Below are positions 1 through 64,000 of a stretch of 64,000 nucleotides of DNA, in pieces (the stretch's first letter is position 1; each line of letters starts with the position of its first letter). The position numbers and the translations under genes are program-made. Source of the stretch: Chloroflexota bacterium (lineage in GTDB: Bacteria > Chloroflexota > UBA11872). Below the pieces are notes generated by a model. It was not told the origin of the DNA and did not search any database. It saw only the letters and a list, made by a program, of their open reading frames with translations. Location: NCBI GenBank assembly GCA_028873795.1, contig JAPPNP010000026.1, forward strand, positions 196,304 through 260,303, read 5' to 3'.

Positions 1-1137
1 CGTCCCGGCGTGCCGGCCTGGCGCGCCCTGCTGCAGGCCGTCGCGGGCGTGAGCCCCACACTCGCCCGCGAGTCGCTGGCGCGCGCCGACGTCGATCCCG
101 GAACGCCAAGCCTCGACGTCGTCGCTTGGCCGGCGGCGCTCGCGGCGCTGCGCGACACGGCGGCCGACATCGACTCTGGCGCGGCGCATCCGTGCCTGGT
201 GCCGACCGACGGCGGCTGGCAAGCCTTCGCGCCCTACGCTCTGACGCACCTCGACCGACGCTGCCAACCGATCGAGTCCATGAGCGATGCGCTGGAGACC
301 TACTACGAAGCTGACGAGACGGCGTCCTCCGTGGACACGATCAAGTCGCGAGTGCTGGAGCCGCTCAACGCGGCCATTGAGCGGGTTGAACGTCGCATCG
401 CGTCCCTGCGCACTGCAGCGCCGACCGGCGCCGAGATCAGCGCGGCGCGCGTCGCTGGCCAGGCGCTGCTGGAACACGCGCACGAGATTCCGTCCGGCGC
501 CGACCATTTCGAGGCGCACGGGCAACGGCTCGCCCTCGACCCCGGCAAATCGGTCGGCGCCAACGCCCAAACCTACTTCGCACGCTATCGAGATCTGAAG
601 CGCGCCGCGCGTCTGACGCCACGACGCCTGCGGCGAGCGGAGCTGGAGCTGGCCTTCTTGCGGCAGGCGGCGGATGACCTGCGGCGATCGGGTTCATCGC
701 AGGTCTCGCGCCAGATCGAGGGTCTCCTTGCCGAAGCAGGCCACCTGCGCCCGCCGCGCCGCAAGCGGAGGCCCGGACCGGCGGCCCCGGTTGAACGCCG
801 CATGCACGGGCATCGAGTGCTCGCCGGCCGAACCGCGGCGGAAAACCATCGCCTCACCTTTCGCGAGGCGGCGCCCGACGATCTCTGGTTTCACGCGCGC
901 AACATGCCGGGAGCCCACGTGCTGCTGCGAGACCCGGGCGACGACCCGCCGCCCGAGCTAGTCCACGCGGTGGCTCGGCTGGCCGCGCACCTGAGCGCCG
1001 GCCATGCCTCGACCGCCGTCGACGTCGACGTGACCCGCCGCCGCCACGTGCGCGCCATTCGCGGCGCCGGACCGGGCCAGGTCACCTACCGCCGCCACCG
1101 CACCCTCCGCGTAACCCCACTCGCGGACGACGACTGA
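1..1137 (+). CDS. NFACT/RqcH-family protein, 3' part (5' end outside window)
   Basis: C-terminal part of an NFACT-family protein (RqcH/Rqc2/FbpA), which in bacteria binds stalled 50S-peptidyl-tRNA complexes and directs alanine tailing in ribosome quality control. The frame is open from base 1 (Arg-Pro-Gly before the GTG at 10), so the gene starts outside the window. An Arg-rich, coiled-coil-like middle is followed near residue 290 by the NFACT-R signature DDLWFHARNMPGAHVLL. The family is usually over 500 aa, consistent with a missing N-terminal half. The window also encodes tmRNA/SmpB, so both ribosome-rescue routes are likely present. Family call firm; function by homology. Confidence 0.85.
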   Translation, partial: RPGVPAWRALLQAVAGVSPTLARESLARADVDPGTPSLDVVAWPAALAALRDTAADIDSGAAHPCLVPTDGGWQAFAPYALTHLDRRCQPIESMSDALETYYEADETASSVDTIKSRVLEPLNAAIERVERRIASLRTAAPTGAEISAARVAGQALLEHAHEIPSGADHFEAHGQRLALDPGKSVGANAQTYFARYRDLKRAARLTPRRLRRAELELAFLRQAADDLRRSGSSQVSRQIEGLLAEAGHLRPPRRKRRPGPAAPVERRMHGHRVLAGRTAAENHRLTFREAAPDDLWFHARNMPGAHVLLRDPGDDPPPELVHAVARLAAHLSAGHASTAVDVDVTRRRHVRAIRGAGPGQVTYRRHRTLRVTPLADDD

Positions 1138-1148
1138 CCGCTCCCCTG

Positions 1149-1178
1149 CGTCATTCCCGCGGAGGCGGGAATCCACCC
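1149..1178. repeat. Dispersed palindromic repeat (CATTCCCGCGGAGGCGGGAATC type)
   Basis: A 30-bp sequence with the inverted repeat ATTCCCGC-ggag-GCGGGAAT, identical to 53938-53967 and related to the ATTCCGGC...GCCGGAAT repeat at 2832-2860. It lies between convergent genes. It could act as a bidirectional hairpin or be a REP/MITE remnant. Confidence 0.7.
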
Positions 1179-1300
1179 CACCGCTACCTCGGGCCGCCCC
1201 ACAAACCGCGGCCGCCGAAGTCATCCCCGGGAGCCTGTCCCCGCACGCGGCGAGCCGAAATGACAAAGAAGCCTCCGTCAACCCGGATGAGGCAACCGCC

Positions 1301-2122
1301 CTACCCCCGCCGCCGCTGACACCGCGGGCAGATGTGCGTCCCCCGCTGCCCGACCACTAGCCGCGTGATCGCGCGGCCGCACCGCGGGCAGGGCTCCCCG
1401 GTGCGCTGGAATACGTTGAGCCGCTCCTGATACTGGCCGCGCTCGCCACGGCTTCCAACGTGCGTGAGAAAGCTCGTACCGCCATACTCGATTCCTGCCC
1501 GCAGCGTGGTGCCGATTGCCCGCGCGAGCTTGTTGAGCCGCCGCAGGCTCAGCGATCCGGCCGGCGTGTCCGGGTGAATGCGCGCCAGCCACAGCGCCTC
1601 GTCCGCGTAGATGTTGCCCACGCCGGCCACGATCCGCTGATCGAGCAACGTCGGCTTGATGGCGCGACGTCGATGGCGCACCGCGGCCTGCAGCACGCGC
1701 CCATCGAACCCCGGCTCCAGCGGCTCCGGCCCCAGGTCTGCCAGCAGCGCGTCAACCCCCGGCGGCGGTAGCAGCCAGGCCCTGCCAAAGCGCCGCATGT
1801 CCACGAAGTGCAGCGCCGGTCCCTTATCGAACTCGACCACCAACCGCGTATGCCCCACCGGATCCCGCGCCGGCCGCAGGAAGATGCGACCGCTCATCAT
1901 CAAGTGCAGCACCAGCACGCCGTCGTCCAGGTGGAGCAGCAGATACTTGCCGCGCCGGTCGGCGCGTTGCACGGCCTTCCCGCGAAGGCCGCGTCTGAAC
2001 CCCTCCACCGACGGTGCGTGGACTAGGCTTGCGTCGAGAACCTCCACCCGCACCACGCGGCGACCCACGATGGCGGCGGCAAGATCACGTCGAATCGTCT
2101 CGACTTCAGGCAACTCGGGCAT
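1301..2122 (-). CDS. mutM: Formamidopyrimidine-DNA glycosylase (Fpg/MutM)
   Basis: Base-excision repair enzyme that removes 8-oxoguanine and ring-opened purines and nicks the abasic site. At 273 aa it has the family's usual length. It starts MPELPEVETIRRDL, in which the Pro-Glu after Met are the catalytic Schiff-base and acid residues. The helix-two-turn-helix segment VGNIYADEALW is present. The C-terminus has a four-Cys zinc finger (CPRCGR...ICPRCQ). It diverges from the VTT protein at 2143 with only about 20 bp between starts, so the two genes probably share promoter sequence. Confidence 0.97.
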   Translation of the reverse strand: MPELPEVETIRRDLAAAIVGRRVVRVEVLDASLVHAPSVEGFRRGLRGKAVQRADRRGKYLLLHLDDGVLVLHLMMSGRIFLRPARDPVGHTRLVVEFDKGPALHFVDMRRFGRAWLLPPPGVDALLADLGPEPLEPGFDGRVLQAAVRHRRRAIKPTLLDQRIVAGVGNIYADEALWLARIHPDTPAGSLSLRRLNKLARAIGTTLRAGIEYGGTSFLTHVGSRGERGQYQERLNVFQRTGEPCPRCGRAITRLVVGQRGTHICPRCQRRRG

Positions 2123-2142
2123 GGCCGTCTCGAGCGTGACTG

Positions 2143-2778
2143 GTGACCGCTGAGGATACGAGCCGCGTGTCGTCGCCGCCGGACGCGCAGGCGCCGGGAG
2201 ACGCGGTGCCCGCCGACGACACGCCCCGGCCGCCTGGCCGGCGCTTGCTGTGGCTGCAGATTGTGCTGCTCGTCGTCGCCATGGGCGGCAGCATCGCCGC
2301 CATCCCCTTCGCGGGCGAGATTCGCGCGGTCGGGGTGGCCGGATTCCTCCTCCTGTTCATCCTGTCGGTGCAGTCAGGCGCGTTGTTCATGCTTCCCGGA
2401 TTCGGCTTCGCCAGCATCGGCGCCTTCGCCATCGTGTTCGGCGACCCGTGGCTGCCGGCGCTCGTGGGCACCACGGGACAGGTCATCGGCGAAATGGTCT
2501 CGTATCTCCTCGGCGCCACCGGATCGCCCTGGATCAGGCGGCAGCAGGCCTACCGGCGGGTGGAGGATTGGATCAAGCGGTGGGGCCTGCTGGTGGTGTT
2601 CGTCATCGCCGCTGTTCCGAATCCGGTATTCGACATCGCGGGCGCGGTGGCCGGCGCCGCCGGTCTTGGCTGGAAGCGCTTTTTCGTGGCCTCCTGGGCC
2701 GGACGGCTCATCAAGAACCTCGTCATCGCGTTCGCGGTGCTCGGCGGCGCGTCGCTTTTCGAGCGCTGGCTGAGCTAG
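2143..2778 (+). CDS. VTT/DedA-like (SNARE-associated) membrane protein
   Basis: A 211-aa integral membrane protein with about five hydrophobic segments (near residues 35-55, 63-85, 90-115, 150-175 and 185-205) after a polar Pro-rich N-terminus. The central glycine-rich stretch with re-entrant loops (GFASIGAF, GEMVSYLLGA, then AVPNPVFDIAGAVAG) matches the VTT (VMP1/TMEM41/DedA) domain, linked in other bacteria to lipid scramblase-like or envelope roles. It has a GTG start. A second VTT protein lies at 17364-17972. Substrate unknown. Confidence 0.8.
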   Translation: MTAEDTSRVSSPPDAQAPGDAVPADDTPRPPGRRLLWLQIVLLVVAMGGSIAAIPFAGEIRAVGVAGFLLLFILSVQSGALFMLPGFGFASIGAFAIVFGDPWLPALVGTTGQVIGEMVSYLLGATGSPWIRRQQAYRRVEDWIKRWGLLVVFVIAAVPNPVFDIAGAVAGAAGLGWKRFFVASWAGRLIKNLVIAFAVLGGASLFERWLS

Positions 2779-2831
2779 GGAAGATCTGAGTGAATCCCAT
2801 CACTTGGAAGGGAACCGCTCCGTAGCCCGTC

Positions 2832-2860
2832 CGTCATTCCGGCGAAAGCCGGAATCCAGG
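2832..2860. repeat. Dispersed palindromic repeat (CATTCCGGCGAAAGCCGGAATC)
   Basis: Inverted repeat ATTCCGGC-gaaa-GCCGGAAT in the gap between the VTT protein and the toxin-antitoxin pair. The same half-sites (GGATTCCGGCC...GCCGGAATGACGGAGGGG) recur in the MITE-like elements near 4.9, 12.9 and 21.6 kb. Confidence 0.7.
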
Positions 2861-3044
2861 TCCTATCCAGCCTGAAGCACACGAGGTCATCCCAGCGCTA
2901 TTCGAGCCTTGGGGGTGAGTCTGGGGCCGTCGCCGGTGGCTGCAAGTGCTGCGGGGCACGACGCGGCGGCCGAGGTTGACACGGACAATCGCCCCGCCGC
3001 ACACTTGCTTCCGTATAGATCCATCCGTACAAGGATGTGTGGTG

Positions 3045-3293
3045 ATGCCACGCCTGGATGTACGGCTCGACGCGGAGCAACGGCGGCGGCTGGAGGAGCT
3101 TGCGGAAGCGAGGGAGGCGCCGATCTCCTACGTGGTGCGCCGGCTGATCGACGACGCCTACGAAGAAGTCCTGCGGGAGCGTCGGCGGCAAGCCGTCGAG
3201 CGATTAGTCAAGCTGGACGTCGAGGACCCGCCGGACCCGGCGACCCTCTCGCGTGAGCTGGAGGCGGCCCATGATCCCGGCGGTCTTCATTGA
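3045..3293 (+). CDS. Ribbon-helix-helix (CopG-like) antitoxin
   Basis: An 82-aa protein beginning MPRLDVRLDAEQRRRLEELA, a classic RHH fold: a DNA-binding beta strand, then two helices (EAPISYVVRRLIDDAY). Such proteins repress their own operon and neutralise the toxin through the C-terminal tail. ATG 3045 is preferred to upstream in-frame starts because it has AAGGATG just upstream and begins at the RHH strand. Its 3' end overlaps the PIN-domain gene by 23 bp, typical of coupled antitoxin-toxin pairs. A short inverted repeat CATCC...GGATG (3022-3037) is a possible operator. Confidence 0.85.
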   Translation: MPRLDVRLDAEQRRRLEELAEAREAPISYVVRRLIDDAYEEVLRERRRQAVERLVKLDVEDPPDPATLSRELEAAHDPGGLH

Positions 3294-3729
3294 CGCCAAC
3301 ATCCCGATCTATGCCGCTGGTCGCGAGCATCCGTGCAAGGCGCCGTGCGCCCGGGTGCTCATGCTCGCCGCCGCGCAGCCGCAGTCGTTTGTCACGGATG
3401 CCGAGGTCCTGCAGGAGCTGGTCCACCGCTACGTAGCCTCCGGGCGGTGGACGCTGGGTCGCGAGGTGCTTTACAGCTTCGCCGAGGTCATGCACGACCG
3501 CATTGAACCCGTCTATGCGGAAGACATCCTTGAAGCCGCGGAATTGGCCGACCGGAATCCGGGCATCAGCGCCCGCGACCTTTTGCACGCCGCCGTCATG
3601 CAGCGCGTCGGCGCCGCGCAGATCGTGTCGGTAGACGGCGACTTCGACCGCCTTCCAAACATCACACGACTGGATCCGCTGCATGTGGACGAGTGGGGAG
3701 ATTCCCTGCGTCTCCGCGCGGGTCGGTAG
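3271..3729 (+). CDS. PIN-domain toxin (VapC-like ribonuclease)
   Basis: A 152-aa PIN nuclease, expected to cleave RNA with Mg2+ when free of its antitoxin. The acidic residues are visible: FIDANIPIY near the N-terminus, DAEVLQELVHRY about 45 residues on, SARDLLHAAVM, and SVDGDFDRL near the C-terminus. ATG 3271 is chosen because the first Asp follows it at once, as in the family. The overlap with the antitoxin predicts translational coupling. The RHH partner makes this a VapC-type toxin with a non-AbrB antitoxin. Confidence 0.88.
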   Translation: MIPAVFIDANIPIYAAGREHPCKAPCARVLMLAAAQPQSFVTDAEVLQELVHRYVASGRWTLGREVLYSFAEVMHDRIEPVYAEDILEAAELADRNPGISARDLLHAAVMQRVGAAQIVSVDGDFDRLPNITRLDPLHVDEWGDSLRLRAGR

Positions 3730-3814
3730 CCAAAAACCCTCTATTTCTCCAATCCAGGCCGGATAATATGGGGCTTGACGGTTTGAGTTCCGATCCGCAA
3801 CGGAGCGTGACGTC

Positions 3815-4876
3815 ATGGCCAACTACCAGAACCTGAAGCGCCGTATCGACCAGGGTGAGGTGATCCTCTTGGACGGGGCCATCGGCACCGAGCTCCAGGC
3901 CATGGGCGTGCCCATGGACCCCGCCGCGTGGTGCGGCCCCGGCAACTACACGCACCTGGCGACCGTGCGACAGATGCACGAGCGCTACATCCGGGCGGGG
4001 GCCGACATCATCACCACCAATACGTTCAATACCCTGCGCCCGGCGCTGGAGGCTTCCGGCTACAGCGAGTTGGTCAGGGAAGTCAACGTGCGCGCCGTGG
4101 ACGCGGCTCTCGAAGCAATCGATCGGGCCGCCGGCGACAGGCCCGTGTACATCGCCGGTTCCATCTCGTGCCGCATCCCCATCCGGGATCGCAGGACCGG
4201 GACGCTGCTGGGCGGCACCGGCTACGGCTATGGCGCCAGCCTTTCGGCGGAGGAGTTGGCGGCTCACGCCAAGGAGCAGGCCAACATCCTGGCGGAGTCC
4301 GGCGTGGACTTTTTCTTGATTGAGAATCTGTGGGCCGACAACGAGTCCCGGGCCATAGCCGCGGAAGCGGCGAAGGCCACGGGGCTACCGGTCTGGGTGG
4401 CCTTTACGGCCTCCGTGTCGTCTCACGATCAGGCGGTCCGGATGAGTTTCGGCGAGGACCGCGCCTACAGCACCGGCCTGGGAATGCCCATGTGGACGTC
4501 GAGTTGGCGGACGGTAGACGACGACATGAGCCTGGCCCAAGGCATCGACGAGATCGCGGCGCTGGGTCCCGACGTCCTGGGGATCTTTCACAGCCGGATT
4601 GATGAAACCGCCGCGGCCCTGCAGGTCATGCTCGACCAGTGGTCCGGGCCAGTCGTCGTCTATCCGGATGCCGGCCGGGAAGACTACCTGGAGACCTGGC
4701 AGGACAGCAGCGTTGCCAACGAACAGACGGTGGCGGAGTTGACGCGGGAAGCGGCCACCTGGGTCGAAATGGGAGCCCAGATCATCGGCACCTGCTGTGG
4801 CTTTGGCGCCGACTACACCAGGGCGCTGAGGGGCGTCCTGCCGGACCGGATCGCAGCGCCGCGAAACGGCGCGTAA
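3815..4876 (+). CDS. Homocysteine S-methyltransferase-family protein, atypical zinc ligand
   Basis: A 353-aa TIM-barrel protein of the homocysteine S-methyltransferase family (MmuM, BHMT, MetH N-terminus). DGAIGTELQ near the start and GADIITTNTF are family motifs. The C-terminal Cys pair is present (IGTCCGFG, Cys327-Cys328). The first zinc Cys, normally in G-[IV]-N-C, aligns with LGIFH, placing His259 there (codon 4589-4591). It lies upstream of two FAD oxidoreductases on the same strand, so a role in methyl transfer from an N-methylated or sulfonium substrate is possible but unproven. GATAAT at 3762 could be a -10 box; no convincing -35 is seen. Confidence 0.85.
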   Translation: MANYQNLKRRIDQGEVILLDGAIGTELQAMGVPMDPAAWCGPGNYTHLATVRQMHERYIRAGADIITTNTFNTLRPALEASGYSELVREVNVRAVDAALEAIDRAAGDRPVYIAGSISCRIPIRDRRTGTLLGGTGYGYGASLSAEELAAHAKEQANILAESGVDFFLIENLWADNESRAIAAEAAKATGLPVWVAFTASVSSHDQAVRMSFGEDRAYSTGLGMPMWTSSWRTVDDDMSLAQGIDEIAALGPDVLGIFHSRIDETAAALQVMLDQWSGPVVVYPDAGREDYLETWQDSSVANEQTVAELTREAATWVEMGAQIIGTCCGFGADYTRALRGVLPDRIAAPRNGA

Positions 4877-4893
4877 GCGCGCGTCACGCGAAA

Positions 4894-5053
4894 GGAGACC
4901 CTTGCAGAATTCGGTAGGGGCGGGTCTCAGACCCGCCCGTTGCCAATCACCCTGCGCGCTTCCAGGTTCGACCGGACTGGATTCCGGCCCCGTATCAAGT
5001 ACGGGGCAGGCTCTTCGCCGGAATGACGGAGGGGTTGTTGCGCAAGGGTCTCT
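4894..5053. mobile_element. MITE-like element with terminal inverted repeats
   Basis: About 160 bp bounded by GGAGACCCTTGC on the left and GCAAGGGTCTCT on the right. Inside are two further palindromes: GGGCGGGTCTcaGACCCGCCC, and GGATTCCGGC...GCCGGAATGAC interrupted by CCCGTATCaagTACGGGG. Related copies lie at 12899-13031, 13734-13868 and about 21598-21714. It has no coding capacity, as expected of a non-autonomous element. It sits between the methyltransferase and the FAD oxidoreductases and may affect read-through. Confidence 0.75.
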
Positions 5054-5120
5054 GAAGGCCAGAGACATCCAAGCACAACTGACGTAGAGCAGACTTCCGG
5101 GTCGACGGGAGGGATTTCCG

Positions 5121-6653
5121 CTGGAATCGAAACCGCTGGTGGTTGTCGGGGCCGGAGCGGCGGGCACGGCCGCCGCCATCGAGGCGGCCCGAGCCGGCGT
5201 GCGGGTCACGCTCGTCGACGAGAACCCCATCGGCGTTTCCATGATGGGGCTGGACGTCCCGCAGTTCATTGGCAGACGAGTCAAGGACCCGCTGCCCGCC
5301 AGGGACGTGATGCTGGAGCGGGTGGTTGCGGCCAACAGCTCGCTGGCGGAAGCCGAAGAAGCCGGCGTCGAGGTTCAGTTGGGGACCTGCGTCTGGGGCG
5401 CCTTTCGTAACTCCGACACCAGCAGGGTCCTCGACGGTCCGCAGCTCGGGCTGGCCGACGACGAGCGGTCGTGGATGGTCAAGTACGACCGGCTCATCGT
5501 GGCCGCCGGCGCCCGAGACCTGGCGATGTCATTTCCCGGATCGGGACTGGCGGGCGTCATGGGCGCCAACGGCGCCCACGCGCTGATGAGCCGATACCAG
5601 GCGTTGGCCTCGCGGCGCATGGTGGTCCTCGGCGCCGGCAACCTGGGTCTCACGACCGCCCAAATGGCACTGGATAGGGGCGTCGAGGTAGCCGCCGTCG
5701 TGGACGTTTCCTCGTCCGCGCGCGGCGATGAGGCGCTCCTGTCGCGATTGCGGGGCGCGGGCGTCGAACTCTACACGTCCCACACCGTCAAGGAAGCCGT
5801 CGGCGGGGCCGGCGAGATCGAGTCCGTCGTGCTGGTTGAGATCGACGACGACTGCGACCCTGTTGCCGGCACCGAGAAGGTGGTCGCCGCCGACACCGTC
5901 TGCCTCGCCATCGGCCTGGTGCCCAACGTGGAGCTCCTCGCTCTCCTGGGGTGCGACCTCGCGTTTGCCTCCGAGCGTGGCGGGTGGGCGCCGGTCCACG
6001 ACGACCGGATGCGGACCAGCGTCGATTCCGTGTTCGTCGCGGGGGATGTCGCCGGCTTCCACGACGGCATGGTCCTGGACGCCGAGATTGCACGAAACCA
6101 GGGCCGCCTGGCGGGAATCGCCGCTGCCGAATCGCTCGGCGCTATCGACGAGGACGAAGCGCTCGCCCGAATCGATGACCTCAAACCGACGGCAGTCGAC
6201 GCAGCAACCCCCGACGCGCACTCCGGTTGGCAGCGTTGGCATCGATCCCTCGTCAACGCCGGTGGGCTGGAAGTCTTGGCGTGCCAATGCGAGGAGGTCA
6301 CGCGGGCCGAGATCATCGGCTTGCAGCCGCCGCGCTATCTGGGGCGGGGGTCGGAGCAGGCGAGCCGTCGCAACCTGCGGACCCAGGCGGGGGCCAATCC
6401 GGTCAACGCCGACCAGGTCAAGCGCCTGACACGAGCCGGCATGGGCCACTGCCAGGGCCGGCTGTGCCGCGAGCAGGTCGCGCTGCTGCTGGCCGAGGAG
6501 TCCGGCGCCGACATCGCCGACATCCCCGTCATGTCCTACCGGCCGCCAGTGCGGCCGCTCCCGCTAAGGGTCATGTGGCCCCACGACGAGCCGGAGCAGG
6601 TGCGCTGCGAGTGGCCCAAGTGGTTCAGCCCGACGCATCGGGTGCTGGGGTAG
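5121..6653 (+). CDS. FAD/NAD(P)-binding oxidoreductase with C-terminal Cys cluster (HcnB / opine-oxidase A-like)
   Basis: About 510 aa. The N-terminal Rossmann motif VVVGAGAAGTAAA binds FAD; a second dinucleotide motif, VVLGAGNLGLTTAQ, lies near residue 170. The C-terminus carries LACQCEEVT and, about 65 residues on, GMGHCQGRLC, the four-Cys [2Fe-2S]/BFD-like module of HcnB, opine oxidase A and proline dehydrogenase alpha subunits. The only usual start, GTG 5139, would remove the first residues of beta-strand 1 and has no nearby ribosome site. CTG 5121 has GGGAGGGA six bases upstream and is preferred. It pairs with the DAO-type gene ten bases downstream; substrate unknown. Confidence 0.85.
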   Translation: MESKPLVVVGAGAAGTAAAIEAARAGVRVTLVDENPIGVSMMGLDVPQFIGRRVKDPLPARDVMLERVVAANSSLAEAEEAGVEVQLGTCVWGAFRNSDTSRVLDGPQLGLADDERSWMVKYDRLIVAAGARDLAMSFPGSGLAGVMGANGAHALMSRYQALASRRMVVLGAGNLGLTTAQMALDRGVEVAAVVDVSSSARGDEALLSRLRGAGVELYTSHTVKEAVGGAGEIESVVLVEIDDDCDPVAGTEKVVAADTVCLAIGLVPNVELLALLGCDLAFASERGGWAPVHDDRMRTSVDSVFVAGDVAGFHDGMVLDAEIARNQGRLAGIAAAESLGAIDEDEALARIDDLKPTAVDAATPDAHSGWQRWHRSLVNAGGLEVLACQCEEVTRAEIIGLQPPRYLGRGSEQASRRNLRTQAGANPVNADQVKRLTRAGMGHCQGRLCREQVALLLAEESGADIADIPVMSYRPPVRPLPLRVMWPHDEPEQVRCEWPKWFSPTHRVLG

Positions 6654-6663
6654 AGGGCGGCGC

Positions 6664-7824
6664 ATGGACAGCGCGGACGTCGTCGTCATCGGGGCCGGCG
6701 TTTCGGGTCTGAGTTCGGCCTATTTCCTGGCCAAGGCCGGCCGTGATGTCGTCGTCGTCGACAAGGGGATCGTCGGGAACGAGGCCTCCGGGCGAAACGG
6801 CGGCATGGTCAGCGAGCGGGTCGACGAGCCGGCGCTGATTCCCCTGGCCGTGGAGGCCACCAGGACGTGGGAGACGCTGGCCGATGAGCTGGGCTATCCC
6901 ACCGAGTTCGTCCAGGAGGGTCGGCTCCAGGTCGCCGTGACGGAGGAGGAGATGGGCGCCCTCCACGCCGAACTGGACAACGCCCTTCGCCACGGCCTGC
7001 ACGCGGAAATGGTCGATTCCGCTGAGGTTCGGGACATGATTCCCGGAATCACCGAGCGGACGCTCGGCGGACTATTCTTCGCCAGCGGCGGTCACGCCAA
7101 CACCCAGTTGGCGGTCCAGGCATTCGCCTGGGCGTTTCAAGACCTGGGCGGCCGGCTCTATCAAAACACCGCCGTCACCGGCTTCCAGGTCGTTGGCGAC
7201 AGGGTCGCGGCGGTCGAGACCACCGCTGGCCCCATCGCCGCCGACATGGTCGTCGCCGCCGCCGGTCCCCAGACCGGGCTGATGGCGGGGCTGGTGGGCG
7301 TTCACATCCCCGTGGCGCCGGCAAGGGTGGAGATCCTGGCGACCGCCCCGATCGAGCCGCTCACCAGCATGGCCCTGGTGGGGAACGGCCTCTACGGACA
7401 CCAGGCCGTGCGGGGAAACCTGATCTTTGGCGGCGGCGCCCACGAGTGGGCCGACGTCGACCTCACCACCACGCCCGGCAAGCCCAACACGCCGCTCATC
7501 AGGAGCATTGCCAGGCGCCTCGCGGAGCTGCTGCCGGACGTAGCCGACGTGCCGGTGATTCGAAGCTGGGCCGGAGTGGTAGAACAGGCCCCCGACTATA
7601 TGCCGATCATCGACATCCTGGACCACCCCAGCAACTACGTGGTGGTCACAGCGTCAGCCCACGGCTTCGGCATCTCACCGGCCACAGGCAAGGTCGTCAG
7701 CGACCTGGTCCTCTACGGCGAAACCAACATCGACATCGGCGGCCTAGGGCTAGGACGCTTCGCCAACATCACCCCCGACTGGCGCCACCAACGCGGCTGG
7801 ATTCCCGCTCCGAACCGTTTCTGA
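6664..7824 (+). CDS. FAD-dependent DAO-family oxidoreductase (HcnC / opine-oxidase B / sarcosine-oxidase beta-like)
   Basis: A 386-aa amine-oxidising flavoprotein: VVVIGAGVSGLSSAYFLA for FAD binding, EASGRNGG as in glycine/sarcosine oxidases, and a C-terminal segment ASAHGFGISPATGKVVSD that closes the FAD site. It follows the [2Fe-2S]-FAD subunit by ten bases, so the two probably form a heteromeric dehydrogenase like HcnBC, octopine/nopaline oxidase or the archaeal-type proline dehydrogenase. No small HcnA-like ferredoxin subunit is visible nearby. The upstream homocysteine-methyltransferase-like gene hints at an N-methyl amino acid substrate; this is inference. Confidence 0.85.
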   Translation: MDSADVVVIGAGVSGLSSAYFLAKAGRDVVVVDKGIVGNEASGRNGGMVSERVDEPALIPLAVEATRTWETLADELGYPTEFVQEGRLQVAVTEEEMGALHAELDNALRHGLHAEMVDSAEVRDMIPGITERTLGGLFFASGGHANTQLAVQAFAWAFQDLGGRLYQNTAVTGFQVVGDRVAAVETTAGPIAADMVVAAAGPQTGLMAGLVGVHIPVAPARVEILATAPIEPLTSMALVGNGLYGHQAVRGNLIFGGGAHEWADVDLTTTPGKPNTPLIRSIARRLAELLPDVADVPVIRSWAGVVEQAPDYMPIIDILDHPSNYVVVTASAHGFGISPATGKVVSDLVLYGETNIDIGGLGLGRFANITPDWRHQRGWIPAPNRF

Positions 7825-8137
7825 CGGCTGCGTCCGCCACTCCGAATCCGATGCCTGAGCGCGGTGGGCCAAGGCGTACCGATTCGCGAACCTTTCGCTG
7901 GGAGATGCTTGTCTAAGGAGTCGGTCAGGCTCTGATACGTGCTGCGATGGCACCCTTCACGACACCAGCAACCACATCCCCTACGATTGTGAACAAAATA
8001 GAGGTATAGAGTAACCAAGATTCCCCCGGCTAGCCTGCGTCTAGCATTGCCCCCTACGTCGCCGGAATGTGTGAATCGCTACCACCCAGGATCTCGGTGC
8101 TCCAGGAGGCGTTGCATTGAGGGCCTTCCGAAGCAGG
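7825..8137. other. Intergenic left margin of accessory island A
   Basis: No convincing gene. Base composition shifts from strongly G+C-rich to clearly A+T-richer around 7,900-8,000, marking the left edge of the accessory stretch. I searched for a repeat of the tRNA-Ala 3' end that would mark the second attachment site and did not find one. Confidence 0.5.
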
Positions 8138-9058
8138 TTAGTCGGCTATCCTGAACGATGGCCCTGGAACTCCGCCAGACCTATGACGGGATGGCTCGAA
8201 ATGCGCCTCCACAGCAGCAACGTAACTGCCTCCTGTCCGCAAAGTGAACCCGCCGGGAAAAACTGTGTCGCCATTCTGGTTTAGTCTTCCCTGTAGTATC
8301 GAGTCGGGATTGTCTCGCCCCTCCTTCCACCTTTCTGGCATCGGCCGAAAGGTGTTCGTGAAAAATCCGTTGTCAAAAACTAGGAACAGGCCAATTGTGT
8401 CAGGCTCCGGGCCTTCGTCGGTGCGGACTGAAATGGGTTTGGGAGGCGGATCCCAAGCCAGAAGTTTGTCTTTGTCAGGGTCTTTGATTTTCCAATAATA
8501 CGCTCCTGTACTGCCAACCGTAGGAGTCTTGCTCAGTAAGCCCAAATGATTTAGGAAATCCAACACATGTGTCATAGAGAGGACAAGAACGTCGCCGGGC
8601 TTGAACCACCGCAGCCTTATGCACTTTCCTGCCCCACTCTCTGTAGCTCGTGGATAGTGATGAGCAAAATCATTGCGGATCTTTTGGAGGTCGCCAAGTG
8701 CAGCCATTTTGGGCAGGATGAATTGGCCGGAGGGAACGAGCTTATCCATTTCCTCTTTCATTCTGACCCGGTAAATGTGTTCCCAAATGGTAGCGATGTG
8801 GTCAATCCATCCTCTATAAGCAAGTTGAGCGGCCCTTCCGTCCGGCCCTAAGATGGTGTTAGGCTCGGGTCCTGAAATAATTGGACAAACACAGAGTCCA
8901 GGTACATTAGGAGCACACAGCTTTCCCTGGCGTGTCGCGAATGAGTGATATGCCTCAATGCCAGCAAGCTGATACATCAGCATTGTCGTTGCTTCGCTCA
9001 CTTCATACTGGAATGATAGATGCACGTCTAGGATCGGTCGAATTGGATCGGTTGCCAT
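8138..9058 (-). CDS. Hypothetical protein with a possible HEPN-type RNase motif
   Basis: A 306-aa protein I do not recognise. ATG 9058 (MATDPIRPILDV) is chosen over longer frames because GGGAGG lies nine bases upstream. After an N-terminal helical half (EATTMLMYQLAGIEAYHSF) comes LQKIRNDFAHHYPR, which contains the R-x4-H pattern (RNDFAH) of HEPN ribonucleases and of many abortive-infection proteins. The C-terminal half is beta-rich (YYWKIKDPDKDKLLAWDP). It lies in an A+T-rich island with an EVE-nuclease and a TIR-like gene, so a defence role is plausible; the single motif is weak evidence. Confidence 0.6.
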   Translation of the reverse strand: MATDPIRPILDVHLSFQYEVSEATTMLMYQLAGIEAYHSFATRQGKLCAPNVPGLCVCPIISGPEPNTILGPDGRAAQLAYRGWIDHIATIWEHIYRVRMKEEMDKLVPSGQFILPKMAALGDLQKIRNDFAHHYPRATESGAGKCIRLRWFKPGDVLVLSMTHVLDFLNHLGLLSKTPTVGSTGAYYWKIKDPDKDKLLAWDPPPKPISVRTDEGPEPDTIGLFLVFDNGFFTNTFRPMPERWKEGRDNPDSILQGRLNQNGDTVFPGGFTLRTGGSYVAAVEAHFEPSRHRSGGVPGPSFRIAD

Positions 9059-9384
9059 CGGTGAGGCCTCCCAACTGTTGACTGGTGGACTACTAGCTCT
9101 CGGTCTGCTCTGTCTCGATTCGTTCGGCGCGGCATGGGTGCTTTCGGAGATAGCGAGGGCTGCTCCCTGATCTGCGTCGGCGCATGTCTTCGGCATCTCG
9201 CTGGCGTGAGGCTCGACTGGCGCGAGCAGCGCGGCTAGTTTCCTGTTCCCGCGCAGCCTTGACCGCTGCGTCTCCGGACAGGCTAAGCCCTCTTGGTCCC
9301 ATGTCGATTCCGGGCTATGCCTCTAACCAGCAAGAAAACTTCGGCGATGGCTGTCGTGTCTGCGGTGTTGCGACCGCGTACCAG
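9059..9384. other. Intergenic region in island A, no supported gene
   Basis: 326 bp between the stop of the EVE-nuclease gene and the start of the HEPN-like gene (both minus strand). It should hold the promoter of the latter. A 69-codon open frame on the minus strand (9302 to 9093) is Arg/Ala-rich with no family signature and is not called. Confidence 0.4.
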
Positions 9385-10494
9385 CTAAACCTCTGCGGAC
9401 TCCTCATACTCTGCAATGATCGTGTCACTCATATGCGCTAGGTGCGGCGCCGCGCCCAACGAGTCAATGGAATCGTAGGAGATGAACGAGCACTGATTGT
9501 ATAGCGGACCTCGATCTAAGAGCGAGAATACTGGTCGCCTGATCTCGCGGAGGACCTTTTCCCGCTTGTCAGGCGGGGCCACGATGTGCAGATGGATGTC
9601 CATGTTTGGCTGAAGGGCTAGGAGGTCAGCCATCCGTAATAGTCCCGAGTAGATCGCGGTTGTGTGCTCAATCTCAAACGCCCTCGACATGGAGCGTCCC
9701 TTGAGCCACAGCACGTCAATCTGCTCTATAGTTCTCAGAGTTGCATCGTCATAGTTTAGGGGCAGATTGCCCAAGAACTTCTCGTGCATGGTTGCCGGGA
9801 TAAGTTCCAGCACCTGCGCCTTATCGTTTCTTGGCACCCAGATGCGAAAGCCCATCTCGACCCCGATCTGGGCTACCTTCGCCTGGTATTGAATCGATTT
9901 ACGGAGGTCTGGAAGCTTAAGTGGAGCAACATCACTCCCGTTACTCCCATTGTCTGGAACTACAACCTCAACTGATCCGCCTGGGGTTCGGACCTTTTTG
10001 ATACGTGCAAGCTCACGCTGGTCCTTTTCGGTGAGCGGATAGATCGTTGGATGCGTTTGCTGCTTCTTCAACAGGTCGATCAGGTAGCTCCCATCATTTT
10101 CTTCGAACTTGTTGAGTGATCCCCGAAAGAATCCTGTCCAAGACGTTGTTCCCTTTTCGTGCTGGTTTGTAATGGTTAGTGTATTCCAAACGCTATTGTC
10201 TTGGATCGGTATAGATGATTCAGAGTCTAGGATGACTATCGGGGTGACCTTGAAGCGAACTGTAAATTCGTCTAGTTCATCACGAATCGGACTGTTGTCG
10301 CGGTAGGCCGCCGATTCAGCCCGAAGGACGCCGCACCACCGAGAGAGGCGAGTCAGATAGCAGAGAAAAATGTCGCCTTCGCTGACTCGATTCGCTTGCC
10401 GCCAATGCCGTTCGCGGAATCCGGTGACAGTTGCGCCGTTTTCGCGGAACGCAAGCCACGTTTCTGGCGTGAACAGGTCTAGAAAGTACGCCAT
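9385..10494 (-). CDS. EVE/PUA-like domain fused to PD-(D/E)xK-type nuclease (modification-dependent restriction candidate)
   Basis: A 369-aa protein. Residues 1 to about 110 resemble an EVE/PUA-like base-reader domain: YFLDLFTPETW, then GDIFLCYLTRLSRWCGVLRA, the order seen in EVE domains that bind modified cytosine or similar bases. The C-terminal third has IDVLWLKG with Asp260 followed by RAFEIEHTT (Glu274-x-Glu276), a D...ExE arrangement typical of restriction-endonuclease folds. The fusion suggests a stand-alone type IV-like enzyme that cuts DNA with modified bases. It lies among other defence-like genes in an A+T-rich island. Domain calls are from motifs only. Confidence 0.72.
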   Translation of the reverse strand: MAYFLDLFTPETWLAFRENGATVTGFRERHWRQANRVSEGDIFLCYLTRLSRWCGVLRAESAAYRDNSPIRDELDEFTVRFKVTPIVILDSESSIPIQDNSVWNTLTITNQHEKGTTSWTGFFRGSLNKFEENDGSYLIDLLKKQQTHPTIYPLTEKDQRELARIKKVRTPGGSVEVVVPDNGSNGSDVAPLKLPDLRKSIQYQAKVAQIGVEMGFRIWVPRNDKAQVLELIPATMHEKFLGNLPLNYDDATLRTIEQIDVLWLKGRSMSRAFEIEHTTAIYSGLLRMADLLALQPNMDIHLHIVAPPDKREKVLREIRRPVFSLLDRGPLYNQCSFISYDSIDSLGAAPHLAHMSDTIIAEYEESAEV

Positions 10495-10620
10495 GTACCC
10501 TCCGTTGCGACTAATTGGATGAACGGCATGTTGTCAGTGATGCTGGCTTTGTAGGGGTCGGGGTTGATCGTGTGCTTTCCTTCCGCAAGCGCTTTCGACA
10601 CGAATGGTCTCGATATTGTC

Positions 10621-11025
10621 TAGCGTGGTGGTCCGGACTGGACGAAATCAAGAATCGACGCCGATTCTCGGGTCACGCCGTCGCTCGGCATGGGGACAGT
10701 GTACGTCAGCGTCGCTTCGTGTCCCACCATCTCGATGCCCACCACTAAGTTTCGGATGAGCGCGTTCCGCTCGAGGAACGTCCCCTCCTTCAGGAAGCCC
10801 CGGAAGTCCGCCACGTACTCTCTGATCACGTCGGTCGTAGGAAGCTCCACCCTGCGCTGCTCAAGCTGGCACTCGGCGTCGTCCATGACAGCTTCCAGAT
10901 GCTCCTCACGGTGCCGCAGAGACATGATACGGGGCGCCAGGACCTTCAAGGGGCAACTCGCTCGTCTCAATGGCCTCGTAGAACTTATCGAGCCGCTTCC
11001 GCACGCTCGATGAAGGTATCCAAGG
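10621..11025 (-). pseudogene. Serine site-specific recombinase, C-terminal remnant with frameshift
   Basis: The minus-strand frame ending at 10620 encodes LAPRIMSLRHREEHLEA...FLERNALIRNLVVGIEM, then ATLTYTVPMP, the coiled-coil and tail of large serine recombinases. Just upstream, KRLDKFYEAIETSELPL continues the same family motif in another frame, so a one-base frameshift lies near 10950. The catalytic N-terminal resolvase domain and zinc ribbon are missing. This is probably the decayed integrase or transposase of the island. The next segment, to about 11165, is open in pieces but not recognised. Confidence 0.7.
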
Positions 11026-11243
11026 TGGTCAGGTCAACCGCCTGGCAGGAGGCGTCCGAAGATGGATCCTCCTCGACTATCTCACCACTACGCGCTAGGC
11101 CGGTGAGAATGCGGAGGTCGCGGACGGCGCTGGTGATGTTGGCCTCGGCCTGAAAGTCGTCATGCCGCCTCGGTATCTTGGCGGCGGCATCGGCGTATCA
11201 AAGGTCGTCACAGTCTATGTGGACAGACATCCGATTTCTCTAA

Positions 11244-11747
11244 CTAATCGTCCCAAAATGCTGGACCAATACCAACCGTATCCAAAATTGCGTGGACAAG
11301 TTGGTGCCAATATTCCGATACATCTTCTTCATCCCAAGAGATATAAGGGTAGTGGTTGATGTCGAAAGGTATCGTACCAGTGCGTTCGCGATGACAGGTA
11401 AAAATCACCGGAATACCACACCCGTGAGCATAACCAGCCTCATAAAGAACGGAACCTCTCACACCGTCGGGACCGTGTGTCAGATCAGCGATCATGCATT
11501 TCGATCTGCGTATTTGGTCGGTAATCTGATGGTCGATCAAATTGACATACGCCCTATCCCGATCGATGCGTATTGGTTGGTAACCAGCGTTTGAGATTGC
11601 ATGTGAAATTGCCTTGTCATACACTGGATCAAGCGCAGAGTCAAACCACATAGCAACAAAAATCCGATCTTTCGCTTCTGTCTCGTCTATTGGCGAGTTT
11701 GGGAGATCGGAAACCCTTTCGCAGATAGGACATCGATATTGCGCCAT
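11244..11747 (-). CDS. TIR / nucleoside deoxyribosyltransferase-like protein with N-terminal Cys pair
   Basis: A 167-aa protein. After a short CPIC metal-binding-like motif (residues 6-9) comes RIFVAMWFDSALDPVYDKAI, GYQPIRIDRD, then KCMIADLT and VLYEAGYAHGCGIPVIFTC. This order fits the nucleoside 2-deoxyribosyltransferase/TIR-like superfamily, in which the Glu of YEAGYAHG is the catalytic residue of N-glycosidases acting on NAD+ or nucleotides. Related stand-alone proteins occur as effectors in anti-phage systems. No sensor partner is recognisable next to it. It is the island gene nearest the tRNA-proximal end. Confidence 0.72.
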   Translation of the reverse strand: MAQYRCPICERVSDLPNSPIDETEAKDRIFVAMWFDSALDPVYDKAISHAISNAGYQPIRIDRDRAYVNLIDHQITDQIRRSKCMIADLTHGPDGVRGSVLYEAGYAHGCGIPVIFTCHRERTGTIPFDINHYPYISWDEEDVSEYWHQLVHAILDTVGIGPAFWDD

Positions 11748-11889
11748 GTTCCCCTCCTAGCAGGGCGTCCGTGCTGGCATTTTAATAGGAAGATCTTGCG
11801 CCTGCCGTCTATCGAGTGCTAGTTGACGTTCGGTGAATAGTGCTCTAGGACAGGCTAATGGCTTCGGAGCGAGCGCCACGATTGGAGTA

Positions 11890-11967
11890 TGGGGGTGAAG
11901 GTCGGACCTAGAGAGCGTACAGAGCTAGCCTGAGCCGCAAGGTGAAGGTTCTTGATTCTGTCAAGGC
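11890..11967 (-). other. Island A tRNA-proximal end sequence (putative attachment-site flank)
   Basis: Read on the minus strand directly after the CCA of the tRNA-Ala-like copy, this contains AATCAAGAACCTTCAC (11957 to 11942) and TTCACCCCCA (11899 to 11890). Both strings follow tRNA-Val at 55273-55288 and 55322-55331 in the same order. The shared block is best explained as the conserved end of related elements that insert at tRNA 3' ends. Confidence 0.6.
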
Positions 11968-12043
11968 TGGTGGACCCAGTCGGACCCGAACCGACGACCT
12001 CCTCAATGCCATTGAGGCGCTCTTCCAACCGAGCCATGGGCTC
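11968..12043 (-). pseudogene. Degenerate copy of tRNA-Ala(GGC)
   Basis: Differs at only a few positions from the intact tRNA-Ala at 12694-12769, and the similarity continues about 25 bp into the 5' flank (GGGGCGGACATTATGCCCC). The acceptor stem has an A-C mismatch at the second pair, position 9 is changed, and the T-loop reads TTCGGGT, losing the conserved A58. It probably does not give a normal tRNA. It adjoins the end of island A. Confidence 0.75.
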
Positions 12044-12138
12044 CGGGGCGGACATTATGCCCCGCGACGGCGCGGCCACGACAATGCTCTCAGTCTCCTG
12101 GTCACGGCCACGTAGACGGCTGGCGCGGTGCGCTTGAA

Positions 12139-12576
12139 TTAGCGAGCAGGCGCGTCCGGGCAGATCACCATGTGGGAGCCGTCGGCGTTGGTATGCACCG
12201 CGTGGGGCGCGCCCGCCAGGTCGAAGACCAACTTGTAGCCCGGAGTGATGACCTGGGCGTAGGCATAGCCCTCCTGTGGGCATCCCAGGCTGGCGTCCGA
12301 CCAGTCCATGGCCTCGGAATTGATGAGCGTGTAGTCACCCTCACCCACCTCTTCCGCCAAGAGCCGCCGCGCCGCAGCCTCGATCTCGCTGGGTGCTTCT
12401 CCGGTTGTGGTCTCGCTGGCAGTCGGCGTGGGCGAATCAGGTGAGGGAGTGGGCGCGTCAGGCGCAGTGGTCGGTGCGACCGGTGCTGGCTCCATCTGTT
12501 CATCAGCACCGTTACAAGCCGCCGCGACCATGAGCGCAGCCGCCGTCGCAAGCACCAGCAACGCGCGGACCGTCAT
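12139..12576 (-). CDS. Secreted lipoprotein, hypothetical
   Basis: A 145-aa protein with an N-terminal signal (MTVRALLVLATAAALM) ending in a lipobox VAAAC, so likely lipid-anchored outside the membrane. A Pro/Thr/Ser linker (about 35 residues) leads to a small domain with SDASLGCPQEGYAYAQVITPG and a final ...MVIC; the two Cys may pair. ATG 12576 is chosen because longer frames run back through the tRNA-Ala gene. It lies between the intact and degenerate tRNA-Ala copies. I know this C-terminal pattern only as a domain of unknown function. Confidence 0.75.
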   Translation of the reverse strand: MTVRALLVLATAAALMVAAACNGADEQMEPAPVAPTTAPDAPTPSPDSPTPTASETTTGEAPSEIEAAARRLLAEEVGEGDYTLINSEAMDWSDASLGCPQEGYAYAQVITPGYKLVFDLAGAPHAVHTNADGSHMVICPDAPAR

Positions 12577-12693
12577 CAGTCTGAAACCGTGGTGAGTTCG
12601 CAATCCTGGGTCGCGCAGTTCGCTTGCTTCACGGAGAGAAAGCACGATGGGCAATGGCTCCCAACGCTTCAATGTCAAGAGCCTCCCCCAGAG

Positions 12694-12769
12694 TGGTGGA
12701 CCCAGTCGGACTCGAACCGACGACCTCCTCAATGCCATTGAGGCGCTCTTCCAACTGAGCTATGGGCCC
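12694..12769 (-). tRNA. tRNA-Ala (GGC anticodon)
   Basis: A full cloverleaf reads on the minus strand: acceptor GGGCCCA/TGGGTCC, D-stem GCTC/GAGC, anticodon stem CCTCA/TGAGG with loop ATGGCAT (anticodon GGC), T-stem GTCGG/CCGAC with loop TTCGAGT, and an encoded CCA. CATAAT about 8 bp upstream may be the -10 box. The degenerate copy at 11968-12043 includes this upstream segment. Confidence 0.95.
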
Positions 12770-12898
12770 CGGGGCCGACATTATGCCCCGCGGCTGCGTA
12801 GGGCGTCGGACATTGGCGAGTCTGGCGGCGGGTCGGCTTGCAGAGAACCAGAGACTTCTCCGCGTCGATGCCGGAGTCCGGTTCCGCTCTCCTTGATT

Positions 12899-13031
12899 GA
12901 GAACTTCGCAGAATTCGGCAGGGGCGGGTCTCCGATCCGCCCGACACCAAGCATCCGGCGCGCTTCCAGGTTTGACCGGACTGGATTCCGGCCTTCGCCG
13001 GAATGACGGAGGGGCTACGCAGTGGTCTCCC
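12899..13031. mobile_element. MITE-like element, copy 2 (degenerate ends)
   Basis: Same order of parts as 4894-5053: GAGAACTTCGCAGAATTCGG at the left, the palindrome GGGCGGGTCTccGATCCGCCC, CGCGCTTCCAGGTTTGACC, GGATTCCGGCCTTCGCCGGAATGACGGAGGGG, and a right end GCAGTGGTCTCCC. The terminal repeats are less perfect, suggesting an older copy. Confidence 0.7.
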
Positions 13032-13132
13032 GATGGGAAAGGGTCAGAACTCGCCGTGTACTCCATAAGGGAGTGAGAGTGCGAGTGAGGAGCGCGCTTC
13101 CACGCCACGCCCACCAACCAAAGCGAAACGAC

Positions 13133-13852
13133 TCACCTCTGCAAGCCAAACGCGGCGCGGGCGGCGTCGTAGGCCGCGCGGGTGTTTAGGTTTAGGAGCA
13201 CGTGGGGATGGGTGGTGGGCGCGTCGCGCAGGCGATCCGCGTGGCGGCGGACCACGGCGCGCGGGCCTTCGGTGGCGTCGTCCACGGCGGCCAGCTCGGC
13301 GCGAAGGTCGCCCGGAAAGATGACGGGATGCCCGTGTCGCCCCTCGAATAGCGGCCGCACGATGTCGCCGGGCGCATCGCGCCACGCAGCCATCAGGTCG
13401 GCGAGCGCGCCGGCGTGCAGCGGCTGGTCGACGCTTACCAGCAGGATGCCGTCGCAGCCCTCGGGCAAAGCCTGAGCGGCGCAGGCGACGGACGTGGCCC
13501 GTCCTTGCGCGTAATCCGGGTTGTGCAGCGTCCGCGCGGGCAGGCCATCCAGCGCCGCCCGCACGTCCCCGGCGCGATGGCCGGTGACCACGACCACTTC
13601 GGCCACCTCATCGAGGGCCGCGAGCGTCCGCACCTGGTGCTCGACCAGCGACCCGTCGCCCCAGCGGATCAGCGGCTTGGGCGAACCGAAGCGCTCGGAT
13701 CGACCGGCGGCCAGCACCACCGCGCAGAGCCTTGGGAGACCCTTGCCTAATCCCTCCCGTGGAGCCTGGAGCGCAGGTCCGGCCCCCTCTCCCCTGGAGG
13801 GAGGGGGTTGGGGTGAGGGGGATCCGAGGCTCGGACGTGGGGTGTCGACCAC
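13133..13852 (-). CDS. MobA/MocA-like nucleotidyltransferase (start supplied by a repeat)
   Basis: NTP-transferase of the molybdenum-cofactor cytidylyltransferase/MobA-like type. LCAVVLAAGRSERFGSPKPL is the nucleotide-binding loop, followed by LLVSVDQPL (metal-binding Asp) and HGHPVIFP. The conserved domain begins only at about residue 42. Residues 1-41 (SPSPQPPPSRGEGAGPALQ...) are encoded by the MITE-like element at 13734-13868, and the only usual start upstream of the domain is a GTG inside it. An internal GTG in AVVLAAG would cut the first strand. Substrate unclear; no molybdo-enzyme genes are nearby. Confidence 0.8.
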   Translation of the reverse strand: MVDTPRPSLGSPSPQPPPSRGEGAGPALQAPREGLGKGLPRLCAVVLAAGRSERFGSPKPLIRWGDGSLVEHQVRTLAALDEVAEVVVVTGHRAGDVRAALDGLPARTLHNPDYAQGRATSVACAAQALPEGCDGILLVSVDQPLHAGALADLMAAWRDAPGDIVRPLFEGRHGHPVIFPGDLRAELAAVDDATEGPRAVVRRHADRLRDAPTTHPHVLLNLNTRAAYDAARAAFGLQR

Positions 13853-13868
13853 TTATGCAAGGGTCTCC
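13734..13868. mobile_element. MITE-like element, copy 3, overlapping a coding start
   Basis: Bounded by GGGAGACCCTTGC (13734) and GCAAGGGTCTCC (ending 13868), a near-perfect 12-13 bp inverted repeat matching the ends at 4894/5053. The inside differs: it holds CCCTCTCCCCTGGAGGGAG and GGGGTGAGGGGGAT, a second intergenic repeat type also present near 53890. It overlaps the 5' end of the MobA-like gene. Confidence 0.75.
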
Positions 13869-13886
13869 TGGGCGCGGGCGGAGTGC

Positions 13887-15359
13887 CTATGGGTGGGTGT
13901 CGGCGGCGACGCCGCGGCACAGGTTGTTCACCTCGGCGCACGAGACCGCGGTGGGGAAGATCTTGCCCGGGTTGAACAGGTTGCGCGGATTGAAGACGTG
14001 CCGCAGGCACTGCATGCGCTGCAGGTCGGCGTCGCTGTAGACGAGCCCCATGTTGCGGTGCTTCTCCATGCCGATGCCGTGCTCGCCGCTCAGCATGCCG
14101 CCCGCGTCGGCGCACACCTTCAGCACGCTGGTTCCGCACTCGATCACGCGGTCCAGGGCGCCGTTCTCCCGGTCGTCGAACAGCAGCAGGGGGTGCAGGT
14201 TGCCGTCGCCGGCGTGAAACACGTTGGCGATGGTGATGTTGAAGAAATCGCTCACGCCCGCGATCCGCGCCAGCACGTCGGTGATGGTCGTCCGCGGGAT
14301 CACGCCGTCCTGCACGTAGTAGTTGGGCGAAATGCGCCCCATCGCCCCGAACGCGCTCTTGCGCCCCAGCCAGAGCAGCGCGCGCTCGCGTGCGTCGGCG
14401 GCGACGCGGACTTCCGCCGCGCCGTGCTCGGCGAACACGCGCCGGATCGCCGCTTCCTGCGGCTCCAACTCGGCGGCCACGCCTTCCAGCTCGATCAGCA
14501 GCACGGCGGCCTTGTCGGTGGGCAGGTTGGCCGCCGGCACATACTGCGCGATGGCCTCCAGCGAAATCTGGTCCATCATTTCCATCGCCGCCGGAACGAT
14601 GCCCGCGGCGATGATTCCCGAGACCGCCGCGCTGGACTGGGCGACCTCGTCGAACGACGCCAGCATGGTGCGCACCTGGGCCGGCGTGCGAACCAGGCGA
14701 ACGACGGCCTTGGTGGCGATGCCCAGCGTGCCCTCGCTGCCGCAGAACAGCCCCGCCAGGTCGTAGCCGGGATGATCCAGCGCCGCGCCGCCGGCGGTGA
14801 CGATCCGGCCGTCCAGCGTCACGAACTCGACCCCGAGCACGTGGTTGGTGGTCACGCCGTGGAGCAGCGTGTGCGGGCCGCCGGCGTTGGTGGCGATGTT
14901 GCCGCCGATGGTGCAGGCCGCCTGGCTCGACGGGTCCGGGGCGTAGTGAAACCCGTAGCTGGAGGTGTGTGCGCTGAGGTCGGCGTTCACCACGCCGGCT
15001 TCCACCACGGCGCGCATGTTGCGGTAGTCCACCTCGAGAATGCGGTTCATGCGCGAGGTGCTCACCACGATGCCGCCGCAGGCCGCGATGGCCCCGCCGC
15101 TCAGCCCGGTTCCCGCGCCGCGGCCGATGATCGGCACGCCAAGCTCGTGGGCGATGCGCACCACCGCCTGAACGCCGGCCGTGTCTCGCGGGAACACCAC
15201 GGCGTCGGGCAGCGCGTGCTCCACCGAGCCGTCGTAGGCGTAGATCGCCACCTCGTCGGGCTCGGTCATGACCCAGTCGTCGCCGATGGCGCGACGCAGC
15301 GCCCCGCCAAGCGCGATCCGGCCCACGCTGAAGGTCGAGGCGGCGGTGGCGCTGGCCAT
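13887..15359 (-). CDS. glcD: FAD-linked oxidase, glycolate/D-lactate dehydrogenase subunit GlcD-like
   Basis: A 490-aa flavoprotein oxidising a 2-hydroxy acid such as glycolate or D-lactate. The PCMH-type FAD domain shows VVFPRDTAGVQAVVRIAHE, then GRGAGTGLSGGAIA, DPSSQAACTIGGNIATNAGG and HGVTTNHVLGVE. The C-terminal cap has VFHAGDGNLHPLLLFD and SGEHGIGMEK, where the His residues help position substrate. Length matches GlcD. No adjacent glcE or glcF is seen, so the electron acceptor is unknown. Confidence 0.92.
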   Translation of the reverse strand: MASATAASTFSVGRIALGGALRRAIGDDWVMTEPDEVAIYAYDGSVEHALPDAVVFPRDTAGVQAVVRIAHELGVPIIGRGAGTGLSGGAIAACGGIVVSTSRMNRILEVDYRNMRAVVEAGVVNADLSAHTSSYGFHYAPDPSSQAACTIGGNIATNAGGPHTLLHGVTTNHVLGVEFVTLDGRIVTAGGAALDHPGYDLAGLFCGSEGTLGIATKAVVRLVRTPAQVRTMLASFDEVAQSSAAVSGIIAAGIVPAAMEMMDQISLEAIAQYVPAANLPTDKAAVLLIELEGVAAELEPQEAAIRRVFAEHGAAEVRVAADARERALLWLGRKSAFGAMGRISPNYYVQDGVIPRTTITDVLARIAGVSDFFNITIANVFHAGDGNLHPLLLFDDRENGALDRVIECGTSVLKVCADAGGMLSGEHGIGMEKHRNMGLVYSDADLQRMQCLRHVFNPRNLFNPGKIFPTAVSCAEVNNLCRGVAADTHP

Positions 15360-15486
15360 GGTGTCCCTACGCTACGACCACCGGGCCGCACTCGCAACGC
15401 CGGAGCGGACAGGCGTTGACGGACACGCTGGGTGAAGCCGATATCCTGGCGCGGACTCCGTGCCCCCTGGTTACCCCCTGCTCGCC

Positions 15487-16914
<1,428 letters not shown>

Positions 16915-16924
16915 GGTCGAAGAA

Positions 16925-17359
16925 CTAGGGGTCGCAGCAGCCGCAGCCGAGGCGCTCGATCGCGTCGTACAGCGCGTCGCGATGGTCGAAGGCGATCTCG
17001 TCGGGCAGCTGGTTGACGGGGAACCAGCGCGCATCCGCCGCGTCGTCCCCGGCGGTCACCGGCGGCGGCGCGTCCAGCCGGGCGCCGAAGACGATGCCGA
17101 TGATGCGTCCGCGGGGGTCGCGGTCCGGGTGACCGTAGGCGCCGATGTGCAGCAGCGAGTCCAGCACAATGCCGGTCTCTTCGCGCAGTTCGCGGCGCGC
17201 CGCGTCCGGCAGGTCCTCGTGCGGCTCCACGAACCCGCCCGGTATGGCCCAACCCGGCGGCGGGGTGCCGCGTCGCACCAGGAGGACTCGATCTCCGTCC
17301 GGAAACGGCGCGATCACCACCGCGTCGGCCCCAACGGGATAGCGAGGCGGAGGCGGCAC
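16925..17359 (-). CDS. NUDIX hydrolase
   Basis: A 144-aa protein with a full Nudix box (GX5EX7REUXEEXGU): GGFVEPHEDLPDAARRELRE followed by ETGI. PGWAIPGGF precedes it, as in ADP-ribose pyrophosphatase/MutT-like enzymes that hydrolyse nucleoside diphosphates linked to other groups. The C-terminus ends CGCCDP, an unusual Cys cluster. It is on the same strand and four bases downstream of the VTT protein gene, so probably in one transcript. Substrate not predictable. Confidence 0.9.
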   Translation of the reverse strand: MPPPPRYPVGADAVVIAPFPDGDRVLLVRRGTPPPGWAIPGGFVEPHEDLPDAARRELREETGIVLDSLLHIGAYGHPDRDPRGRIIGIVFGARLDAPPPVTAGDDAADARWFPVNQLPDEIAFDHRDALYDAIERLGCGCCDP

Positions 17360-17363
17360 GGCG

Positions 17364-17972
17364 CTACTCGGCCGGACCGGAAGCGGCGTGACTCCGGCGA
17401 GTCACGAAGCGCAGCACCACGATTCCGGCGATCAACACCACGATGAAGGCCAGGGCCAGCACATCAAAGTACTCATCGATCGCGGCCTCGATGGGGTCGC
17501 CGAAGAGGGTGATCAGCCCGCCGACGAGGAAGAAGCGGCCGGCGCGTCCGATCAGCGAGGCGAGCAGAAAGCGCTTGAAGTCGAGGCGGAACGCACCCGC
17601 CCCAATGGCGAAGACCTTGTAGGGAATGGGCGTAAACGCCGCGATGGAAACCGCCCACACGTCGCGCCGCTGAAATTGGCGCTCCACGTAGAGAATGCGG
17701 TCCTGCGCGAACAGTCGATTCAGAATCGGTCGGCCGCCTCGGAGTCCGATCCAATAGCCAAGCATGGCGCCCGTGAGCGAGCCGACGGTGGCCAGAGCGG
17801 CAAAGCCGAAGGTGAACGGCAGGTTGCCCACCATCAGCGCGATCATCAGGCCGTCGGGCGGTATCGGGAAGAAGCTCGACTCCCAGAACGCCAGCACCAG
17901 GAGCGCCAATGCGCCCCAGGGCGTATCGGCCCAATCCAGCACCCAGTGACCGAGGTCGGAAATTAGCTGCAT
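17364..17972 (-). CDS. VTT/DedA-like membrane protein (YqaA type)
   Basis: A 202-aa membrane protein of the DedA/YqaA family. Segments: ALALLVLAFWESSFFPIPPD (the family's E-x(2)-F-P-x-P-P motif), a Gly-rich helix GSLTGAMLGYWIGLRGG, TPIPYKVFAIGAGAFRL, RAGRFFLVGGLI, and a last helix VLALAFIVVLIAGIVVL. The family is tied to lipid flipping and membrane homeostasis. It is probably cotranscribed with the downstream NUDIX gene. Distinct from the first VTT protein at 2143. Confidence 0.85.
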   Translation of the reverse strand: MQLISDLGHWVLDWADTPWGALALLVLAFWESSFFPIPPDGLMIALMVGNLPFTFGFAALATVGSLTGAMLGYWIGLRGGRPILNRLFAQDRILYVERQFQRRDVWAVSIAAFTPIPYKVFAIGAGAFRLDFKRFLLASLIGRAGRFFLVGGLITLFGDPIEAAIDEYFDVLALAFIVVLIAGIVVLRFVTRRSHAASGPAE

Positions 17973-18011
17973 GAGCGTGCCGGATGGCGGAGGCGGGGCA
18001 TGCGGCGATCC

Positions 18012-19637
18012 TCAGGACGTGGTGGTGAAGTGCGTCGCAACGACAAACGACTCGCCGTTGCGCAGGCCGGTGACCCGCACATGATAGAGAGTGTTCGGGG
18101 CTAGGGGGTCGTTCGGGATGAGGGCTAGGGCGCGCCGCCACTCGCTGACCGAGCGGGTGACCGCGACGGGCGCGCCGCCTTCCGGCGTCACGGTGGCCTC
18201 GCCCCACGACACGCGGTCCCCGAGGCCGAAGATGAGGGTGATCGGCGGGCCGACCGGTCGGGGCACGCCGGGCGCGGGATCGGGCCATTCGGCGCCGTCC
18301 CAGGTGTGCGGCACGCCAACGGCGGCGTCGCGCGGCATCACCGAAGGCAAGGGCACGTCCGCCGTGTGGCGCGGCGAGAGCCCCACGTTGAACACGGCGG
18401 CGCGGGTGCCATCCGCGGAGGCCCAGCCGTAGCCGACGTGGACCGCCGACGGGTGCACGAACATATAGCGGTGGAACACGGTCCCCAGGGCCCATTCCAG
18501 CGTGCGCGCGGGCGGCAGGAAGCCGAAGGTCTCGTCCACCCAGCCCAATGGGTATCCGGCGGCGTCCGCCCGGTCGCCGATGGTGCGTCCGGTGAAGCCG
18601 GGCTTGCCGGCGACCTCGGTGTGCAGGCCGCCCGACGTGGGGTCATTGCGGTTGATCACGTAGTAGTCGGCGTGGGACTGCGCGGCCTGCATCAGCGCCG
18701 GGTGTGCGGACAGCGGGGGCAGCCCAAGGTCGGCGCGCACCTCGTTCATGCGTTCCACGACCACGTCGCCGCTGACGCTGACGGTCGGGGTCGGTGCAGG
18801 GGTCGAGGTCGGAGTCGCGGTAGGAGTCGGGGCAGCTGTTGGAGTAGGAGTCGAAGCCGGAGTCGAAGCTGGAGTCGGTGCCGGAGTCGAGGCCGGGGTC
18901 GGGTCGGCGCCCTCCCGGCGCGGCTGCAGGACCGATTCCGGGAACAGCCCAAGTTGCTTGGCCAGATCGCCGCCGTTGGCGATGGTCACCTCGCCCGCGC
19001 GCGCCCAGGGGGTGTTGATGTGCCAGAGCTGGATCACGGCCCGCTGCGCGCGGATGGCGCTCATGCCGTCGTAGTGCACGATTTCGGACGTCGGCAGCCC
19101 GAACCAGCGCAAGGGGTCGTCGGGTCCGAAGTAGGCGTCGCGTATCGGCGTGCTGGAATCCATGAAGCCCCAGCGACGGCCGATGATCTGGTTCCAGGAG
19201 AACCCCTGCTCCTCGGGGAAGGTCTGGTGCCGCGGTACCAACAGCCGGGCCAACTCGTCGTCGAGGCCCGCGCGATTGAGCTCGTCGAAGATGTTGATGA
19301 ACATCACCTGGGACGTGGCCGGATGCCACTGGAACACCAGCTTCTGCATCACCTGGACGGTGAAGCCGAGCCACTCGAAGCGCTGGCTCACGGGGTAGCC
19401 CACGACGTGCGGACCGCCCAGTTCCTGGAAGCGTGTCCAGAAGGGAATGCCGTCGGCGTCGCTGACGAGGTAGCCGGCGCCCGGCGCGGCCTCGCCCGCG
19501 GCCTGGGTGTAGACGTGCCCGCCGGGCACGGCGTAGTCCGCGTCCTGGGCAAACGCCGACCCGGCCGTGGCCCAGACCGCGAGGGCCAGGATCACGGCCC
19601 CGAGCCGCCACCAGCGCGCAACGCTCGCCCGGACCAT
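18012..19637 (-). CDS. Secreted CAP/SCP-domain protein with Pro/Thr-rich linker
   Basis: A 541-aa exoprotein. A signal peptide (VILALAVWATAGSAFAQ) precedes a roughly 200-aa domain with GPHVVGYPVSQRFEW and FGLPTSEIVHYDG, common in Chloroflexota exoproteins. A low-complexity TPAPTPAST linker (about residues 245-290) then leads to a CAP domain: VVERMNEVRADLGLPPL, ALMQAAQSHADYY and VHVGYGWASADGTRAAVFNVG. CAP proteins are secreted and often peptidase- or lipid-binding-like; the function here is unknown. The tail (about 90 aa) is a beta-rich module with YHVRVTGL. Confidence 0.85.
   Translation of the reverse strand: MVRASVARWWRLGAVILALAVWATAGSAFAQDADYAVPGGHVYTQAAGEAAPGAGYLVSDADGIPFWTRFQELGGPHVVGYPVSQRFEWLGFTVQVMQKLVFQWHPATSQVMFINIFDELNRAGLDDELARLLVPRHQTFPEEQGFSWNQIIGRRWGFMDSSTPIRDAYFGPDDPLRWFGLPTSEIVHYDGMSAIRAQRAVIQLWHINTPWARAGEVTIANGGDLAKQLGLFPESVLQPRREGADPTPASTPAPTPASTPASTPTPTAAPTPTATPTSTPAPTPTVSVSGDVVVERMNEVRADLGLPPLSAHPALMQAAQSHADYYVINRNDPTSGGLHTEVAGKPGFTGRTIGDRADAAGYPLGWVDETFGFLPPARTLEWALGTVFHRYMFVHPSAVHVGYGWASADGTRAAVFNVGLSPRHTADVPLPSVMPRDAAVGVPHTWDGAEWPDPAPGVPRPVGPPITLIFGLGDRVSWGEATVTPEGGAPVAVTRSVSEWRRALALIPNDPLAPNTLYHVRVTGLRNGESFVVATHFTTTS
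18785..18906. repeat. Hexameric low-complexity repeat (GGAGTC-type) in a coding linker
   Basis: Degenerate tandem GGAGTC/GGGGTC units that encode the Thr-Pro-rich linker of the CAP protein on the minus strand. Such a tract is prone to length change by slippage in steps of six bases, which would keep the frame. Confidence 0.75.
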
Positions 19638-19789
19638 GCCGCGATGGTAGCGGCTGAGGCGTAAACGCGGCGTGTACTACGGCGGCGAGTTGTCCCGTAG
19701 GCGGGCGAGTTCGCATACGTGTTCGGCGTTTAACTTCGACCCCGAACCTTGACCCGGTCAGGCCGCGAGCGATCGGGCCGGCCGTGCTG

Positions 19790-19875
19790 CGGGCGGCCAC
19801 AAGGGCCGCCCCTACCCCGGAGGAGTCACCAGGCGAGCGGCCAAATCGTAGGGGCGGTTCGCGAACCGCCCTTCC
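19790..19875. repeat. Intergenic palindromes (GGGCGGCCacaaGGGCCGCCC; GGGGCGGTTCgcGAACCGCCC)
   Basis: Two hairpin-forming units in the gap between yraN and the CAP gene. They belong to the GGGCGGxxC...GxxCCGCCC series also at 50705-50776 and inside the MITE-like elements. They may act as a terminator for the yraN transcript or be mobile repeats. Confidence 0.6.
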
Positions 19876-19878
19876 GGG

Positions 19879-20301
19879 CTAGTCGCCGACGGCGTTTTCG
19901 ATGACCTCGACCGTATGGCCGCCATCCGGCGCGACGTCGATCGCGACCACGTCGATCCGCCAGTCCGTGGCGTCGGCGGTCTGGGCATAGCGGCGACCGA
20001 GGGCTACGAGGCGCCTCGCCTCGGTGGTCGAGATGGCCTCCCGCGCCTCGCCGAAGGCGCCGGTGCGGCGCGTCTTGACCTCGACGAGGACCACGGTTTC
20101 GCCCTGGCGGGCCACCAGGTCCACCTCGCCGCGGCCGACGCGTTGGTTGCGCTCGAGCACTGCGTATCCCCTCCGGCGCAGCTCGCGCGCGGCCAGGTCT
20201 TCACCCCATCGGCCCAGCGCGGCACGGTCCTCGACGGGAGCGCGACCGTCCCCGCGGAAACCGCGCAGCTTGGCGAATAGGGCGGCGGCCCAGGCTTTCA
20301 C
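19879..20301 (-). CDS. UPF0102 protein, YraN family (nuclease-like)
   Basis: A 140-aa protein of the YraN family. GRWGEDLAARELRRRGY, NQRVGRGEVDLVAR and LVEVKTRR give the GExDLV...EVK pattern of a PD-(D/E)xK-like nuclease fold. It lies last in the minus-strand series rplS-rnhB-yraN, an order seen in many bacteria. The biological role of YraN is unsettled. Confidence 0.9.
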   Translation of the reverse strand: MKAWAAALFAKLRGFRGDGRAPVEDRAALGRWGEDLAARELRRRGYAVLERNQRVGRGEVDLVARQGETVVLVEVKTRRTGAFGEAREAISTTEARRLVALGRRYAQTADATDWRIDVVAIDVAPDGGHTVEVIENAVGD

Positions 20302-20317
20302 GGGCGCGAGGCTTTGG

Positions 20318-20932
20318 CTAGGCGGCCGGTGCGACGCGCCGGCACTCGGCCACCGGGCGGAAACTCGCGCGGTGCAGCGGCGACGGCCCCTCGGCGGCCA
20401 GCGCCTGGCGATGCGCCGGTGTGCCGTAGCCCTTGTGGCGACCGAAGCCGTAGGCCGGGTGCTGGAGGCCGAGGCGCTGCATCAGCTCGTCGCGGGCGAC
20501 CTTGGCGCACACCGAGGCGGCGGCGACGGCCAGGCAGGTGGCGTCGGCGCGCACGATGGCGTCTTGTGCGTTCGCATAGTGGCAATCGGCGGGCAGGGGA
20601 AAGGCGTCCACAATCACGTGGTCGGGGGCCACCGGCAGCGCGTCCAGCGCGCGCAGCATGGCCAGGCGCGAGGCCGCGGCGATGCCGATGCGGTCGATCA
20701 GCCGCGGAGAGGCGTAGGCCACGCGGGCGGCGACGGCGGTGGCGTGCACGCGGGCGCTCCAGTGGCGGCGATCGGCGGCGCTGAGCTGCTTGGAGTCGGT
20801 CAAGCCCCAGAGCAGGCGCCGGTCCTCGTAGACGCTTGGCGGAAGGATCACCGCGGCCGCCGTCACCGGCCCGGCCCAAGCCCCGCGGCCGGCCTCGTCG
20901 ACCCCGGCGATGCGCCGCCGGCCGCGATGCAA
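20318..20932 (-). CDS. rnhB: Ribonuclease HII
   Basis: Cleaves RNA in RNA-DNA hybrids and single ribonucleotides in DNA. IAGVDEAGRGAWAGPV holds the first two catalytic acids (Asp-Glu), followed by LTDSKQLS, VIVDAFPL, AIVRADATCLAVAAASVCAK (Asp) and HPAYGFGRHKGYGT. The TTG at 20932 (MHRGRRRIAGVDEAG) is the start nearest the conserved domain; a longer frame back to 21076 would run into rplS. It lies between rplS and yraN. Confidence 0.93.
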   Translation of the reverse strand: MHRGRRRIAGVDEAGRGAWAGPVTAAAVILPPSVYEDRRLLWGLTDSKQLSAADRRHWSARVHATAVAARVAYASPRLIDRIGIAAASRLAMLRALDALPVAPDHVIVDAFPLPADCHYANAQDAIVRADATCLAVAAASVCAKVARDELMQRLGLQHPAYGFGRHKGYGTPAHRQALAAEGPSPLHRASFRPVAECRRVAPAA

Positions 20933-21008
20933 TAGCGCAAACTCGTGGGGGAGTTCCTGGATCCGAGGCTGGGAGGCGGCGGGAACCCCACACCCCCCTC
21001 GGATGCTG

Positions 21009-21356
21009 CTAGGCGCGCCGCTCCTTGACGCGGGCGGCCCGACCGACGCGGTCGCGCAGATAGTACAGCTTGGCACGGCGCACCTTGCCGCGGCGCGTCA
21101 CTTCGATGTCCCGCACAATCGGCGAGTGCAGCAGGAACGTGCGCTCGACCCCGAGACCATGCGTCACGCGCCGCACGGTGAAGTTCTCGTTCACCCCGCC
21201 GCCGCGTCGACGAATCACCGTGCCTTCGAAGACCTGCACGCGCTCGTTGTCGCCTTCGCGCACCGTCACGTGGACGCGCACCGTGTCCCCGACCTGGAAT
21301 TCGGGAACCTCGTCCCGCAGTTGGGCGCGCTCGAACTCGTCGATCAGGCTTGCCAT
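21009..21356 (-). CDS. rplS: 50S ribosomal protein L19
   Basis: A 115-aa ribosomal protein at the 30S-50S interface. [33 protein letters not shown] and the C-terminal [25 protein letters not shown] are diagnostic. In many genomes rplS ends the rpsP-khpA-rimM-trmD operon. Here it heads a separate minus-strand unit about 2.5 kb away from rpsP and divergent from it. Confidence 0.97.
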
Positions 21357-21504
21357 GCGATTGCCGCTCGTCGGGACGCTATCTGCCCGCCGGGGCGATA
21401 GCGTGGGGATCCGGTGCGCCCGTTCTGGGCGCGGGAGGCCACCCTACCACAAGGCGGGCGCGTTGCCGGTAAGGGGGGCGACGCATGCGTGGCCTCTCCA
21501 GGAT

Positions 21505-21715
21505 CGTCACCCCGGCGAAGAGCCTGCCCCGTACTCGATACGGGGCCGGGGTCCAGGTCCGCCGGAAGGACCCGCTCACTCCAACTCTCGCCATCAAGGA
21601 GACAGTTGAAGAGTCCGGTACGGGCGGGCTTCGGACGCGCCCGCCGCCAAGCGTCCGACGCACCTTCAAATTCGACCGAACTGGATTCCGGCCTCCGCCG
21701 GAATGACGGAGGGGA
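21505..21715. mobile_element. MITE-like element copy 4 plus inverted fragment
   Basis: 21598-21714 repeats the plan of 4894-5053: AAGGAGAC start, GGGCGGGCTTCGGACGCGCCC, then GGATTCCGGCCTCCGCCGGAATGACGGAGGGG. Just left, 21508-21556 carries GGCGAAGAGCCTGCCCCGTA, which is the inverse of the central insert of copy 1 (about 4989-5020). The 519-bp gap between rplS and the VanW gene is filled mainly by these repeats and shows no gene. Confidence 0.7.
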
Positions 21716-21875
21716 ACGCCCCCGTATCGGTGCCTGCCCCAAACTCGATACGGGCGCTGGACCTGGCGACACGCACGCGCATTGACCAGTAAGTCCCACG
21801 ACCTCAATCACGCTGCAAACGCCGGAATCGTTCCTATACTGAATTCGTCCATGGCGCTGTGAGCCTGCTTGCTCA

Positions 21876-23762
21876 ATGACCCGTCGCCAGATGCTCATCA
21901 CCACCACTGCCGGTGGCATTGGCGCCGCCGCCGCCGCCGTCGCGGGCTGGACCGCGTTCGTGGCGGTGCGCGAAGCCAAGCTCGTCAACCAATTCCGCCA
22001 GGGCGTGGTCGTTGACGGGGAGCCGCTGGTCGGTCTGACCTTTGACGAGGCCGTGGCCCGCGCGCGGGCTCGGTGGGGGCCCTACATCGAGAGTCCCATC
22101 GTCCTGCGACTTGGTGGGCGCGCCTGGACGCCGACCGCCGACGAGATCGGCATCTCGGTGGACTTCATGACGCCCCTGCGCGAAGCCTACGCCTGGCGCC
22201 GCGATGCGGCGCTGAGCGATCAGGTGCTGGGCCGCGCGCCCGGCGGGCCGGGCGCTTATGACGGGCACACCGTGGTCAACTTCGATCCCACGCTCTTTCA
22301 GGCCTACCTGGAGCGCATCGCCGCCTCGGTGCACCTCGATCCCGTGGACAGCGTGCTGCGGATCGAGGAGCAGGCTGGCCGCCGCCAGCTCGTCGTCGAT
22401 CCGTCCCGCGAGGGCCGACAGCTCGCGCCCGCCGGCTATGCGGAGAGCGTGGCCGGCAACCTGCGCCCGCCGACGCGGCTGGTGGTGGACCTGGCGTCCG
22501 AGGTCATCGCGCCGGCCGTCGTCGAAGATCAGCTCGACCCCATCGCCGCTGATGCCGCCGGCTTGCTCGACGGGTCCATAGGGCTCAACACGCCGTGGGC
22601 AAGCTGGAAGGTGGCTCGCGATTCGCTGGTCGGCGACGTCGCGATTGACGGCCCCGCCGACGATCCGAAGGTCAAGATCTCGCTGGACTACGCGTCGTTC
22701 GAGCGCCTTGCGCGGCAGATTGCCGAGCGTCTGCATGTCGCACCCAGGGACCCGCGCATCCGGATGAGTGGGTCGGGCGAAGTCGTCCCGCTCGACGAGG
22801 GCCACGCGGGCCGGCAGGTCGACGTCGAGAAGCTCTGGTCGCGCGTGCGGACTGCGTTCGCCGGCGGCGAATCGGCGGTGCAGGTGCCCATCGTCGTCGT
22901 CCGGCCCGACGTCAGCCGGCTGACGGCCAAAGCGCTGCAGTTCGACAATGTCATCGCCGTCGGCGAGTCGATCTTTTGGGGCTCCGAGGACAACCGGATC
23001 CACAACATCGATCACGGATCGCGGCTCATCGACGGCGCCATCATCGCGCCCGGCGAGTCCTTCTCCCTCAACGAGACGGTTGGTCCGATCACCGAGGCGA
23101 ACGGCTTCGTGGAGGGACTGGTCATCGCGCCGACGCGCACCGAGCCCGGCGTCGGCGGCGGCATCTGCCAGGTGTCCACCACGCTCTTCCGGGCGCTGTT
23201 TTGGGCCGGCCTGCCCATCGACGAGCGCTGGCAGCATGTCTATCGCGTGGGGTACTACGAGCTGGGCGAAAACAGCCCGCCCGGATTCGATGCGGCCATC
23301 TGGCAGCCGCGTCAGGACCTGCGGGCGACGAACGACACCCCCAACTACATCTTGATTCGGCGGGAGTTCGACGCGCTGAACCAGACCTTGAGCTTCAAGA
23401 TTCTCGGCGCACCCATTGGGCGCCAGGTCACGCTTGATTCGTCGCGCGCGGACATCGCCGAGCCGCCGCCGCCGGTGGTCGTGGCCAACCCCGAGCTCGA
23501 ACCCGGCGAAGTGAAGCAGACGGACTCGGCCCGCGAGGGCATGAAGACCGTGATCTACCGCCACGTGGCGCTCGGCGATCAGGTGCTGTTCAGGGACCAG
23601 TTTGCGTCCCTGTTCAGGGCCTGGCCGGAGCGTTGGGAGGTCGGACCCAACGAGGACGGCTCGCTGGACACGAGCCAGATTCCCGACTACGTGCCGCCCG
23701 ACGGCGAGGCGCCGGACGACGAAGCGCCGGCCGAAAACGGGGAGTCGACCGCCCAGTCTTAG
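21876..23762 (+). CDS. VanW-family exported protein
   Basis: A 628-aa protein with a Tat-like N-terminus (MTRRQMLITTTAGGIGAAAAA) and a hydrophobic helix, so likely exported and membrane-anchored. Peptidoglycan-binding-4-type repeats (EADEIGISVDF-like segments) occupy the middle. The VanW domain follows at about residues 375-500: APGESFSLNETVGP, GGGICQVSTTLFRALFWAGL, ERWQHVYRVGYY. VanW proteins are linked to cell-wall metabolism, but no activity is established. A Pro/Glu-rich tail ends the protein. Confidence 0.88.
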   Translation: MTRRQMLITTTAGGIGAAAAAVAGWTAFVAVREAKLVNQFRQGVVVDGEPLVGLTFDEAVARARARWGPYIESPIVLRLGGRAWTPTADEIGISVDFMTPLREAYAWRRDAALSDQVLGRAPGGPGAYDGHTVVNFDPTLFQAYLERIAASVHLDPVDSVLRIEEQAGRRQLVVDPSREGRQLAPAGYAESVAGNLRPPTRLVVDLASEVIAPAVVEDQLDPIAADAAGLLDGSIGLNTPWASWKVARDSLVGDVAIDGPADDPKVKISLDYASFERLARQIAERLHVAPRDPRIRMSGSGEVVPLDEGHAGRQVDVEKLWSRVRTAFAGGESAVQVPIVVVRPDVSRLTAKALQFDNVIAVGESIFWGSEDNRIHNIDHGSRLIDGAIIAPGESFSLNETVGPITEANGFVEGLVIAPTRTEPGVGGGICQVSTTLFRALFWAGLPIDERWQHVYRVGYYELGENSPPGFDAAIWQPRQDLRATNDTPNYILIRREFDALNQTLSFKILGAPIGRQVTLDSSRADIAEPPPPVVVANPELEPGEVKQTDSAREGMKTVIYRHVALGDQVLFRDQFASLFRAWPERWEVGPNEDGSLDTSQIPDYVPPDGEAPDDEAPAENGESTAQS

Positions 23763-23844
23763 GCGCCGTGTAGCATAATGTCGGCCCAGGGCAGCCTTGC
23801 GGCTGCTCGATTCATCTCGCCTCTCACGTTTGGAGCACCGTCGT

Positions 23845-24114
23845 ATGTTGCGAATCCGCCTGGCGCGGCTTGGTCGAAGGAACCGCCCGCACTATCGCGT
23901 GGTGGTCGCCGAACGCCGCTCGGGCCGTGACGGCCGCCGCATCGACGAGCTCGGCCACTACGATCCGCTCACCGAGCCGTCCACCGTCGTGCTGGACGTC
24001 CCTCGAACCGAGGAGTGGATCCGCAAGGGCGCCCAGCCGACCGAGCGCGTGAGCAAGCTGTTGGCGATTGCGCGCGAGGCTGCGGCTGCCGCCCCGGTCG
24101 CCGACGGCGAGTAG
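23845..24114 (+). CDS. rpsP: 30S ribosomal protein S16
   Basis: An 89-aa protein starting MLRIRLARLGRRNRPHYRVV, with AERRSGRDGR and the IDELGHYDPLTEP motif diagnostic of S16. ATG 23845 is chosen over an upstream in-frame ATG because S16 always begins at this motif. It heads the short operon rpsP-khpA-trmD, with khpA only six bases downstream. Confidence 0.97.
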   Translation: MLRIRLARLGRRNRPHYRVVVAERRSGRDGRRIDELGHYDPLTEPSTVVLDVPRTEEWIRKGAQPTERVSKLLAIAREAAAAAPVADGE

Positions 24115-24120
24115 GCTCCG

Positions 24121-24357
24121 TTGGACGAGTTGATCGAATTCATCGGCCGGAATCTGGCCACGGTACCGGATGAGGTTCGCGTGGAGCGCTTTCGGCGTCA
24201 CCACCTACACGTCTACAAGCTGTTCGTGGATCCGCAGGATATGGGCCGGGTCATCGGGCGTCAGGGCCGGGTGGCCATCGCGATCCGGGCGGTGATGCAG
24301 GCGGCGCCCATCAGCCAGGGGCGTCGGCTGGCGCTCGACATCCAGGAGGCCAGCTAG
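24121..24357 (+). CDS. khpA: KH-domain RNA-binding protein KhpA
   Basis: A 78-aa single-KH protein: DELIEFIGRNLATVPDEV, then MGRVIGRQGRVAIAIRAVM, which contains the GxxG loop (GRQG). KhpA binds RNA with KhpB/Jag and affects cell-wall elongation in Firmicutes. It has a TTG start six bases after rpsP, as expected in this conserved operon. In the usual order rimM follows; here about 125 bp without a gene precede trmD. Confidence 0.93.
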   Translation: MDELIEFIGRNLATVPDEVRVERFRRHHLHVYKLFVDPQDMGRVIGRQGRVAIAIRAVMQAAPISQGRRLALDIQEAS

Positions 24358-24483
24358 GCGTCATCGTCCGGAGCGGCCGCGACGCCGGACGGTGAGCCGG
24401 GCGTCCCCGGAAGGTCCGTCGCGGCCCAGCGGGTTTCCGGCGTACGCTTGTCCGACCGCGATTTAACCGGAGGGTCGGAGGGC

Positions 24484-25272
24484 GTGCGCGTTGACGTCGT
24501 CACCATCTTCCCGGGCATGGTCGAACCCGTCTTGGCGCAAAGCCTGCTGGGCAAGGCGCGCGAGCGCGGACTGATCGACGTGCAGGTGCACGACCTGCGG
24601 CGCTGGGCCGACCCGCCGCACCGGCAGGTGGACGACTACGCCTACGGCGGCGGGCCCGGCATGCTGATGAAGCCCGAGCCGATCGTGCGCGCCGTCGAGG
24701 AGTTGCGCACGGAGGCTTCGTGGACCGTGCTGCTCTCACCGCAGGCCCAGCCCCTCACCCAGCCGGCCGTGCGGCGTCTGGCCGAGCGGCAACACCTCAT
24801 CCTCGTCTGCGGACGCTACGAGGGCGTCGACGACCGGGTGCGCGACCTGGTCATCGACGAGGAAATCAGCATTGGCGACTACATCGTCGCCGGCGGCGAG
24901 GTGCCGGCCCTGGTCCTCATCGAGGCGACCTCGCGGCTGATCCCGGGCGTCGTCGGGTGCGGTGACTCCGTACGGGACGAGTCGCATGCCGCGGGTCTGC
25001 TGGAATATCCGCAATACACCAGGCCCGAGGAATTCCGCGGACGTCGCGTTCCGGCGACGCTGCTGAGCGGCGACCACGGACGCGTCGCGGATTGGCGGCG
25101 CGCCCACGCACTGCGGCGCACGCTCGACCGGCGGCCCGATCTGCTCTCGGAGCCGGACCTCACGGAGGCGCAGCGGCGACTGCTGGCGGAATTCGACAGT
25201 GGCGGCCAGGACGATACGAGTGAGCAGCCGCCCCGGCCGTCCTCGGGCCGCGACGACGAGGCGTCTGCGTGA
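24484..25272 (+). CDS. trmD: tRNA (guanine-N1)-methyltransferase TrmD
   Basis: Methylates G37 of tRNAs with a G36 anticodon base, preventing +1 frameshifting. VRVDVVTIFPGM, YGGGPGMLMKPEP, VCGRYEGVDDRV and SIGDYIVAGGEVPALVLIEA form the SPOUT trefoil knot, followed by YTRPEEFRG. GTG 24484 is chosen because GGAGGGTCGGAGGG lies just upstream and the family starts at this point. A roughly 25-residue acidic, Ser-rich tail is extra. Its stop overlaps the start of the GroEL-like gene (GTGA). Confidence 0.96.
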   Translation: MRVDVVTIFPGMVEPVLAQSLLGKARERGLIDVQVHDLRRWADPPHRQVDDYAYGGGPGMLMKPEPIVRAVEELRTEASWTVLLSPQAQPLTQPAVRRLAERQHLILVCGRYEGVDDRVRDLVIDEEISIGDYIVAGGEVPALVLIEATSRLIPGVVGCGDSVRDESHAAGLLEYPQYTRPEEFRGRRVPATLLSGDHGRVADWRRAHALRRTLDRRPDLLSEPDLTEAQRRLLAEFDSGGQDDTSEQPPRPSSGRDDEASA

Positions 25273-26915
25273 GAGACGTCGCAATCCTGCACGACCTCGA
25301 GGCGCGGCTGGCGCTCACGGCGGGAGTCGACATCGTCGCCAACGCCGTCAAGTGCACCATGGGCCCGAGCGGGCGCAACGTGGCCCACCAGGGGCAGCTT
25401 GGCCGTCCCAAGATTACGCACGACGGGGTGACCGTCGCGCGGGATATCCGGCTGCAGAACGGGTTTCTACAGACCGGCGCGGCGATCGTGACGGAGGCAT
25501 GCCGCCTCACCAATACCGCCGCCGGCGACGGCACGACGACGGCCGCCGTGCTGACGCAAGCGCTCACGCACGAAGCCCAGCGGCTAGTGGCCGCGGGCGC
25601 GGACCCCATGCGCCTGCGGCGCGGCCTCGCGGCTGCCGTGCTGGGCGTCGACCGGGCCGTGCGCGAGCAGGCCAGGCCCATCACCACCCGTCGCGAGACG
25701 GCCTGGGTGGCCGGGCTCGCGGCGCACGACGCGGGCCTTGGGGAGATCATTGCCGGCATCTTCGACCGGTATGGGCCGGAGGCGGCGGTCACCGTCGAGC
25801 TGGGCCGAGGGCTCAGCACCGAGGCGCGCACCGTCGAGGGGATGCGCCTCGAGCGCGGATTTGCCTCGCCGCAGCTCGCGACGACGACCACCGGCAGGCG
25901 CGCCGAGCTTGAAGACTGCGACGTGCTCGTCACCGACCGCGAGTTCGAGGGCGTGGGGCCGATCCTGCCGTTTCTGGAGGCCTATGTCGCCGGTGGCGGT
26001 CAGCGCCTGCTCGTGGTGGCGAAAACCATTGGCGGCGAGGCCCTCGCCACGCTCGTCGAAAACCACCGTGTTGGGCGAATGTCGGTCATTGCCGTGCGCG
26101 CGCCGGTGTTTGGCGAACGCCAGCGCGCCATGCTCGAAGACCTGGCAATTTTCACCGGCGCCTCGCTGGTCGCGCATGAGTCGGGGGATCCATGGGGATC
26201 GGTGCCGGTGAGTGTGCTTGGGCGCGCCGCCCGGGTCCGCAGCGACACTCGCGAAACCCTGATCATGGGAGGCGCGGGGGAGCCGCCGACCATTGCCGAT
26301 CGCATCGAGCTGCTGTGGCTCTATCGCGATCGCGCCAAGAACCAGTTCGACCGGGAAAAGCTGGAAGAACGCATTCGAAACCTCTCCGGCGCGGTTTCGG
26401 AGATTCACGTGGCGGCGCCGACAGATGCCGAGCGCGAAGAGGCGCGGCAGCGCGTGGAGGACGCCGTGGCCGCGACCCGCGCGGCGCTCGAGGAAGGAAT
26501 CGTGGCCGGTGGCGGAGCGGCGCTGGCCCGCGCCGCGGCCGATCTGACCGCGCCGCCCGAGGCGCACCCGGATGAGGCCGATGGTTGGCGAGTGGTCCAG
26601 CAAGCGCTAGTGGCTCCCGTGGAGACTATCGCCCACAACGCGGGCTACGACGGCGCGGTCGTGGCCGACGCCGTGGCCACCGGCGATCCGCCACGGGCCT
26701 TCGACGTCACCTCCGGCGCCTACGTCGACCCGCTGGCGGCCGGCATCGTCGACCCGGTCGCGGTGTTGCGCGCCGCGCTGCGCTACGCCGCGAGCGCGGC
26801 GATTATGATCATCACCTCGAACACGGTCGTGGCCGACGCCGAGTCCTACGGTCCGTGGGTGCGCGGCCTGCGGCGCCGGCTCGCGCGCGACGCCGGCATA
26901 TTGCTGGACGGCTGA
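25269..26915 (+). CDS. Divergent GroEL (chaperonin-60) paralogue
   Basis: A 548-aa group I chaperonin-like protein. ATP-site motifs are partly kept: CTMGPSGRNV (normally TLGPKGRNV, so Lys to Ser), DGVTVARDI, and AAGDGTTTAAVLTQAL. EEGIVAGGGAALARAA and the late segment AVLRAALRYAASAAIMIITS match GroEL. The C-terminus lacks the Gly-Gly-Met tail. There is no groES nearby, and the gene is translationally coupled to trmD by a GTGA overlap, an unusual place for a chaperonin. It is probably a specialised paralogue rather than the housekeeping GroEL. Confidence 0.85.
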   Translation: MRDVAILHDLEARLALTAGVDIVANAVKCTMGPSGRNVAHQGQLGRPKITHDGVTVARDIRLQNGFLQTGAAIVTEACRLTNTAAGDGTTTAAVLTQALTHEAQRLVAAGADPMRLRRGLAAAVLGVDRAVREQARPITTRRETAWVAGLAAHDAGLGEIIAGIFDRYGPEAAVTVELGRGLSTEARTVEGMRLERGFASPQLATTTTGRRAELEDCDVLVTDREFEGVGPILPFLEAYVAGGGQRLLVVAKTIGGEALATLVENHRVGRMSVIAVRAPVFGERQRAMLEDLAIFTGASLVAHESGDPWGSVPVSVLGRAARVRSDTRETLIMGGAGEPPTIADRIELLWLYRDRAKNQFDREKLEERIRNLSGAVSEIHVAAPTDAEREEARQRVEDAVAATRAALEEGIVAGGGAALARAAADLTAPPEAHPDEADGWRVVQQALVAPVETIAHNAGYDGAVVADAVATGDPPRAFDVTSGAYVDPLAAGIVDPVAVLRAALRYAASAAIMIITSNTVVADAESYGPWVRGLRRRLARDAGILLDG

Positions 26916-26921
26916 TCCAAC

Positions 26922-27776
26922 CTAGTCGAACGACAGGCGGTCGATCACCCCGCGCCGGATCTTGAACCCATGCTCGGCGCTCGGGAACGACCCCTCCGCG
27001 ACCTCGTCGCGGTACTGCGTCAGCGCGTCCCGGGTGGCGCCGGCCAGGTCGGCATAGCGGTGCGCGTGGCGCGGCGGCGGGCGGAAGGCCAGCCCCAGAA
27101 GGTCATGCAGCACTTGAATCTGACCGTCGCAGTTCGGTCCAGCGCCGATGCCGATGGTCGGAATCGCCAGGCGCTCGGTCACCACCGACGCCAGCCGCGC
27201 CGGCACGGCCTCCAGCACCACGGCGAACGCGCCGGCGGCCTCCTGGGCTCGGGCGCCGTCCACCACGCGCTGCGCGCCCTCGAGATTGACGCCCTGCGCC
27301 ACGTAGCCGCCCGTGGCGAGCACCGACTGGGGGGTGAGACCCACGTGCGCCATCACCGGGATGCCCCGGGACGTCAACCCCTCCGTGATGGCGGCGACTT
27401 CCGCCCCGCCCTCGAGCTTGACCGCGGCCACGCCGCCGTCGCGCACCAGCCGGGCGGCATTGTGCAGCGCATCGTCCAGCGTGGCGTACGACATGAACGG
27501 CAGATCGCCGAGCACGAGCGGGGCGGTGACGGCGCGGGTGACGGCGGCGGCGTGGTGCACGATGTCGTCCACGGTCACGTGCAGTTCACGCGTGTGGCCC
27601 AAGACGTTCGGACCAAGGCTGTCGCCGACGAGAATGCCGTCGACCCCGGCCTCCTCGGCCAGCCGCGCAAACGGGGCGTCATACGCGGTGACGCACACGA
27701 GCGGGGCAGCGCCCTTGCGCGCCCGGAAGCCGCTTGCGGTCAGCGGCGCCTCACTCGAAGCTGCCTCGTGCGCCAT
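26922..27776 (-). CDS. panB: 3-methyl-2-oxobutanoate hydroxymethyltransferase
   Basis: First step of pantothenate/CoA synthesis: transfers a hydroxymethyl group from 5,10-methylene-THF to 2-oxoisovalerate. VCVTAYDAPFARLAEEAGVD, ILVGDSLGPNVLGH, LGDLPFMSY, AVKLEGG, MAHVGLTPQS and IGIGAGPNCDGQIQVLHD are the family's metal and substrate motifs. 284 aa is normal. It is convergent with the GroEL-like gene, six bases apart. No panC or panD in this window. Confidence 0.96.
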   Translation of the reverse strand: MAHEAASSEAPLTASGFRARKGAAPLVCVTAYDAPFARLAEEAGVDGILVGDSLGPNVLGHTRELHVTVDDIVHHAAAVTRAVTAPLVLGDLPFMSYATLDDALHNAARLVRDGGVAAVKLEGGAEVAAITEGLTSRGIPVMAHVGLTPQSVLATGGYVAQGVNLEGAQRVVDGARAQEAAGAFAVVLEAVPARLASVVTERLAIPTIGIGAGPNCDGQIQVLHDLLGLAFRPPPRHAHRYADLAGATRDALTQYRDEVAEGSFPSAEHGFKIRRGVIDRLSFD

Positions 27777-27811
27777 ATCGCGATGGTACGCCTTCAGCAG
27801 GGACGCGGTCG

Positions 27812-28222
27812 CTAGTAGGCGTACCGCTCCTCGCGCGACCAGTCCACCGGGGCGAAGCTTGGCGTGGTCGGCATGCGCGTCAGCAGCTCGGGGTCGAGGT
27901 CGGATTCGTCATAGAGGCCGCGAATCTGGTTGGAGGGCAGGTTGAACTCGCGCGTCATTTCCTCGTAGAACGACTCGATGGCCTTGTAGCGGTGGAACCA
28001 CTCCACCGGGTCGTCGAAGGCGTCGCAGTTGTCGGCGAAGTACAGCACGATGTCCCGCACGCTCACGTCGATGGGGGTGGTTCGTCGGGGCAGACAGGTG
28101 CGGAAGTCGTCAATCCAGCGGATCTGGCGCCGCACATCGCGCGCGGGCAGGCGCCGCCGGCGGCTGAGCTGCTCCGCATACCATGTGAGGGCGGTCCTAA
28201 AACTCGTGCACTCGGCTGCCAT
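27812..28222 (-). CDS. Hypothetical protein
   Basis: A 136-aa protein I do not recognise. ATG 28222 has GGGGGAGG about eight bases upstream. It is rich in Arg and aromatic residues (TALTWYAEQLSRRRRLPARD, VRRQIRWIDDF, WFHRYKAIESFYEEM), suggesting a small helical domain. The first half recalls SAM-like core-binding segments of tyrosine recombinases, but no catalytic residues are present. A possible promoter at 28418-28445 gives a structured leader of about 190 bases. Confidence 0.6.
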   Translation of the reverse strand: MAAECTSFRTALTWYAEQLSRRRRLPARDVRRQIRWIDDFRTCLPRRTTPIDVSVRDIVLYFADNCDAFDDPVEWFHRYKAIESFYEEMTREFNLPSNQIRGLYDESDLDPELLTRMPTTPSFAPVDWSREERYAY

Positions 28223-28291
28223 CGACTGCCTCCCCCTGACAACTTGTGCTCGCGGACCCGGCTCAGCCCGACTGCCCCACATAAAGACAAT

Positions 28292-28314
28292 CGCCCATCC
28301 ACAATGGATGGGCG
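28292..28314 (-). promoter_or_regulatory. Leader hairpin (possible attenuator)
   Basis: Perfect 10-bp stem CGCCCATCCA/TGGATGGGCG with a 3-base loop in the predicted leader of the hypothetical gene at 27812-28222. On the minus strand it is followed by ATTGTCTTTAT, only moderately U-rich, so a terminator or attenuator is possible but not clear. Confidence 0.4.
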
Positions 28315-28417
28315 ACGGCGGTGCCTTATTCGAAGCGGTCGGAGTGACGGACCACGAGCGAGCCTCCCCAAGCCCGAAAATGCAGCAACGTTACGGCCGA
28401 GGCCGTACGCTGGTTTC

Positions 28418-28445
28418 ACTGTAAGACTTGCTACGGGAATGTCAA
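28418..28445 (-). promoter_or_regulatory. Putative sigma-70 promoter
   Basis: Minus-strand TTGACA (28445-28440), 16-bp spacer, TACAGT (28423-28418) in an A+T-richer gap. It points toward the hypothetical gene at 28222. The -35 is perfect and the -10 matches four of six positions. Confidence 0.4.
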
Positions 28446-28622
28446 TAGTTCACCTTATGGATACGTCCGGGGTGTCCGCATTCGGCGGCTGGAACAGGAT
28501 CCGACGAACAATTTTGAAGGCTCAAAATATTACAAACTGTTCGAACAACGTCCGCCGTCGGCACGTTCGCCGGCTCGTGTTTCAGATAGGCGTCGCGCGA
28601 CTTGTCATAAGCGTTTGTCGTG

Positions 28623-28654
28623 ACAGCCCGGCCGGATTGCCGGCCCCGGGCTGT
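28623..28654 (+). promoter_or_regulatory. Hairpin upstream of murD
   Basis: ACAGCCCGGCCGG-attg-CCGGCC-CCGGGCTGT forms a long, nearly perfect stem-loop ending 26 bases before the murD start. It is followed by CTTCTCC rather than a T-run. The 458-bp gap 28223-28680 otherwise holds only the promoter and hairpin above and A+T-rich sequence without a gene. Confidence 0.4.
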
Positions 28655-28680
28655 CTTCTCCGGCCGATGGGAGCCGCGCC

Positions 28681-30051
28681 ATGACCGACCGGCCAATCGC
28701 GCCGCCCATCGACAGCCCCCGCGCGCTCGCCGGTCGACGCGTGGTGGTCATGGGGTTGGGGCTGCACGGCGGGGGGCTGGGCGTGGCCCAGTTTCTGCGG
28801 CACCATGGTGCCTCGCTCGTGGTGACGGACCTGCGCGACGCGTCCCAGCTGGCCCCAAGCCTCGAGCGCCTCGGCACGCATGGCGTGCGCTACGTCCTCG
28901 GGCGCCACGACCTCCAGGACTTTCGCGACGCCGAGATCGTGGTGCGCAACCCGGCGGTGCCGTTGGATGCGCCGGCGCTGACCGTGGCGCGAGAGGCCGG
29001 CGCCCGCATCGAGATGGAGCTCACCATGTTCTTGCGCTGGTGCGCCGCGACGCGGATCGTGGCCGTCACCGGCACCCGCGGCAAAACCACCACGGCGGCT
29101 GCGTTGCACGCCATGGTGCGCGCCGGCGAAGTTCCAACGCGCCTGGCGGGCAACATGGGGGTCTCGGCGCTGACCCAGCTCGACGAGATCCAGCCCGACG
29201 AGGTGGTGGTGCTCGAGATGTCGAGTTGGCAGACCGAGGGCCTGGCGGGGAGCGGCGTCCGTACGTCCGGCGCCGTCGTCACCAACCTGCTTCCCGATCA
29301 TCTGAACCGCTACGACTCGATGGAGGCCTACGCCGACGCCAAGGCCGAGCTGCTGCGCGCCCAGCAGGCGGGCGATTGGGCGGTCCTGCCCGCCGGTCCG
29401 GGCTGGGGCGATTGGTTCGCGTCGCGGGCCAGGGCCCGCGTCGTCCGCGTGCCGGCGGACGCCCGGCCGCCCGGGTGGAGCGACGCCGTATTGCGTGGGG
29501 CGCACAATCGCTCGAACCTGGCGGCGGCCGCGCTGGCCGCCCGACAGCTCGGCGTGTCCGAGGCGGCGGTGCGGCGCGCCGTGGCCAGCTTCGCCGGCGT
29601 GGCGCAGCGCCAGGAGTTTCTCGGGACCATCGACGCCGTGCGCGTCTTCAACGACACCACGGCCACCATTCCCGATGCCACCTTGGCGGCCCTCGACACC
29701 ATTCCCGGTCCCTGGGTGCTGATCGCCGGCGGTTCGGACAAGCGGCTCGACTTCAGCGCGCTGGCCAGGCGTTTGCGGAGCGACCGCGAGCTGCGGGGGT
29801 TGGTGGTGCTTCCGGGAGCCGGCACCGATCGCCTGAGCGCGCAGCTCGGGTCGCTCGCGCCCGTGGCGGTTGACAGCATGGATGCCGCCGTCGCCGCCGC
29901 GCTGGAAATGGCCCGGCCCGGCGACGCGTTGCTGCTCTCGCCGGCCTGTGCGTCATTTGGATTGTTCGCCCACGAGTTCGACCGCGGGGCGCAGTTCATT
30001 GGGGCTGTGGAGGCCCGCGGGCTTGTCACTCAGACTCGCGGTGATCCTTAG
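28681..30051 (+). CDS. murD: UDP-N-acetylmuramoyl-L-alanine:D-glutamate ligase
   Basis: Cytoplasmic peptidoglycan precursor synthesis: adds D-Glu to UDP-MurNAc-L-Ala with ATP. VVVMGLGLHGGGLGVAQFL binds the UDP part, VTGTRGKTTTAAAL is the Mur-ligase P-loop, LEMSSWQTEGL carries the catalytic Glu, TNLLPDHLNRYDSMEAYADA is the central signature, and FNDTTATIPDATLAAL begins the C-terminal domain. 456 aa is the usual size. It stands alone here, away from a dcw cluster. Confidence 0.95.
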   Translation: MTDRPIAPPIDSPRALAGRRVVVMGLGLHGGGLGVAQFLRHHGASLVVTDLRDASQLAPSLERLGTHGVRYVLGRHDLQDFRDAEIVVRNPAVPLDAPALTVAREAGARIEMELTMFLRWCAATRIVAVTGTRGKTTTAAALHAMVRAGEVPTRLAGNMGVSALTQLDEIQPDEVVVLEMSSWQTEGLAGSGVRTSGAVVTNLLPDHLNRYDSMEAYADAKAELLRAQQAGDWAVLPAGPGWGDWFASRARARVVRVPADARPPGWSDAVLRGAHNRSNLAAAALAARQLGVSEAAVRRAVASFAGVAQRQEFLGTIDAVRVFNDTTATIPDATLAALDTIPGPWVLIAGGSDKRLDFSALARRLRSDRELRGLVVLPGAGTDRLSAQLGSLAPVAVDSMDAAVAAALEMARPGDALLLSPACASFGLFAHEFDRGAQFIGAVEARGLVTQTRGDP

Positions 30052-30067
30052 GTCGGGCGCCGGCGCG

Positions 30068-30721
30068 TCAGTCCTGCAGCCTCAACCCACCGAAGATGGC
30101 CGTGCCGCGGAGATTGATCGCGATCGCGTCGGATCCCGTGGCGGGGCGCTTGTCGTCGACACCGCCGAACAGCGCCAGCACGTCGTTCTCCACGGCCGCA
30201 TCCGGTGGCAAGCGGATGTCGACGCCGCCGAACATGCATGAAACGTCGATTGTCGCCGGCGGGTTGTCGATGCGGGCCTCCCGCAGGTCGAGCTCCACGC
30301 TGCCGAAGATCGACGTGGCTTGAAGCTCACCGAGCGGTCCGGTCACCCGATCCTGTACCCCATGGAAGACGGCGACATAGCTTCCGCCGCCATCCGAAGT
30401 CGCTTGTCCGCGCGACGACCGCCAGAAGATCAGCAACAGACCGACGAGGATGACGACCACGGGCCAGATGGCCGACCGAACGCCGTCCGGCACTTCGTCC
30501 AGAATCGAGAGTTGCACGGCCACGCCCACGGCGATCAGCACCAGTGGGCCGATCGGTTGGCGGAACCCCGTGCGCGCCAGCGCCCAGACGCCGATCACCG
30601 TGATGACCGACGGAAAGAACCGCCAGGGGCTGCCGCCGACATCGAGATTGTCGAGCAGCAGGGCCAGACCAACCGCGATGATGATCAGCCCGATGAGGAC
30701 TTGCCCTGAATTGCGTCGCAC
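30068..30721 (-). CDS. Membrane protein with LiaF-like C-terminal domain
   Basis: A 217-aa protein. GTG 30721 is chosen because GGAGGTG lies seven bases upstream; longer frames run into the divergent metallophosphoesterase gene. Three or four hydrophobic segments (VLIGLIIIAVGLALLLDNL; FFPSVITVIGVWAL; IGPLVLIAVGVAVQL; IWPVVVILVGLLLIFW) precede a beta-helical LiaF/toastrack-like domain: TSIFGSVELDLREA, SCMFGGVDIRLP, ALFGGVDDK, TAIFGGLRL. LiaF-type proteins regulate envelope-stress two-component systems, but none is adjacent. Confidence 0.85.
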   Translation of the reverse strand: MRRNSGQVLIGLIIIAVGLALLLDNLDVGGSPWRFFPSVITVIGVWALARTGFRQPIGPLVLIAVGVAVQLSILDEVPDGVRSAIWPVVVILVGLLLIFWRSSRGQATSDGGGSYVAVFHGVQDRVTGPLGELQATSIFGSVELDLREARIDNPPATIDVSCMFGGVDIRLPPDAAVENDVLALFGGVDDKRPATGSDAIAINLRGTAIFGGLRLQD

Positions 30722-30862
30722 GGCTTCACCTCCACGCGGGCTGTCGCGCGTCGCGACAGCGCCGCCAGTATCGACGATTCCCGGCATGCCGTGCACGCTG
30801 GGAGGTCCCGCGCATAATGGCGACAGCGCCGCCTCGGGCGTACGGAACGACGGAGCGCGATC

Positions 30863-31600
30863 CTGACCATCCTGGTCGTCGCCGACGTACACGGCAATGT
30901 AACGGCGCTCGACGCCGTGCTGCGGGCCGCCGGCAGCGTCGACGAGGTCTGGTGTCTGGGCGATTTGGTCGGCTATGGGCCGGCGCCCAACGAAGTCGTC
31001 GAACGCCTGCGCGAGCTGCCCTTGCAATCGCTAGTCGGGAATCATGACTGGGGCTCGATCGGCAAAGCCGACCTGGGGCACTTCAACGCCGACGCGCGCA
31101 CGGCCTGCGAGTGGACCGCCGGCGCGCTCACGCCGGTCAATCGTCAGTTTCTGTCCGAGCTCGAACCCGCGGGCGTGTTTGGCGATGTGGCGGTCGCTCA
31201 CGGCAGCCCGCAGGATCCCGTGTGGGAGTACATCACCAACGCCCGCGTCGCGATTGCGAACTTTGGCTATTTCGCCTCCGACATCTGCCTGGTGGGTCAC
31301 ACGCACGTGCCGCTGGTGTTTCGCTGGCGCAGCGGGGCTACCGGCAGCGAGGCGTTCACCACCGAGGTCCCGGAACCGGGTCAGCGAATCGTGGTTGATG
31401 ATGATCGCCTGATCTTCAATCCCGGCAGCGTGGGCCAGCCGCGTGACGGCGATCCGCGCGCGGCCTTCGCCCTCTTCGATCCCGAGGCCCGCACCCTCCA
31501 GATCGAGCGTGCGACCTACGACGTCGCCCAGGTGCAGCACCGCATGGCGGCCGTCGGCCTCCCGGAGCGGCTATCCATTCGCCTGCAATATGGGTGGTAA
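30863..31600 (+). CDS. Metallophosphoesterase (YfcE/diadenosine tetraphosphatase-like), probable CTG start
   Basis: Calcineurin-type phosphoesterase of about 245 aa. Motifs: LVVADVHGN (D-x-H), CLGDLVGYGP (G-D-x-x), LVGNHD (G-N-H-D), VAHGSP and VGHTHVP (G-H-x-H), then NPGSVGQPRDGDPRA. The D-x-H motif lies upstream of the first ATG/GTG/TTG in the frame (GTG 30917), and the frame is closed by TAA at 30815 with no usual start between. CTG 30863, with GGAG seven bases before it, is the likely start. Substrate unknown. Confidence 0.88.
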   Translation: MTILVVADVHGNVTALDAVLRAAGSVDEVWCLGDLVGYGPAPNEVVERLRELPLQSLVGNHDWGSIGKADLGHFNADARTACEWTAGALTPVNRQFLSELEPAGVFGDVAVAHGSPQDPVWEYITNARVAIANFGYFASDICLVGHTHVPLVFRWRSGATGSEAFTTEVPEPGQRIVVDDDRLIFNPGSVGQPRDGDPRAAFALFDPEARTLQIERATYDVAQVQHRMAAVGLPERLSIRLQYGW

Positions 31601-31696
31601 CCGGCGCGGCGCGAACGCCCGGCGCTATAATGGTTCATGCATCAGCAGCGCTTTGTTTGCCTGCGTTTGTCAACGCATCGAACCGCTGAGCCGTGG

Positions 31697-31724
31697 GCGC
31701 CCGGTCAGGTCCGGGCGCTTTTTT
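31697..31724 (+). terminator. Rho-independent terminator / leader attenuator
   Basis: GCGCCCGG-tcaggt-CCGGGCGC followed by TTTTTT, a textbook intrinsic terminator. It lies about 70 bases downstream of a TATAAT (31626-31631) and about 30 bases upstream of the SWIM gene start. It either ends the metallophosphoesterase transcript, ends a short RNA, or attenuates the SWIM gene. Confidence 0.8.
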
Positions 31725-31755
31725 GTTGGATTGGGGCGGCTGAAGGAGGTCTCGC

Positions 31756-32007
31756 GTGCAGTCGAGTCTGATCAGCAAGGTCCAGAAAGCCCAGAAATAC
31801 GCCCAGGAACCGCATCGGATTCACTTCGAGGCATTGACCGTGCGGTTCGACGGCGACAACAACGATCATGTGATCAGACTGGCCGACGGTGCGTGGAGTT
31901 GTGACTGCGAGTTTTTCATGGTTTGGCAGACGTGCAGCCACACCATGGCGCTCGAGAAGCTGCTTGAGGGCATGGTCCCGGCCGGAAGCACGTCGGCCGC
32001 CGGCTAA
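31756..32007 (+). CDS. Small SWIM zinc-finger protein
   Basis: An 83-aa protein. CDCEFFMVWQTCSHTMAL is the SWIM pattern C-x-C-xn-C-x-H, which binds zinc and contacts DNA or protein. The N-terminal 30 residues (SKVQKAQKYAQEPHRIHF) are a basic helix. The GTG start follows GGAGG. A similar short SWIM protein occurs next to other genes in many bacteria; the role is unknown. It is preceded by a terminator-like leader and followed by smpB. Confidence 0.85.
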   Translation: MQSSLISKVQKAQKYAQEPHRIHFEALTVRFDGDNNDHVIRLADGAWSCDCEFFMVWQTCSHTMALEKLLEGMVPAGSTSAAG

Positions 32008-32063
32008 CCTTCCGCTCCACTTGCCCAGAGGCGCGCCCCGCGCGCGGCGCGGCCAGGGCTAGC

Positions 32064-32552
32064 GTGGCGCGCAAACGCCGCCGCCGGCAGGCGACACCGG
32101 CGCCGCCCAGTCGAGATCGCACCCTCGCCGTCAATCGGCGGGCCCGATACGACTATGTCGTGCTCGACGCGTTTGACGCCGGCCTGGAGCTTCGCGGCAC
32201 CGAAATCAAGAGCCTGCGCACCGGGTCGGTTTCGCTGCGCGAGGGCTACGTTGCGGTGCAGGACGGCGAGGCGTTCCTGCGCGACGTGCACATTGCGCGC
32301 TACAAGCCGGCCGCCGACGCCAATCACGACCCCGACCGTCCCCGCAAGTTGCTGCTCCACCGGGCGGAGATCGACGAGTTGGCGCGCCACACGAACCAGG
32401 CGGGACACACCGCCGTGCCGCTGCGGCTGTATCTCGACAAGGGATGGGCCAAGGTCGAAATCGGTCTCGTGCGGGGGCGGCGCGCCTATGACAAGCGGGA
32501 GAAGATCCGCGCCCGCGACGATGCCCGTGAGATCGCCCGGCGCATGCGCTAG
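32064..32552 (+). CDS. smpB: SsrA-binding protein SmpB
   Basis: Binds tmRNA and takes it to stalled ribosomes for trans-translation. LAVNRRARYDYVVLDAFDAG, LELRGTEIKSLRTG, SLREGYV and FLRDVHIARYKPA are diagnostic; the tail GRRAYDKREKIRARDDAREI is the basic C-terminal helix that probes the mRNA channel. 162 aa is normal. The tmRNA gene follows 12 bases downstream, so protein and RNA partner are adjacent. Confidence 0.97.
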   Translation: MARKRRRRQATPAPPSRDRTLAVNRRARYDYVVLDAFDAGLELRGTEIKSLRTGSVSLREGYVAVQDGEAFLRDVHIARYKPAADANHDPDRPRKLLLHRAEIDELARHTNQAGHTAVPLRLYLDKGWAKVEIGLVRGRRAYDKREKIRARDDAREIARRMR

Positions 32553-32564
32553 CATTGAGTCTCT

Positions 32565-32920
32565 GGGGATGCCGGGTTTCGACAGAAGTCCGAGGTCCGC
32601 TGCTGCAGGTCGAGCATGCCGTCACGCTCGCTAAAAAGGCGGCAAACCTAGTAACTGGCGAGCAAGAAGCGCTCCCACTCGCGGCCTAAGCGCCGTGACG
32701 TCTGCCCGGCTCGTGCCTAGCGGGCCGGACCAGGCGCCAACACCCTAGGCTGCGCCGGCAGAGGCGTCCGCATATGCCGGCTAAGACACGCGGACTGGTC
32801 GGGTTGCCCGCGGCCGAACGGTGGGCAAGCCGGCGAGAACCATAGCGATCGGCTATGCCTGTAGACGCGGCGGGGTGACGGCCTCTGGACGGGGCGTTCG
32901 ACTCGCCCCCATCTCCACCA
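32565..32920 (+). ncRNA. ssrA: Transfer-messenger RNA (tmRNA)
   Basis: Starts GGGGATGCCGGGTTTCGACAG and ends GGGCGTTCGACTCGCCCCCATCTCCACCA; acceptor GGGGATG pairs with CATCTCC and the CCA is encoded. The tag frame reads from about GCA AAC CTA to GCC TAA and gives ANLVTGEQEALPLAA, ending in the hydrophobic LAA proteolysis signal. The tRNA-like domain and pseudoknot-rich middle are of ordinary length (about 356 nt). It works with SmpB, encoded just upstream. Confidence 0.97.
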
Positions 32921-32950
32921 TGGCGGGCGGCGACTGCCTACAATCGCGGC

Positions 32951-33418
32951 GTGAGCCGTCCCGCCCTACCGGACAAGCACTTCACCGCCACCGCGTTCCT
33001 GGTGCGCGACGGCAAGGTGCTGCTGGTGAACCACCGCAAGCTCAAGCGGTGGCTGCCCGTCGGCGGCCACATCGACGCCGGCGAAGACCCGCTGCAGGCC
33101 CTGCGCCGCGAGGTGCGCGAGGAGGTCGGCCTCGACATTGCGATCGTGGCGGACACCCTGCCCGTGCACAGCCACGACGTGCGGGGCTTGCCCCGTCCCG
33201 AGACGATTCTGCTGGAGACCATCGAACCGGGGCACTTTCACATCGACCTCATCTACTTCGGGCACGCCGTCGGCGGCGAGCCGCGCCTGGACCCGACCGA
33301 GCACAGCGAGCAGCGCTGGTTCTCGGTCGAGGACCTCTGGGCGCCCGAAATCAGTGAGGACGTGCGCCTGCTTGGACGACGCGCCATCCAGGCTCTAACG
33401 CCCGAATCGTCGCGGTGA
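32951..33418 (+). CDS. NUDIX hydrolase
   Basis: A 155-aa protein. VLLVNHRKLKRWLPVGGHID precedes the Nudix box GEDPLQALRREVREEVGL (the first Gly lies in GGHID). The family hydrolyses nucleoside diphosphate derivatives; the strand-loop LPVGGHI resembles those near DR_1025/MutT-type enzymes, but substrate is not predictable. The stop overlaps the next gene by four bases (GTGA), indicating translational coupling. Confidence 0.9.
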   Translation: MSRPALPDKHFTATAFLVRDGKVLLVNHRKLKRWLPVGGHIDAGEDPLQALRREVREEVGLDIAIVADTLPVHSHDVRGLPRPETILLETIEPGHFHIDLIYFGHAVGGEPRLDPTEHSEQRWFSVEDLWAPEISEDVRLLGRRAIQALTPESSR

Positions 33419-34092
33419 CCCCGCGCTTCGAGCTTGCGTTTCAGGCGCCCGTGGCGCGCCCGAACGGCCTGCAAGCCACCGACGACGGCCTGTGGATCGC
33501 CGATCAGGACGAGGGGCGGGCCTTTCTGGTGGCGCCCGACGACGGCGAGGTCCTCCGGTCGTTCCGCACCGGCGCGGGCAAATCAAGCGGGGTGGCGTTT
33601 GGCCACGGGGCGCTCTGGATGTGCTCCAACGGCCTGCCGGTCACGCGTCCGGCGACGGCGGTTGACACGGCGCACACTCGCATCGTCAAGACCGACCCGC
33701 ACACCGGCGCGATGCTGGCGCAGTTCCGCGTGCCGGGCGACAGCGATGTGCACGGTCTGGAATGGACGGCGGAAGGCCTGTGGCTGACGACGCTCGATCA
33801 GCGCGCCTTGACGCTGGTCGATGCCGACACGCTCGCACCGCGCCGCACCGTCCCCGTGCCGCTGGACCGCGCCCACGGTGTGGGCTGGGATGGGAGCGCG
33901 CTGTGGTGCGCCTTCACTTCCGATCGAATCGTGCTGCGGCTCGATGTGCGGGACGGAGCCGTGCTGGCGCGATTGGACCTCGATGGCCAGGCGTTCGAGC
34001 CGCACGGGCTCACCATCAGCCACGGCCGGTTGTGGATCTGCGACGCGGTTACCGGCGCCGTTTGGCGGCAGCGCGAGCCCGTGGCGAGATAG
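33415..34092 (+). CDS. Beta-propeller-like protein (SMP-30/glutaminyl-cyclotransferase-like)
   Basis: A 225-aa protein of repeated four-strand blades with recurring GLWIADQDEG, ALWMCSNGLP, GLWLTTLDQR, ALWCAFTSDR and RLWICDAVTG motifs, spaced about 40-45 residues. No signal peptide is seen, so it is likely cytoplasmic. The repeat pattern fits an SMP-30/NHL-type propeller with about five blades; enzyme activity cannot be assigned. It is coupled to the NUDIX gene. Its 3' end overlaps the convergent methyltransferase gene by 44 bases. Confidence 0.75.
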   Translation: MTPRFELAFQAPVARPNGLQATDDGLWIADQDEGRAFLVAPDDGEVLRSFRTGAGKSSGVAFGHGALWMCSNGLPVTRPATAVDTAHTRIVKTDPHTGAMLAQFRVPGDSDVHGLEWTAEGLWLTTLDQRALTLVDADTLAPRRTVPVPLDRAHGVGWDGSALWCAFTSDRIVLRLDVRDGAVLARLDLDGQAFEPHGLTISHGRLWICDAVTGAVWRQREPVAR

Positions 34093-34663
34093 CCCGCCGT
34101 CGGGTCGGCGTGGGGTCGGTGACCGGGACGGCGTGGATATACCAATACCGCGAGCGGTTACCCGCGCCATCGCTGTCCATCAGCCCGATGAGCTCGCGAA
34201 TGCTGAACGTATTGCGCATGCACTGGGACACCTCGGCGCCCGTGAGGCTGCGAAATGGAGAATCGTGGGTTCTGAAATCCGCCAGCGTGCCCATCACCGC
34301 CACGCCGGTGGACCGCAGCATGCGCTGAAACTCCCGCAGCGCGCGCCGGATGTCTTCGTTGCCGTCGACGCCGAGCACCTGCAGCAGCCCAAAGCTATAG
34401 ACGGCGTCCAACGCGTCCGTGGCGATCGGCGACCGATCTACGTCGGCCCGCACGTACCAGATGTTGGGATGCCGCGGCGCGCGCGCCAGGGCCTGGGCAT
34501 CCCGGTCCATGGCAATCACCCGCGCGCCGGCGGCCAGCTTGATCGCGGCGCGTCCGGCGCCGCATCCCGCATCCAGAATGAGACGCGACGAGCGGAGCAC
34601 CGCCATCCCGCGGCCGAGCACCGACACTTCGGACTTCGAGTTAGCGGCGGGCAAGCCAAGCAT
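34049..34663 (-). CDS. Class I SAM-dependent methyltransferase
   Basis: A 204-aa protein. LILDAGCGAGRAAIKLA is motif I (SAM binding), VIAMDRD motif II, and DALDAVYSFGLLQVLG the region of motifs III-IV; a second conserved block is RMLRSTGVAVMGTLADFR. Target unknown. The start lies 23 bases inside the end of lplA, so it is probably expressed from the same transcript. The basic C-terminal tail overlaps the convergent propeller gene. Confidence 0.8.
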   Translation of the reverse strand: MLGLPAANSKSEVSVLGRGMAVLRSSRLILDAGCGAGRAAIKLAAGARVIAMDRDAQALARAPRHPNIWYVRADVDRSPIATDALDAVYSFGLLQVLGVDGNEDIRRALREFQRMLRSTGVAVMGTLADFRTHDSPFRSLTGAEVSQCMRNTFSIRELIGLMDSDGAGNRSRYWYIHAVPVTDPTPTRRRAISPRARAAAKRRR

Positions 34664-35420
34664 CGTGCGCGTACCGTACCCCGACCAGCTCGTCGCGGCG
34701 ATTGCGCTCCTCTAGCGTCAGCACACCTGGCTCGGGCGCCACGTGCAAGCGGTCCGCGAACCCCTGGGTGAGCGCCTGCACGAGCTCGCCAATGGTCAAC
34801 GGCTGTGCCAGGACGTCACGGAGTCCTGGGGATCGAACCTGAGGCGCCGGCGTGTGGGTGACACGATGAACGTCCGGGTCGTGCGACATCACCAGGCTGC
34901 CGTGCTGGAGCACGCCGCCGTGCACGCGGCCCTGGGCGCTCGCCACCATCTTTCGACGCTCGACCCAGATTTCGTGCGTGCTCGGTGAGGCAAAGCACAG
35001 GCCCGGCAGCGTCTCCTCTGGGGCATGCGCCGTCTCTCCGGCCCGCGGCGCCAGCCCCAGGGCCTCCAGTCCGGCGACCAGTCCCTCGGTGAGGGCGGCA
35101 TAGGACTCCCGGATGCCGCCCCGCACGACGTCGTGCCGCCGGGGAAGCGCTACCGCATAGGTGAGTTCGTCGCTGTGGAGCAACGCCCCGCCGCCGGTGA
35201 TCCGCCGCACGATGTCGATGCCGAGGTGCTGCGCTAGCGGCCGGTCGACGAGTCGGAGCGGCTGGTGATAGCCAAGGGAGAGGGCGCGCGGCCACCAGGT
35301 GTAGAAGCGCAGCGTGGGCGGCGCACTGCCGTCCTGCACGGATTCGGCGATGGCCTGATCGACGGCCATATTCCGCGCCCCGGCTGCCGGCGGGTCGACC
35401 AGCAGCCGCCACGTTTCCAT
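34641..35420 (-). CDS. lplA: Lipoate-protein ligase A-like protein
   Basis: A 259-aa biotin/lipoate A/B ligase fold. MAVDQAIAESVQDG, LSLGYHQPLRLVD, VRRITGGGALLHSDELTYAV (R-R-x-x-G-G-G-x-x-H) and KMVASAQGRVHGGVLQHGSL (catalytic Lys in the K-x(4)-Q motif) match LplA and octanoyltransferase LipM. It may ligate lipoate to E2/GcvH or transfer octanoate; motifs alone do not decide. ATG 35420 is chosen because longer frames cross the tRNA-Arg gene. Confidence 0.88.
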   Translation of the reverse strand: METWRLLVDPPAAGARNMAVDQAIAESVQDGSAPPTLRFYTWWPRALSLGYHQPLRLVDRPLAQHLGIDIVRRITGGGALLHSDELTYAVALPRRHDVVRGGIRESYAALTEGLVAGLEALGLAPRAGETAHAPEETLPGLCFASPSTHEIWVERRKMVASAQGRVHGGVLQHGSLVMSHDPDVHRVTHTPAPQVRSPGLRDVLAQPLTIGELVQALTQGFADRLHVAPEPGVLTLEERNRRDELVGVRYAHDAWLARR

Positions 35421-35470
35421 GCGATCCGGTCCCTTTCGTCGCGGGTCACGGCGTCTAGAATGGCAGCACA

Positions 35471-35542
35471 GCCCCCGTAGCTCAGTGGATAGAGCGCCGG
35501 CCTCCGGAGCCGGGCGCGCGCGTTCGAATCGCGCCGGGGGTA
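35471..35542 (+). tRNA. tRNA-Arg (CCG anticodon)
   Basis: Acceptor GCCCCCG/CGGGGGT with a G-U first pair, D-stem GCTC/GAGC, anticodon stem CCGGC/GCCGG with loop CTCCGGA (anticodon CCG), T-stem GCGCG/CGCGC with loop TTCGAAT. No CCA is encoded. It is not followed by the island-end block seen next to tRNA-Val. Confidence 0.92.
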
Positions 35543-35550
35543 CCCGCAGC

Positions 35551-36066
35551 CTAGTCTGGCGGCGTCGCGCCGTCCTCGTCGGCGCCCGGTCGCGGCGCCG
35601 ACGTCCGGCGTTCGCGCAGACTGTCCGCCACCAGCAGGATAAGCCCCGCGCCGATGGCGAGGTCCGCAAGATTCAAGAAACCGACGAACGGCGCAATGTT
35701 GAGGTAGTCGAACACCGCGCCGAACCGCAAGCGGTCGATGACGTTCCCTACCGCGCCGCCGAGCAGCAAGGCAAAGGCCGTCACGAGCCACCATCCTCGC
35801 GGCGGACGCGCGCCCACGTAGACGGCGAAGCCAACGGCGATGGTCAGAGTGGCCGCCAATATCGGCCCGGGATGGTCGCTGAGCAACCCAAAGTTGATGC
35901 CCGGATTGCTCACCCGCCGCAAGGTGAACAACGGCCCAACCGTGGCGCCGCCAATCGGTAATACCGCGTCCACGACGAGCTTGATCGCCTGATCGAGCCC
36001 GGTCACGGTGAGGCCCAGGCCGAACGTCCACAGTCGGGCATGCCGGGCGGGGAGGCGACTAGGCAT
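35551..36066 (-). CDS. lspA: Lipoprotein signal peptidase II
   Basis: Membrane aspartyl protease that cleaves prolipoprotein signal peptides after lipidation. Four hydrophobic segments are visible. LDQAIKLVV, NPGINFGLL, GGAVGNVIDRLRFGAVFDYL (catalytic Asp in N-x-x-D-R) and FLNLADLAI (second catalytic Asp) are diagnostic. 171 aa is typical. It serves lipoproteins such as those at 12139 and 36228. Confidence 0.95.
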   Translation of the reverse strand: MPSRLPARHARLWTFGLGLTVTGLDQAIKLVVDAVLPIGGATVGPLFTLRRVSNPGINFGLLSDHPGPILAATLTIAVGFAVYVGARPPRGWWLVTAFALLLGGAVGNVIDRLRFGAVFDYLNIAPFVGFLNLADLAIGAGLILLVADSLRERRTSAPRPGADEDGATPPD

Positions 36067-36227
36067 GTGGTTCCGGCATCGCGCCGCGCCGCGTCGAGTC
36101 GGGTTTTGGCACCGCGCGTCGCTCGTTATGGATCATGGGCGGCGCCGCTGGTGCCTAGCGGGAGGACGGCCGGAGGTCCCGACGCACCCGGATACATCTG
36201 GCGTCAGCCCGTGCCAGCGCGCCCGAC

Positions 36228-36878
36228 TTAGCCGTCCCGGATCTCGATGGACGTGATGGTGATGGTCTCTTGCGGCTTGGACATCTCGCCGGTGCCGGCC
36301 AGACCAACCGGCACCGCCTCGATCTTGGCCAGCGTGTCCTCCCCGTCGACCATTTGTCCGAACAGCGAATAGTCCGGCGAAAGACGTCCGAGGGCCGTGA
36401 GGTCGTCAAACACGATAAAGAACTGTGATCCGTTTGAATTTGGCCGACCCGCGTTGGCCATGGCCAGGCTGCCGCGGACGTAGTCTCGCTGGGGCGGCTC
36501 GATCGCGAAGCTGTAGCCGGGCCCGCCGGTGCCAAGACCCGTCGGATCCCCGCTCTGGGCCATAAACCCCGGAATCAGCCGGTGGAACACCACGCCGTCG
36601 TAGTAGCGGTTGCGCGCCAGGACGACGAAGTTGTTCACGGCCAACGGGGCCTCGGCCGGCAGCAACTCGAAGGTCATTTGGCCGAGATTCGTGGTCACCA
36701 CGGCGGTATAGGACTGCTCGGCGTCGATCTGCATCTCGGGATATGTGTCGTACGTCAACACGCGCTCCATTGGTTCGGCAGTCGGCTCGGGCTCGCTTGC
36801 CGGCGGCGCCTCGGCCTCCCCGCAGGCTGCCACCAGGAGGAGTCCCAGCGCCAGCAGGCTTCGGACGACGGTCCGCAT
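36228..36878 (-). CDS. Cyclophilin-type peptidyl-prolyl isomerase, lipoprotein
   Basis: A 216-aa protein with a lipoprotein signal (LLALGLLLVAACGEAEAPP, lipobox VAAC) and a Pro/Glu linker. The cyclophilin domain follows: VNNFVVLARNRYYDGVVFHR, GFMAQSGDPTGLGTGGPGY, SLAMANAGRPNSNGSQFFIV and YSLFGQMVDGEDTL. The active-site Arg (FHR), Phe, Met and Gln residues are present. It should catalyse proline isomerisation on the outer face of the membrane. Confidence 0.93.
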   Translation of the reverse strand: MRTVVRSLLALGLLLVAACGEAEAPPASEPEPTAEPMERVLTYDTYPEMQIDAEQSYTAVVTTNLGQMTFELLPAEAPLAVNNFVVLARNRYYDGVVFHRLIPGFMAQSGDPTGLGTGGPGYSFAIEPPQRDYVRGSLAMANAGRPNSNGSQFFIVFDDLTALGRLSPDYSLFGQMVDGEDTLAKIEAVPVGLAGTGEMSKPQETITITSIEIRDG

Positions 36879-36959
36879 GCCCCCCTCGGATGTCTCGACA
36901 GAATCCCCGCCATTCTAGCCCGGACGGAATCGATTGCTCGGATCTCGCACGCGGTCACG

Positions 36960-36997
36960 CCTGTGAACTCCAAGGTACCCCTGTGAACTCCAAGGTA
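36960..36997. repeat. Two tandem 20-bp direct repeats
   Basis: CCTGTGAACTCCAAGGTA occurs twice with a 20-bp period (36960-36977 and 36980-36997), about 200 bp upstream of the secreted-protein gene. The spacing of two helical turns suggests a regulator binding site; it may also be chance duplication. The 316-bp gap 36879-37194 shows no other gene. Confidence 0.6.
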
Positions 36998-37194
36998 TCG
37001 TTGTGGTAGCTTGGCGGCTGCACGTCCTGTGGTGCGAGGGCGTCGCCGTTGCGGCGTCGCTCTCGGCTATCGGTTGTGCAGGTGAGTCGCTGCCCGGTGG
37101 GCAAATGAGAGACGCGATGCCGACGCACCAACTGCCGGGTTGCAGGCCGGGGCGTCGCTTGACTCTCGCAGTCCCGGGCGCAAAGGAGATTGGC

Positions 37195-38754
37195 ATGCGA
37201 AAGCCAAGGTGGTGGCGCAAGAGCCTGGTCGTCCTGGCAATCACGGTTTCCGCGTTCATGGCGCTGCCGGTCGCGCAGGCGCAGCAGGTCTTTGCGCCCG
37301 GCGCCGTCGTGGCGCTGGAGGGTACGCCGCATCTTTGGATCGCCGACAATCAGGGCGTCCTGCACTGGGGCGGCGATACTCGCGCTCTGGCCGGCCGGCA
37401 CATCAACTGGGGTGCCCGCACCGAGGTCAGCTTGGAAAGGCTGCGCGCGCTGCCGAAGGGCGATCCGTGGCTTTCCGCGGGGCTGTTGAAACAGGGCGAT
37501 CCGATCTATCTGGTCAAGTGGGAGTCCGATTGGATGCTGCCGCGTTTGCTCCACATCCAGTCCATCGCCGATGTGGAGATCTTCGGTATCAATGAGACCA
37601 ACTACGGCAACTTCGTGTTGGACGTCGCCACCTGGCAGGCGCGCTACGGCATCGCCGTGGCCAGCCTCCAGCGAGCGGAGTTGCCGCCCGCCGTGCCGTC
37701 GATGGGCATGGCGCCCGCGGCGCCGGCGACGCCAGGGATGGCGGCGCCGACCGACGTTCCCTACCAGAGCATCACCGGGTACGACGGCGGCGGTGGAATC
37801 CTCAATCTGCCGCGCGGCCTGGTCAGGCTGAATCTCGAATTCGGCGGCTGGGGCGCTGGGCCCGTGACGGTGACCTACCGGATCGGCACCCAGGCGCCGA
37901 TCGCGTTGATCAACAATCAGCGCGTGCCGTTCTACCAGGAAATTGACCTCAACATTCCGCAGGCTGCGCCGTACACGTTCCAGGTCGACTCGGTCCGAGA
38001 TTGGCGCATTTGGGTCGGCCTCGAGCCCGGCCTGCCGTCCGTGCCGCAGCCGCTCGCTAACTGCCGGACCAACATGCGGTGGCACCGGACCGACGACGGC
38101 GTCCATCGCGCACGCTACGACTGCGCCGGCACGTTGTTGGACGGCACGTCCTATTCGGAAGTCAACACCGACGAGAAGCAATGGGTCGTTTGGCACGTCG
38201 ACAACAGATTTCTCGGCGTGACGTCGACGGGTTCCGAGGTCAGGTCTGGACAGCCGGACGTCGCTTACCAAATCATCCGGGGCTTCAACAGCCGTTCAGG
38301 ACAACTGACCTTGCCTTCGGGTCGAGTCACGATCATGATCGAGTACGGCAACTGGCGCTCGGCGCCGATGTCGGTGTCCTACCAGACGCCAAGCGGCCAG
38401 CATGTCCGCCTGCTCGATTCCGCGACAATTCCGTTCCGCAGCAGTTGGACGGTCGATATCGCGCGAGCTGGCGCGCATACGTTCCAGGTCGACGCGCAGG
38501 GCTCGTGGCGGCTGTGGGTCGGCGTTGATGTCGGGTCGCCATCCAGGCAACTCATGGCAGTCGAAGAGCCGGTGGCTGATTGCAGCGCGACACAGGACTG
38601 GACGCTGGAAAACGGCGTGTATCGGTCGCGGTACAAGTGCCCGAGCTTCATTCTGTACGGCGTGCACTATCCGGGGCTGGCCACCGACATGGGGCTTTGG
38701 GTGGTTTGGATGGAAGAGTCGGACTTCCACTCCGTCACATTCCACGAGAAGTAG
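37195..38754 (+). CDS. Secreted protein with two tandem two-part modules, unknown function
   Basis: A 519-aa exoprotein. ATG 37195 follows AAAGGAG and gives a clear signal peptide (SLVVLAITVSAFMALPVAQAQ). An N-terminal region contains TPHLWIADNQGVLHWGGDTR. Two copies of a two-part module follow: a beta domain (GYDGGGGILNLPRGLVRLNL / GFNSRSGQLTLPSGRVTIMI, each ending TFQVD...W-R-[IL]-WVG), then a Cys-containing segment (ADGVHRARYDC-like and NGVYRSRYKC, each ending WVVW). Four conserved Cys suggest disulfides. I do not recognise the family. Likely extracellular or cell-surface. Confidence 0.8.
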   Translation: MRKPRWWRKSLVVLAITVSAFMALPVAQAQQVFAPGAVVALEGTPHLWIADNQGVLHWGGDTRALAGRHINWGARTEVSLERLRALPKGDPWLSAGLLKQGDPIYLVKWESDWMLPRLLHIQSIADVEIFGINETNYGNFVLDVATWQARYGIAVASLQRAELPPAVPSMGMAPAAPATPGMAAPTDVPYQSITGYDGGGGILNLPRGLVRLNLEFGGWGAGPVTVTYRIGTQAPIALINNQRVPFYQEIDLNIPQAAPYTFQVDSVRDWRIWVGLEPGLPSVPQPLANCRTNMRWHRTDDGVHRARYDCAGTLLDGTSYSEVNTDEKQWVVWHVDNRFLGVTSTGSEVRSGQPDVAYQIIRGFNSRSGQLTLPSGRVTIMIEYGNWRSAPMSVSYQTPSGQHVRLLDSATIPFRSSWTVDIARAGAHTFQVDAQGSWRLWVGVDVGSPSRQLMAVEEPVADCSATQDWTLENGVYRSRYKCPSFILYGVHYPGLATDMGLWVVWMEESDFHSVTFHEK

Positions 38755-38817
38755 CGAGCCCGCAGCGGTGAGCGACGGCAGGCCCGGTGCCCGCGGGGCG
38801 CCGGGCCGGAGCGGCGG

Positions 38818-40155
38818 CTAGGCCTCGTTCGCCCAGCGCTCCTCGCGCATCACGCCGCGCTGGTAGGCCAGGTACTCCTCCCGCGTCATTAGGGGCTCGA
38901 ACTCGTCCACGATGCGCCGCGCGGCGCTGCTGCCGTCGGCCAGCAGGTCCACGGCCATCCAGGCCAGCGCCTTCGCCGGCTCCACATAGGCCATCTGCGC
39001 ATCGACGATGTCCCAATCGGTGGCGTGATTGGTGCCCGTGGCCCCCGCCATGCTGGGGTGCAGGGCCGGCATGATGTGCGAGATGTCGCCCATGTCCGTC
39101 GATCCGGTGCGGTGGCCCAGTCGCCGAATCCCCTGCTCGCCGTGACGCTCTTGCTGGTTGGCGAGGAACAGCTCGGCCATGGCGCTGTTGTTAATCAGCG
39201 GCAGGTAGCCCGGCAAGGTGAGGATCTCGACCTGTGCGTCTAGGGCCATCGCTCCGGCTCGCAGGGCGCGATCGACCGTCGCCGACGCCGCGTCGATGAC
39301 CTCGGTCGTCTTGCCTCGCACGTAGGTCTCGAGCCGAACGTCGGCGGGAATTACGTTCACCAGGTCGCCGCCGTGCGTGATGATCGGGTGCACGCGCACC
39401 GCATCCTCATCCCGGAACGTCTCGCGCAGCGCGTTGATCCCGGCCATGCCGAGTTGGGCGGCGTAGAGCGCGTTCACGCCCCGCTCGGGCGCGGCGCCCG
39501 CGTGCGACGCCACGCCGACATAGCGAATCTGCTTGACCACGCAGCCGTTATTCGAGGCGGTGACGGCCGCCATGCCGTTGTCGTCCGGCTGGGCGTGGGT
39601 GTGAATCATCATGGCCAGATCGACGTCATCGAACTCGCCGCGGGCGATCAGCTCGGGCTTGCCGCCCAAGAATTCGAGCTTACCCGCGAGCTGCAGGCCG
39701 TGGCGATACTCGACTTCGACATATTCCTCCGCCGGCACCGCCATCAGCACGATCGTGCCGCTCAACTCGCGCTGCACCCGTGGATCGCTGAGCGCCGCGG
39801 CGGCGCCCATGAGGCCCGCAATTTGCGCGTTGTGCCCGCAGGCGTGCGCGGCGTGGGTGGCCGGATCCTCGCGCGGATGGCCCGGCACCGTCAGGGCGTC
39901 AAGCTCGCCGATGAGCGCCAGCGTGGGACCCGGACGTCCGGTCTCGATGCGGGCCGAGACCCCGGTGATCGCCAGGCCCGTGCGGGGGTCCAACTCGAGC
40001 TCGCCGAAGGTCTGCGCGACCAGCGCGGCCGTCTCGAACTCTTTGAAGCCCAACTCGGGCTGTCCCATGATGGTTTCGCCGATCGCGATGATCTCATCCT
40101 GTCGGTCGTCGATCGCGTCCGCCACGCGTTGTTTCAGGTCGGCGATGGTCGTCAT
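38818..40155 (-). CDS. M20-family amidohydrolase (AbgB/aminobenzoyl-glutamate hydrolase-like)
   Basis: A 445-aa metallopeptidase-fold enzyme. LALIGELDALTVPGH and HAAHACGHNAQIAGLMGAAA hold metal ligands, EEYVEVEYR the catalytic Glu region, and VASHAGAAPERGVNALYAA the dimerisation-domain His. The late TGSTDMGDISHIMPALHPSM provides the last ligands. ATG 40155 has GGAGG upstream. It likely removes an acyl or aminobenzoyl group from an amino acid. It is adjacent to and co-directional with an MFS gene, a possible uptake partner. Confidence 0.9.
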   Translation of the reverse strand: MTTIADLKQRVADAIDDRQDEIIAIGETIMGQPELGFKEFETAALVAQTFGELELDPRTGLAITGVSARIETGRPGPTLALIGELDALTVPGHPREDPATHAAHACGHNAQIAGLMGAAAALSDPRVQRELSGTIVLMAVPAEEYVEVEYRHGLQLAGKLEFLGGKPELIARGEFDDVDLAMMIHTHAQPDDNGMAAVTASNNGCVVKQIRYVGVASHAGAAPERGVNALYAAQLGMAGINALRETFRDEDAVRVHPIITHGGDLVNVIPADVRLETYVRGKTTEVIDAASATVDRALRAGAMALDAQVEILTLPGYLPLINNSAMAELFLANQQERHGEQGIRRLGHRTGSTDMGDISHIMPALHPSMAGATGTNHATDWDIVDAQMAYVEPAKALAWMAVDLLADGSSAARRIVDEFEPLMTREEYLAYQRGVMREERWANEA

Positions 40156-40187
40156 GGCGCCTCCGGGATCCGGCTCTGCCAGGCGAT

Positions 40188-41552
40188 TCAGTGTGCCAGC
40201 CGCGGGTCTTCGGTGTTCGCCGCGGCCTCGCGCTCCAGTTCCTCGGCGGGGACAAAGCCCCGCGCCACGCGGGCCATCAGCACACTGCCAATCGCGGCCA
40301 GCCCCAGCGCGCAGGCAAATGCTGCCACAGGACCGCCGGCCACGAGTACGGCGGCGCCGACCAACGGGCCGGCGATTCCCAGGACGCCAAGGATGAGCCA
40401 AAAGCTGGAGGCAAACGCATCCACATCCTCAGGTCGCGCCAATGACGCTAGCGCGGTTTGCCAGCCCACGTCGCCGGCCGCGAAGTTGAGCCCAATGGCC
40501 GCGTAGGCCGGCACCAACAGCCACACGTTGTCCAACTGAATGGCCACGATGAAGAGCGCGGCGACCACCAGCTTGAGCATCGTGGACATCCACACCACGA
40601 ACGGCCCGGACCGCCGGTCGCTCACGGTGCCCCAGAAGAGATATCCGGCCGCCCAGGTGATGCTCTGGATCAGCGCGAGCACACCGATCAGGGTGAACGA
40701 CGCATCAAACGTATCGACCAGCACAATTGCGATGGTTGGCTGGATCAGCAAGTCGCCGAAGAGGGCGACGGTCGAGCTCGCCGTATAGCTGCGAAACCTT
40801 CGGTTCGCCAGGGTCTGTCGAAACATGCGCCACGGTGGCGGGCGGTCGATCGGCGGACGGCGACGCGCACGGATGCGAAAGAGGGCCAGCGCGCCGAGCG
40901 CGCCGGCAACGGCGCCGCCGGCGAACACCGGGCCGTAGCCCACCGCGTCCATCAGTCGGCCGGCCACCGGCGACACCAGCAGCACCACCACCGCCATGGC
41001 AGCCTGGCCCGCGCCGATGATCCGACCCCGCAGCCGGGCGGGAAACGCGGCCTGGGTCACGCCCACGTAAAGCGGGACGCCCATCATGGCGATGATCGAC
41101 CAGGCGAGGAGCATCACGAGAAATGGGCCTGCCTCGTCGATGAACAGCGCGGCGACCAGGACCAGCCGTCCGACCGTCCAGACCGCAGCCACCGCTCGTT
41201 CGGGCCGAAACCCTCGGAGGAGGTAAGGACCGGCGATGGCCAGGATTCCGCCGATGAATTGCACGGCAACAGCCAGCGCCACCGTGAACTCGTCGCCGCC
41301 GATCCGGCGAACCACGACCGTCATGTAGCTGCCGACGCTGCCGACGAAGACCCCCGCCAGGATCCAATGCACGAGCGTGGCGCGGAAGTTCCTGCGCACG
41401 TCCGGGGCCAGCGCAGCGTTCAGATCGCCCAGGTTCGGGAGGCGCAGCGGCGCGCGGCCAATCCTGGCGGCAACACGACCCAAGGGCGCAGACGGCGCGC
41501 GACGTGCTTTCACCGGCCCCGCAGGAGGCATCACCCGCACCGTGCGGGCCAT
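40188..41552 (-). CDS. MFS transporter
   Basis: A 454-aa protein with about 12 hydrophobic segments in two halves. Between TM2 and TM3 is RRIGGDEFTVALAVAVQF and, near the centre, ARRRPPIDRPPPWRMFRQTL forms the cytoplasmic loop. GTVSDRRSGPFVVW in the second half is the MFS motif-A variant (G-x-x-x-D-R-x-G). It ends 33 bases before the M20 amidase start on the same strand; a joint uptake-and-hydrolysis role is a reasonable guess. Substrate unknown. Confidence 0.85.
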   Translation of the reverse strand: MARTVRVMPPAGPVKARRAPSAPLGRVAARIGRAPLRLPNLGDLNAALAPDVRRNFRATLVHWILAGVFVGSVGSYMTVVVRRIGGDEFTVALAVAVQFIGGILAIAGPYLLRGFRPERAVAAVWTVGRLVLVAALFIDEAGPFLVMLLAWSIIAMMGVPLYVGVTQAAFPARLRGRIIGAGQAAMAVVVLLVSPVAGRLMDAVGYGPVFAGGAVAGALGALALFRIRARRRPPIDRPPPWRMFRQTLANRRFRSYTASSTVALFGDLLIQPTIAIVLVDTFDASFTLIGVLALIQSITWAAGYLFWGTVSDRRSGPFVVWMSTMLKLVVAALFIVAIQLDNVWLLVPAYAAIGLNFAAGDVGWQTALASLARPEDVDAFASSFWLILGVLGIAGPLVGAAVLVAGGPVAAFACALGLAAIGSVLMARVARGFVPAEELEREAAANTEDPRLAH

Positions 41553-41679
41553 CGCATCGTACTCGCTCCGACGCCAACTTAGACGTTAACTCCCTGCCTA
41601 GTCTTGGGCTCGAGTGGGTGGCGCTCGTCGCTGGATCGGACCGGTGGGCGCCGCCGGCTGCGGCGCGCCTGGGCGCGGC

Positions 41680-42075
41680 TTAGCCGCCCACGCGCCAGTT
41701 GAACTCGTCCGTGCGATTGCCGTCGGCAAAGATCACGCGGAATCTCCACGGATGGTCCAGCATCACGTCGCCCAGGGCGCGCACCAATCGCTCGAAGTCC
41801 TGGCAGACGTCCGCCGGCGTGGCGTCGCCCGCCTCGAAGGAGATCATCGTCATCCCGTCCGGCGCTACGCTGGGCAGGTCCACCTCGACGTCGAGGACGC
41901 CGATGCGGACGGCGAAGCGTCGGATTCGCCACGACCAAAAATGCTGCTTGATCGCCACAATGAAGGGCATCGCCGCGGTGTCATACCGTTCCGGATCCCA
42001 GGCAATAGGCGTGCCGTTATACGTGCCGGGACAATCCTCGACGTTCCAATGGGGTCCGAGCTCGGGAGCGGCCAT
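41680..42075 (-). CDS. Hypothetical protein
   Basis: A 131-aa protein, not recognised. It begins MAAPELGPHWNVEDCPGTYN and contains a basic aromatic patch (IKQHFWSWRIRRFAVRIG), then FEAGDATPADVCQDFERLVRAL. No signal peptide. Codon use (G/C at third positions) and a start divergent from the PHP gene 50 bases away support a real gene. No function can be assigned. Confidence 0.6.
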   Translation of the reverse strand: MAAPELGPHWNVEDCPGTYNGTPIAWDPERYDTAAMPFIVAIKQHFWSWRIRRFAVRIGVLDVEVDLPSVAPDGMTMISFEAGDATPADVCQDFERLVRALGDVMLDHPWRFRVIFADGNRTDEFNWRVGG

Positions 42076-42123
42076 GACCGGTGCACCGACGGAGGCGAGA
42101 CGCGCGATGCGGATCGTACTGTA

Positions 42124-42930
42124 GTGGCGGCAGGCTCTCCTCCCGCCGACTCGCGGCCCATCTTTCCGCCCGATGCGCCGCCGCCTCCGCCGCAAGGATG
42201 GGGACTGGCCGAGCTGCACGCCCATACCTCCGCCAGCGACGGCGTGCCGTCTCCGGGCGACCTCGTCGGCCGGGCCGATGCGTTGGGCTTGGACGTGCTG
42301 GCCGTTACGGATCACGACACGATCGACGGGGCGCTCCGAGCCCGCGACATCGCGGCCGCCACCAAGGCCCGGGTCGAGGTGGTCGTCGGCATGGAGATCA
42401 CGACCCGGCGGCAGGACCACGTGGTGGGGCTGTTTCTGGAGCATCCCGTCCCCATCTTCCGTCCGCTGGTCGAGACGGTGGCGGCCATTCAGGCGCAGGG
42501 CGGGTTGGCGATCGTGGCGCACCCATTTCTGGGCGTGCCCACGTCCATTTCCGCCAAGCGATTGCTGCAGGCGTTGGAATACGTCCGGTTCGACGGTATC
42601 GAGACGGAGAACCAATATCTGCGCGCGGGCGCCCGCGACCGCGTGCGCCGGTTTCAGGAAACGCACGCCGAGCGGGTGGGCGCGGCAGTGGGCGCCACCG
42701 ATGCCCACTTCGGCGACCTGGGCCGGGCGCTCACCCTGTTCCCCGGCCACACGGCGGCCGACCTGCGCGCGGCGATCGGCGCCCGCGCCACCCTGCCGGC
42801 GCGCGGCGGCCTGCAGCACCCGCGGCCGGCGCTGGCCGACCACGCGCGCAATCAATTCCGGAGTCTGGTGAAGCTGCCGGTCATGCGCGCCCGCACGCTA
42901 TGGCGCCAGCGCCGCGGAACAGGCCCTTAG
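42124..42930 (+). CDS. PHP-domain phosphoesterase
   Basis: A 268-aa protein. LAELHAHTSASDGVPSP (H-x-H), LAVTDHDTIDGA (D-H-D), VVGMEITTR (Glu) and AIVAHPFLG (His) are the PHP metal ligands, with GATDAHFGDLG carrying the last D-x-H. Stand-alone PHP proteins include nucleoside and 3',5'-bisphosphate phosphatases; that class fits best. GTG 42124 is chosen because upstream sequence runs through the divergent hypothetical gene. Its 3' end overlaps the following MFS gene by 31 bases. Confidence 0.85.
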   Translation: MAAGSPPADSRPIFPPDAPPPPPQGWGLAELHAHTSASDGVPSPGDLVGRADALGLDVLAVTDHDTIDGALRARDIAAATKARVEVVVGMEITTRRQDHVVGLFLEHPVPIFRPLVETVAAIQAQGGLAIVAHPFLGVPTSISAKRLLQALEYVRFDGIETENQYLRAGARDRVRRFQETHAERVGAAVGATDAHFGDLGRALTLFPGHTAADLRAAIGARATLPARGGLQHPRPALADHARNQFRSLVKLPVMRARTLWRQRRGTGP

Positions 42931-44201
42931 CCTCACTGCCGTCGCCTGGGGGGCTGGCGGCGCACGTCCGACGCGCCTGGCGAGCCGTGGCTACAGACGG
43001 TGCGGTCTATGCGCGGGAGATACGCCGCTTCTCGCGCAATGCACGTCTCTTGCTGCTCAGCACCCTGCTCGGGGCGTTCAGCGCCGGTGTCTTTCGTGTG
43101 GCCTACAACCTCTATGTGCTGGAGCTGGGCTTTACCGCCGGGGACGCCGGTCGCCTCGTTACCAGCGCCAGCCTGGCCGCCGGGCTGGCCGCGATCCCAG
43201 CCGGGCTGCTGGCGCTGCGCGTGGGCGCGAAGCCGGTAATCCTCGGTGGCGCCGTGCTCCTCGGCGTTGGGACGGCGCTGCAGGTGACGCCTTTCGGCTA
43301 CGGCTATCTGGTGGCGGGCGCCGCGATGGGAGGCCTGGGCGGCGCGCTGTGGAACGTCGTCATCGCCCCGCTGTACGCGGGCAGCGCCGACGACGCCGGC
43401 CGCAGCTATCTCTTCACGGTGGCGGCCATCGTGTTCCTGGGCATGAGCTTTGCCGGGAACGCCGTGGGCGGATGGGCGCCCCGGGCGCTGGCGGAGGCTA
43501 CGGGCTGGCCGGTGTGGGTGGGATTCTTTGCGGTGCTCAGCGGGGCGGCGCTCTACGGCGGGCTCGGGTTCTTTCCGCTGCTGGCGCTGCGCGCCCCCGC
43601 GGCTCGGATCGATCGATCGGCGTTCGGCGCGCTGCGCGGCCAGCTCAACGCGATCGCGCGCCTGCTCGTCGTGCACGTCGTCATCGCCGTTGGGGCCGGC
43701 CTCACCATTCCGTTTCTCAACGTCTATTTCACCCGGCAACTGGGCTTGAGCGAGGCCCAGTTTGGACTGCTCGCCGGCGCCGGGCTCATGACACGGCTTG
43801 CCGCGTCGGTGTTCGGCCCGATCGCCTCGCGGCGTCTGGGCAAGGTGGCGGCCATCGTGGCGGCGCAGTCGGCGTCCATTCCCTTGCTGTTGGCGATGGG
43901 CCTGCTGCCGTGGCCGCTGGGAAGCTCCCTCGCGTTCCTTGCCCGTGGCGCACTCATGAACATGACGGCGCCCGTGCGCGGCGCCCTCTACATGGAGCGG
44001 GTCACCGAGGCCGCGCGTCCGGCCACCAACGCCTGCTTGCTGCTGGCGTGGAACCTCGCTTGGGCCGGCGCCGCCGCGATCGGGGGCATGCTGGCCGAGC
44101 AACGGGCGCTGGCAGCCGCCGTGGTGGCCACCGCCGTCTGCTATGCCCTGGCCAACGGTTTGATGTGGCTGCTCTGGCGCCGTCGATCCACCGCCGCGTA
44201 A
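42900..44201 (+). CDS. MFS transporter
   Basis: A 433-aa protein with about 12 membrane segments. GVFRVAYNLYVLELGFTAGD and AAIPAGLLALRVGAKPVIL (motif-A position) mark the first half; LTIPFLNVYFTRQLGLSEAQ and FGPIASRRLGKVAAIVAAQS the second. ATG 42900 lies inside the PHP gene, implying translational coupling. Substrate unknown. Confidence 0.85.
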   Translation: MAPAPRNRPLASLPSPGGLAAHVRRAWRAVATDGAVYAREIRRFSRNARLLLLSTLLGAFSAGVFRVAYNLYVLELGFTAGDAGRLVTSASLAAGLAAIPAGLLALRVGAKPVILGGAVLLGVGTALQVTPFGYGYLVAGAAMGGLGGALWNVVIAPLYAGSADDAGRSYLFTVAAIVFLGMSFAGNAVGGWAPRALAEATGWPVWVGFFAVLSGAALYGGLGFFPLLALRAPAARIDRSAFGALRGQLNAIARLLVVHVVIAVGAGLTIPFLNVYFTRQLGLSEAQFGLLAGAGLMTRLAASVFGPIASRRLGKVAAIVAAQSASIPLLLAMGLLPWPLGSSLAFLARGALMNMTAPVRGALYMERVTEAARPATNACLLLAWNLAWAGAAAIGGMLAEQRALAAAVVATAVCYALANGLMWLLWRRRSTAA

Positions 44202-44241
44202 GTTGGCAGTGGTCGCCGCCGCGCGTCCCGATACCGGGCGG

Positions 44242-46215
44242 CTAGCCGGCGGCGCCCTCCGCGGGCCGCTGCTTGGGCGCGGGCGTGCGCTCCGCCGGTG
44301 GGTCCGCAGGAGATGCGGGCGCTGCCGGCGCCGGCGTCGGTCCCGGCGGTGCGGGCTGCGGGTCGCTCGTCGACGCGGGCGTGCGCCCCTGGTATTCGTC
44401 GACATAGCGCTCGAAGGCCTCGGCGTCGAGCGTCTCGACCTCGATCAACGTCTCCGACAGCTTCTCGAGCAGGCCGCGATTTCGCGCCAGCATGTCCTGG
44501 GCGCGGTGGTGGGCGTCGTCGATCAGCTGTGAGACCTCGCGGTCGATGGTCTCGGCAATGGCCTCGCTGTAGTTGCGCTGCTCCGCGATGTCCCGGCCCA
44601 GGAACACCAGCTCCTCGCGGCGACCAAACGCCCGCGGACCCAGCTTGGTGCTCATGCCGTACTGCGTGACCATGCGACGGGCGATCTCGGTCGCCATCTG
44701 GATGTCGTTGCTCGGCCCCGTCGTCATTTCGCCAAACACCAGCACTTCGGCGGCGTGGCCGCCCATGGCCACCGCCAACTGGTCCTCGAACTCGGACTTC
44801 GTCAAGAGGTGCCGGTCCTGGGAGGGCAGGAATCGCGTATAGCCCCCCATCTGCCCGCGGGGCAGGATGGTGACCTTGTACACGGGGTCGGCGCGCCGCA
44901 GCAGGTGAGCCACCAGCGCGTGCCCGATCTCGTGGAAGGCGGTGACGCGCTTCTCGTGCTCGCTCATCACCCGGCTCTTGCGCTGAGGCCCGGCGATCAC
45001 GCGGTCGATGGCCTCCTCGAGCTCGAACATGCCCACGGTCGTGCGGTTGCGGCGCGCGGCCAGGATCGCCGCCTCATTGAGCAGGTTCTTCAGGTCGGCG
45101 CCCGAGAATCCGGGTGTCTGCCGCGCGATGGTGCCCAAATCCACGTCGTCCTGAATGGGCTTTTCGCGCGCGTGGACGCGCAGAATGGCCTCGCGTCCGC
45201 GAATGTCCGGCAAGTCGAGCACCACGCGGCGATCGAATCGTCCGGGCCGCAGGAGCGCCGGATCCAGCACGTCAGGGCGGTTGGTCGCGGCCAGCACGAT
45301 CACCGTTTGATCGGTGTCGAAGCCGTCCATCTCAACCAGGATTTGATTCAGCGTCTGCTCGCGCTCGTCGTGGCTCCCGCCCAGGCCCGCGCCGCGCTGC
45401 CGGCCCACGGCGTCGATCTCGTCCACGAACACCAGGCTCGGCGAGTTCTGCTTCGCCTTCTCGAACAGATCGCGGACGCGCGAGGCGCCCACGCCCACGA
45501 ACATCTCCACGAACTCGGAGCCGCTGATGTTGAAGAACGGCACCCCGGCCTCCCCGGCGACCGCCTTCGACAAGTGAGTCTTTCCGGTGCCCGGCGGACC
45601 CACCAGCAGCACCCCGCGCGGGATCTCCGCGCCGATCTTGGTGAACTTCTCGGGGTACTTGAGGAACTCGACCACTTCGGCCAGCTCCTGCTTGGCCTCG
45701 TCCACGCCCTGCACGTCCTTGAACGTCACGCGCGGGCGGTTGCCGGTCACCATGCGCGGCCGGCTCTTGCCAAAGCTCAGGGCCTGCGAATTCGAGCCCT
45801 GGGCCTGCCGCATCATGAACACCAGCAGCCCGACAAAGATCAGCAGCGGAAGGATCGACGTCAGGATGCTGATGATGGTTGGGGCCGGACTGGGCGCCTC
45901 AAACTGAACGGCGACCTGCTGGCCGTTGACGTTGAGGCCCCGGTTGGCGAGCGCCTGGTCGATGTCAAAGCGATCGTTGACCACTGCGCTTATGGCGCCG
46001 CCGCCGCCGACTCTGGCCACGATGCGGTTGGCGCTCACCAGGATCTCGGGCTGAGAGCCACCGTCAGCCGCGGATTCAACCCGGCTCAGCAGCTCGCTGA
46101 TGGGCACGGTCTGCTGATTCGGCTGTCCTGGATTGAACATGACGAACAGCACAACCAGGATCGCCACGGCCAGCACGAGATACATGAACCCGTTGCGCAC
46201 GAGTCGGTTATTCAT
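44242..46215 (-). CDS. ftsH: ATP-dependent zinc metalloprotease FtsH
   Basis: Membrane-bound AAA+ protease that degrades misfolded and regulatory membrane or soluble proteins. TM1 is near residues 9-27 and TM2 near 112-133. Walker [10 protein letters not shown], Walker [14 protein letters not shown], second region of homology [18 protein letters not shown], and protease motif [13 protein letters not shown] (HExxH) are all present. 657 aa; the last 45 residues are a Pro/Ala-rich tail unusual in housekeeping FtsH. It lies downstream of tilS on the same strand, the common tilS-ftsH order. Confidence 0.97.
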
Positions 46216-46375
46216 GAATCCAGGATCTTTCGTGCGGGAGTGCGACGGGCCGCGGCGCTGACGCGGGTACTTGGCCCAGCCTACTGTATATCAGGGCAGC
46301 GGCTCGCGATGTTACGCCCGACGCGGTCAACCACTGCCCAAGTCTGGCGCAATTCCCGTCCGCCATCGGTAGGAT

Positions 46376-47824
46376 TCACGCCCGTGCGCCCAGTGTCGGA
46401 ATCGCGTCCCAGCAGGCGTGAAGCGTCACGATCCGGTCCGCGTTTGGGCCGGGTGCGAAGTCGCCGTGACGCCAAACCCCGGGCACGCACGCGGCCGATC
46501 CGTCGACGTCGAGCACCGGCATGCCCGCTGCGATGTCTGGGGCCACCCCACGGCCGCGGAGCAGCCGCGACAGATTGCGCGGCGGGCGGCCGCCTTCCGC
46601 GGGGACGCGTTCAGACGGCGCCGGCGCACGCAGCGTGAGGGTGCGGCCCCGCAGCCGGTCATGGTCCAGGGCGAATCCGTCCACCGAGTCCGCGTGGCGC
46701 CGTGACGCCCGGCTCTCCAAGAGCCTGGCGACAATCACGCCACCGGGCACCCGTGCTTCGCCGGGCACGGCAAGCGGCGCCGGCGGCTGCCAGGCCCGGT
46801 CGCGCACACGCTCCGGGTACAACACCACCGCCCCGTCGCGCACAAAGGCGTGCGTGCCCTCGGTCATCTCAACCCAGCGTCCTTGGGAGTCCTCCCGCAG
46901 CGCCTGGGCCACGGCGCCGAGCTGCGCCGCCCCAAGCTGTCGCCGGCCGCCCATTGCACGGACGGCGGCGATGACCACGGCAGGAAACGCTCCCTCGGTC
47001 ACCGCCGTTCGCCCGGGGTGCAGCGGCATGCGCAGCCCGTCGGCTGGCTGGACGAAGAGCGGCAGACCGTCGATCGCGCCGGCCAGGATCTCGGCGCTGC
47101 GAGCGATGGCGTTCACCGCTCCCGGGTAGATGTCGTCGAGCAGCGGCAGCGCCTCGCGCCGAATGCGATTGCGGCGGAATCGCGGCGTCTCGTTCAGCGG
47201 ATCGGAATCGACCGGCAGCTGCCGAGCGTTGACGTAGGCGGCAACGTCGTCGCGCGAGACGGCGAGCAATGGGCGAAGAATCTCGCCGTCGTCGGCCCGC
47301 ATGCCCGAAAGCCCGCGCGGCCCGGCCCCCCGGACCAGATTCATAATGACGGTCTCGGCCTGGTCATTGCGGGTATGGCCGGTGGCGATGCGGGCGGCTC
47401 CCGCGCGCTGGGCAACGTCCCTGAGGAAGATCCACCGGGCGCGCCGGGCGGCGTCTTCCGACGCTTCGCTCGCCGACCCGGCGACCGGATAGTCGTGCGG
47501 CGTGCCCACCGTCACCGGCAACCCTGCGTCGCGCGCGTGACCGACCACCGTCTCCGCCACTTCCGCGGCGTCGGCGCGCAGTCCATGATTCAGATGCGCC
47601 ACGTGCACGGCCGGCCCGCCGCGACGCCGAGCGGCCGCGAGGCTGTCGAGGAGAACCATCGAATCAGGCCCGCCGGAAACAGCGGCGACGACCGCGTCCT
47701 CCGCGCGAAGGCCGGCACCCACCAACGCCCGGAACACGCGATCCTGCACCTGGCGAACGTGACGGCGATTGGCCGGCGAGGTATTCGGAGATTCGCTAGT
47801 CGCCCGTGCTGCCGAATCCTCCAC
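46376..47824 (-). CDS. tilS: tRNA(Ile)-lysidine synthase
   Basis: Converts C34 to lysidine in tRNA-Ile(CAU), changing its decoding to AUA. AVSGGPDSMVLLDSL is the PP-loop ATP-pyrophosphatase motif, followed by HLNHGLRADAAE, IATGHTRNDQAETVIMNLVRG and RFRRNRIRREALPLL. The C-terminal domain includes RNLSRLLRGRGV. GTG 47824 gives an N-terminus of about 25 residues before the domain and overlaps dut by 29 bases; a GTG nearer the domain is also possible. ftsH follows. Confidence 0.93.
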   Translation of the reverse strand: MEDSAARATSESPNTSPANRRHVRQVQDRVFRALVGAGLRAEDAVVAAVSGGPDSMVLLDSLAAARRRGGPAVHVAHLNHGLRADAAEVAETVVGHARDAGLPVTVGTPHDYPVAGSASEASEDAARRARWIFLRDVAQRAGAARIATGHTRNDQAETVIMNLVRGAGPRGLSGMRADDGEILRPLLAVSRDDVAAYVNARQLPVDSDPLNETPRFRRNRIRREALPLLDDIYPGAVNAIARSAEILAGAIDGLPLFVQPADGLRMPLHPGRTAVTEGAFPAVVIAAVRAMGGRRQLGAAQLGAVAQALREDSQGRWVEMTEGTHAFVRDGAVVLYPERVRDRAWQPPAPLAVPGEARVPGGVIVARLLESRASRRHADSVDGFALDHDRLRGRTLTLRAPAPSERVPAEGGRPPRNLSRLLRGRGVAPDIAAGMPVLDVDGSAACVPGVWRHGDFAPGPNADRIVTLHACWDAIPTLGARA

Positions 47825-48227
47825 GGCTCTTCGCACCCTCCGGTTGACCTTCCACCCAATCCGCCGTCTCCACCCGAACCAGTATGGCCTGGGCGATCCG
47901 GGCGCCCCGTTCCACTTCGATTGGGTGGTCGGTGGGATTCCAGAATTGGACGTTAATCTCGTCCTCGGGTCCGCAATAGTCGCGGTCGATGATGCCGATG
48001 CCATGGGCCGCGACCAGACCGGTGCGCCGGGGCGTGCTGCTGCGGGCGGCGACCAGGATCATGTATCCCGGGGGCGCGGCGATGATGACGTTGCCGGGCA
48101 CAAGGCCGATCGCGCCGGGCTCGATGCGCGTGGTTTCGCGGGTGATCAGGTCGAAGCCAACGGAGCCCGCGGTGGCATACCGCGGCAGGGGAAGCGTCGG
48201 ATCGACTCGCGCAATGGGCACGCGCAT
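47796..48227 (-). CDS. dut: dUTP diphosphatase
   Basis: Hydrolyses dUTP to dUMP, keeping uracil out of DNA. All five trimeric dUTPase motifs are visible: TAGSVGFDL, ARSSTPRRTGL, GIIDRDYCGPEDEI, RIAQAIL and RGGFGSTGD. 143 aa is normal. Its stop lies inside the predicted start of tilS, so translation may be coupled. Confidence 0.95.
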   Translation of the reverse strand: MRVPIARVDPTLPLPRYATAGSVGFDLITRETTRIEPGAIGLVPGNVIIAAPPGYMILVAARSSTPRRTGLVAAHGIGIIDRDYCGPEDEINVQFWNPTDHPIEVERGARIAQAILVRVETADWVEGQPEGAKSRGGFGSTGD

Positions 48228-48257
48228 ATTCGATGAGTCTAGCGGGTGCCGCCCCGC

Positions 48258-48659
48258 TCAATCGCCGCCGGAGAAGAGGGCGATCCAGCCGCCGAGGTAT
48301 CCGAACTCAATGGGCTCGGGCTCCGGCGGCGGCACCGTCGGAATCGGCAACGGCGCCTGTCTGGGGCGGTCCTGGACCTGGTCCAGCAGCACGACCGCCT
48401 GATCCCCGGGATTCACCAACCCGAGTTCGCGCTTGGCCATCTCCCGCAGAGCGGGCAGGGAGCGGGCGTATTGCAACTGCTCTTCGAGCCGCTGGTTGTC
48501 GAGCTCCGCGGCGCTGATTCGCTGCTGCAACTCCTCGACGCGCTGCTGCGCCGCTTGCTGCGTGGACGACCCGCTGGCCTCCTGGATGATCACCACCAGG
48601 ACGGCGATCAGCGCCAGCATCGCCAGCGACCGGAGGAGGAATTGCGTTCGCGAGGCCAC
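48258..48659 (-). CDS. FtsB/DivIC-like septum formation protein
   Basis: A 133-aa single-pass membrane protein: a short cytoplasmic N-terminus, TM helix FLLRSLAMLALIAVLVVIIQ, a coiled coil (QRVEELQQRISAAELDNQRL...), then AKRELGLVNPGDQAVVLLD, the conserved element after the coil in FtsB/DivIC proteins. A Pro-rich tail follows. Such proteins link FtsQ and FtsL in the divisome. It lies between glmS and dut on the same strand. Confidence 0.85.
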   Translation of the reverse strand: MASRTQFLLRSLAMLALIAVLVVIIQEASGSSTQQAAQQRVEELQQRISAAELDNQRLEEQLQYARSLPALREMAKRELGLVNPGDQAVVLLDQVQDRPRQAPLPIPTVPPPEPEPIEFGYLGGWIALFSGGD

Positions 48660-48693
48660 TTAGTCCGACCGCTCAAATTCGATGCGCACGGGG

Positions 48694-50535
<1,842 letters not shown>

Positions 50536-50704
50536 CCGTCTTACTCCAGGGAAGTCGCGCCTGGGGGCGCGGTTATGTCAACTATACCGCCCTGAGGGTC
50601 GCTTGAACAACGTTTTCGAGCGCCCTTGCCGTGACGATCTCGCGACGCGGAATCTACGGCCGGGCAACGCATGCGTCGCGCCTACGCCGGGCGTGGCGCC
50701 GGAC

Positions 50705-50776
50705 GGGCGGGTCGGAGACCCGCCCCTACCGCAGATTCGATGGGCGTGGCCGGTAGGGGCCGGTTTCAAACCGGCC
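50705..50776. repeat. Intergenic palindromes upstream of glmS
   Basis: GGGCGGGTCggaGACCCGCCCCTAC and GTAGGGGCCGGTTTcAAACCGGCCC, two hairpin units of the same series as 19790-19875. They lie in the 292-bp gap between glmS and the small zinc-ribbon gene, which shows no gene of its own. Confidence 0.6.
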
Positions 50777-50827
50777 CGCACCCCGTACCCGCGCGCATCG
50801 CCAGTCGCCGCTGCCGTTCGGGGCGAT

Positions 50828-51028
50828 CTACGGCCAGGCGACGCGTCCGGCGCCGTAGCAGCGCGGGCAGCGGTGCGGACGCCCGCTCGGCAGCGGGCCG
50901 GTATGGCCGGACGCCAAACCTCCGCCGTCGCAGGCGGGGCAACGGCGTGACAGCAGCCGGCGCCAGAAGGCCCACCACAAGCCCATGAACCAACCGCCGC
51001 CTTTGTAGCCCGGCGCGGAGTCGTTCAC
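50828..51028 (-). CDS. Small zinc-ribbon protein, unknown
   Basis: A 66-aa protein. A hydrophobic aromatic stretch (GGWFMGLWWAFWRRLL) precedes CPACDGGG and CPRCYGAGR, two C-x-x-C-x-G-x-G knuckles like those of DnaJ, so it likely binds one zinc and may sit at the membrane. The GTG start overlaps the stop of the upstream amidohydrolase (GTGA), and the paired Cys motifs support a real gene. No function assigned. Confidence 0.65.
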   Translation of the reverse strand: MNDSAPGYKGGGWFMGLWWAFWRRLLSRRCPACDGGGLASGHTGPLPSGRPHRCPRCYGAGRVAWP

Positions 51029-52593
51029 TCGGTGGGCCGGCCTCGGCGCAACCCGCGACCCGGCGTCGCGCCCGTATGCCGACCGTCGTCGATTACGGGC
51101 GTGCCGTTCACGATTACGTGGTCGATACCGGTCGGCAGTTGCCGCGGCGCCTCGAAGGTGGCGTTGTCGATCACCGTGTCCGCGTCGAACACCACGACGT
51201 CGGCCGCCATGCCCGGCGCGAGCACCCCGCGGTCCACCAGACCAAAGCGCGCCGCCGGCATGCCCGTCATGCGCCGCACCATCGCCTCGAGCGGAAGCAC
51301 CCCGAGCTCACGCACCCAGCGGCCTAGGAAGCGCGGATAGGTGCCGTAGGTGCGCGGATGCGGCGCGTTGCCCAGCAGGATGGCGTCGCTGCCCACCATG
51401 TGGCTCGGATGGCGCATGATCTGCGCGAAGTCGTCGTCCGTCTGGTCGTTGAAGAACACCGACGCGGCCCGCCCACGCTCCTCGCGCACCAGATCTACCA
51501 GGAACGCGTGCGGCTCTACGTCCCGCTCATCCGCCACCTCGCCGAGCATTCGGCCTTCAAGATGGCGATTGGGACCGGCCGGCATGCTCGACAGCAGCGC
51601 GCGGTCGACTTCGAGCGCGTTGTCGCCGGCGCGGTTGGCCATCTCCGTCGCGATTCGCGCCCGCGTATCCGCGTCCTCCAGGCGGCGCAGCATTTCCTGC
51701 GGCCCGCCCTCGAGCGCCCAATCGGGGAACGAGAAGTGCAGCAGCGAGCTGCCGGCGGGATAGGCATAGGTTTCAAAAGACAGCGACACGCCGGCACGGA
51801 TGCCCCGGTCCGCCTCATCCAGGTTCTCCCACCAGCGCATGCCACTGCTGATGTAGTGCGAGATGTGCACCGGACAGCCGGCCCGCCGGCCGATGGCCAT
51901 GGTCTCGCGGATGGCGTCGCGCATGCCCAGGATGTAACGCATATGCGGCACGTAAGGCGCGCCGAACTCGGCCGCCACCTCGCTCAGCGCCACCAGCTCG
52001 TCCGTATCGGCGAAGGCGCACGGCTTGTAATCCAGACCGGTCGAAAGCGCCACGGACCCGTCCTGAAACGCCTCGTGCGTAATCTGCTGCATCGCCCGCA
52101 GCTCTTCGGGCGTGGCTTGACGGTCTTCCCACCCGATCAGGGCCGCCCGCACGCAGCCGTGCGGCACGTGATGCGCCGCGTTGCATGCCGCCGCGCCCTC
52201 GAACGTGTCCAGCCAACCGGCGACGGTTGACCAGTCGCGGCTGATGGGCGGGTCGCCATTGAGGGCGGCGAAGTAGTCGCGGAAGGACGGCTGCAACTCG
52301 TCGGCCAGGGGCGCATAGCCGATCCCGTCAAGACCCAGCAGATCGGTCGTCACGCCCTGGCGCACCTTGGGCTCGTGCGCCGGCTCGGCCAAGAGCATCA
52401 GGTCCGAGTGCGTGTGCACGTCGATGAAACCCGGACAGACCACGCGACCGTCAGCCTCGATCTCCCGCGCGCCCTGGTCCGGGACCAGCCCCACGGCGAC
52501 AATCCGCGGTCCGTCGATGGCCACGCTGCCGCGGAAGCCGGGCGCGCCGGTGCCGTCGACGATGTTCGCGTTGCGAATCACCAGGTCATGCAC
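51025..52593 (-). CDS. N-acyl-D-amino-acid deacylase-like amidohydrolase
   Basis: A 522-aa metal-dependent amidohydrolase. It starts VHDLVIRNANIVDGTGAPGF and has VVCPGFIDVHTHSDL (H-x-H metal site), then SVALSTGLDYKPCAFADTDE, CPVHISHYISSG and GSDAILLG (Asp), ending in the usual GMAADVVVFD with GTPVIDDGRHTG. This fits the D-aminoacylase/dihydroorotase superfamily. GTG 52593 with GGAG upstream is chosen. It is coupled downstream to the zinc-ribbon gene and overlaps the upstream PLC-like gene by eight bases. Confidence 0.88.
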   Translation of the reverse strand: MHDLVIRNANIVDGTGAPGFRGSVAIDGPRIVAVGLVPDQGAREIEADGRVVCPGFIDVHTHSDLMLLAEPAHEPKVRQGVTTDLLGLDGIGYAPLADELQPSFRDYFAALNGDPPISRDWSTVAGWLDTFEGAAACNAAHHVPHGCVRAALIGWEDRQATPEELRAMQQITHEAFQDGSVALSTGLDYKPCAFADTDELVALSEVAAEFGAPYVPHMRYILGMRDAIRETMAIGRRAGCPVHISHYISSGMRWWENLDEADRGIRAGVSLSFETYAYPAGSSLLHFSFPDWALEGGPQEMLRRLEDADTRARIATEMANRAGDNALEVDRALLSSMPAGPNRHLEGRMLGEVADERDVEPHAFLVDLVREERGRAASVFFNDQTDDDFAQIMRHPSHMVGSDAILLGNAPHPRTYGTYPRFLGRWVRELGVLPLEAMVRRMTGMPAARFGLVDRGVLAPGMAADVVVFDADTVIDNATFEAPRQLPTGIDHVIVNGTPVIDDGRHTGATPGRGLRRGRPTE

Positions 52594-53389
52594 GGACGTC
52601 TCCGGATGCGGCTGGCGGCGCGGCGTCGAGGCCGGCCCGCAGGGATGGCGAATCGTAGCGCGCCCCGTCGCCGCGCTCGTAGGCCGCGAGCCGGCGATCG
52701 ATTTCAGCGGCGGCGAGCGTCGCGAAGCGCTCCGCCACGTCGTCGCCGAACAGCTTCCGCCCCGCGGCCACCCGCTCCGCGGCGGTGCGCTCGGCCTTGG
52801 CCGGATCGTCCGGTCGGCCGTCTGCGCGGGCAAACACGCGCACGATGTCCGCCGGGCTCGTGGCCAGCGCCAGCGAGTGCGCCCACTGCCTCAGCTTCGT
52901 CAGCGGCTCCGTCGCGACGATGAGGTCAATCTCGACCGGATCGAACGCATGTACCGCCGCTGCCGCCCGCGCCAGCGCTCCCGATGGGTCGTTCCAGCCG
53001 CGCTCCAGGGCGTAGGTGAGTCCGATCGAGACGGCCCGCTCGGTGCTCCGCGCATGTGCCTGGCAGAAGTGGACGAAGACTTCGTCCACGGCAAGATGCG
53101 CCAGATAGCCCGCCACGTAGGCGGCTTGCTCGATGGACACGGCGTCGGGGTCCGCCAGCGCGGGCCGGGCGGCGAACAGCTCCGCCGTCGCGCGTCCCCA
53201 GGTGGCCGACTCTTGAAACTCAAAGAAATGGGTGGCCGCGCGGCCTGTCTCGGTGCGGACCCGCGCATCGGGCGCCACGGCGCCCACGCAGTAGTGGCCG
53301 AAGTGCGCGTCGATGATCCCGCGCAGTCGGCCGCTCGCGCGGTCCACCGCCTCGACGGCAAGCTGCAAGTGGGCGCGCGACAGGGCCAT
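52586..53389 (-). CDS. Zinc-dependent phospholipase C-like domain protein
   Basis: A 267-aa helical protein. HFGHYCVGAVAPDAR, HFFEFQ and AAYVAGYLAHLAVDEVFVHF contain the His/Asp pattern of the zinc-dependent phospholipase C/S1-P1 fold (H-x(n)-D and A-Y-x-x-G-x-x-x-H). No signal peptide is visible from ATG 53389, unlike secreted PLCs. It overlaps the amidohydrolase gene start by eight bases, implying coupling. Activity is not predictable. Confidence 0.7.
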   Translation of the reverse strand: MALSRAHLQLAVEAVDRASGRLRGIIDAHFGHYCVGAVAPDARVRTETGRAATHFFEFQESATWGRATAELFAARPALADPDAVSIEQAAYVAGYLAHLAVDEVFVHFCQAHARSTERAVSIGLTYALERGWNDPSGALARAAAAVHAFDPVEIDLIVATEPLTKLRQWAHSLALATSPADIVRVFARADGRPDDPAKAERTAAERVAAGRKLFGDDVAERFATLAAAEIDRRLAAYERGDGARYDSPSLRAGLDAAPPAASGDVRA

Positions 53390-53451
53390 CAGGCAAGCCA
53401 ATCCAACCCGCGTGCGCCACAATGGCGGCAGACGGGCGCAGGAGGAACGCT

Positions 53452-53883
53452 GTGGCAATCACGATAGGGCATACCGGAGTCGTCGTGCGCGATCTGCCGC
53501 TCATGGAGCGGTTTTACGGCGAGACCTTGGGACTGCAGGAGACGCGGCGCGTCAGGCGCGAGGGACCGTTCATCGACGGCATCACGGGCCTGACCGGCGT
53601 GGTGCTGCAGGCCGTGATCCTGGGCACGCCGGAACATCCCAACGGCGTCGAGCTGATCAAGTACCCGAATCACCCCTCGGCCATCGTGCCCAAGGGACCC
53701 AACGGCCACGGCATGAACCACATCCACTTCATCGTCGACGACCTGGACCCGATCCTCGCCGCGCTCGAGGGTCTGGGCTTGGACTACTGGGGATCGCCAC
53801 AGGACTGGCCGGACACCTGGAAGCGCGTGCTCTACGCCAAGGATCCCGAGGGCAACGTCATCGAGTTCACCGAGCGCCTGTAG
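53452..53883 (+). CDS. VOC-family (glyoxalase/dioxygenase-like) protein
   Basis: A 143-aa protein with the paired beta-alpha-beta-beta-beta modules of the vicinal-oxygen-chelate family. IGHTGVVVRDLPLMERFYGE gives the first metal His, VELIKYPNH (Glu) the second strand, GMNHIHFIVDDLDPILAALE the third His, and YAKDPEGNVIEFTERL the last Glu. GTG 53452 is chosen because AGGAGGAAC lies just upstream. Substrate unknown. It is divergent from the PLC-like gene. Confidence 0.9.
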   Translation: MAITIGHTGVVVRDLPLMERFYGETLGLQETRRVRREGPFIDGITGLTGVVLQAVILGTPEHPNGVELIKYPNHPSAIVPKGPNGHGMNHIHFIVDDLDPILAALEGLGLDYWGSPQDWPDTWKRVLYAKDPEGNVIEFTERL

Positions 53884-53889
53884 GGTTGA

Positions 53890-53967
53890 CTCCCTCTCCC
53901 GTGGGGAGAGCGCCGGGGTGAGGGGATTGCCCCATCCGTCATTCCCGCGGAGGCGGGAATCCACCCT
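53890..53967. repeat. Dispersed repeats (CCCTCTCCCGTGGGGAGAG and CATTCCCGCGGAGGCGGGAAT)
   Basis: Two repeat types in tandem between convergent genes. The second (53938-53967) is identical over 30 bp to 1149-1178. The first resembles the inside of the MITE-like element at 13734-13868. Confidence 0.7.
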
Positions 53968-54046
53968 CAACTCGCCTGCGGCCGCGCTAAGGGCGCCATG
54001 CGTCTAAAGGGATCGCCCTCTGGAATCCGAATGACCGAGCGACCGA

Positions 54047-55078
54047 CTAGCCGGCGCTGAGCTCCTCCGCGTAGGCGAAGATCAGCGGTGTGCCGCCGGT
54101 GTGCATGAACGCCACGGCATCCTGCTCGCGCAGATCACCGCTGCGCACGTCGTCCAGCAGCGCGGCGAACGCCTTGGCCGTGTAGACCGGCTCCAGGAAT
54201 ACGCCCTCGATACGCGCGAGCAGCTTGATGGCCGCTATGCCCTCGGGCGTCGGGCCCGCATAGACCGGACCCATGTACGCGTCGGTGTTCGAAATCTCGG
54301 CGGCATCGAGCGTCAGGTCCAGCCCCAGGAGCTCCGCCGTCATGTTGGCCATGCGGGCCTGCTCGGGCGCGCGTCCGCCGGGCACGCGCAGCGGCGTGAA
54401 CCCCCGGATCTCAAGGTCCAGGCCAAGCGCGTGCACTCCAAGCTCCAGCCCGGCCTGCGTGCCTCCGCCGGACGCGACGTAGACGTGGCTGAGCGAGACG
54501 CCGCGCGCGGCCGCCTGCTCCACCGTTTCGATCAGGCACTCGACGTATCCGACGGCGGTGAGCGGGCTGTAGCCGACGATGTAGGGACGGCGGCCCTGGT
54601 CCCGCAACTCCCGCTCGACCCGGTCCATTTCCTCCTCCACTCCGAACATCTCGTCGCTGTCCATCTGCCGCACGTCGGCGCCCAGCAGCTCGGTGAGCAG
54701 GCGATTGCCCTGCCGGTCGTCGCCGTGGATGCCGCGGTTCAGCACCAGCACCACGTCCAAGCCGGCCTTGCGCGCCGCCGCCGCGCACTGGCGCGCATGG
54801 TTGGACTGCCGCACGCCGCCGCCCCAGACGATCACGTCGCAGCCCTGCTGCAGGGCGTCGGCCACCTCGAACTCGAACTTGCGGTTCTTGTTGCCGCCGA
54901 GGGCGCTGTGCGTCAGGTCGTCACGCTTGATGAAGACCCGAGGCCCGCCCATGGCCTTCCGCAGATTGGTCAATTCCTCGAACGGCGTGGGCAGGTCGGT
55001 GAGGTGAAAGCGCGGCAAGGCCGAAATCCGCCGCCGCAGGTCGGCCACCGACACCGGCACCGGATCGCGGGTGGTCAT
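54047..55078 (-). CDS. D-cysteine desulfhydrase / ACC-deaminase-family PLP enzyme
   Basis: A 343-aa fold-type II PLP enzyme. LPRFHLTDLPTPFEEL, VFIKRDDLT and LGGNKNRKFEFEVADAL carry the PLP Lys (GGNK), with WGGGVRQSNHARQCAAAARK next (the Q-S-N-H motif). VASGGGTQAGLELG binds the phosphate and FMHTGGTPLIFAY ends the domain. D-cysteine desulfhydrase and ACC deaminase share these motifs. With the D-aminoacylase-like gene nearby, D-amino-acid breakdown is plausible. Confidence 0.88.
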   Translation of the reverse strand: MTTRDPVPVSVADLRRRISALPRFHLTDLPTPFEELTNLRKAMGGPRVFIKRDDLTHSALGGNKNRKFEFEVADALQQGCDVIVWGGGVRQSNHARQCAAAARKAGLDVVLVLNRGIHGDDRQGNRLLTELLGADVRQMDSDEMFGVEEEMDRVERELRDQGRRPYIVGYSPLTAVGYVECLIETVEQAAARGVSLSHVYVASGGGTQAGLELGVHALGLDLEIRGFTPLRVPGGRAPEQARMANMTAELLGLDLTLDAAEISNTDAYMGPVYAGPTPEGIAAIKLLARIEGVFLEPVYTAKAFAALLDDVRSGDLREQDAVAFMHTGGTPLIFAYAEELSAG

Positions 55079-55185
55079 ACGTGAAGATTCCCGTTCGCGG
55101 AGGCCCCAAGTATGCGCCGCGCGCATCTCGGGCGACTGAATCCGATGGAGTATGCTACGCGCACCCGCCGGGCGGATGGCGCCGC

Positions 55186-55262
55186 GGGCGCGTAGCTCAG
55201 CTGGTTAGAGCGCCACGTTGACATCGTGGAGGTCAGAGGTTCGAGTCCCCTCGCGCCCACCA
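55186..55262 (+). tRNA. tRNA-Val (GAC anticodon)
   Basis: Acceptor GGGCGCG/CGCGCCC, D-stem GCTC/GAGC, anticodon stem CCACG/CGTGG with loop TTGACAT (anticodon GAC), T-arm loop TTCGAGT, encoded CCA. It is intact and directly followed by the putative end sequence of island B. Confidence 0.95.
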
Positions 55263-55704
55263 AGCTGGACAAAATCAAGAACCTTCACGCTGAGGTTCGT
55301 TCTGAACCTGTAGGGACAGAGTTCACCCCCACGCTCGTGGGGATCATGTCTCGTCGCCGCGGTGGTCAGCCAGCCCGTCGCCTCCCACGCGCGGACACCT
55401 TGGCGGGCGAGCGCGAACCCACCCCGCCTCGGCGCGTGGTGGTGGACGTGCCAGACGACGCCCAGGCGGCCCGAGGCCCGGACCCAGGCGCACGAGTGGC
55501 CGAACTGGAAAGCTGCCAAGCTGGGACTGGAGGCCGAGCAGGCGGCCCTGCGGCGGGAACTGGCGACGGCCTACGACACGCACTCGCGCGTTCGAGGGGG
55601 AGGTACGACGGTCGCACACTCACCCCCTACGCGGGGTACGTCACGCCGGAATCGGCGACCCATGACGCCATGCTGGTGCACGGAACCTCGGGCGGTTCGC
55701 TCGG
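55263..55704. other. Island B left end and degenerate region
   Basis: Begins at the tRNA-Val CCA with AATCAAGAACCTTCAC (55273-55288) and TTCACCCCCA (55322-55331), shared with the end of island A. The rest has broken open frames on all strands (for example a piece reading WPNWKAAKLGLEAEQAALRR) and looks like decayed coding sequence. No intact gene is supported. Confidence 0.6.
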
Positions 55705-56217
55705 GTGACCTGGGGGTGTGCCCTGGAAGGATCAGGGGGTTCGAAGCACAGACGTGATGATGTCAGCCAACGGCTCGAAGCAGGGCGGCCCCGGCTGGTG
55801 GTGGACCTGCCGACAACATCCAGTACCCCTCGACCCGCTGAAACCGCGTCACCACCGAGATCTGGGGCCAAGTACGCTGGTACGGCAAGGGCTGGACGGG
55901 GGCCGGCGCATGGCGCACGATTCCGACGCGCCTGGGTCACGGTTCGCGAGGACATCCCACAACGCACCGACATCGCCACGCCTTTCAACTACCGCAAGCG
56001 CCGCCATGGACTGGTCGGGCAGCAGGAGGGGCGCTGCGGCGGGTGTCGGCATGAGTTCCCATTCCGCAACTTCACCGTGGACCACGTGATTCCACCGTCT
56101 CGCGGCGGGACCGACCACCTGGACAACCTGCAACTGCTGTGCGGCGCCTGCAACAACGTCAAAGGCGACCGGACGCAGGAATACCTGTTGGCGCGGCTTA
56201 GTGAGCGGGCGGCGTGA
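55705..56217 (+). CDS. HNH endonuclease (possibly the remaining C-terminal domain of a larger protein)
   Basis: The C-terminal 85 residues form a clear HNH domain: QEGRCGGCRHEFPFRNFTVDH, IPPSRGGTDHLDNLQLLCGACNNVKGD with two C-x-x-C pairs, the catalytic His (VDH) and Asn. I recall similar HNH domains fused behind DNA methyltransferases. The first 85 residues are low-complexity and may be degraded sequence read in the wrong frame, so the true start is uncertain. First recognisable gene of island B. Confidence 0.65.
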   Translation: MTWGCALEGSGGSKHRRDDVSQRLEAGRPRLVVDLPTTSSTPRPAETASPPRSGAKYAGTARAGRGPAHGARFRRAWVTVREDIPQRTDIATPFNYRKRRHGLVGQQEGRCGGCRHEFPFRNFTVDHVIPPSRGGTDHLDNLQLLCGACNNVKGDRTQEYLLARLSERAA

Positions 56218-56250
56218 GTGTGAGCATCACGTGTGTAAGGGAGGACTGAG

Positions 56251-57054
56251 ATGGGCCAAGTGATTGACTATCCCGACGCGCCGCAGGGCGAGGTGCTTCG
56301 GTATGAGTTTGCCTTTCATGGCAACGACCACGGTCAGGTACACATTAGTGAACAGGTTGGCTCGGCAGCCTTAGATTCTGAAGGGCTAATACATAGTGAT
56401 AGAGCTATGTTTTGTCTCACGTATTTGGCGAGAATGATCCACAATCTTGGAAGGCACAACGCTGCGCCGGGGCTCATTGGTCATGTGAGAGAGAAGTCAA
56501 GTTTAGCTCAAAGAACCTTCTTTGGATTTGATGATTCGCGCAAAGTTGATGATGTATTTGCTGGGCTTGACCCAGTGTACGAAGCCGATATTGCAATGTA
56601 TAAACAATCGTCAATTTATGAGTTAAGTGAGAGAATAAGAAAGCCACGCAAGACTTGCAGTGCAACACTGACACGTCGAATGGATGGTGCGCTGGTATAC
56701 CAGCCTAAAGTTTCATTGTTTGGTGATGTAGCGGCTATGTCGATTTCGTCAACACTTGTACTATTCAACCGAACATTTCGTCTTGCCACCCCAACTTGGC
56801 GCACCATGTTCATGGTAGGTCTAGGAACTATGCTTTCTTGCTATGAGAGATACAACCATAGTAAAGCTGAGTTTCTTTCAGTTGCACCAAGCGCAGCATG
56901 GGATGCCATTAATCCAGCGTTGGAGTCTTCTTCAGACGAGCATCATAGCCTGGTTCAAGGCCCGTGCTCAAGACGGTCGCGGGTACCAGACAGACATCAA
57001 TGGAGCGCTCAGGGAACATGTCCACACGGCGGCCCATTCCGCAAGATAGCCTGA
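56251..57054 (+). CDS. Hypothetical protein of island B
   Basis: A 267-aa protein of unknown family, clearly A+T-richer than the chromosome. ATG 56251 (MGQVIDYPDAPQGEVLRYEF) follows GGAGGACTGAG. The middle is helical (RAMFCLTYLARMIHNLGRHN). The last 50 residues turn Ser/Arg/Pro-rich and G+C-rich, which may mean a frameshift near 56900 or fusion to new sequence. Its stop overlaps the methylase start (TGATG), suggesting coupled expression with the restriction locus. Confidence 0.55.
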   Translation: MGQVIDYPDAPQGEVLRYEFAFHGNDHGQVHISEQVGSAALDSEGLIHSDRAMFCLTYLARMIHNLGRHNAAPGLIGHVREKSSLAQRTFFGFDDSRKVDDVFAGLDPVYEADIAMYKQSSIYELSERIRKPRKTCSATLTRRMDGALVYQPKVSLFGDVAAMSISSTLVLFNRTFRLATPTWRTMFMVGLGTMLSCYERYNHSKAEFLSVAPSAAWDAINPALESSSDEHHSLVQGPCSRRSRVPDRHQWSAQGTCPHGGPFRKIA

Positions 57055-60000
57055 TGGGGCAGTGGGAGATGGCAGAACCCAAGAGCGCACTGGTAGTCAA
57101 TGCCATTAGCCAGACGACGCGAGTGTATATGACTGAAGACAGGAACATTTCGGTAGCCGACGTGCAGACCTTGGCGACGCAAGATGGCGTGGTCGCCTTC
57201 TTCGCTGCCCTTGGCTATCGCACAGATAGCCGCCAAGCTCAGAGCGTCTCTGCGATGGGGATCACTGCTGCATCCTTGTCGCGGCAGATCAAGCATATTG
57301 AACGCATCGCCGTCCAGGACGACGGCGCAGAGCCCTTGGACTCGTATTTGGTAGAGCTCACGTCCGTGACCATCGCAGCGACGCAGGGATTGGCTAGTGC
57401 GCTGAGGAACCGCGCCGGAAACTATTTGCTTGTGCTGACTGACGACTACGAACGCTTGGATTTCGTGCTATTGCAGCGTTCTCTGCCCAAGACGCCGACG
57501 TCACCTATGGCAGCGCGTCATGTGTCAGTACGGCCTCGCATCCTCACGGTGAACCGCCGCAATCCGTCCCCGGTCCAGCTTCGGGTGCTTCGCCGCTTCA
57601 CGTACACCGAGGTGGACTCCGACGCCCAATATGACAAGCTGCTCTCCGCTTATGCCGTGGCCGAATGGTCGGAGCCACTCTTCAACAATCGCGCCCTGTT
57701 CTCCGACTACTACCTGAACGAGCGCCTGCCCGAGCTCGTCGAGTGGAGGGAGCGGCCGGAGGAGGCGTATCACCGATTGCGGGAGCTTCTCCCGCAGTTG
57801 CGGCAACAGACCAGCAATATGGGAGATGGCGCATCTGCTCGCCCCCCCGTGAAGTCAGCTTTCGAAACGTTGGGCTTCAAAGTGGTCGAGGCCGGTGGCG
57901 GAGACGAACCCGACTACCGGCTGTACGCCCCCGATAACCCAGAGAAGCCGGTCGCCGTGTGCCTAGCCTACTCCTGGAACCGCTACCTAGACGGCAGGGA
58001 CGAGACCCGCGATGTGCAGACGCCCGACGAGAACCCCGGGGCACGTGTCGTCACCGTCCTAGAGTCTGGCGAAGCGCCGTGGGCCATCGTGACCAACGGC
58101 AAGCTGTGGCGTCTCTACTCCGCTAGGACCCACTCCCGGTCCACGAACTACTATGAGATCGACTTGCAGGAGACCCTGGCCACGGCCGACCCCAACGAGG
58201 CGTTCCGGTACTTTTGGCTCTTCTTCCGCCATAGGGCCTTCGTCATCAGGGAAGTCCAAAGAGACGGTCAGACCAGGGAGTTGAGCTTCCTCGACAGGGT
58301 GCTGGACGAAAGCGAAAGCTACGCTAAGGCCCTTGGGGAGCGCCTGAAGGATCGAGTGTTCGAGCGAGTGTTCCCCCATTTCGCCGCCGGCTTCATCGCG
58401 CACCTGAAGGACCAGATGGGACTTGTAGGCCCCCGCCAGGCCTCACTGCTGCCGATTTCAGAGCAGCTAGCCCTGAAGCGGGAGCCGGACGAGGACTTCC
58501 GCCGCCAGGTATTCAACGGCACTCTGACCCTGCTGTATCGGCTGCTCTTTCTGCTGTATGCGGAGTCGCGGGACCTGTTGCCAGTGAAGGAGGTGCGCGG
58601 CTACTGGGAGCGGAGTCTCACCAAGCTGAAGGAGGACATCGCAGAGAGGGCGGGGCCTATAGGTGATGCTGCTCCTGACCAGCTGAGCAAAGCGTACCGC
58701 GCGTCGGCGGACGACACAGAACTGTACGACCGCCTTTTGGACCTGTTCTCGGTCATCGACCTGGGCAGCCGCGACCTAAACGTGCCCTTTTACAACGGCG
58801 GGCTGTTCATCACGAAGCCTGACTCAGCCGACCGCACTCAGGAGGCCGAAACCGCTCGGTTCCTAGCGTCCCACAAGATACCCGACCGCCATTTGGCGCT
58901 GGGATTGGATCTGCTGGCCCGGGACCTCGACGACAAGCGCCAGGACCTGGTGTTCATCGACTACAAGTCCCTGGGCGTCCGGCAGCTGGGATCCATCTAC
59001 GAGGGGCTTCTGGAGTTCAAAGTACGCATCGCCCAGGAGAAGATGGCGGTGATCAAAGGCAAGAAGACCGAGGAGGTCATCCCATATCAAGAAGCAGTCG
59101 ATTCCAAGAAGAAGGTGCTGACCATAGGACGCGGACGCAACGCGCAGGAACGGACCTACCAACCCGGCGGCGTCTTCCTGGAGAACGACCGCCGGGAGCG
59201 CAAGGCCTCCGGGTCCTATTACACGCCCGACCATATCGTGAAGTACGTCGTCGAGAACACGGTGGGGCCGGTGCTGGTCGAGAAGTTCAACAAGCTGCGC
59301 CCCAAGTTCCGGGATGCCCAGCGGGACTACAGGACGGCTCTGGACAGGGCCGAGGCTTTCCGAAGGCAGGGGATGCAGCCCGACAACCCGGCCATGGTCG
59401 CTAACAGCTACGCGGGCCTAGTGGACGACCTGTTCGACCTGAAGGTGCTGGACCCGGCGATGGGATCGGGCCACTTCCTCGTAGAGGCGGTGGACTTCAT
59501 CTGCGACCGTATCCTGGGGGAGCGAGAAGGTTTCCTGCGGGCCTTCCCTTGGAATCCGGTGACCAAGTTCCTGCAAGACACCCGCGAGGCCATCATCGCC
59601 GAGATGGAGCGACAGGGAGTCGCCGTCGACACAGGACGTCTCACCGACATCAACCTCCTGAAGCGCCACGTGCTCAAGCGTTGTGTCTACGGCGTGGACC
59701 TAAATCCGATGGCAGTGGAACTGTCCAAGGTGTCCCTGTGGCTGGACTGCTTTACCATTGGCGCTCCGCTCTCCTTCCTGGACCACCATCTCAAGTGCGG
59801 CAACTCCCTCATCGGGACGACGGTGCAGGAGATAGAGTCTGAGCTTGCCAAGCAGACCAAGGGACATGCCGGCACCCTGTTCGGCGGTCCCTTCCAGGGC
59901 CTGCTCACGGCCACCGCATCCATCGAGCAACTGCGTCGCATCCCGGACGCCACGGTAGAGGAGGCCGAGCGCAGCCACAGTCTTTATGGAGAATTCGAGA

Positions 60001-61424
60001 ATGCCCAGGCTCCCTACAAAGCCGCGCTAGACATCTGGGTGAGCCACCATTTCGGCAACGTGAAGGCCAAAGAATACCTGACACTGGCAGGTGGCGATCT
60101 GGTAGAGCAGATTCGCTCCGGAGGAAAGGGGGAATCTGAGTACTACCGGGAGGCAATTGCACGGGGGAGCAGGCTCGGCGCCGAGAAGCGCTTCTTCCAT
60201 TGGGACCTGGAGTTCCCAGAGGCGTTCGTCGACCTCGCACGCGGCACCTGGAAGCGCAAGAACGACCAAGGATTCGACGCCGTGGTGGGCAATCCGCCTT
60301 GGGGCGCTGAATTGACAGATGCGAACCTCGCCTTTGTTCGTCGTTCTTACAAGAGTGTGTCTAAGGGCGTTGTAGATAATTTCGCGGTCTTTCTCGAGGC
60401 CGCTCATCGACAAACCAGCATTAGTGGCTACTTGAGCCTACTTCTCCCAGATATCTTCCTGCTCAAGAACCACCCCGGAATCCGCAATTACATGCTAAGG
60501 AATACTCGCATCGATGAAATCGTCCACTGGGGGATGCCATTTCCAGAAGTTAATCTTGATGTCTGTTCAATCGTCTCCCACAGCGGAAGCCCGCCTCAGA
60601 ACCACCTAGTACGATGCGTGCCGGAAGTCAAAGGCACCCACGTGCCTTTGCCAACACCAAACGAAATCCCTCAAAGTCGGTTTCTTGAGCAAGCCGACTA
60701 CAGAATTAATCTTGTCTTGACTGAGAACCTCTATTCAGTTCTAAGCGCAGTAAAAGGTCTTGGACCACAATTCGCTGATCTATTTACCGTCAGAGAAGGG
60801 ATCCACTCCGGCAACATTCGCTCAAAGCTATTCCCTCATGAGCGGCCATCGGAGAATGGCCAGCCGTTGATCTTCGGTCGCAATGAGATACGCCCATTCA
60901 AGATCACATGGTCTGGACGATGGGTGAACTACGACAAGAATATTATACACAAAGACCAAGGTGAATATGCCAATCTTGGTAAACGCTCCTTTCACGAGGC
61001 CGTCAAGATACTTGTCCGCCGCACTGGAGATACTGTAGTGGCAGCATTGGATGAGCAAGGTCACTTCGCCTCAAATAATCTCTTCCTTTGCATCCCTGAC
61101 ACCCTTGGTCAACATCACATCGGGTACTGTCTGGCCCTTCTTAACAGCGAGTTCGCTACTTGGTACTTTCGATCAACCAATCCTAGGACAGGAAGGTTGT
61201 TTTCTGAATTGAAGATTAATCACCTGAATGACATTCCTATGGTGTTCATAGGGGATATTCGGCATAATCGCTGGGTAAAGGATGTAAACAAGTCTGTCAA
61301 CGAATTGCTAATTGTCGATGGCGAGGACATTTTTCGGTACATGGACGAATTTAACAGATGTCTGTGGGACCGTCTGGCTGAAGATGTCCCTGAGATAGCA
61401 GCCTATCAAGGAAATGGAGAGTGA
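57054..61424 (+). CDS. Eco57I-type N6-adenine DNA methylase with N-terminal nuclease-like domain
   Basis: About 1,456 aa. An N-terminal region of about 400 residues ends in a restriction-fold-like block (EPDYRLYAPDNPEKPVAVCL, then APWAIVTNGKLWRLY). Where active relatives have an E-x-K (...VEAK...), it reads CLAYSW, so the nuclease centre appears lost. The methylase core has VLDPAMGSGHFLVEAVDF (motif I), YGVDLNPMAVELSKVSLWL and AVVGNPPWG (motif IV, NPPW at 60291). A TaqI-like target-recognition region follows, visibly A+T-richer. ATG 57054 is preferred (TGATG overlap). Likely modification and recognition subunit of the island's restriction system. Confidence 0.85.
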   Translation: MGQWEMAEPKSALVVNAISQTTRVYMTEDRNISVADVQTLATQDGVVAFFAALGYRTDSRQAQSVSAMGITAASLSRQIKHIERIAVQDDGAEPLDSYLVELTSVTIAATQGLASALRNRAGNYLLVLTDDYERLDFVLLQRSLPKTPTSPMAARHVSVRPRILTVNRRNPSPVQLRVLRRFTYTEVDSDAQYDKLLSAYAVAEWSEPLFNNRALFSDYYLNERLPELVEWRERPEEAYHRLRELLPQLRQQTSNMGDGASARPPVKSAFETLGFKVVEAGGGDEPDYRLYAPDNPEKPVAVCLAYSWNRYLDGRDETRDVQTPDENPGARVVTVLESGEAPWAIVTNGKLWRLYSARTHSRSTNYYEIDLQETLATADPNEAFRYFWLFFRHRAFVIREVQRDGQTRELSFLDRVLDESESYAKALGERLKDRVFERVFPHFAAGFIAHLKDQMGLVGPRQASLLPISEQLALKREPDEDFRRQVFNGTLTLLYRLLFLLYAESRDLLPVKEVRGYWERSLTKLKEDIAERAGPIGDAAPDQLSKAYRASADDTELYDRLLDLFSVIDLGSRDLNVPFYNGGLFITKPDSADRTQEAETARFLASHKIPDRHLALGLDLLARDLDDKRQDLVFIDYKSLGVRQLGSIYEGLLEFKVRIAQEKMAVIKGKKTEEVIPYQEAVDSKKKVLTIGRGRNAQERTYQPGGVFLENDRRERKASGSYYTPDHIVKYVVENTVGPVLVEKFNKLRPKFRDAQRDYRTALDRAEAFRRQGMQPDNPAMVANSYAGLVDDLFDLKVLDPAMGSGHFLVEAVDFICDRILGEREGFLRAFPWNPVTKFLQDTREAIIAEMERQGVAVDTGRLTDINLLKRHVLKRCVYGVDLNPMAVELSKVSLWLDCFTIGAPLSFLDHHLKCGNSLIGTTVQEIESELAKQTKGHAGTLFGGPFQGLLTATASIEQLRRIPDATVEEAERSHSLYGEFENAQAPYKAALDIWVSHHFGNVKAKEYLTLAGGDLVEQIRSGGKGESEYYREAIARGSRLGAEKRFFHWDLEFPEAFVDLARGTWKRKNDQGFDAVVGNPPWGAELTDANLAFVRRSYKSVSKGVVDNFAVFLEAAHRQTSISGYLSLLLPDIFLLKNHPGIRNYMLRNTRIDEIVHWGMPFPEVNLDVCSIVSHSGSPPQNHLVRCVPEVKGTHVPLPTPNEIPQSRFLEQADYRINLVLTENLYSVLSAVKGLGPQFADLFTVREGIHSGNIRSKLFPHERPSENGQPLIFGRNEIRPFKITWSGRWVNYDKNIIHKDQGEYANLGKRSFHEAVKILVRRTGDTVVAALDEQGHFASNNLFLCIPDTLGQHHIGYCLALLNSEFATWYFRSTNPRTGRLFSELKINHLNDIPMVFIGDIRHNRWVKDVNKSVNELLIVDGEDIFRYMDEFNRCLWDRLAEDVPEIAAYQGNGE

Positions 61425-61427
61425 ATT

Positions 61428-62450
61428 ATGGACATTCTCCCCACGTGGTCATTAAAGGGTGGTGCGGTACGCACTTCATTTCAGGATGGCCTGACGCAGT
61501 TCTTGGAATCGGACAATAGCTCTAGTCGGGTAAACATCTACCTTTATGAGGTGACACGAGCCGGTTGGGACTCGATTTCGCAGTCCGTCAACGTTTGGCT
61601 AGCTAAACGCAAGAGCAGGAGAGTCAACGTGTACTGTGGGCTTTCTAACTGGCTTACCGAACCCTCCGCGCTCACTGAAATGATGGAAGCCTTTCCAAGA
61701 CGAGTATGGGTAGTGAAGCGTGGGCATGGCATCTTTCATCCAAAGTCCTATATTTTTCGCGCCCGTAGGAGAGCGTATTGTTTTGTAGCATCGAACAACT
61801 TGACGCAGGCAGGCATGTCAGCAAACTTCGAAATGGGTGCTCGACTGACCGTACCAGACACAGACAACGCCAACTGGAAGGCGTTAGATGAGTGGGAATC
61901 GACTGTAAAGTCCATCTCGACCCCGTTGACTAAGGGTTTGCTCACGATATACGAAGAAGAATACGAGCAGATGAGACGCCTTCCTCGCGAGCATCCTGGG
62001 ATTGTGGGGAAATCGAGAGTGCGGTTTCATGCTACGGCAACTTCCGCAGGGTTACCCTCAGCAAGGGGCGCGGTTATGGAAGTCATGCCTAAAGAGACCG
62101 GGACACGCGGCAGCCAACTCCAAATCCCCAAACAGGTGGCAGTGTCGCTTTTCGAACTGACTCCGGGAGGGCAGCGAAACGTCACTCTGAGAGATGTTGA
62201 GACTGGAGAGGTGGCCAACCTAACTCTGACAGACTATGGCAACAACACAAGGCGGCTATCTATTGGCCGACTAACTCAAGTTGAAAAGCCCCGAATAATC
62301 TGGTTCAAGGAAAGAGGTGCAATGTTTGACTTCAACATCGTCTCCAAGGCAACAGATCCATCGGAATACGACAGATTGCTCTCGCTTTGTCCCTTTCAGA
62401 CCTCTCCCAACAGCAAGAGATGGGGTATGTATGAAGATACGACATTCTAA
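61428..62450 (+). CDS. PLD-superfamily restriction nuclease (NgoFVII-like)
   Basis: A 340-aa protein starting three bases after the methylase stop. FHPKSYIFR followed by CFVASNNLTQAGMSANFEMG is a single H-x-K ... S-N PLD motif, as in metal-independent nucleases of the BfiI/NgoFVII type that work as dimers. The C-terminal half is beta-rich (QVAVSLFELTPGGQRNVTLR) and could be a DNA-binding B3-like domain. It is A+T-rich like the recognition half of the methylase. It probably provides cleavage for the system. Confidence 0.78.
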   Translation: MDILPTWSLKGGAVRTSFQDGLTQFLESDNSSSRVNIYLYEVTRAGWDSISQSVNVWLAKRKSRRVNVYCGLSNWLTEPSALTEMMEAFPRRVWVVKRGHGIFHPKSYIFRARRRAYCFVASNNLTQAGMSANFEMGARLTVPDTDNANWKALDEWESTVKSISTPLTKGLLTIYEEEYEQMRRLPREHPGIVGKSRVRFHATATSAGLPSARGAVMEVMPKETGTRGSQLQIPKQVAVSLFELTPGGQRNVTLRDVETGEVANLTLTDYGNNTRRLSIGRLTQVEKPRIIWFKERGAMFDFNIVSKATDPSEYDRLLSLCPFQTSPNSKRWGMYEDTTF

Positions 62451-62477
62451 GCGAGATAACATACCCGTGGTAAAGAT

Positions 62478-62687
62478 ATGTTCAAGTTACATCAACAGAT
62501 TGAACTGACCGAGGTTCTCACCGGAGGGATAGGTGACGATCTGAGGCTTGGCGACACGGGCGACGTGGTGGAGTTCCTCAACCTAGACGGGAGCAAATCC
62601 GTCATAGGCACTGTCCTGCCGCATCAGGTGCGGCCGGTCACCGGCAAGGACATCACCCACACCCGTCACGTAGAGATTACTGCCTGA
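62478..62687 (+). CDS. Small protein of unknown function
   Basis: A 69-aa protein: MFKLHQQIELTEVLTGGIGD, LGDTGDVVEFLNLDGS, then GTVLPHQVRPVTG. It is a small beta-barrel-like sequence, rich in Gly and Val, resembling short DUF4926-type proteins in pattern only. Base composition returns to G+C-rich here. It lies between two PLD genes, five bases before the helicase gene, so it is likely part of the same operon. Confidence 0.5.
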   Translation: MFKLHQQIELTEVLTGGIGDDLRLGDTGDVVEFLNLDGSKSVIGTVLPHQVRPVTGKDITHTRHVEITA

Positions 62688-62692
62688 GCACC

Positions 62693-64000
62693 ATGTACAT
62701 CCCCTACGTCATCGACAACCACAGCAACCGCATGGCCGATGTGCTATGCGAGCTTCTGGCGAAGCACGGCGGCAAGTCGCTGGACATTGCCACCGCCTAC
62801 TTCAACGTGCGAGGGTTCACCCTGCTTCAGCAGGGCCTGCAAGGGTTGGGTAGCATCCGCCTTCTCCTAGGCGACGAGCCGCAGGACGGCGAATCGGTGG
62901 GCCTGCGGCCCAAGGCAGCCTCGCGCCTAGCCGAGGAGTTGAACGCCGCCCCTTTCGACGAGGCGACCCTCCGAGCGGTTGAGGATCTGATTACCTTCCT
63001 GCGCCGGGACGTGGTGAGTGTTCGGGCCTATCAACAGGGGTTCCTCCACGCCAAGAGCTATATCTTCTACGGCGACTTTCCTACGGGCGGCGCAGACCGA
63101 TTCCAGCCCGTGGCGGCCATCGTCGGCTCCAGCAACTTCACCGGCGCCGGACTCACCACCAACAGGGAGCTCAACCTCTCCCACAAGACGGCCCTAACCG
63201 AAGAGGAGATGTTGAGAATAGGCCCAGCTCCTGTAGATGGGCGAGAGGAAATGGAGTTTCGACGTGAGTTGATGAGCGGCGTGGGCGCTCAGGCCATTAC
63301 CGAGCTGGACCGCTGGTTCCGGGAACGGTGGGAGGAGTCGCGGGACTTCAAGGAGGAGCTCATCGAGCTCTTGGACGCGTCCAAGTTCGGCCAAGTGGAG
63401 TACACCCCTTACCAAGTGTACATGAAGGCCCTCTTCGAGTACTTCAAGGACGACCTAGGGACGACCGAGGCTACGCCCGGGAAGTCGGCCGTGGAACTGT
63501 CTGAGTTCCAGGAGGACGCGGTCAAGAAGGCCCGCCGAATCCTTGCCCGCTACGACGGGGTTCTGATTGGAGACTCGGTGGGACTGGGAAAGACCTGGAT
63601 CGGAAAGAAGCTCCTGGAAGACTACGCCTACCACCTGCGGCAGAAAGCACTGGTCATCTGCCCGGCGTCCCTCCGCCAGATGTGGACCGACGAACTTCGG
63701 GACGCCACCATAGCCGGAGCCATCGTGTCCCAAGAGGAGCTGGGACAAGCAGGGTTTGACACGGGCCCGGTCGGTGATGCTGACGTCATCCTTATCGACG
63801 AGTCTCACAACTTCCGTAATCGCACCACCCAACGCTACGAGAACCTTGAGCGCATCATTAGCGCCAACGGAGGCAGGGGGCGGGACGGCAGCCGTAAGAA
63901 GCTCATCCTGCTTACAGCGACGCCCATCAACAACACCATCTTCGACCTGTACAACCAGTTGACGCTGATAACCGGGGGTGACCGCAGCTACTTCTCCGGC
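62693..64000 (+). CDS. PLD-domain SNF2-type helicase, 3' end outside window
   Basis: The frame is open from ATG 62693 to the window end (436 codons). The N-terminal PLD-like domain (about residues 1-180) has FLHAKSYIFYG then AAIVGSSNFTGAGLTTNREL (H-x-K ... S-S-N). The SF2/SNF2 motor starts near residue 265: Q motif LSEFQEDAVKKA, Walker A IGDSVGLGKTWIGKKL, ICPASLRQMW, DESHNFRNRTT (DExH-like) and LLTATPINN (motif III). PLD-SNF2 fusions accompany phage-restriction loci. The helicase may translocate DNA for the methylase/nuclease upstream. Confidence 0.85.
   Translation, partial: MYIPYVIDNHSNRMADVLCELLAKHGGKSLDIATAYFNVRGFTLLQQGLQGLGSIRLLLGDEPQDGESVGLRPKAASRLAEELNAAPFDEATLRAVEDLITFLRRDVVSVRAYQQGFLHAKSYIFYGDFPTGGADRFQPVAAIVGSSNFTGAGLTTNRELNLSHKTALTEEEMLRIGPAPVDGREEMEFRRELMSGVGAQAITELDRWFRERWEESRDFKEELIELLDASKFGQVEYTPYQVYMKALFEYFKDDLGTTEATPGKSAVELSEFQEDAVKKARRILARYDGVLIGDSVGLGKTWIGKKLLEDYAYHLRQKALVICPASLRQMWTDELRDATIAGAIVSQEELGQAGFDTGPVGDADVILIDESHNFRNRTTQRYENLERIISANGGRGRDGSRKKLILLTATPINNTIFDLYNQLTLITGGDRSYFSG

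Follow-up and report, generated by a model that had tools for sequence, protein, structure and literature searches.

A methylase–helicase pair framing an exchangeable gene slot in a Chloroflexota genome, with a candidate PLD endonuclease as cargo

How could a restriction system change its target site without killing its host? A direct test case is offered by a locus near the right end of the window (the whole 64,000-nucleotide stretch of the Chloroflexota contig JAPPNP010000026.1 that was analysed), where four genes encode an adenine methylase (M), a PLD protein, a 69-aa product and a PLD-SNF2 helicase (H). The first-pass annotation had taken all four as a candidate composite restriction system with pieces resembling DISARM. 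The reading that we favour, with a probability of roughly 0.55, is that M and H constitute a two-component ATP-dependent restriction-modification (RM) core with an exchangeable slot, filled in the window by a PLD endonuclease that was probably acquired together with the M recognition domain.

Genes of the window locus and its right flank

The four ORFs of the window locus (L004) all lie on the forward strand with gaps of 3, 27, and 5 bp, in agreement with the close co-directional arrangement first described; a promoter and terminator scan gave no signal above chance. M (57054..61424; 1456 aa, or 1486 aa if translation begins at a possible GTG at 56964) is an Eco57I-class adenine methylase with a TaqI_C specificity domain, both Pfam matches clearing the cut-off (Eco57I, 1e-24; TaqI_C, 7e-22). 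The methylase motif NPP[YFW] is present in all 66 M relatives and motif I in 65 of them. The target-recognition domain (60303..61421), which includes the TaqI_C match, has a GC3 of ~0.5 vs 0.8 in the M core.

Residues 237–420 of M (57762..58313; AF2 model, pLDDT 81) resemble the nuclease domains of HsdR and type IIG enzymes at Z 7–8.5 (HsdR 3h1t, Z 8.5; BpuSI, Z 8.3; EcoR124I HsdR, Z 7.0); PDB fold matches to M were uninformative apart from residues 228–423 and the HsdM-like helices. The ExK position of this PD-(D/E)XK-like domain reads LxY in the window and L/F-x-Y in 17/17 aligned relatives, and the domain is predicted to be dead as a nuclease, in line with the degenerate nuclease that had been proposed for the methylase.

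H (1110 aa; 62693..66025 on the forward strand, equivalent to L004:7693-11025) extends beyond the window, which holds 62693..64000. It has Pfam matches to SNF2, Helicase_C, and PLDc_2, every one above cut-off, and no match to the Z1 domain. The catalytic residues are those of an HKD nuclease (H119/K121/N148/E159), a Walker A motif (K300), and a DExH box (D369/E370), and the HKD nuclease and ATPase motif residues are invariant in 66/66 relatives. With the M nuclease domain predicted to be dead and the H motifs invariant, M and H probably make up an ATP-dependent RM system of two components.

Likeness to DISARM raises the alternative that the locus derives from DISARM, or from the DUF499-centred (Hma/BREX-related) systems, as a variant or remnant that lost the other subunits. 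M and H do score against DrmMI, DrmD, and HmaA models (PADLOC: DrmMI 2e-84 for M, DrmD 6e-42 for H), and Type-2 BREX-related helicases likewise have an N-terminal HKD nuclease (PMC12839542). However, the resemblance to DISARM holds at the superfamily level only: for H, the C3a139 ‘HKD+Snf2’ model is the better match (4e-68), and the NCBIfam DrmD score is 173 vs a cut-off of 610. The right flank of H, followed to the contig end, contains none of drmA, drmB, or drmC, so that the earlier judgement that this is not a canonical DISARM system and has no drmB stands; the sole DUF1998-linked (MZB) gene of the genome is on another contig (C70), and DUF499 (PF04465) has no match anywhere in the genome, which is 96.6% complete. 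Furthermore, the M–H unit recurs intact across many phyla and is therefore not a single decayed copy. The remnant reading is thus largely refuted, and we consider it highly improbable.

A conserved pair and the slot between its genes

Our survey comprises 66 loci in which M precedes H, ranging from Chloroflexota to cyanobacteria and archaea; many of these come from metagenome assemblies. M and H are ≤60 bp apart in 16 of the loci, and in 49 the gap contains exchangeable genes. The pairing of methylase and motor-nuclease that an ATP-dependent RM system implies is found at all 66 loci, and the two proteins co-vary: distances in the M core track those in H (rho 0.62; 0/500 permutations), and the GC3 of M core and H correlates at 0.95. 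The conserved unit is the M...H pair and not the four-gene set of the first-pass annotation, since a PLD gene lies between M and H in only 3 of ~75 loci, and the 69-aa ORF (62478..62687, forward strand) has no homolog in any examined locus and no Pfam match; it may not be a genuine gene. That interpretation therefore survives in part, for the non-DISARM character, the lost nuclease motif of M, and the two PLD active sites, insofar as two PLD proteins are present.

The slot (61425..62692 in the window) holds cargo of varied types in the relatives, including CBASS, Argonaute, HEC-01, OLD/Gabija-like, GmrSD, and PIN modules, with several genes matching HEC-01, HEC-05, PDC-S02, PDC-S06, and PDC-M24B models. 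Cargo differs between near-neighbor loci, and in near-identical frames the exchanged stretch ends ~50 bp or less from the M stop and the H start; two of these frame pairs (L094/L158 and L098/L152) are from isolate cyanobacteria. Cargo is lower in GC than the core in 42/48 loci. The M–H gap would act as a slot for accessory defence genes, whose exchange probably relies on homologous recombination in which M and H provide the flanking arms.

It is very unlikely that the cargo reflects assembly or gene-density noise, that is, unrelated genes of a defence island that fell between M and H by chance. The metagenomic origin of many loci is compatible with noise, as is the PADLOC control on the genes just downstream of H, in which the excess of OLD-type matches in the slot (7/46) over those genes (2/56) is a trend only and not significant (Fisher p 0.07). 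Against this, slot genes are more often co-directional than the genes downstream of H (72/86 vs 73/117, p 0.0009), and exchange borders fall near the M end and H start in the near-identical frame pairs.

Embedding of defence genes in RM loci is a recent idea that has been used for the discovery of new systems, and the M–H chassis has only two genes and is widespread among bacteria and archaea. As the slot runs almost exactly from a stop codon to a start codon, its contents can be read automatically, and the many slot genes without an assigned function are candidate immune genes.

The PLD protein and its relation to the recognition domain

The PLD protein of the window (61428..62450, forward strand; 340 aa) comprises a PLD nuclease domain and a variable C-terminal domain and is a predicted restriction endonuclease. 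Its only Pfam match is PLDc_2 (E 5e-4, below the family cut-off). The NgoFVII-like assignment made at first reading holds at the level of the family: there is no direct match to RE_NgoFVII, but relatives on plasmids and in Chloroflexota match that model (E 8e-7 to 2e-3), and a six-member family profile matches SauUSI (9e-15), BfiI (2c1l; 2e-7), and R.NgoAVII (4rct; 1.5e-3) in the PDB. The catalytic-site residues are H104, K106, S122, N124, and E135, of which H104, K106, and N124 are invariant in the six members. The structure model of the protein (pLDDT 43) is too poor for a fold, such as the B3-like DNA-binding fold of the CglI/NgoAVII R-proteins, to be assigned to the C-terminal domain. In the L153 and L112 PLD proteins, the PLD halves are related to that of the window and the C-terminal halves are not, which fits the expectation for a swapped recognition domain. 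PLD relatives are rare: they occur in 3/400 genomes of the phylum (this genome included), and neither 20 additional loci nor a viral scan with the PLD alignment yielded a further locus with PLD cargo. Similarity of the recognition domain is no predictor of whether a PLD gene is present.

Comparison with the closest relative, L153, suggests how the PLD gene arrived. M core and H are 71 and 75% identical between the two loci, whereas the recognition domain (21%) and PLD protein (26%) are near the shuffled background (23%). HEC-01 cargo, by contrast, stays in step with its frame (75/69%) at a recognition-domain identity of 40%. DNA homology is lost 1126 bp before the M end and regained 5 bp into H, delimiting a replaced block (60303..62692) that covers the recognition domain, the PLD gene, and the 69-aa ORF. 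As this is a single break from the recognition domain to the H start, recognition domain and PLD gene look to have been exchanged as one cassette. We propose, tentatively, that specificity moves in this form, with the M recognition domain and a sequence-specific PLD endonuclease swapped jointly between methylase core and nuclease-motor. Low GC was considered as a mark of a unique transfer of the two, an argument weakened by recognition domains and cargo being low in GC in nearly all loci.

Linked exchange was seen in this one close pair only, and since recognition domains are very often replaced anyway (41% identity between L080 and L081, with H at 98%), coincidence is possible. Alternatively, the PLD protein may be one of the many cargo types, an embedded defence gene with no tie to M specificity; restriction would be the task of M and H, and PLD would serve as a backup nuclease. 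We regard this as a possible, if doubtful, explanation. Other slots carry modules that are clearly independent (CBASS, Argonaute, OLD/Gabija-like, HEC-01), and generic cargo shifts while the recognition domain stays (93% identity in L142/L144, with different cargo). In L188, the PLD C-terminal half is not matched to the M recognition domain. Independence is harder to reconcile with the unbroken L004/L153 block and with the M–PLD pairs that exist without H on plasmids of Pannonibacter and Salipiger. At sequence level, the Pannonibacter pair speaks against a strict one-to-one pairing of the two parts: its PLD C-terminal half is related to that of the window (z 21), with no such kinship between the two M recognition domains (z 2).

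Under the favoured reading of an RM core with an exchangeable slot, M would find its DNA site via the TaqI_C-type domain and methylate host DNA at adenine. Where foreign sites are unmodified, such as those of phage in a putative anti-phage role, H would be recruited or activated, translocate along DNA by its SNF2 motor, and cut with its N-terminal PLD nuclease, cutting being left to H if the M nuclease domain is dead. The BfiI/R.NgoAVII-like PLD endonuclease, probably gained with the M recognition domain as one specificity cassette, would be kept in check by the same methylation at a shared site; it may cut by itself, like BfiI, or may require H as a motor, as R.CglI requires its helicase partner. 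The proposed route to a new target is thus the movement of recognition domain and matching nuclease together: if the cassette reading is true, one recombination event would set a new site for both marking and cutting, in a slot that otherwise takes in whole unrelated immune systems.

Comparison with known systems

DISARM class 1 has counterparts to M, H, and the PLD protein in DrmMI, DrmD, and DrmC as broad superfamily matches only, with NCBIfam scores for DrmD and DrmC far under cut-off; it has drmA and drmB, both absent from the window locus, where H bears its own PLD domain. The Hma and DUF499-centred BREX-related Types 1–2 share an N6-methylase and a Swi2/Snf2 helicase, the Type-2 helicase having an N-terminal HKD nuclease as found in H, and their loci also embed extra effectors (PMC12839542). 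However, their defining DUF499 ATPase, and the DUF3780 of Type-2, are absent at the window locus. In the type IIG/type ISP enzymes (BpuSI, DrdV), as in M, a nuclease-fold domain, HsdM-like helices, methylase, and recognition domain share one chain; in contrast to these, the nuclease motif of M is dead, and helicase and predicted active nuclease belong to a second protein.

The closest three-part plan is that of CglI/NgoAVII, with methylase, PLD endonuclease (R), and SF2 ATPase (N/H), in which cleavage requires both the R-protein and the helicase (PMC4267653). The window PLD family profile matches R.NgoAVII and BfiI, and the PLD nuclease is likewise N-terminal. However, the CglI/NgoAVII methylases are C5-cytosine enzymes whereas M is of the Eco57I class (adenine). 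Their helicase contains a Z1 domain, with no PLD nuclease reported for it, whereas H includes a PLD nuclease of its own and does not match Z1. Most M–H relatives also lack an R-like protein.

Independent defence modules between RM-like subunit genes are otherwise known from the ‘guilt by embedding’ of HEC and PDC genes inside RM loci (Payne 2024, as cited in PMC12988326 and PMC12255303), and from TgvAB (PMC11411939) and DarTG2 (PMC12255303), both embedded in type I RM loci. In contrast to these examples, the two-gene M–H chassis has no HsdS or ATPase subunit, and its borders are known to ~50 bp. Embedded defence genes are already on record for Hma and BREX-related loci as well as for type I loci, whereas the M–H chassis and the linked cassette look to be new.

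The operon and its surroundings

The four co-directional genes reported by the first-pass annotation form an operon in the window: an Eco57I-class methylase with a TaqI_C specificity domain (M; 57054–61424), a 340-aa PLD protein (61428–62450), a 69-aa ORF (62478–62687), and a helicase in which a PLD domain at the N-terminus precedes SNF2/Helicase_C domains (H; 62693–66025), the final 2 kb of which lie on the contig past the right edge of the window. The contig extends 7.4 kb beyond H and encodes a winged-helix regulator, 519-aa and 545-aa ORFs, and small repeated genes; DISARM subunits are absent from the contig to the right of H, in keeping with the earlier suggestion that the operon could be distinct from DISARM. 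The 519-aa and 545-aa ORFs are low-GC (12622–14181 and 14545–16182 of L004, the locus extended past 64000; window-equivalent 67622–69181 and 69545–71182), and no Pfam, PADLOC, or NCBIfam matches were found for them. They are followed by two tandem, mutually alike pairs of ~96-aa and ~123-aa genes (L004:16489–18017; window-equivalent 71489–73017), possibly small toxin-antitoxin-like modules. Immediately to the left of the operon are genes for tRNA-Val (55186–55262) and an HNH endonuclease (55705–56217), a possible integration site of the defence region. A second, divergent pair of PLD-SNF2 helicase and methylase genes, in the order H then M, is encoded elsewhere in the same genome (contig C32:22000–35484); related genomes often contain pairs in this H-first order.

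The proposal that the methylase carries a degenerate nuclease held in its relatives: the position of the ExK motif is L/F-x-Y in 17/17 relatives of M. In a structure model covering M residues 1–739 (pLDDT 81), two stretches have structural counterparts: residues 237–420 match nuclease domains of the PD-(D/E)XK fold in HsdR (3h1t; Z 8.5, rmsd 3.4 over 113 residues) and in BpuSI (Z 8.3), and residues 427–722 match the N-terminal region of HsdM (3lkd; Z 7.8). Z scores of this size are close to those that common arrangements give, but the matches agree with one another and fit the enzyme class. With this nuclease predicted to be inactive, cutting would fall to H or the PLD protein.

A conserved frame with a variable slot

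Relatives were taken from 400 genomes of the phylum Chloroflexota, from plasmids, and from 85,000 species genomes, the last searched with an alignment of 13 helicases; genes were taken as the longest ORFs, and M and H were placed by profile. In 66 distinct loci, H is preceded within 8 kb by an M of ≥900 aa. Many of these loci come from metagenome assemblies, and they are not a random sample because they were drawn from the best-scoring helicase matches. The HKD nuclease motif of H (H119, K121, N148, E159) and its ATPase residues (K300, D369, E370) are unvarying in all 66. PADLOC already has a model matching H (C3a139, "HKD+Snf2"), the name of which we take as a hint that it may originate in a survey of CBASS neighbours. 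Distances between M cores correlate with those between H proteins (rho 0.62, a value reached in 0/500 permutations), as does GC3 of the M core with that of H (rho 0.95); thus, M and H have largely been kept together. Neighbourhood comparison therefore identified M…H as the conserved unit, rather than the set of four genes envisaged by the first-pass annotation.

The gap between M and H is ≤60 bp in 16 of the 66 loci and >400 bp in 49. Loci whose H proteins are near one another on the H tree differ in what this slot contains; changes in presence alone number at least 10. Annotation of slot proteins (~45 individually, 46 in bulk) identified HEC-01A/B (L075; homologues in L107 and L212), a CBASS cyclase and SLATT effector (L096, Microcystis plasmid), a GmrSD/HEC-05-like gene (L095, Deinococcus plasmid), a Piwi Argonaute with an Mrr/PDC-S02 nuclease (L116), AAA_13/PDC-S06 (L118), OLD-TOPRIM proteins (L113, L144), an OLD/AriA-like gene (L166), ImmA-like and PIN/DUF4411 genes (L110; homologues in L149 and L164), DUF1828/PDC-M24B (L129), an AbiEi-like gene (L106), and HNH, Mrr, HD, DUF559, and PIN genes. 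Slot genes share the direction of M more often than genes directly after H (72/86 vs 73/117; p 0.0009), and cargo GC3 is below that of the M core in 42/48 loci. In a PADLOC control, OLD-type genes numbered 7/46 in the slot and 2/56 after H, a trend only (p 0.07).

Between loci with near-identical frames, DNA homology ends and restarts at the slot edges: 21 bp before the end of M and 3 bp before H (L142/L144; flanks 89–91%), 14 bp past M and 1 bp before H (L098/L152), 3 bp past M and 9 bp into H (L094/L158), and 48 bp before the end of M and 6–30 bp into H (L027/L032); in L181/L182 homology restarts exactly at the start of H. The simplest reading of these borders would be recombination within conserved flanks, observed after the contents had diverged.

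Several loci have additional features. Sigma-70-family proteins are encoded inside the slot in L099 (6429–7988) and L208 (6722–8008); the former is also matched by the M profile, apparently via its N-terminal region, and the N-terminus of the latter is alike by eye. A sigma factor belonging to a defence locus would be unusual. A Brasilonema locus has one ORF of >2,200 aa before H (L101:1023–7892), resembling M fused with cargo that is separate elsewhere. Five Ktedonobacteria-type loci encode a TIR-NACHT-HEAT (NLR-like) protein of ~1,000–1,180 aa directly upstream of M (L087:2573–6109; homologues in L082–L085). H is 1323 aa in L111 (9449–13420) and L219 (12414–16385), with an N-terminal extension of ~200 aa that resembles a helix-turn-helix regulator.

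Proposed joint exchange of the recognition domain and PLD gene

Among full relatives, the closest is L153, from a Chloroflexota MAG; compared with it, the window has 71% identity in the M core and 75% in H, vs 21% in the C-terminal recognition domain of M and 26% in the PLD protein, against a shuffled-sequence background of ~23%. A single DNA break begins directly after the methylase NPPW motif (60288–60302) and ends 5 bp into H; therefore, in this close pair, the only one to support a linked cassette, recognition domain, PLD gene, and 69-aa ORF constitute one continuous replaced block. Recognition domains are, however, often swapped in M–H loci (41% identity in L080/L081, with H at 98%), so the linkage may be coincidental. 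In L075/L107 the HEC-01 cargo is 75/69% identical, on par with the frame, and the recognition domain 40%; in L142/L144 the recognition domain is retained (93%) and the cargo differs.

The PLD family profile matches SauUSI, BfiI, and R.NgoAVII. The window's PLD domain has relatives in L153, L112, and two plasmid proteins (z 15–23). In the L153 and L112 proteins, however, the C-terminal half is unrelated to the corresponding half in the window (z 1.8 and −0.8), which would fit a C-terminal part that serves in target recognition. Plasmids of Pannonibacter and Salipiger carry methylase–PLD pairs that lack a helicase. The Pannonibacter PLD C-terminal half is related to that of the window (z 21) but the methylase recognition domain is not (z 2), and thus the pairing of PLD protein and recognition domain is not strictly one-to-one by homology. 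A recombinase gene adjoins each of two such two-gene units on alphaproteobacterial plasmids (L188:6887–8002, L190:5701–6816).

Proposed mechanism and known systems

We infer every functional step as follows: M would methylate host DNA, with its recognition domain setting the sites; DNA without this mark would be cut by H, which joins a PLD nuclease to an SNF2 motor; and the PLD protein would most likely be a second endonuclease coupled to the same mark. CglI/NgoAVII provide a precedent for a PLD protein acting as an endonuclease beside a helicase: their PLD R-protein recognises the site, and cutting requires the helicase partner and ATP, whereas BfiI cleaves without ATP (PMC4267653).

In the open-access literature we found no description of a two-gene M–H chassis as slot carrier, of equally sharp slot borders, or of a cassette of recognition domain plus nuclease, although earlier descriptions are possible. 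Defence genes embedded in restriction-modification-like loci are already known, including Hma-embedded candidates (cited in PMC12988326 and PMC12255303), and TgvAB (PMC11411939) and DarTG2 (PMC12255303) within type I systems; backup effectors occur in BREX and BREX-related loci (PMC12839542). Type-2 BREX-related systems combine a PLD-Swi2/Snf2 helicase and N6-methylase with a DUF499 ATPase (PMC12839542); whereas DUF499 is absent from the entire genome of the window, as determined by whole-genome search, the two have in common a PLD-SNF2 helicase accompanied by a methylase.
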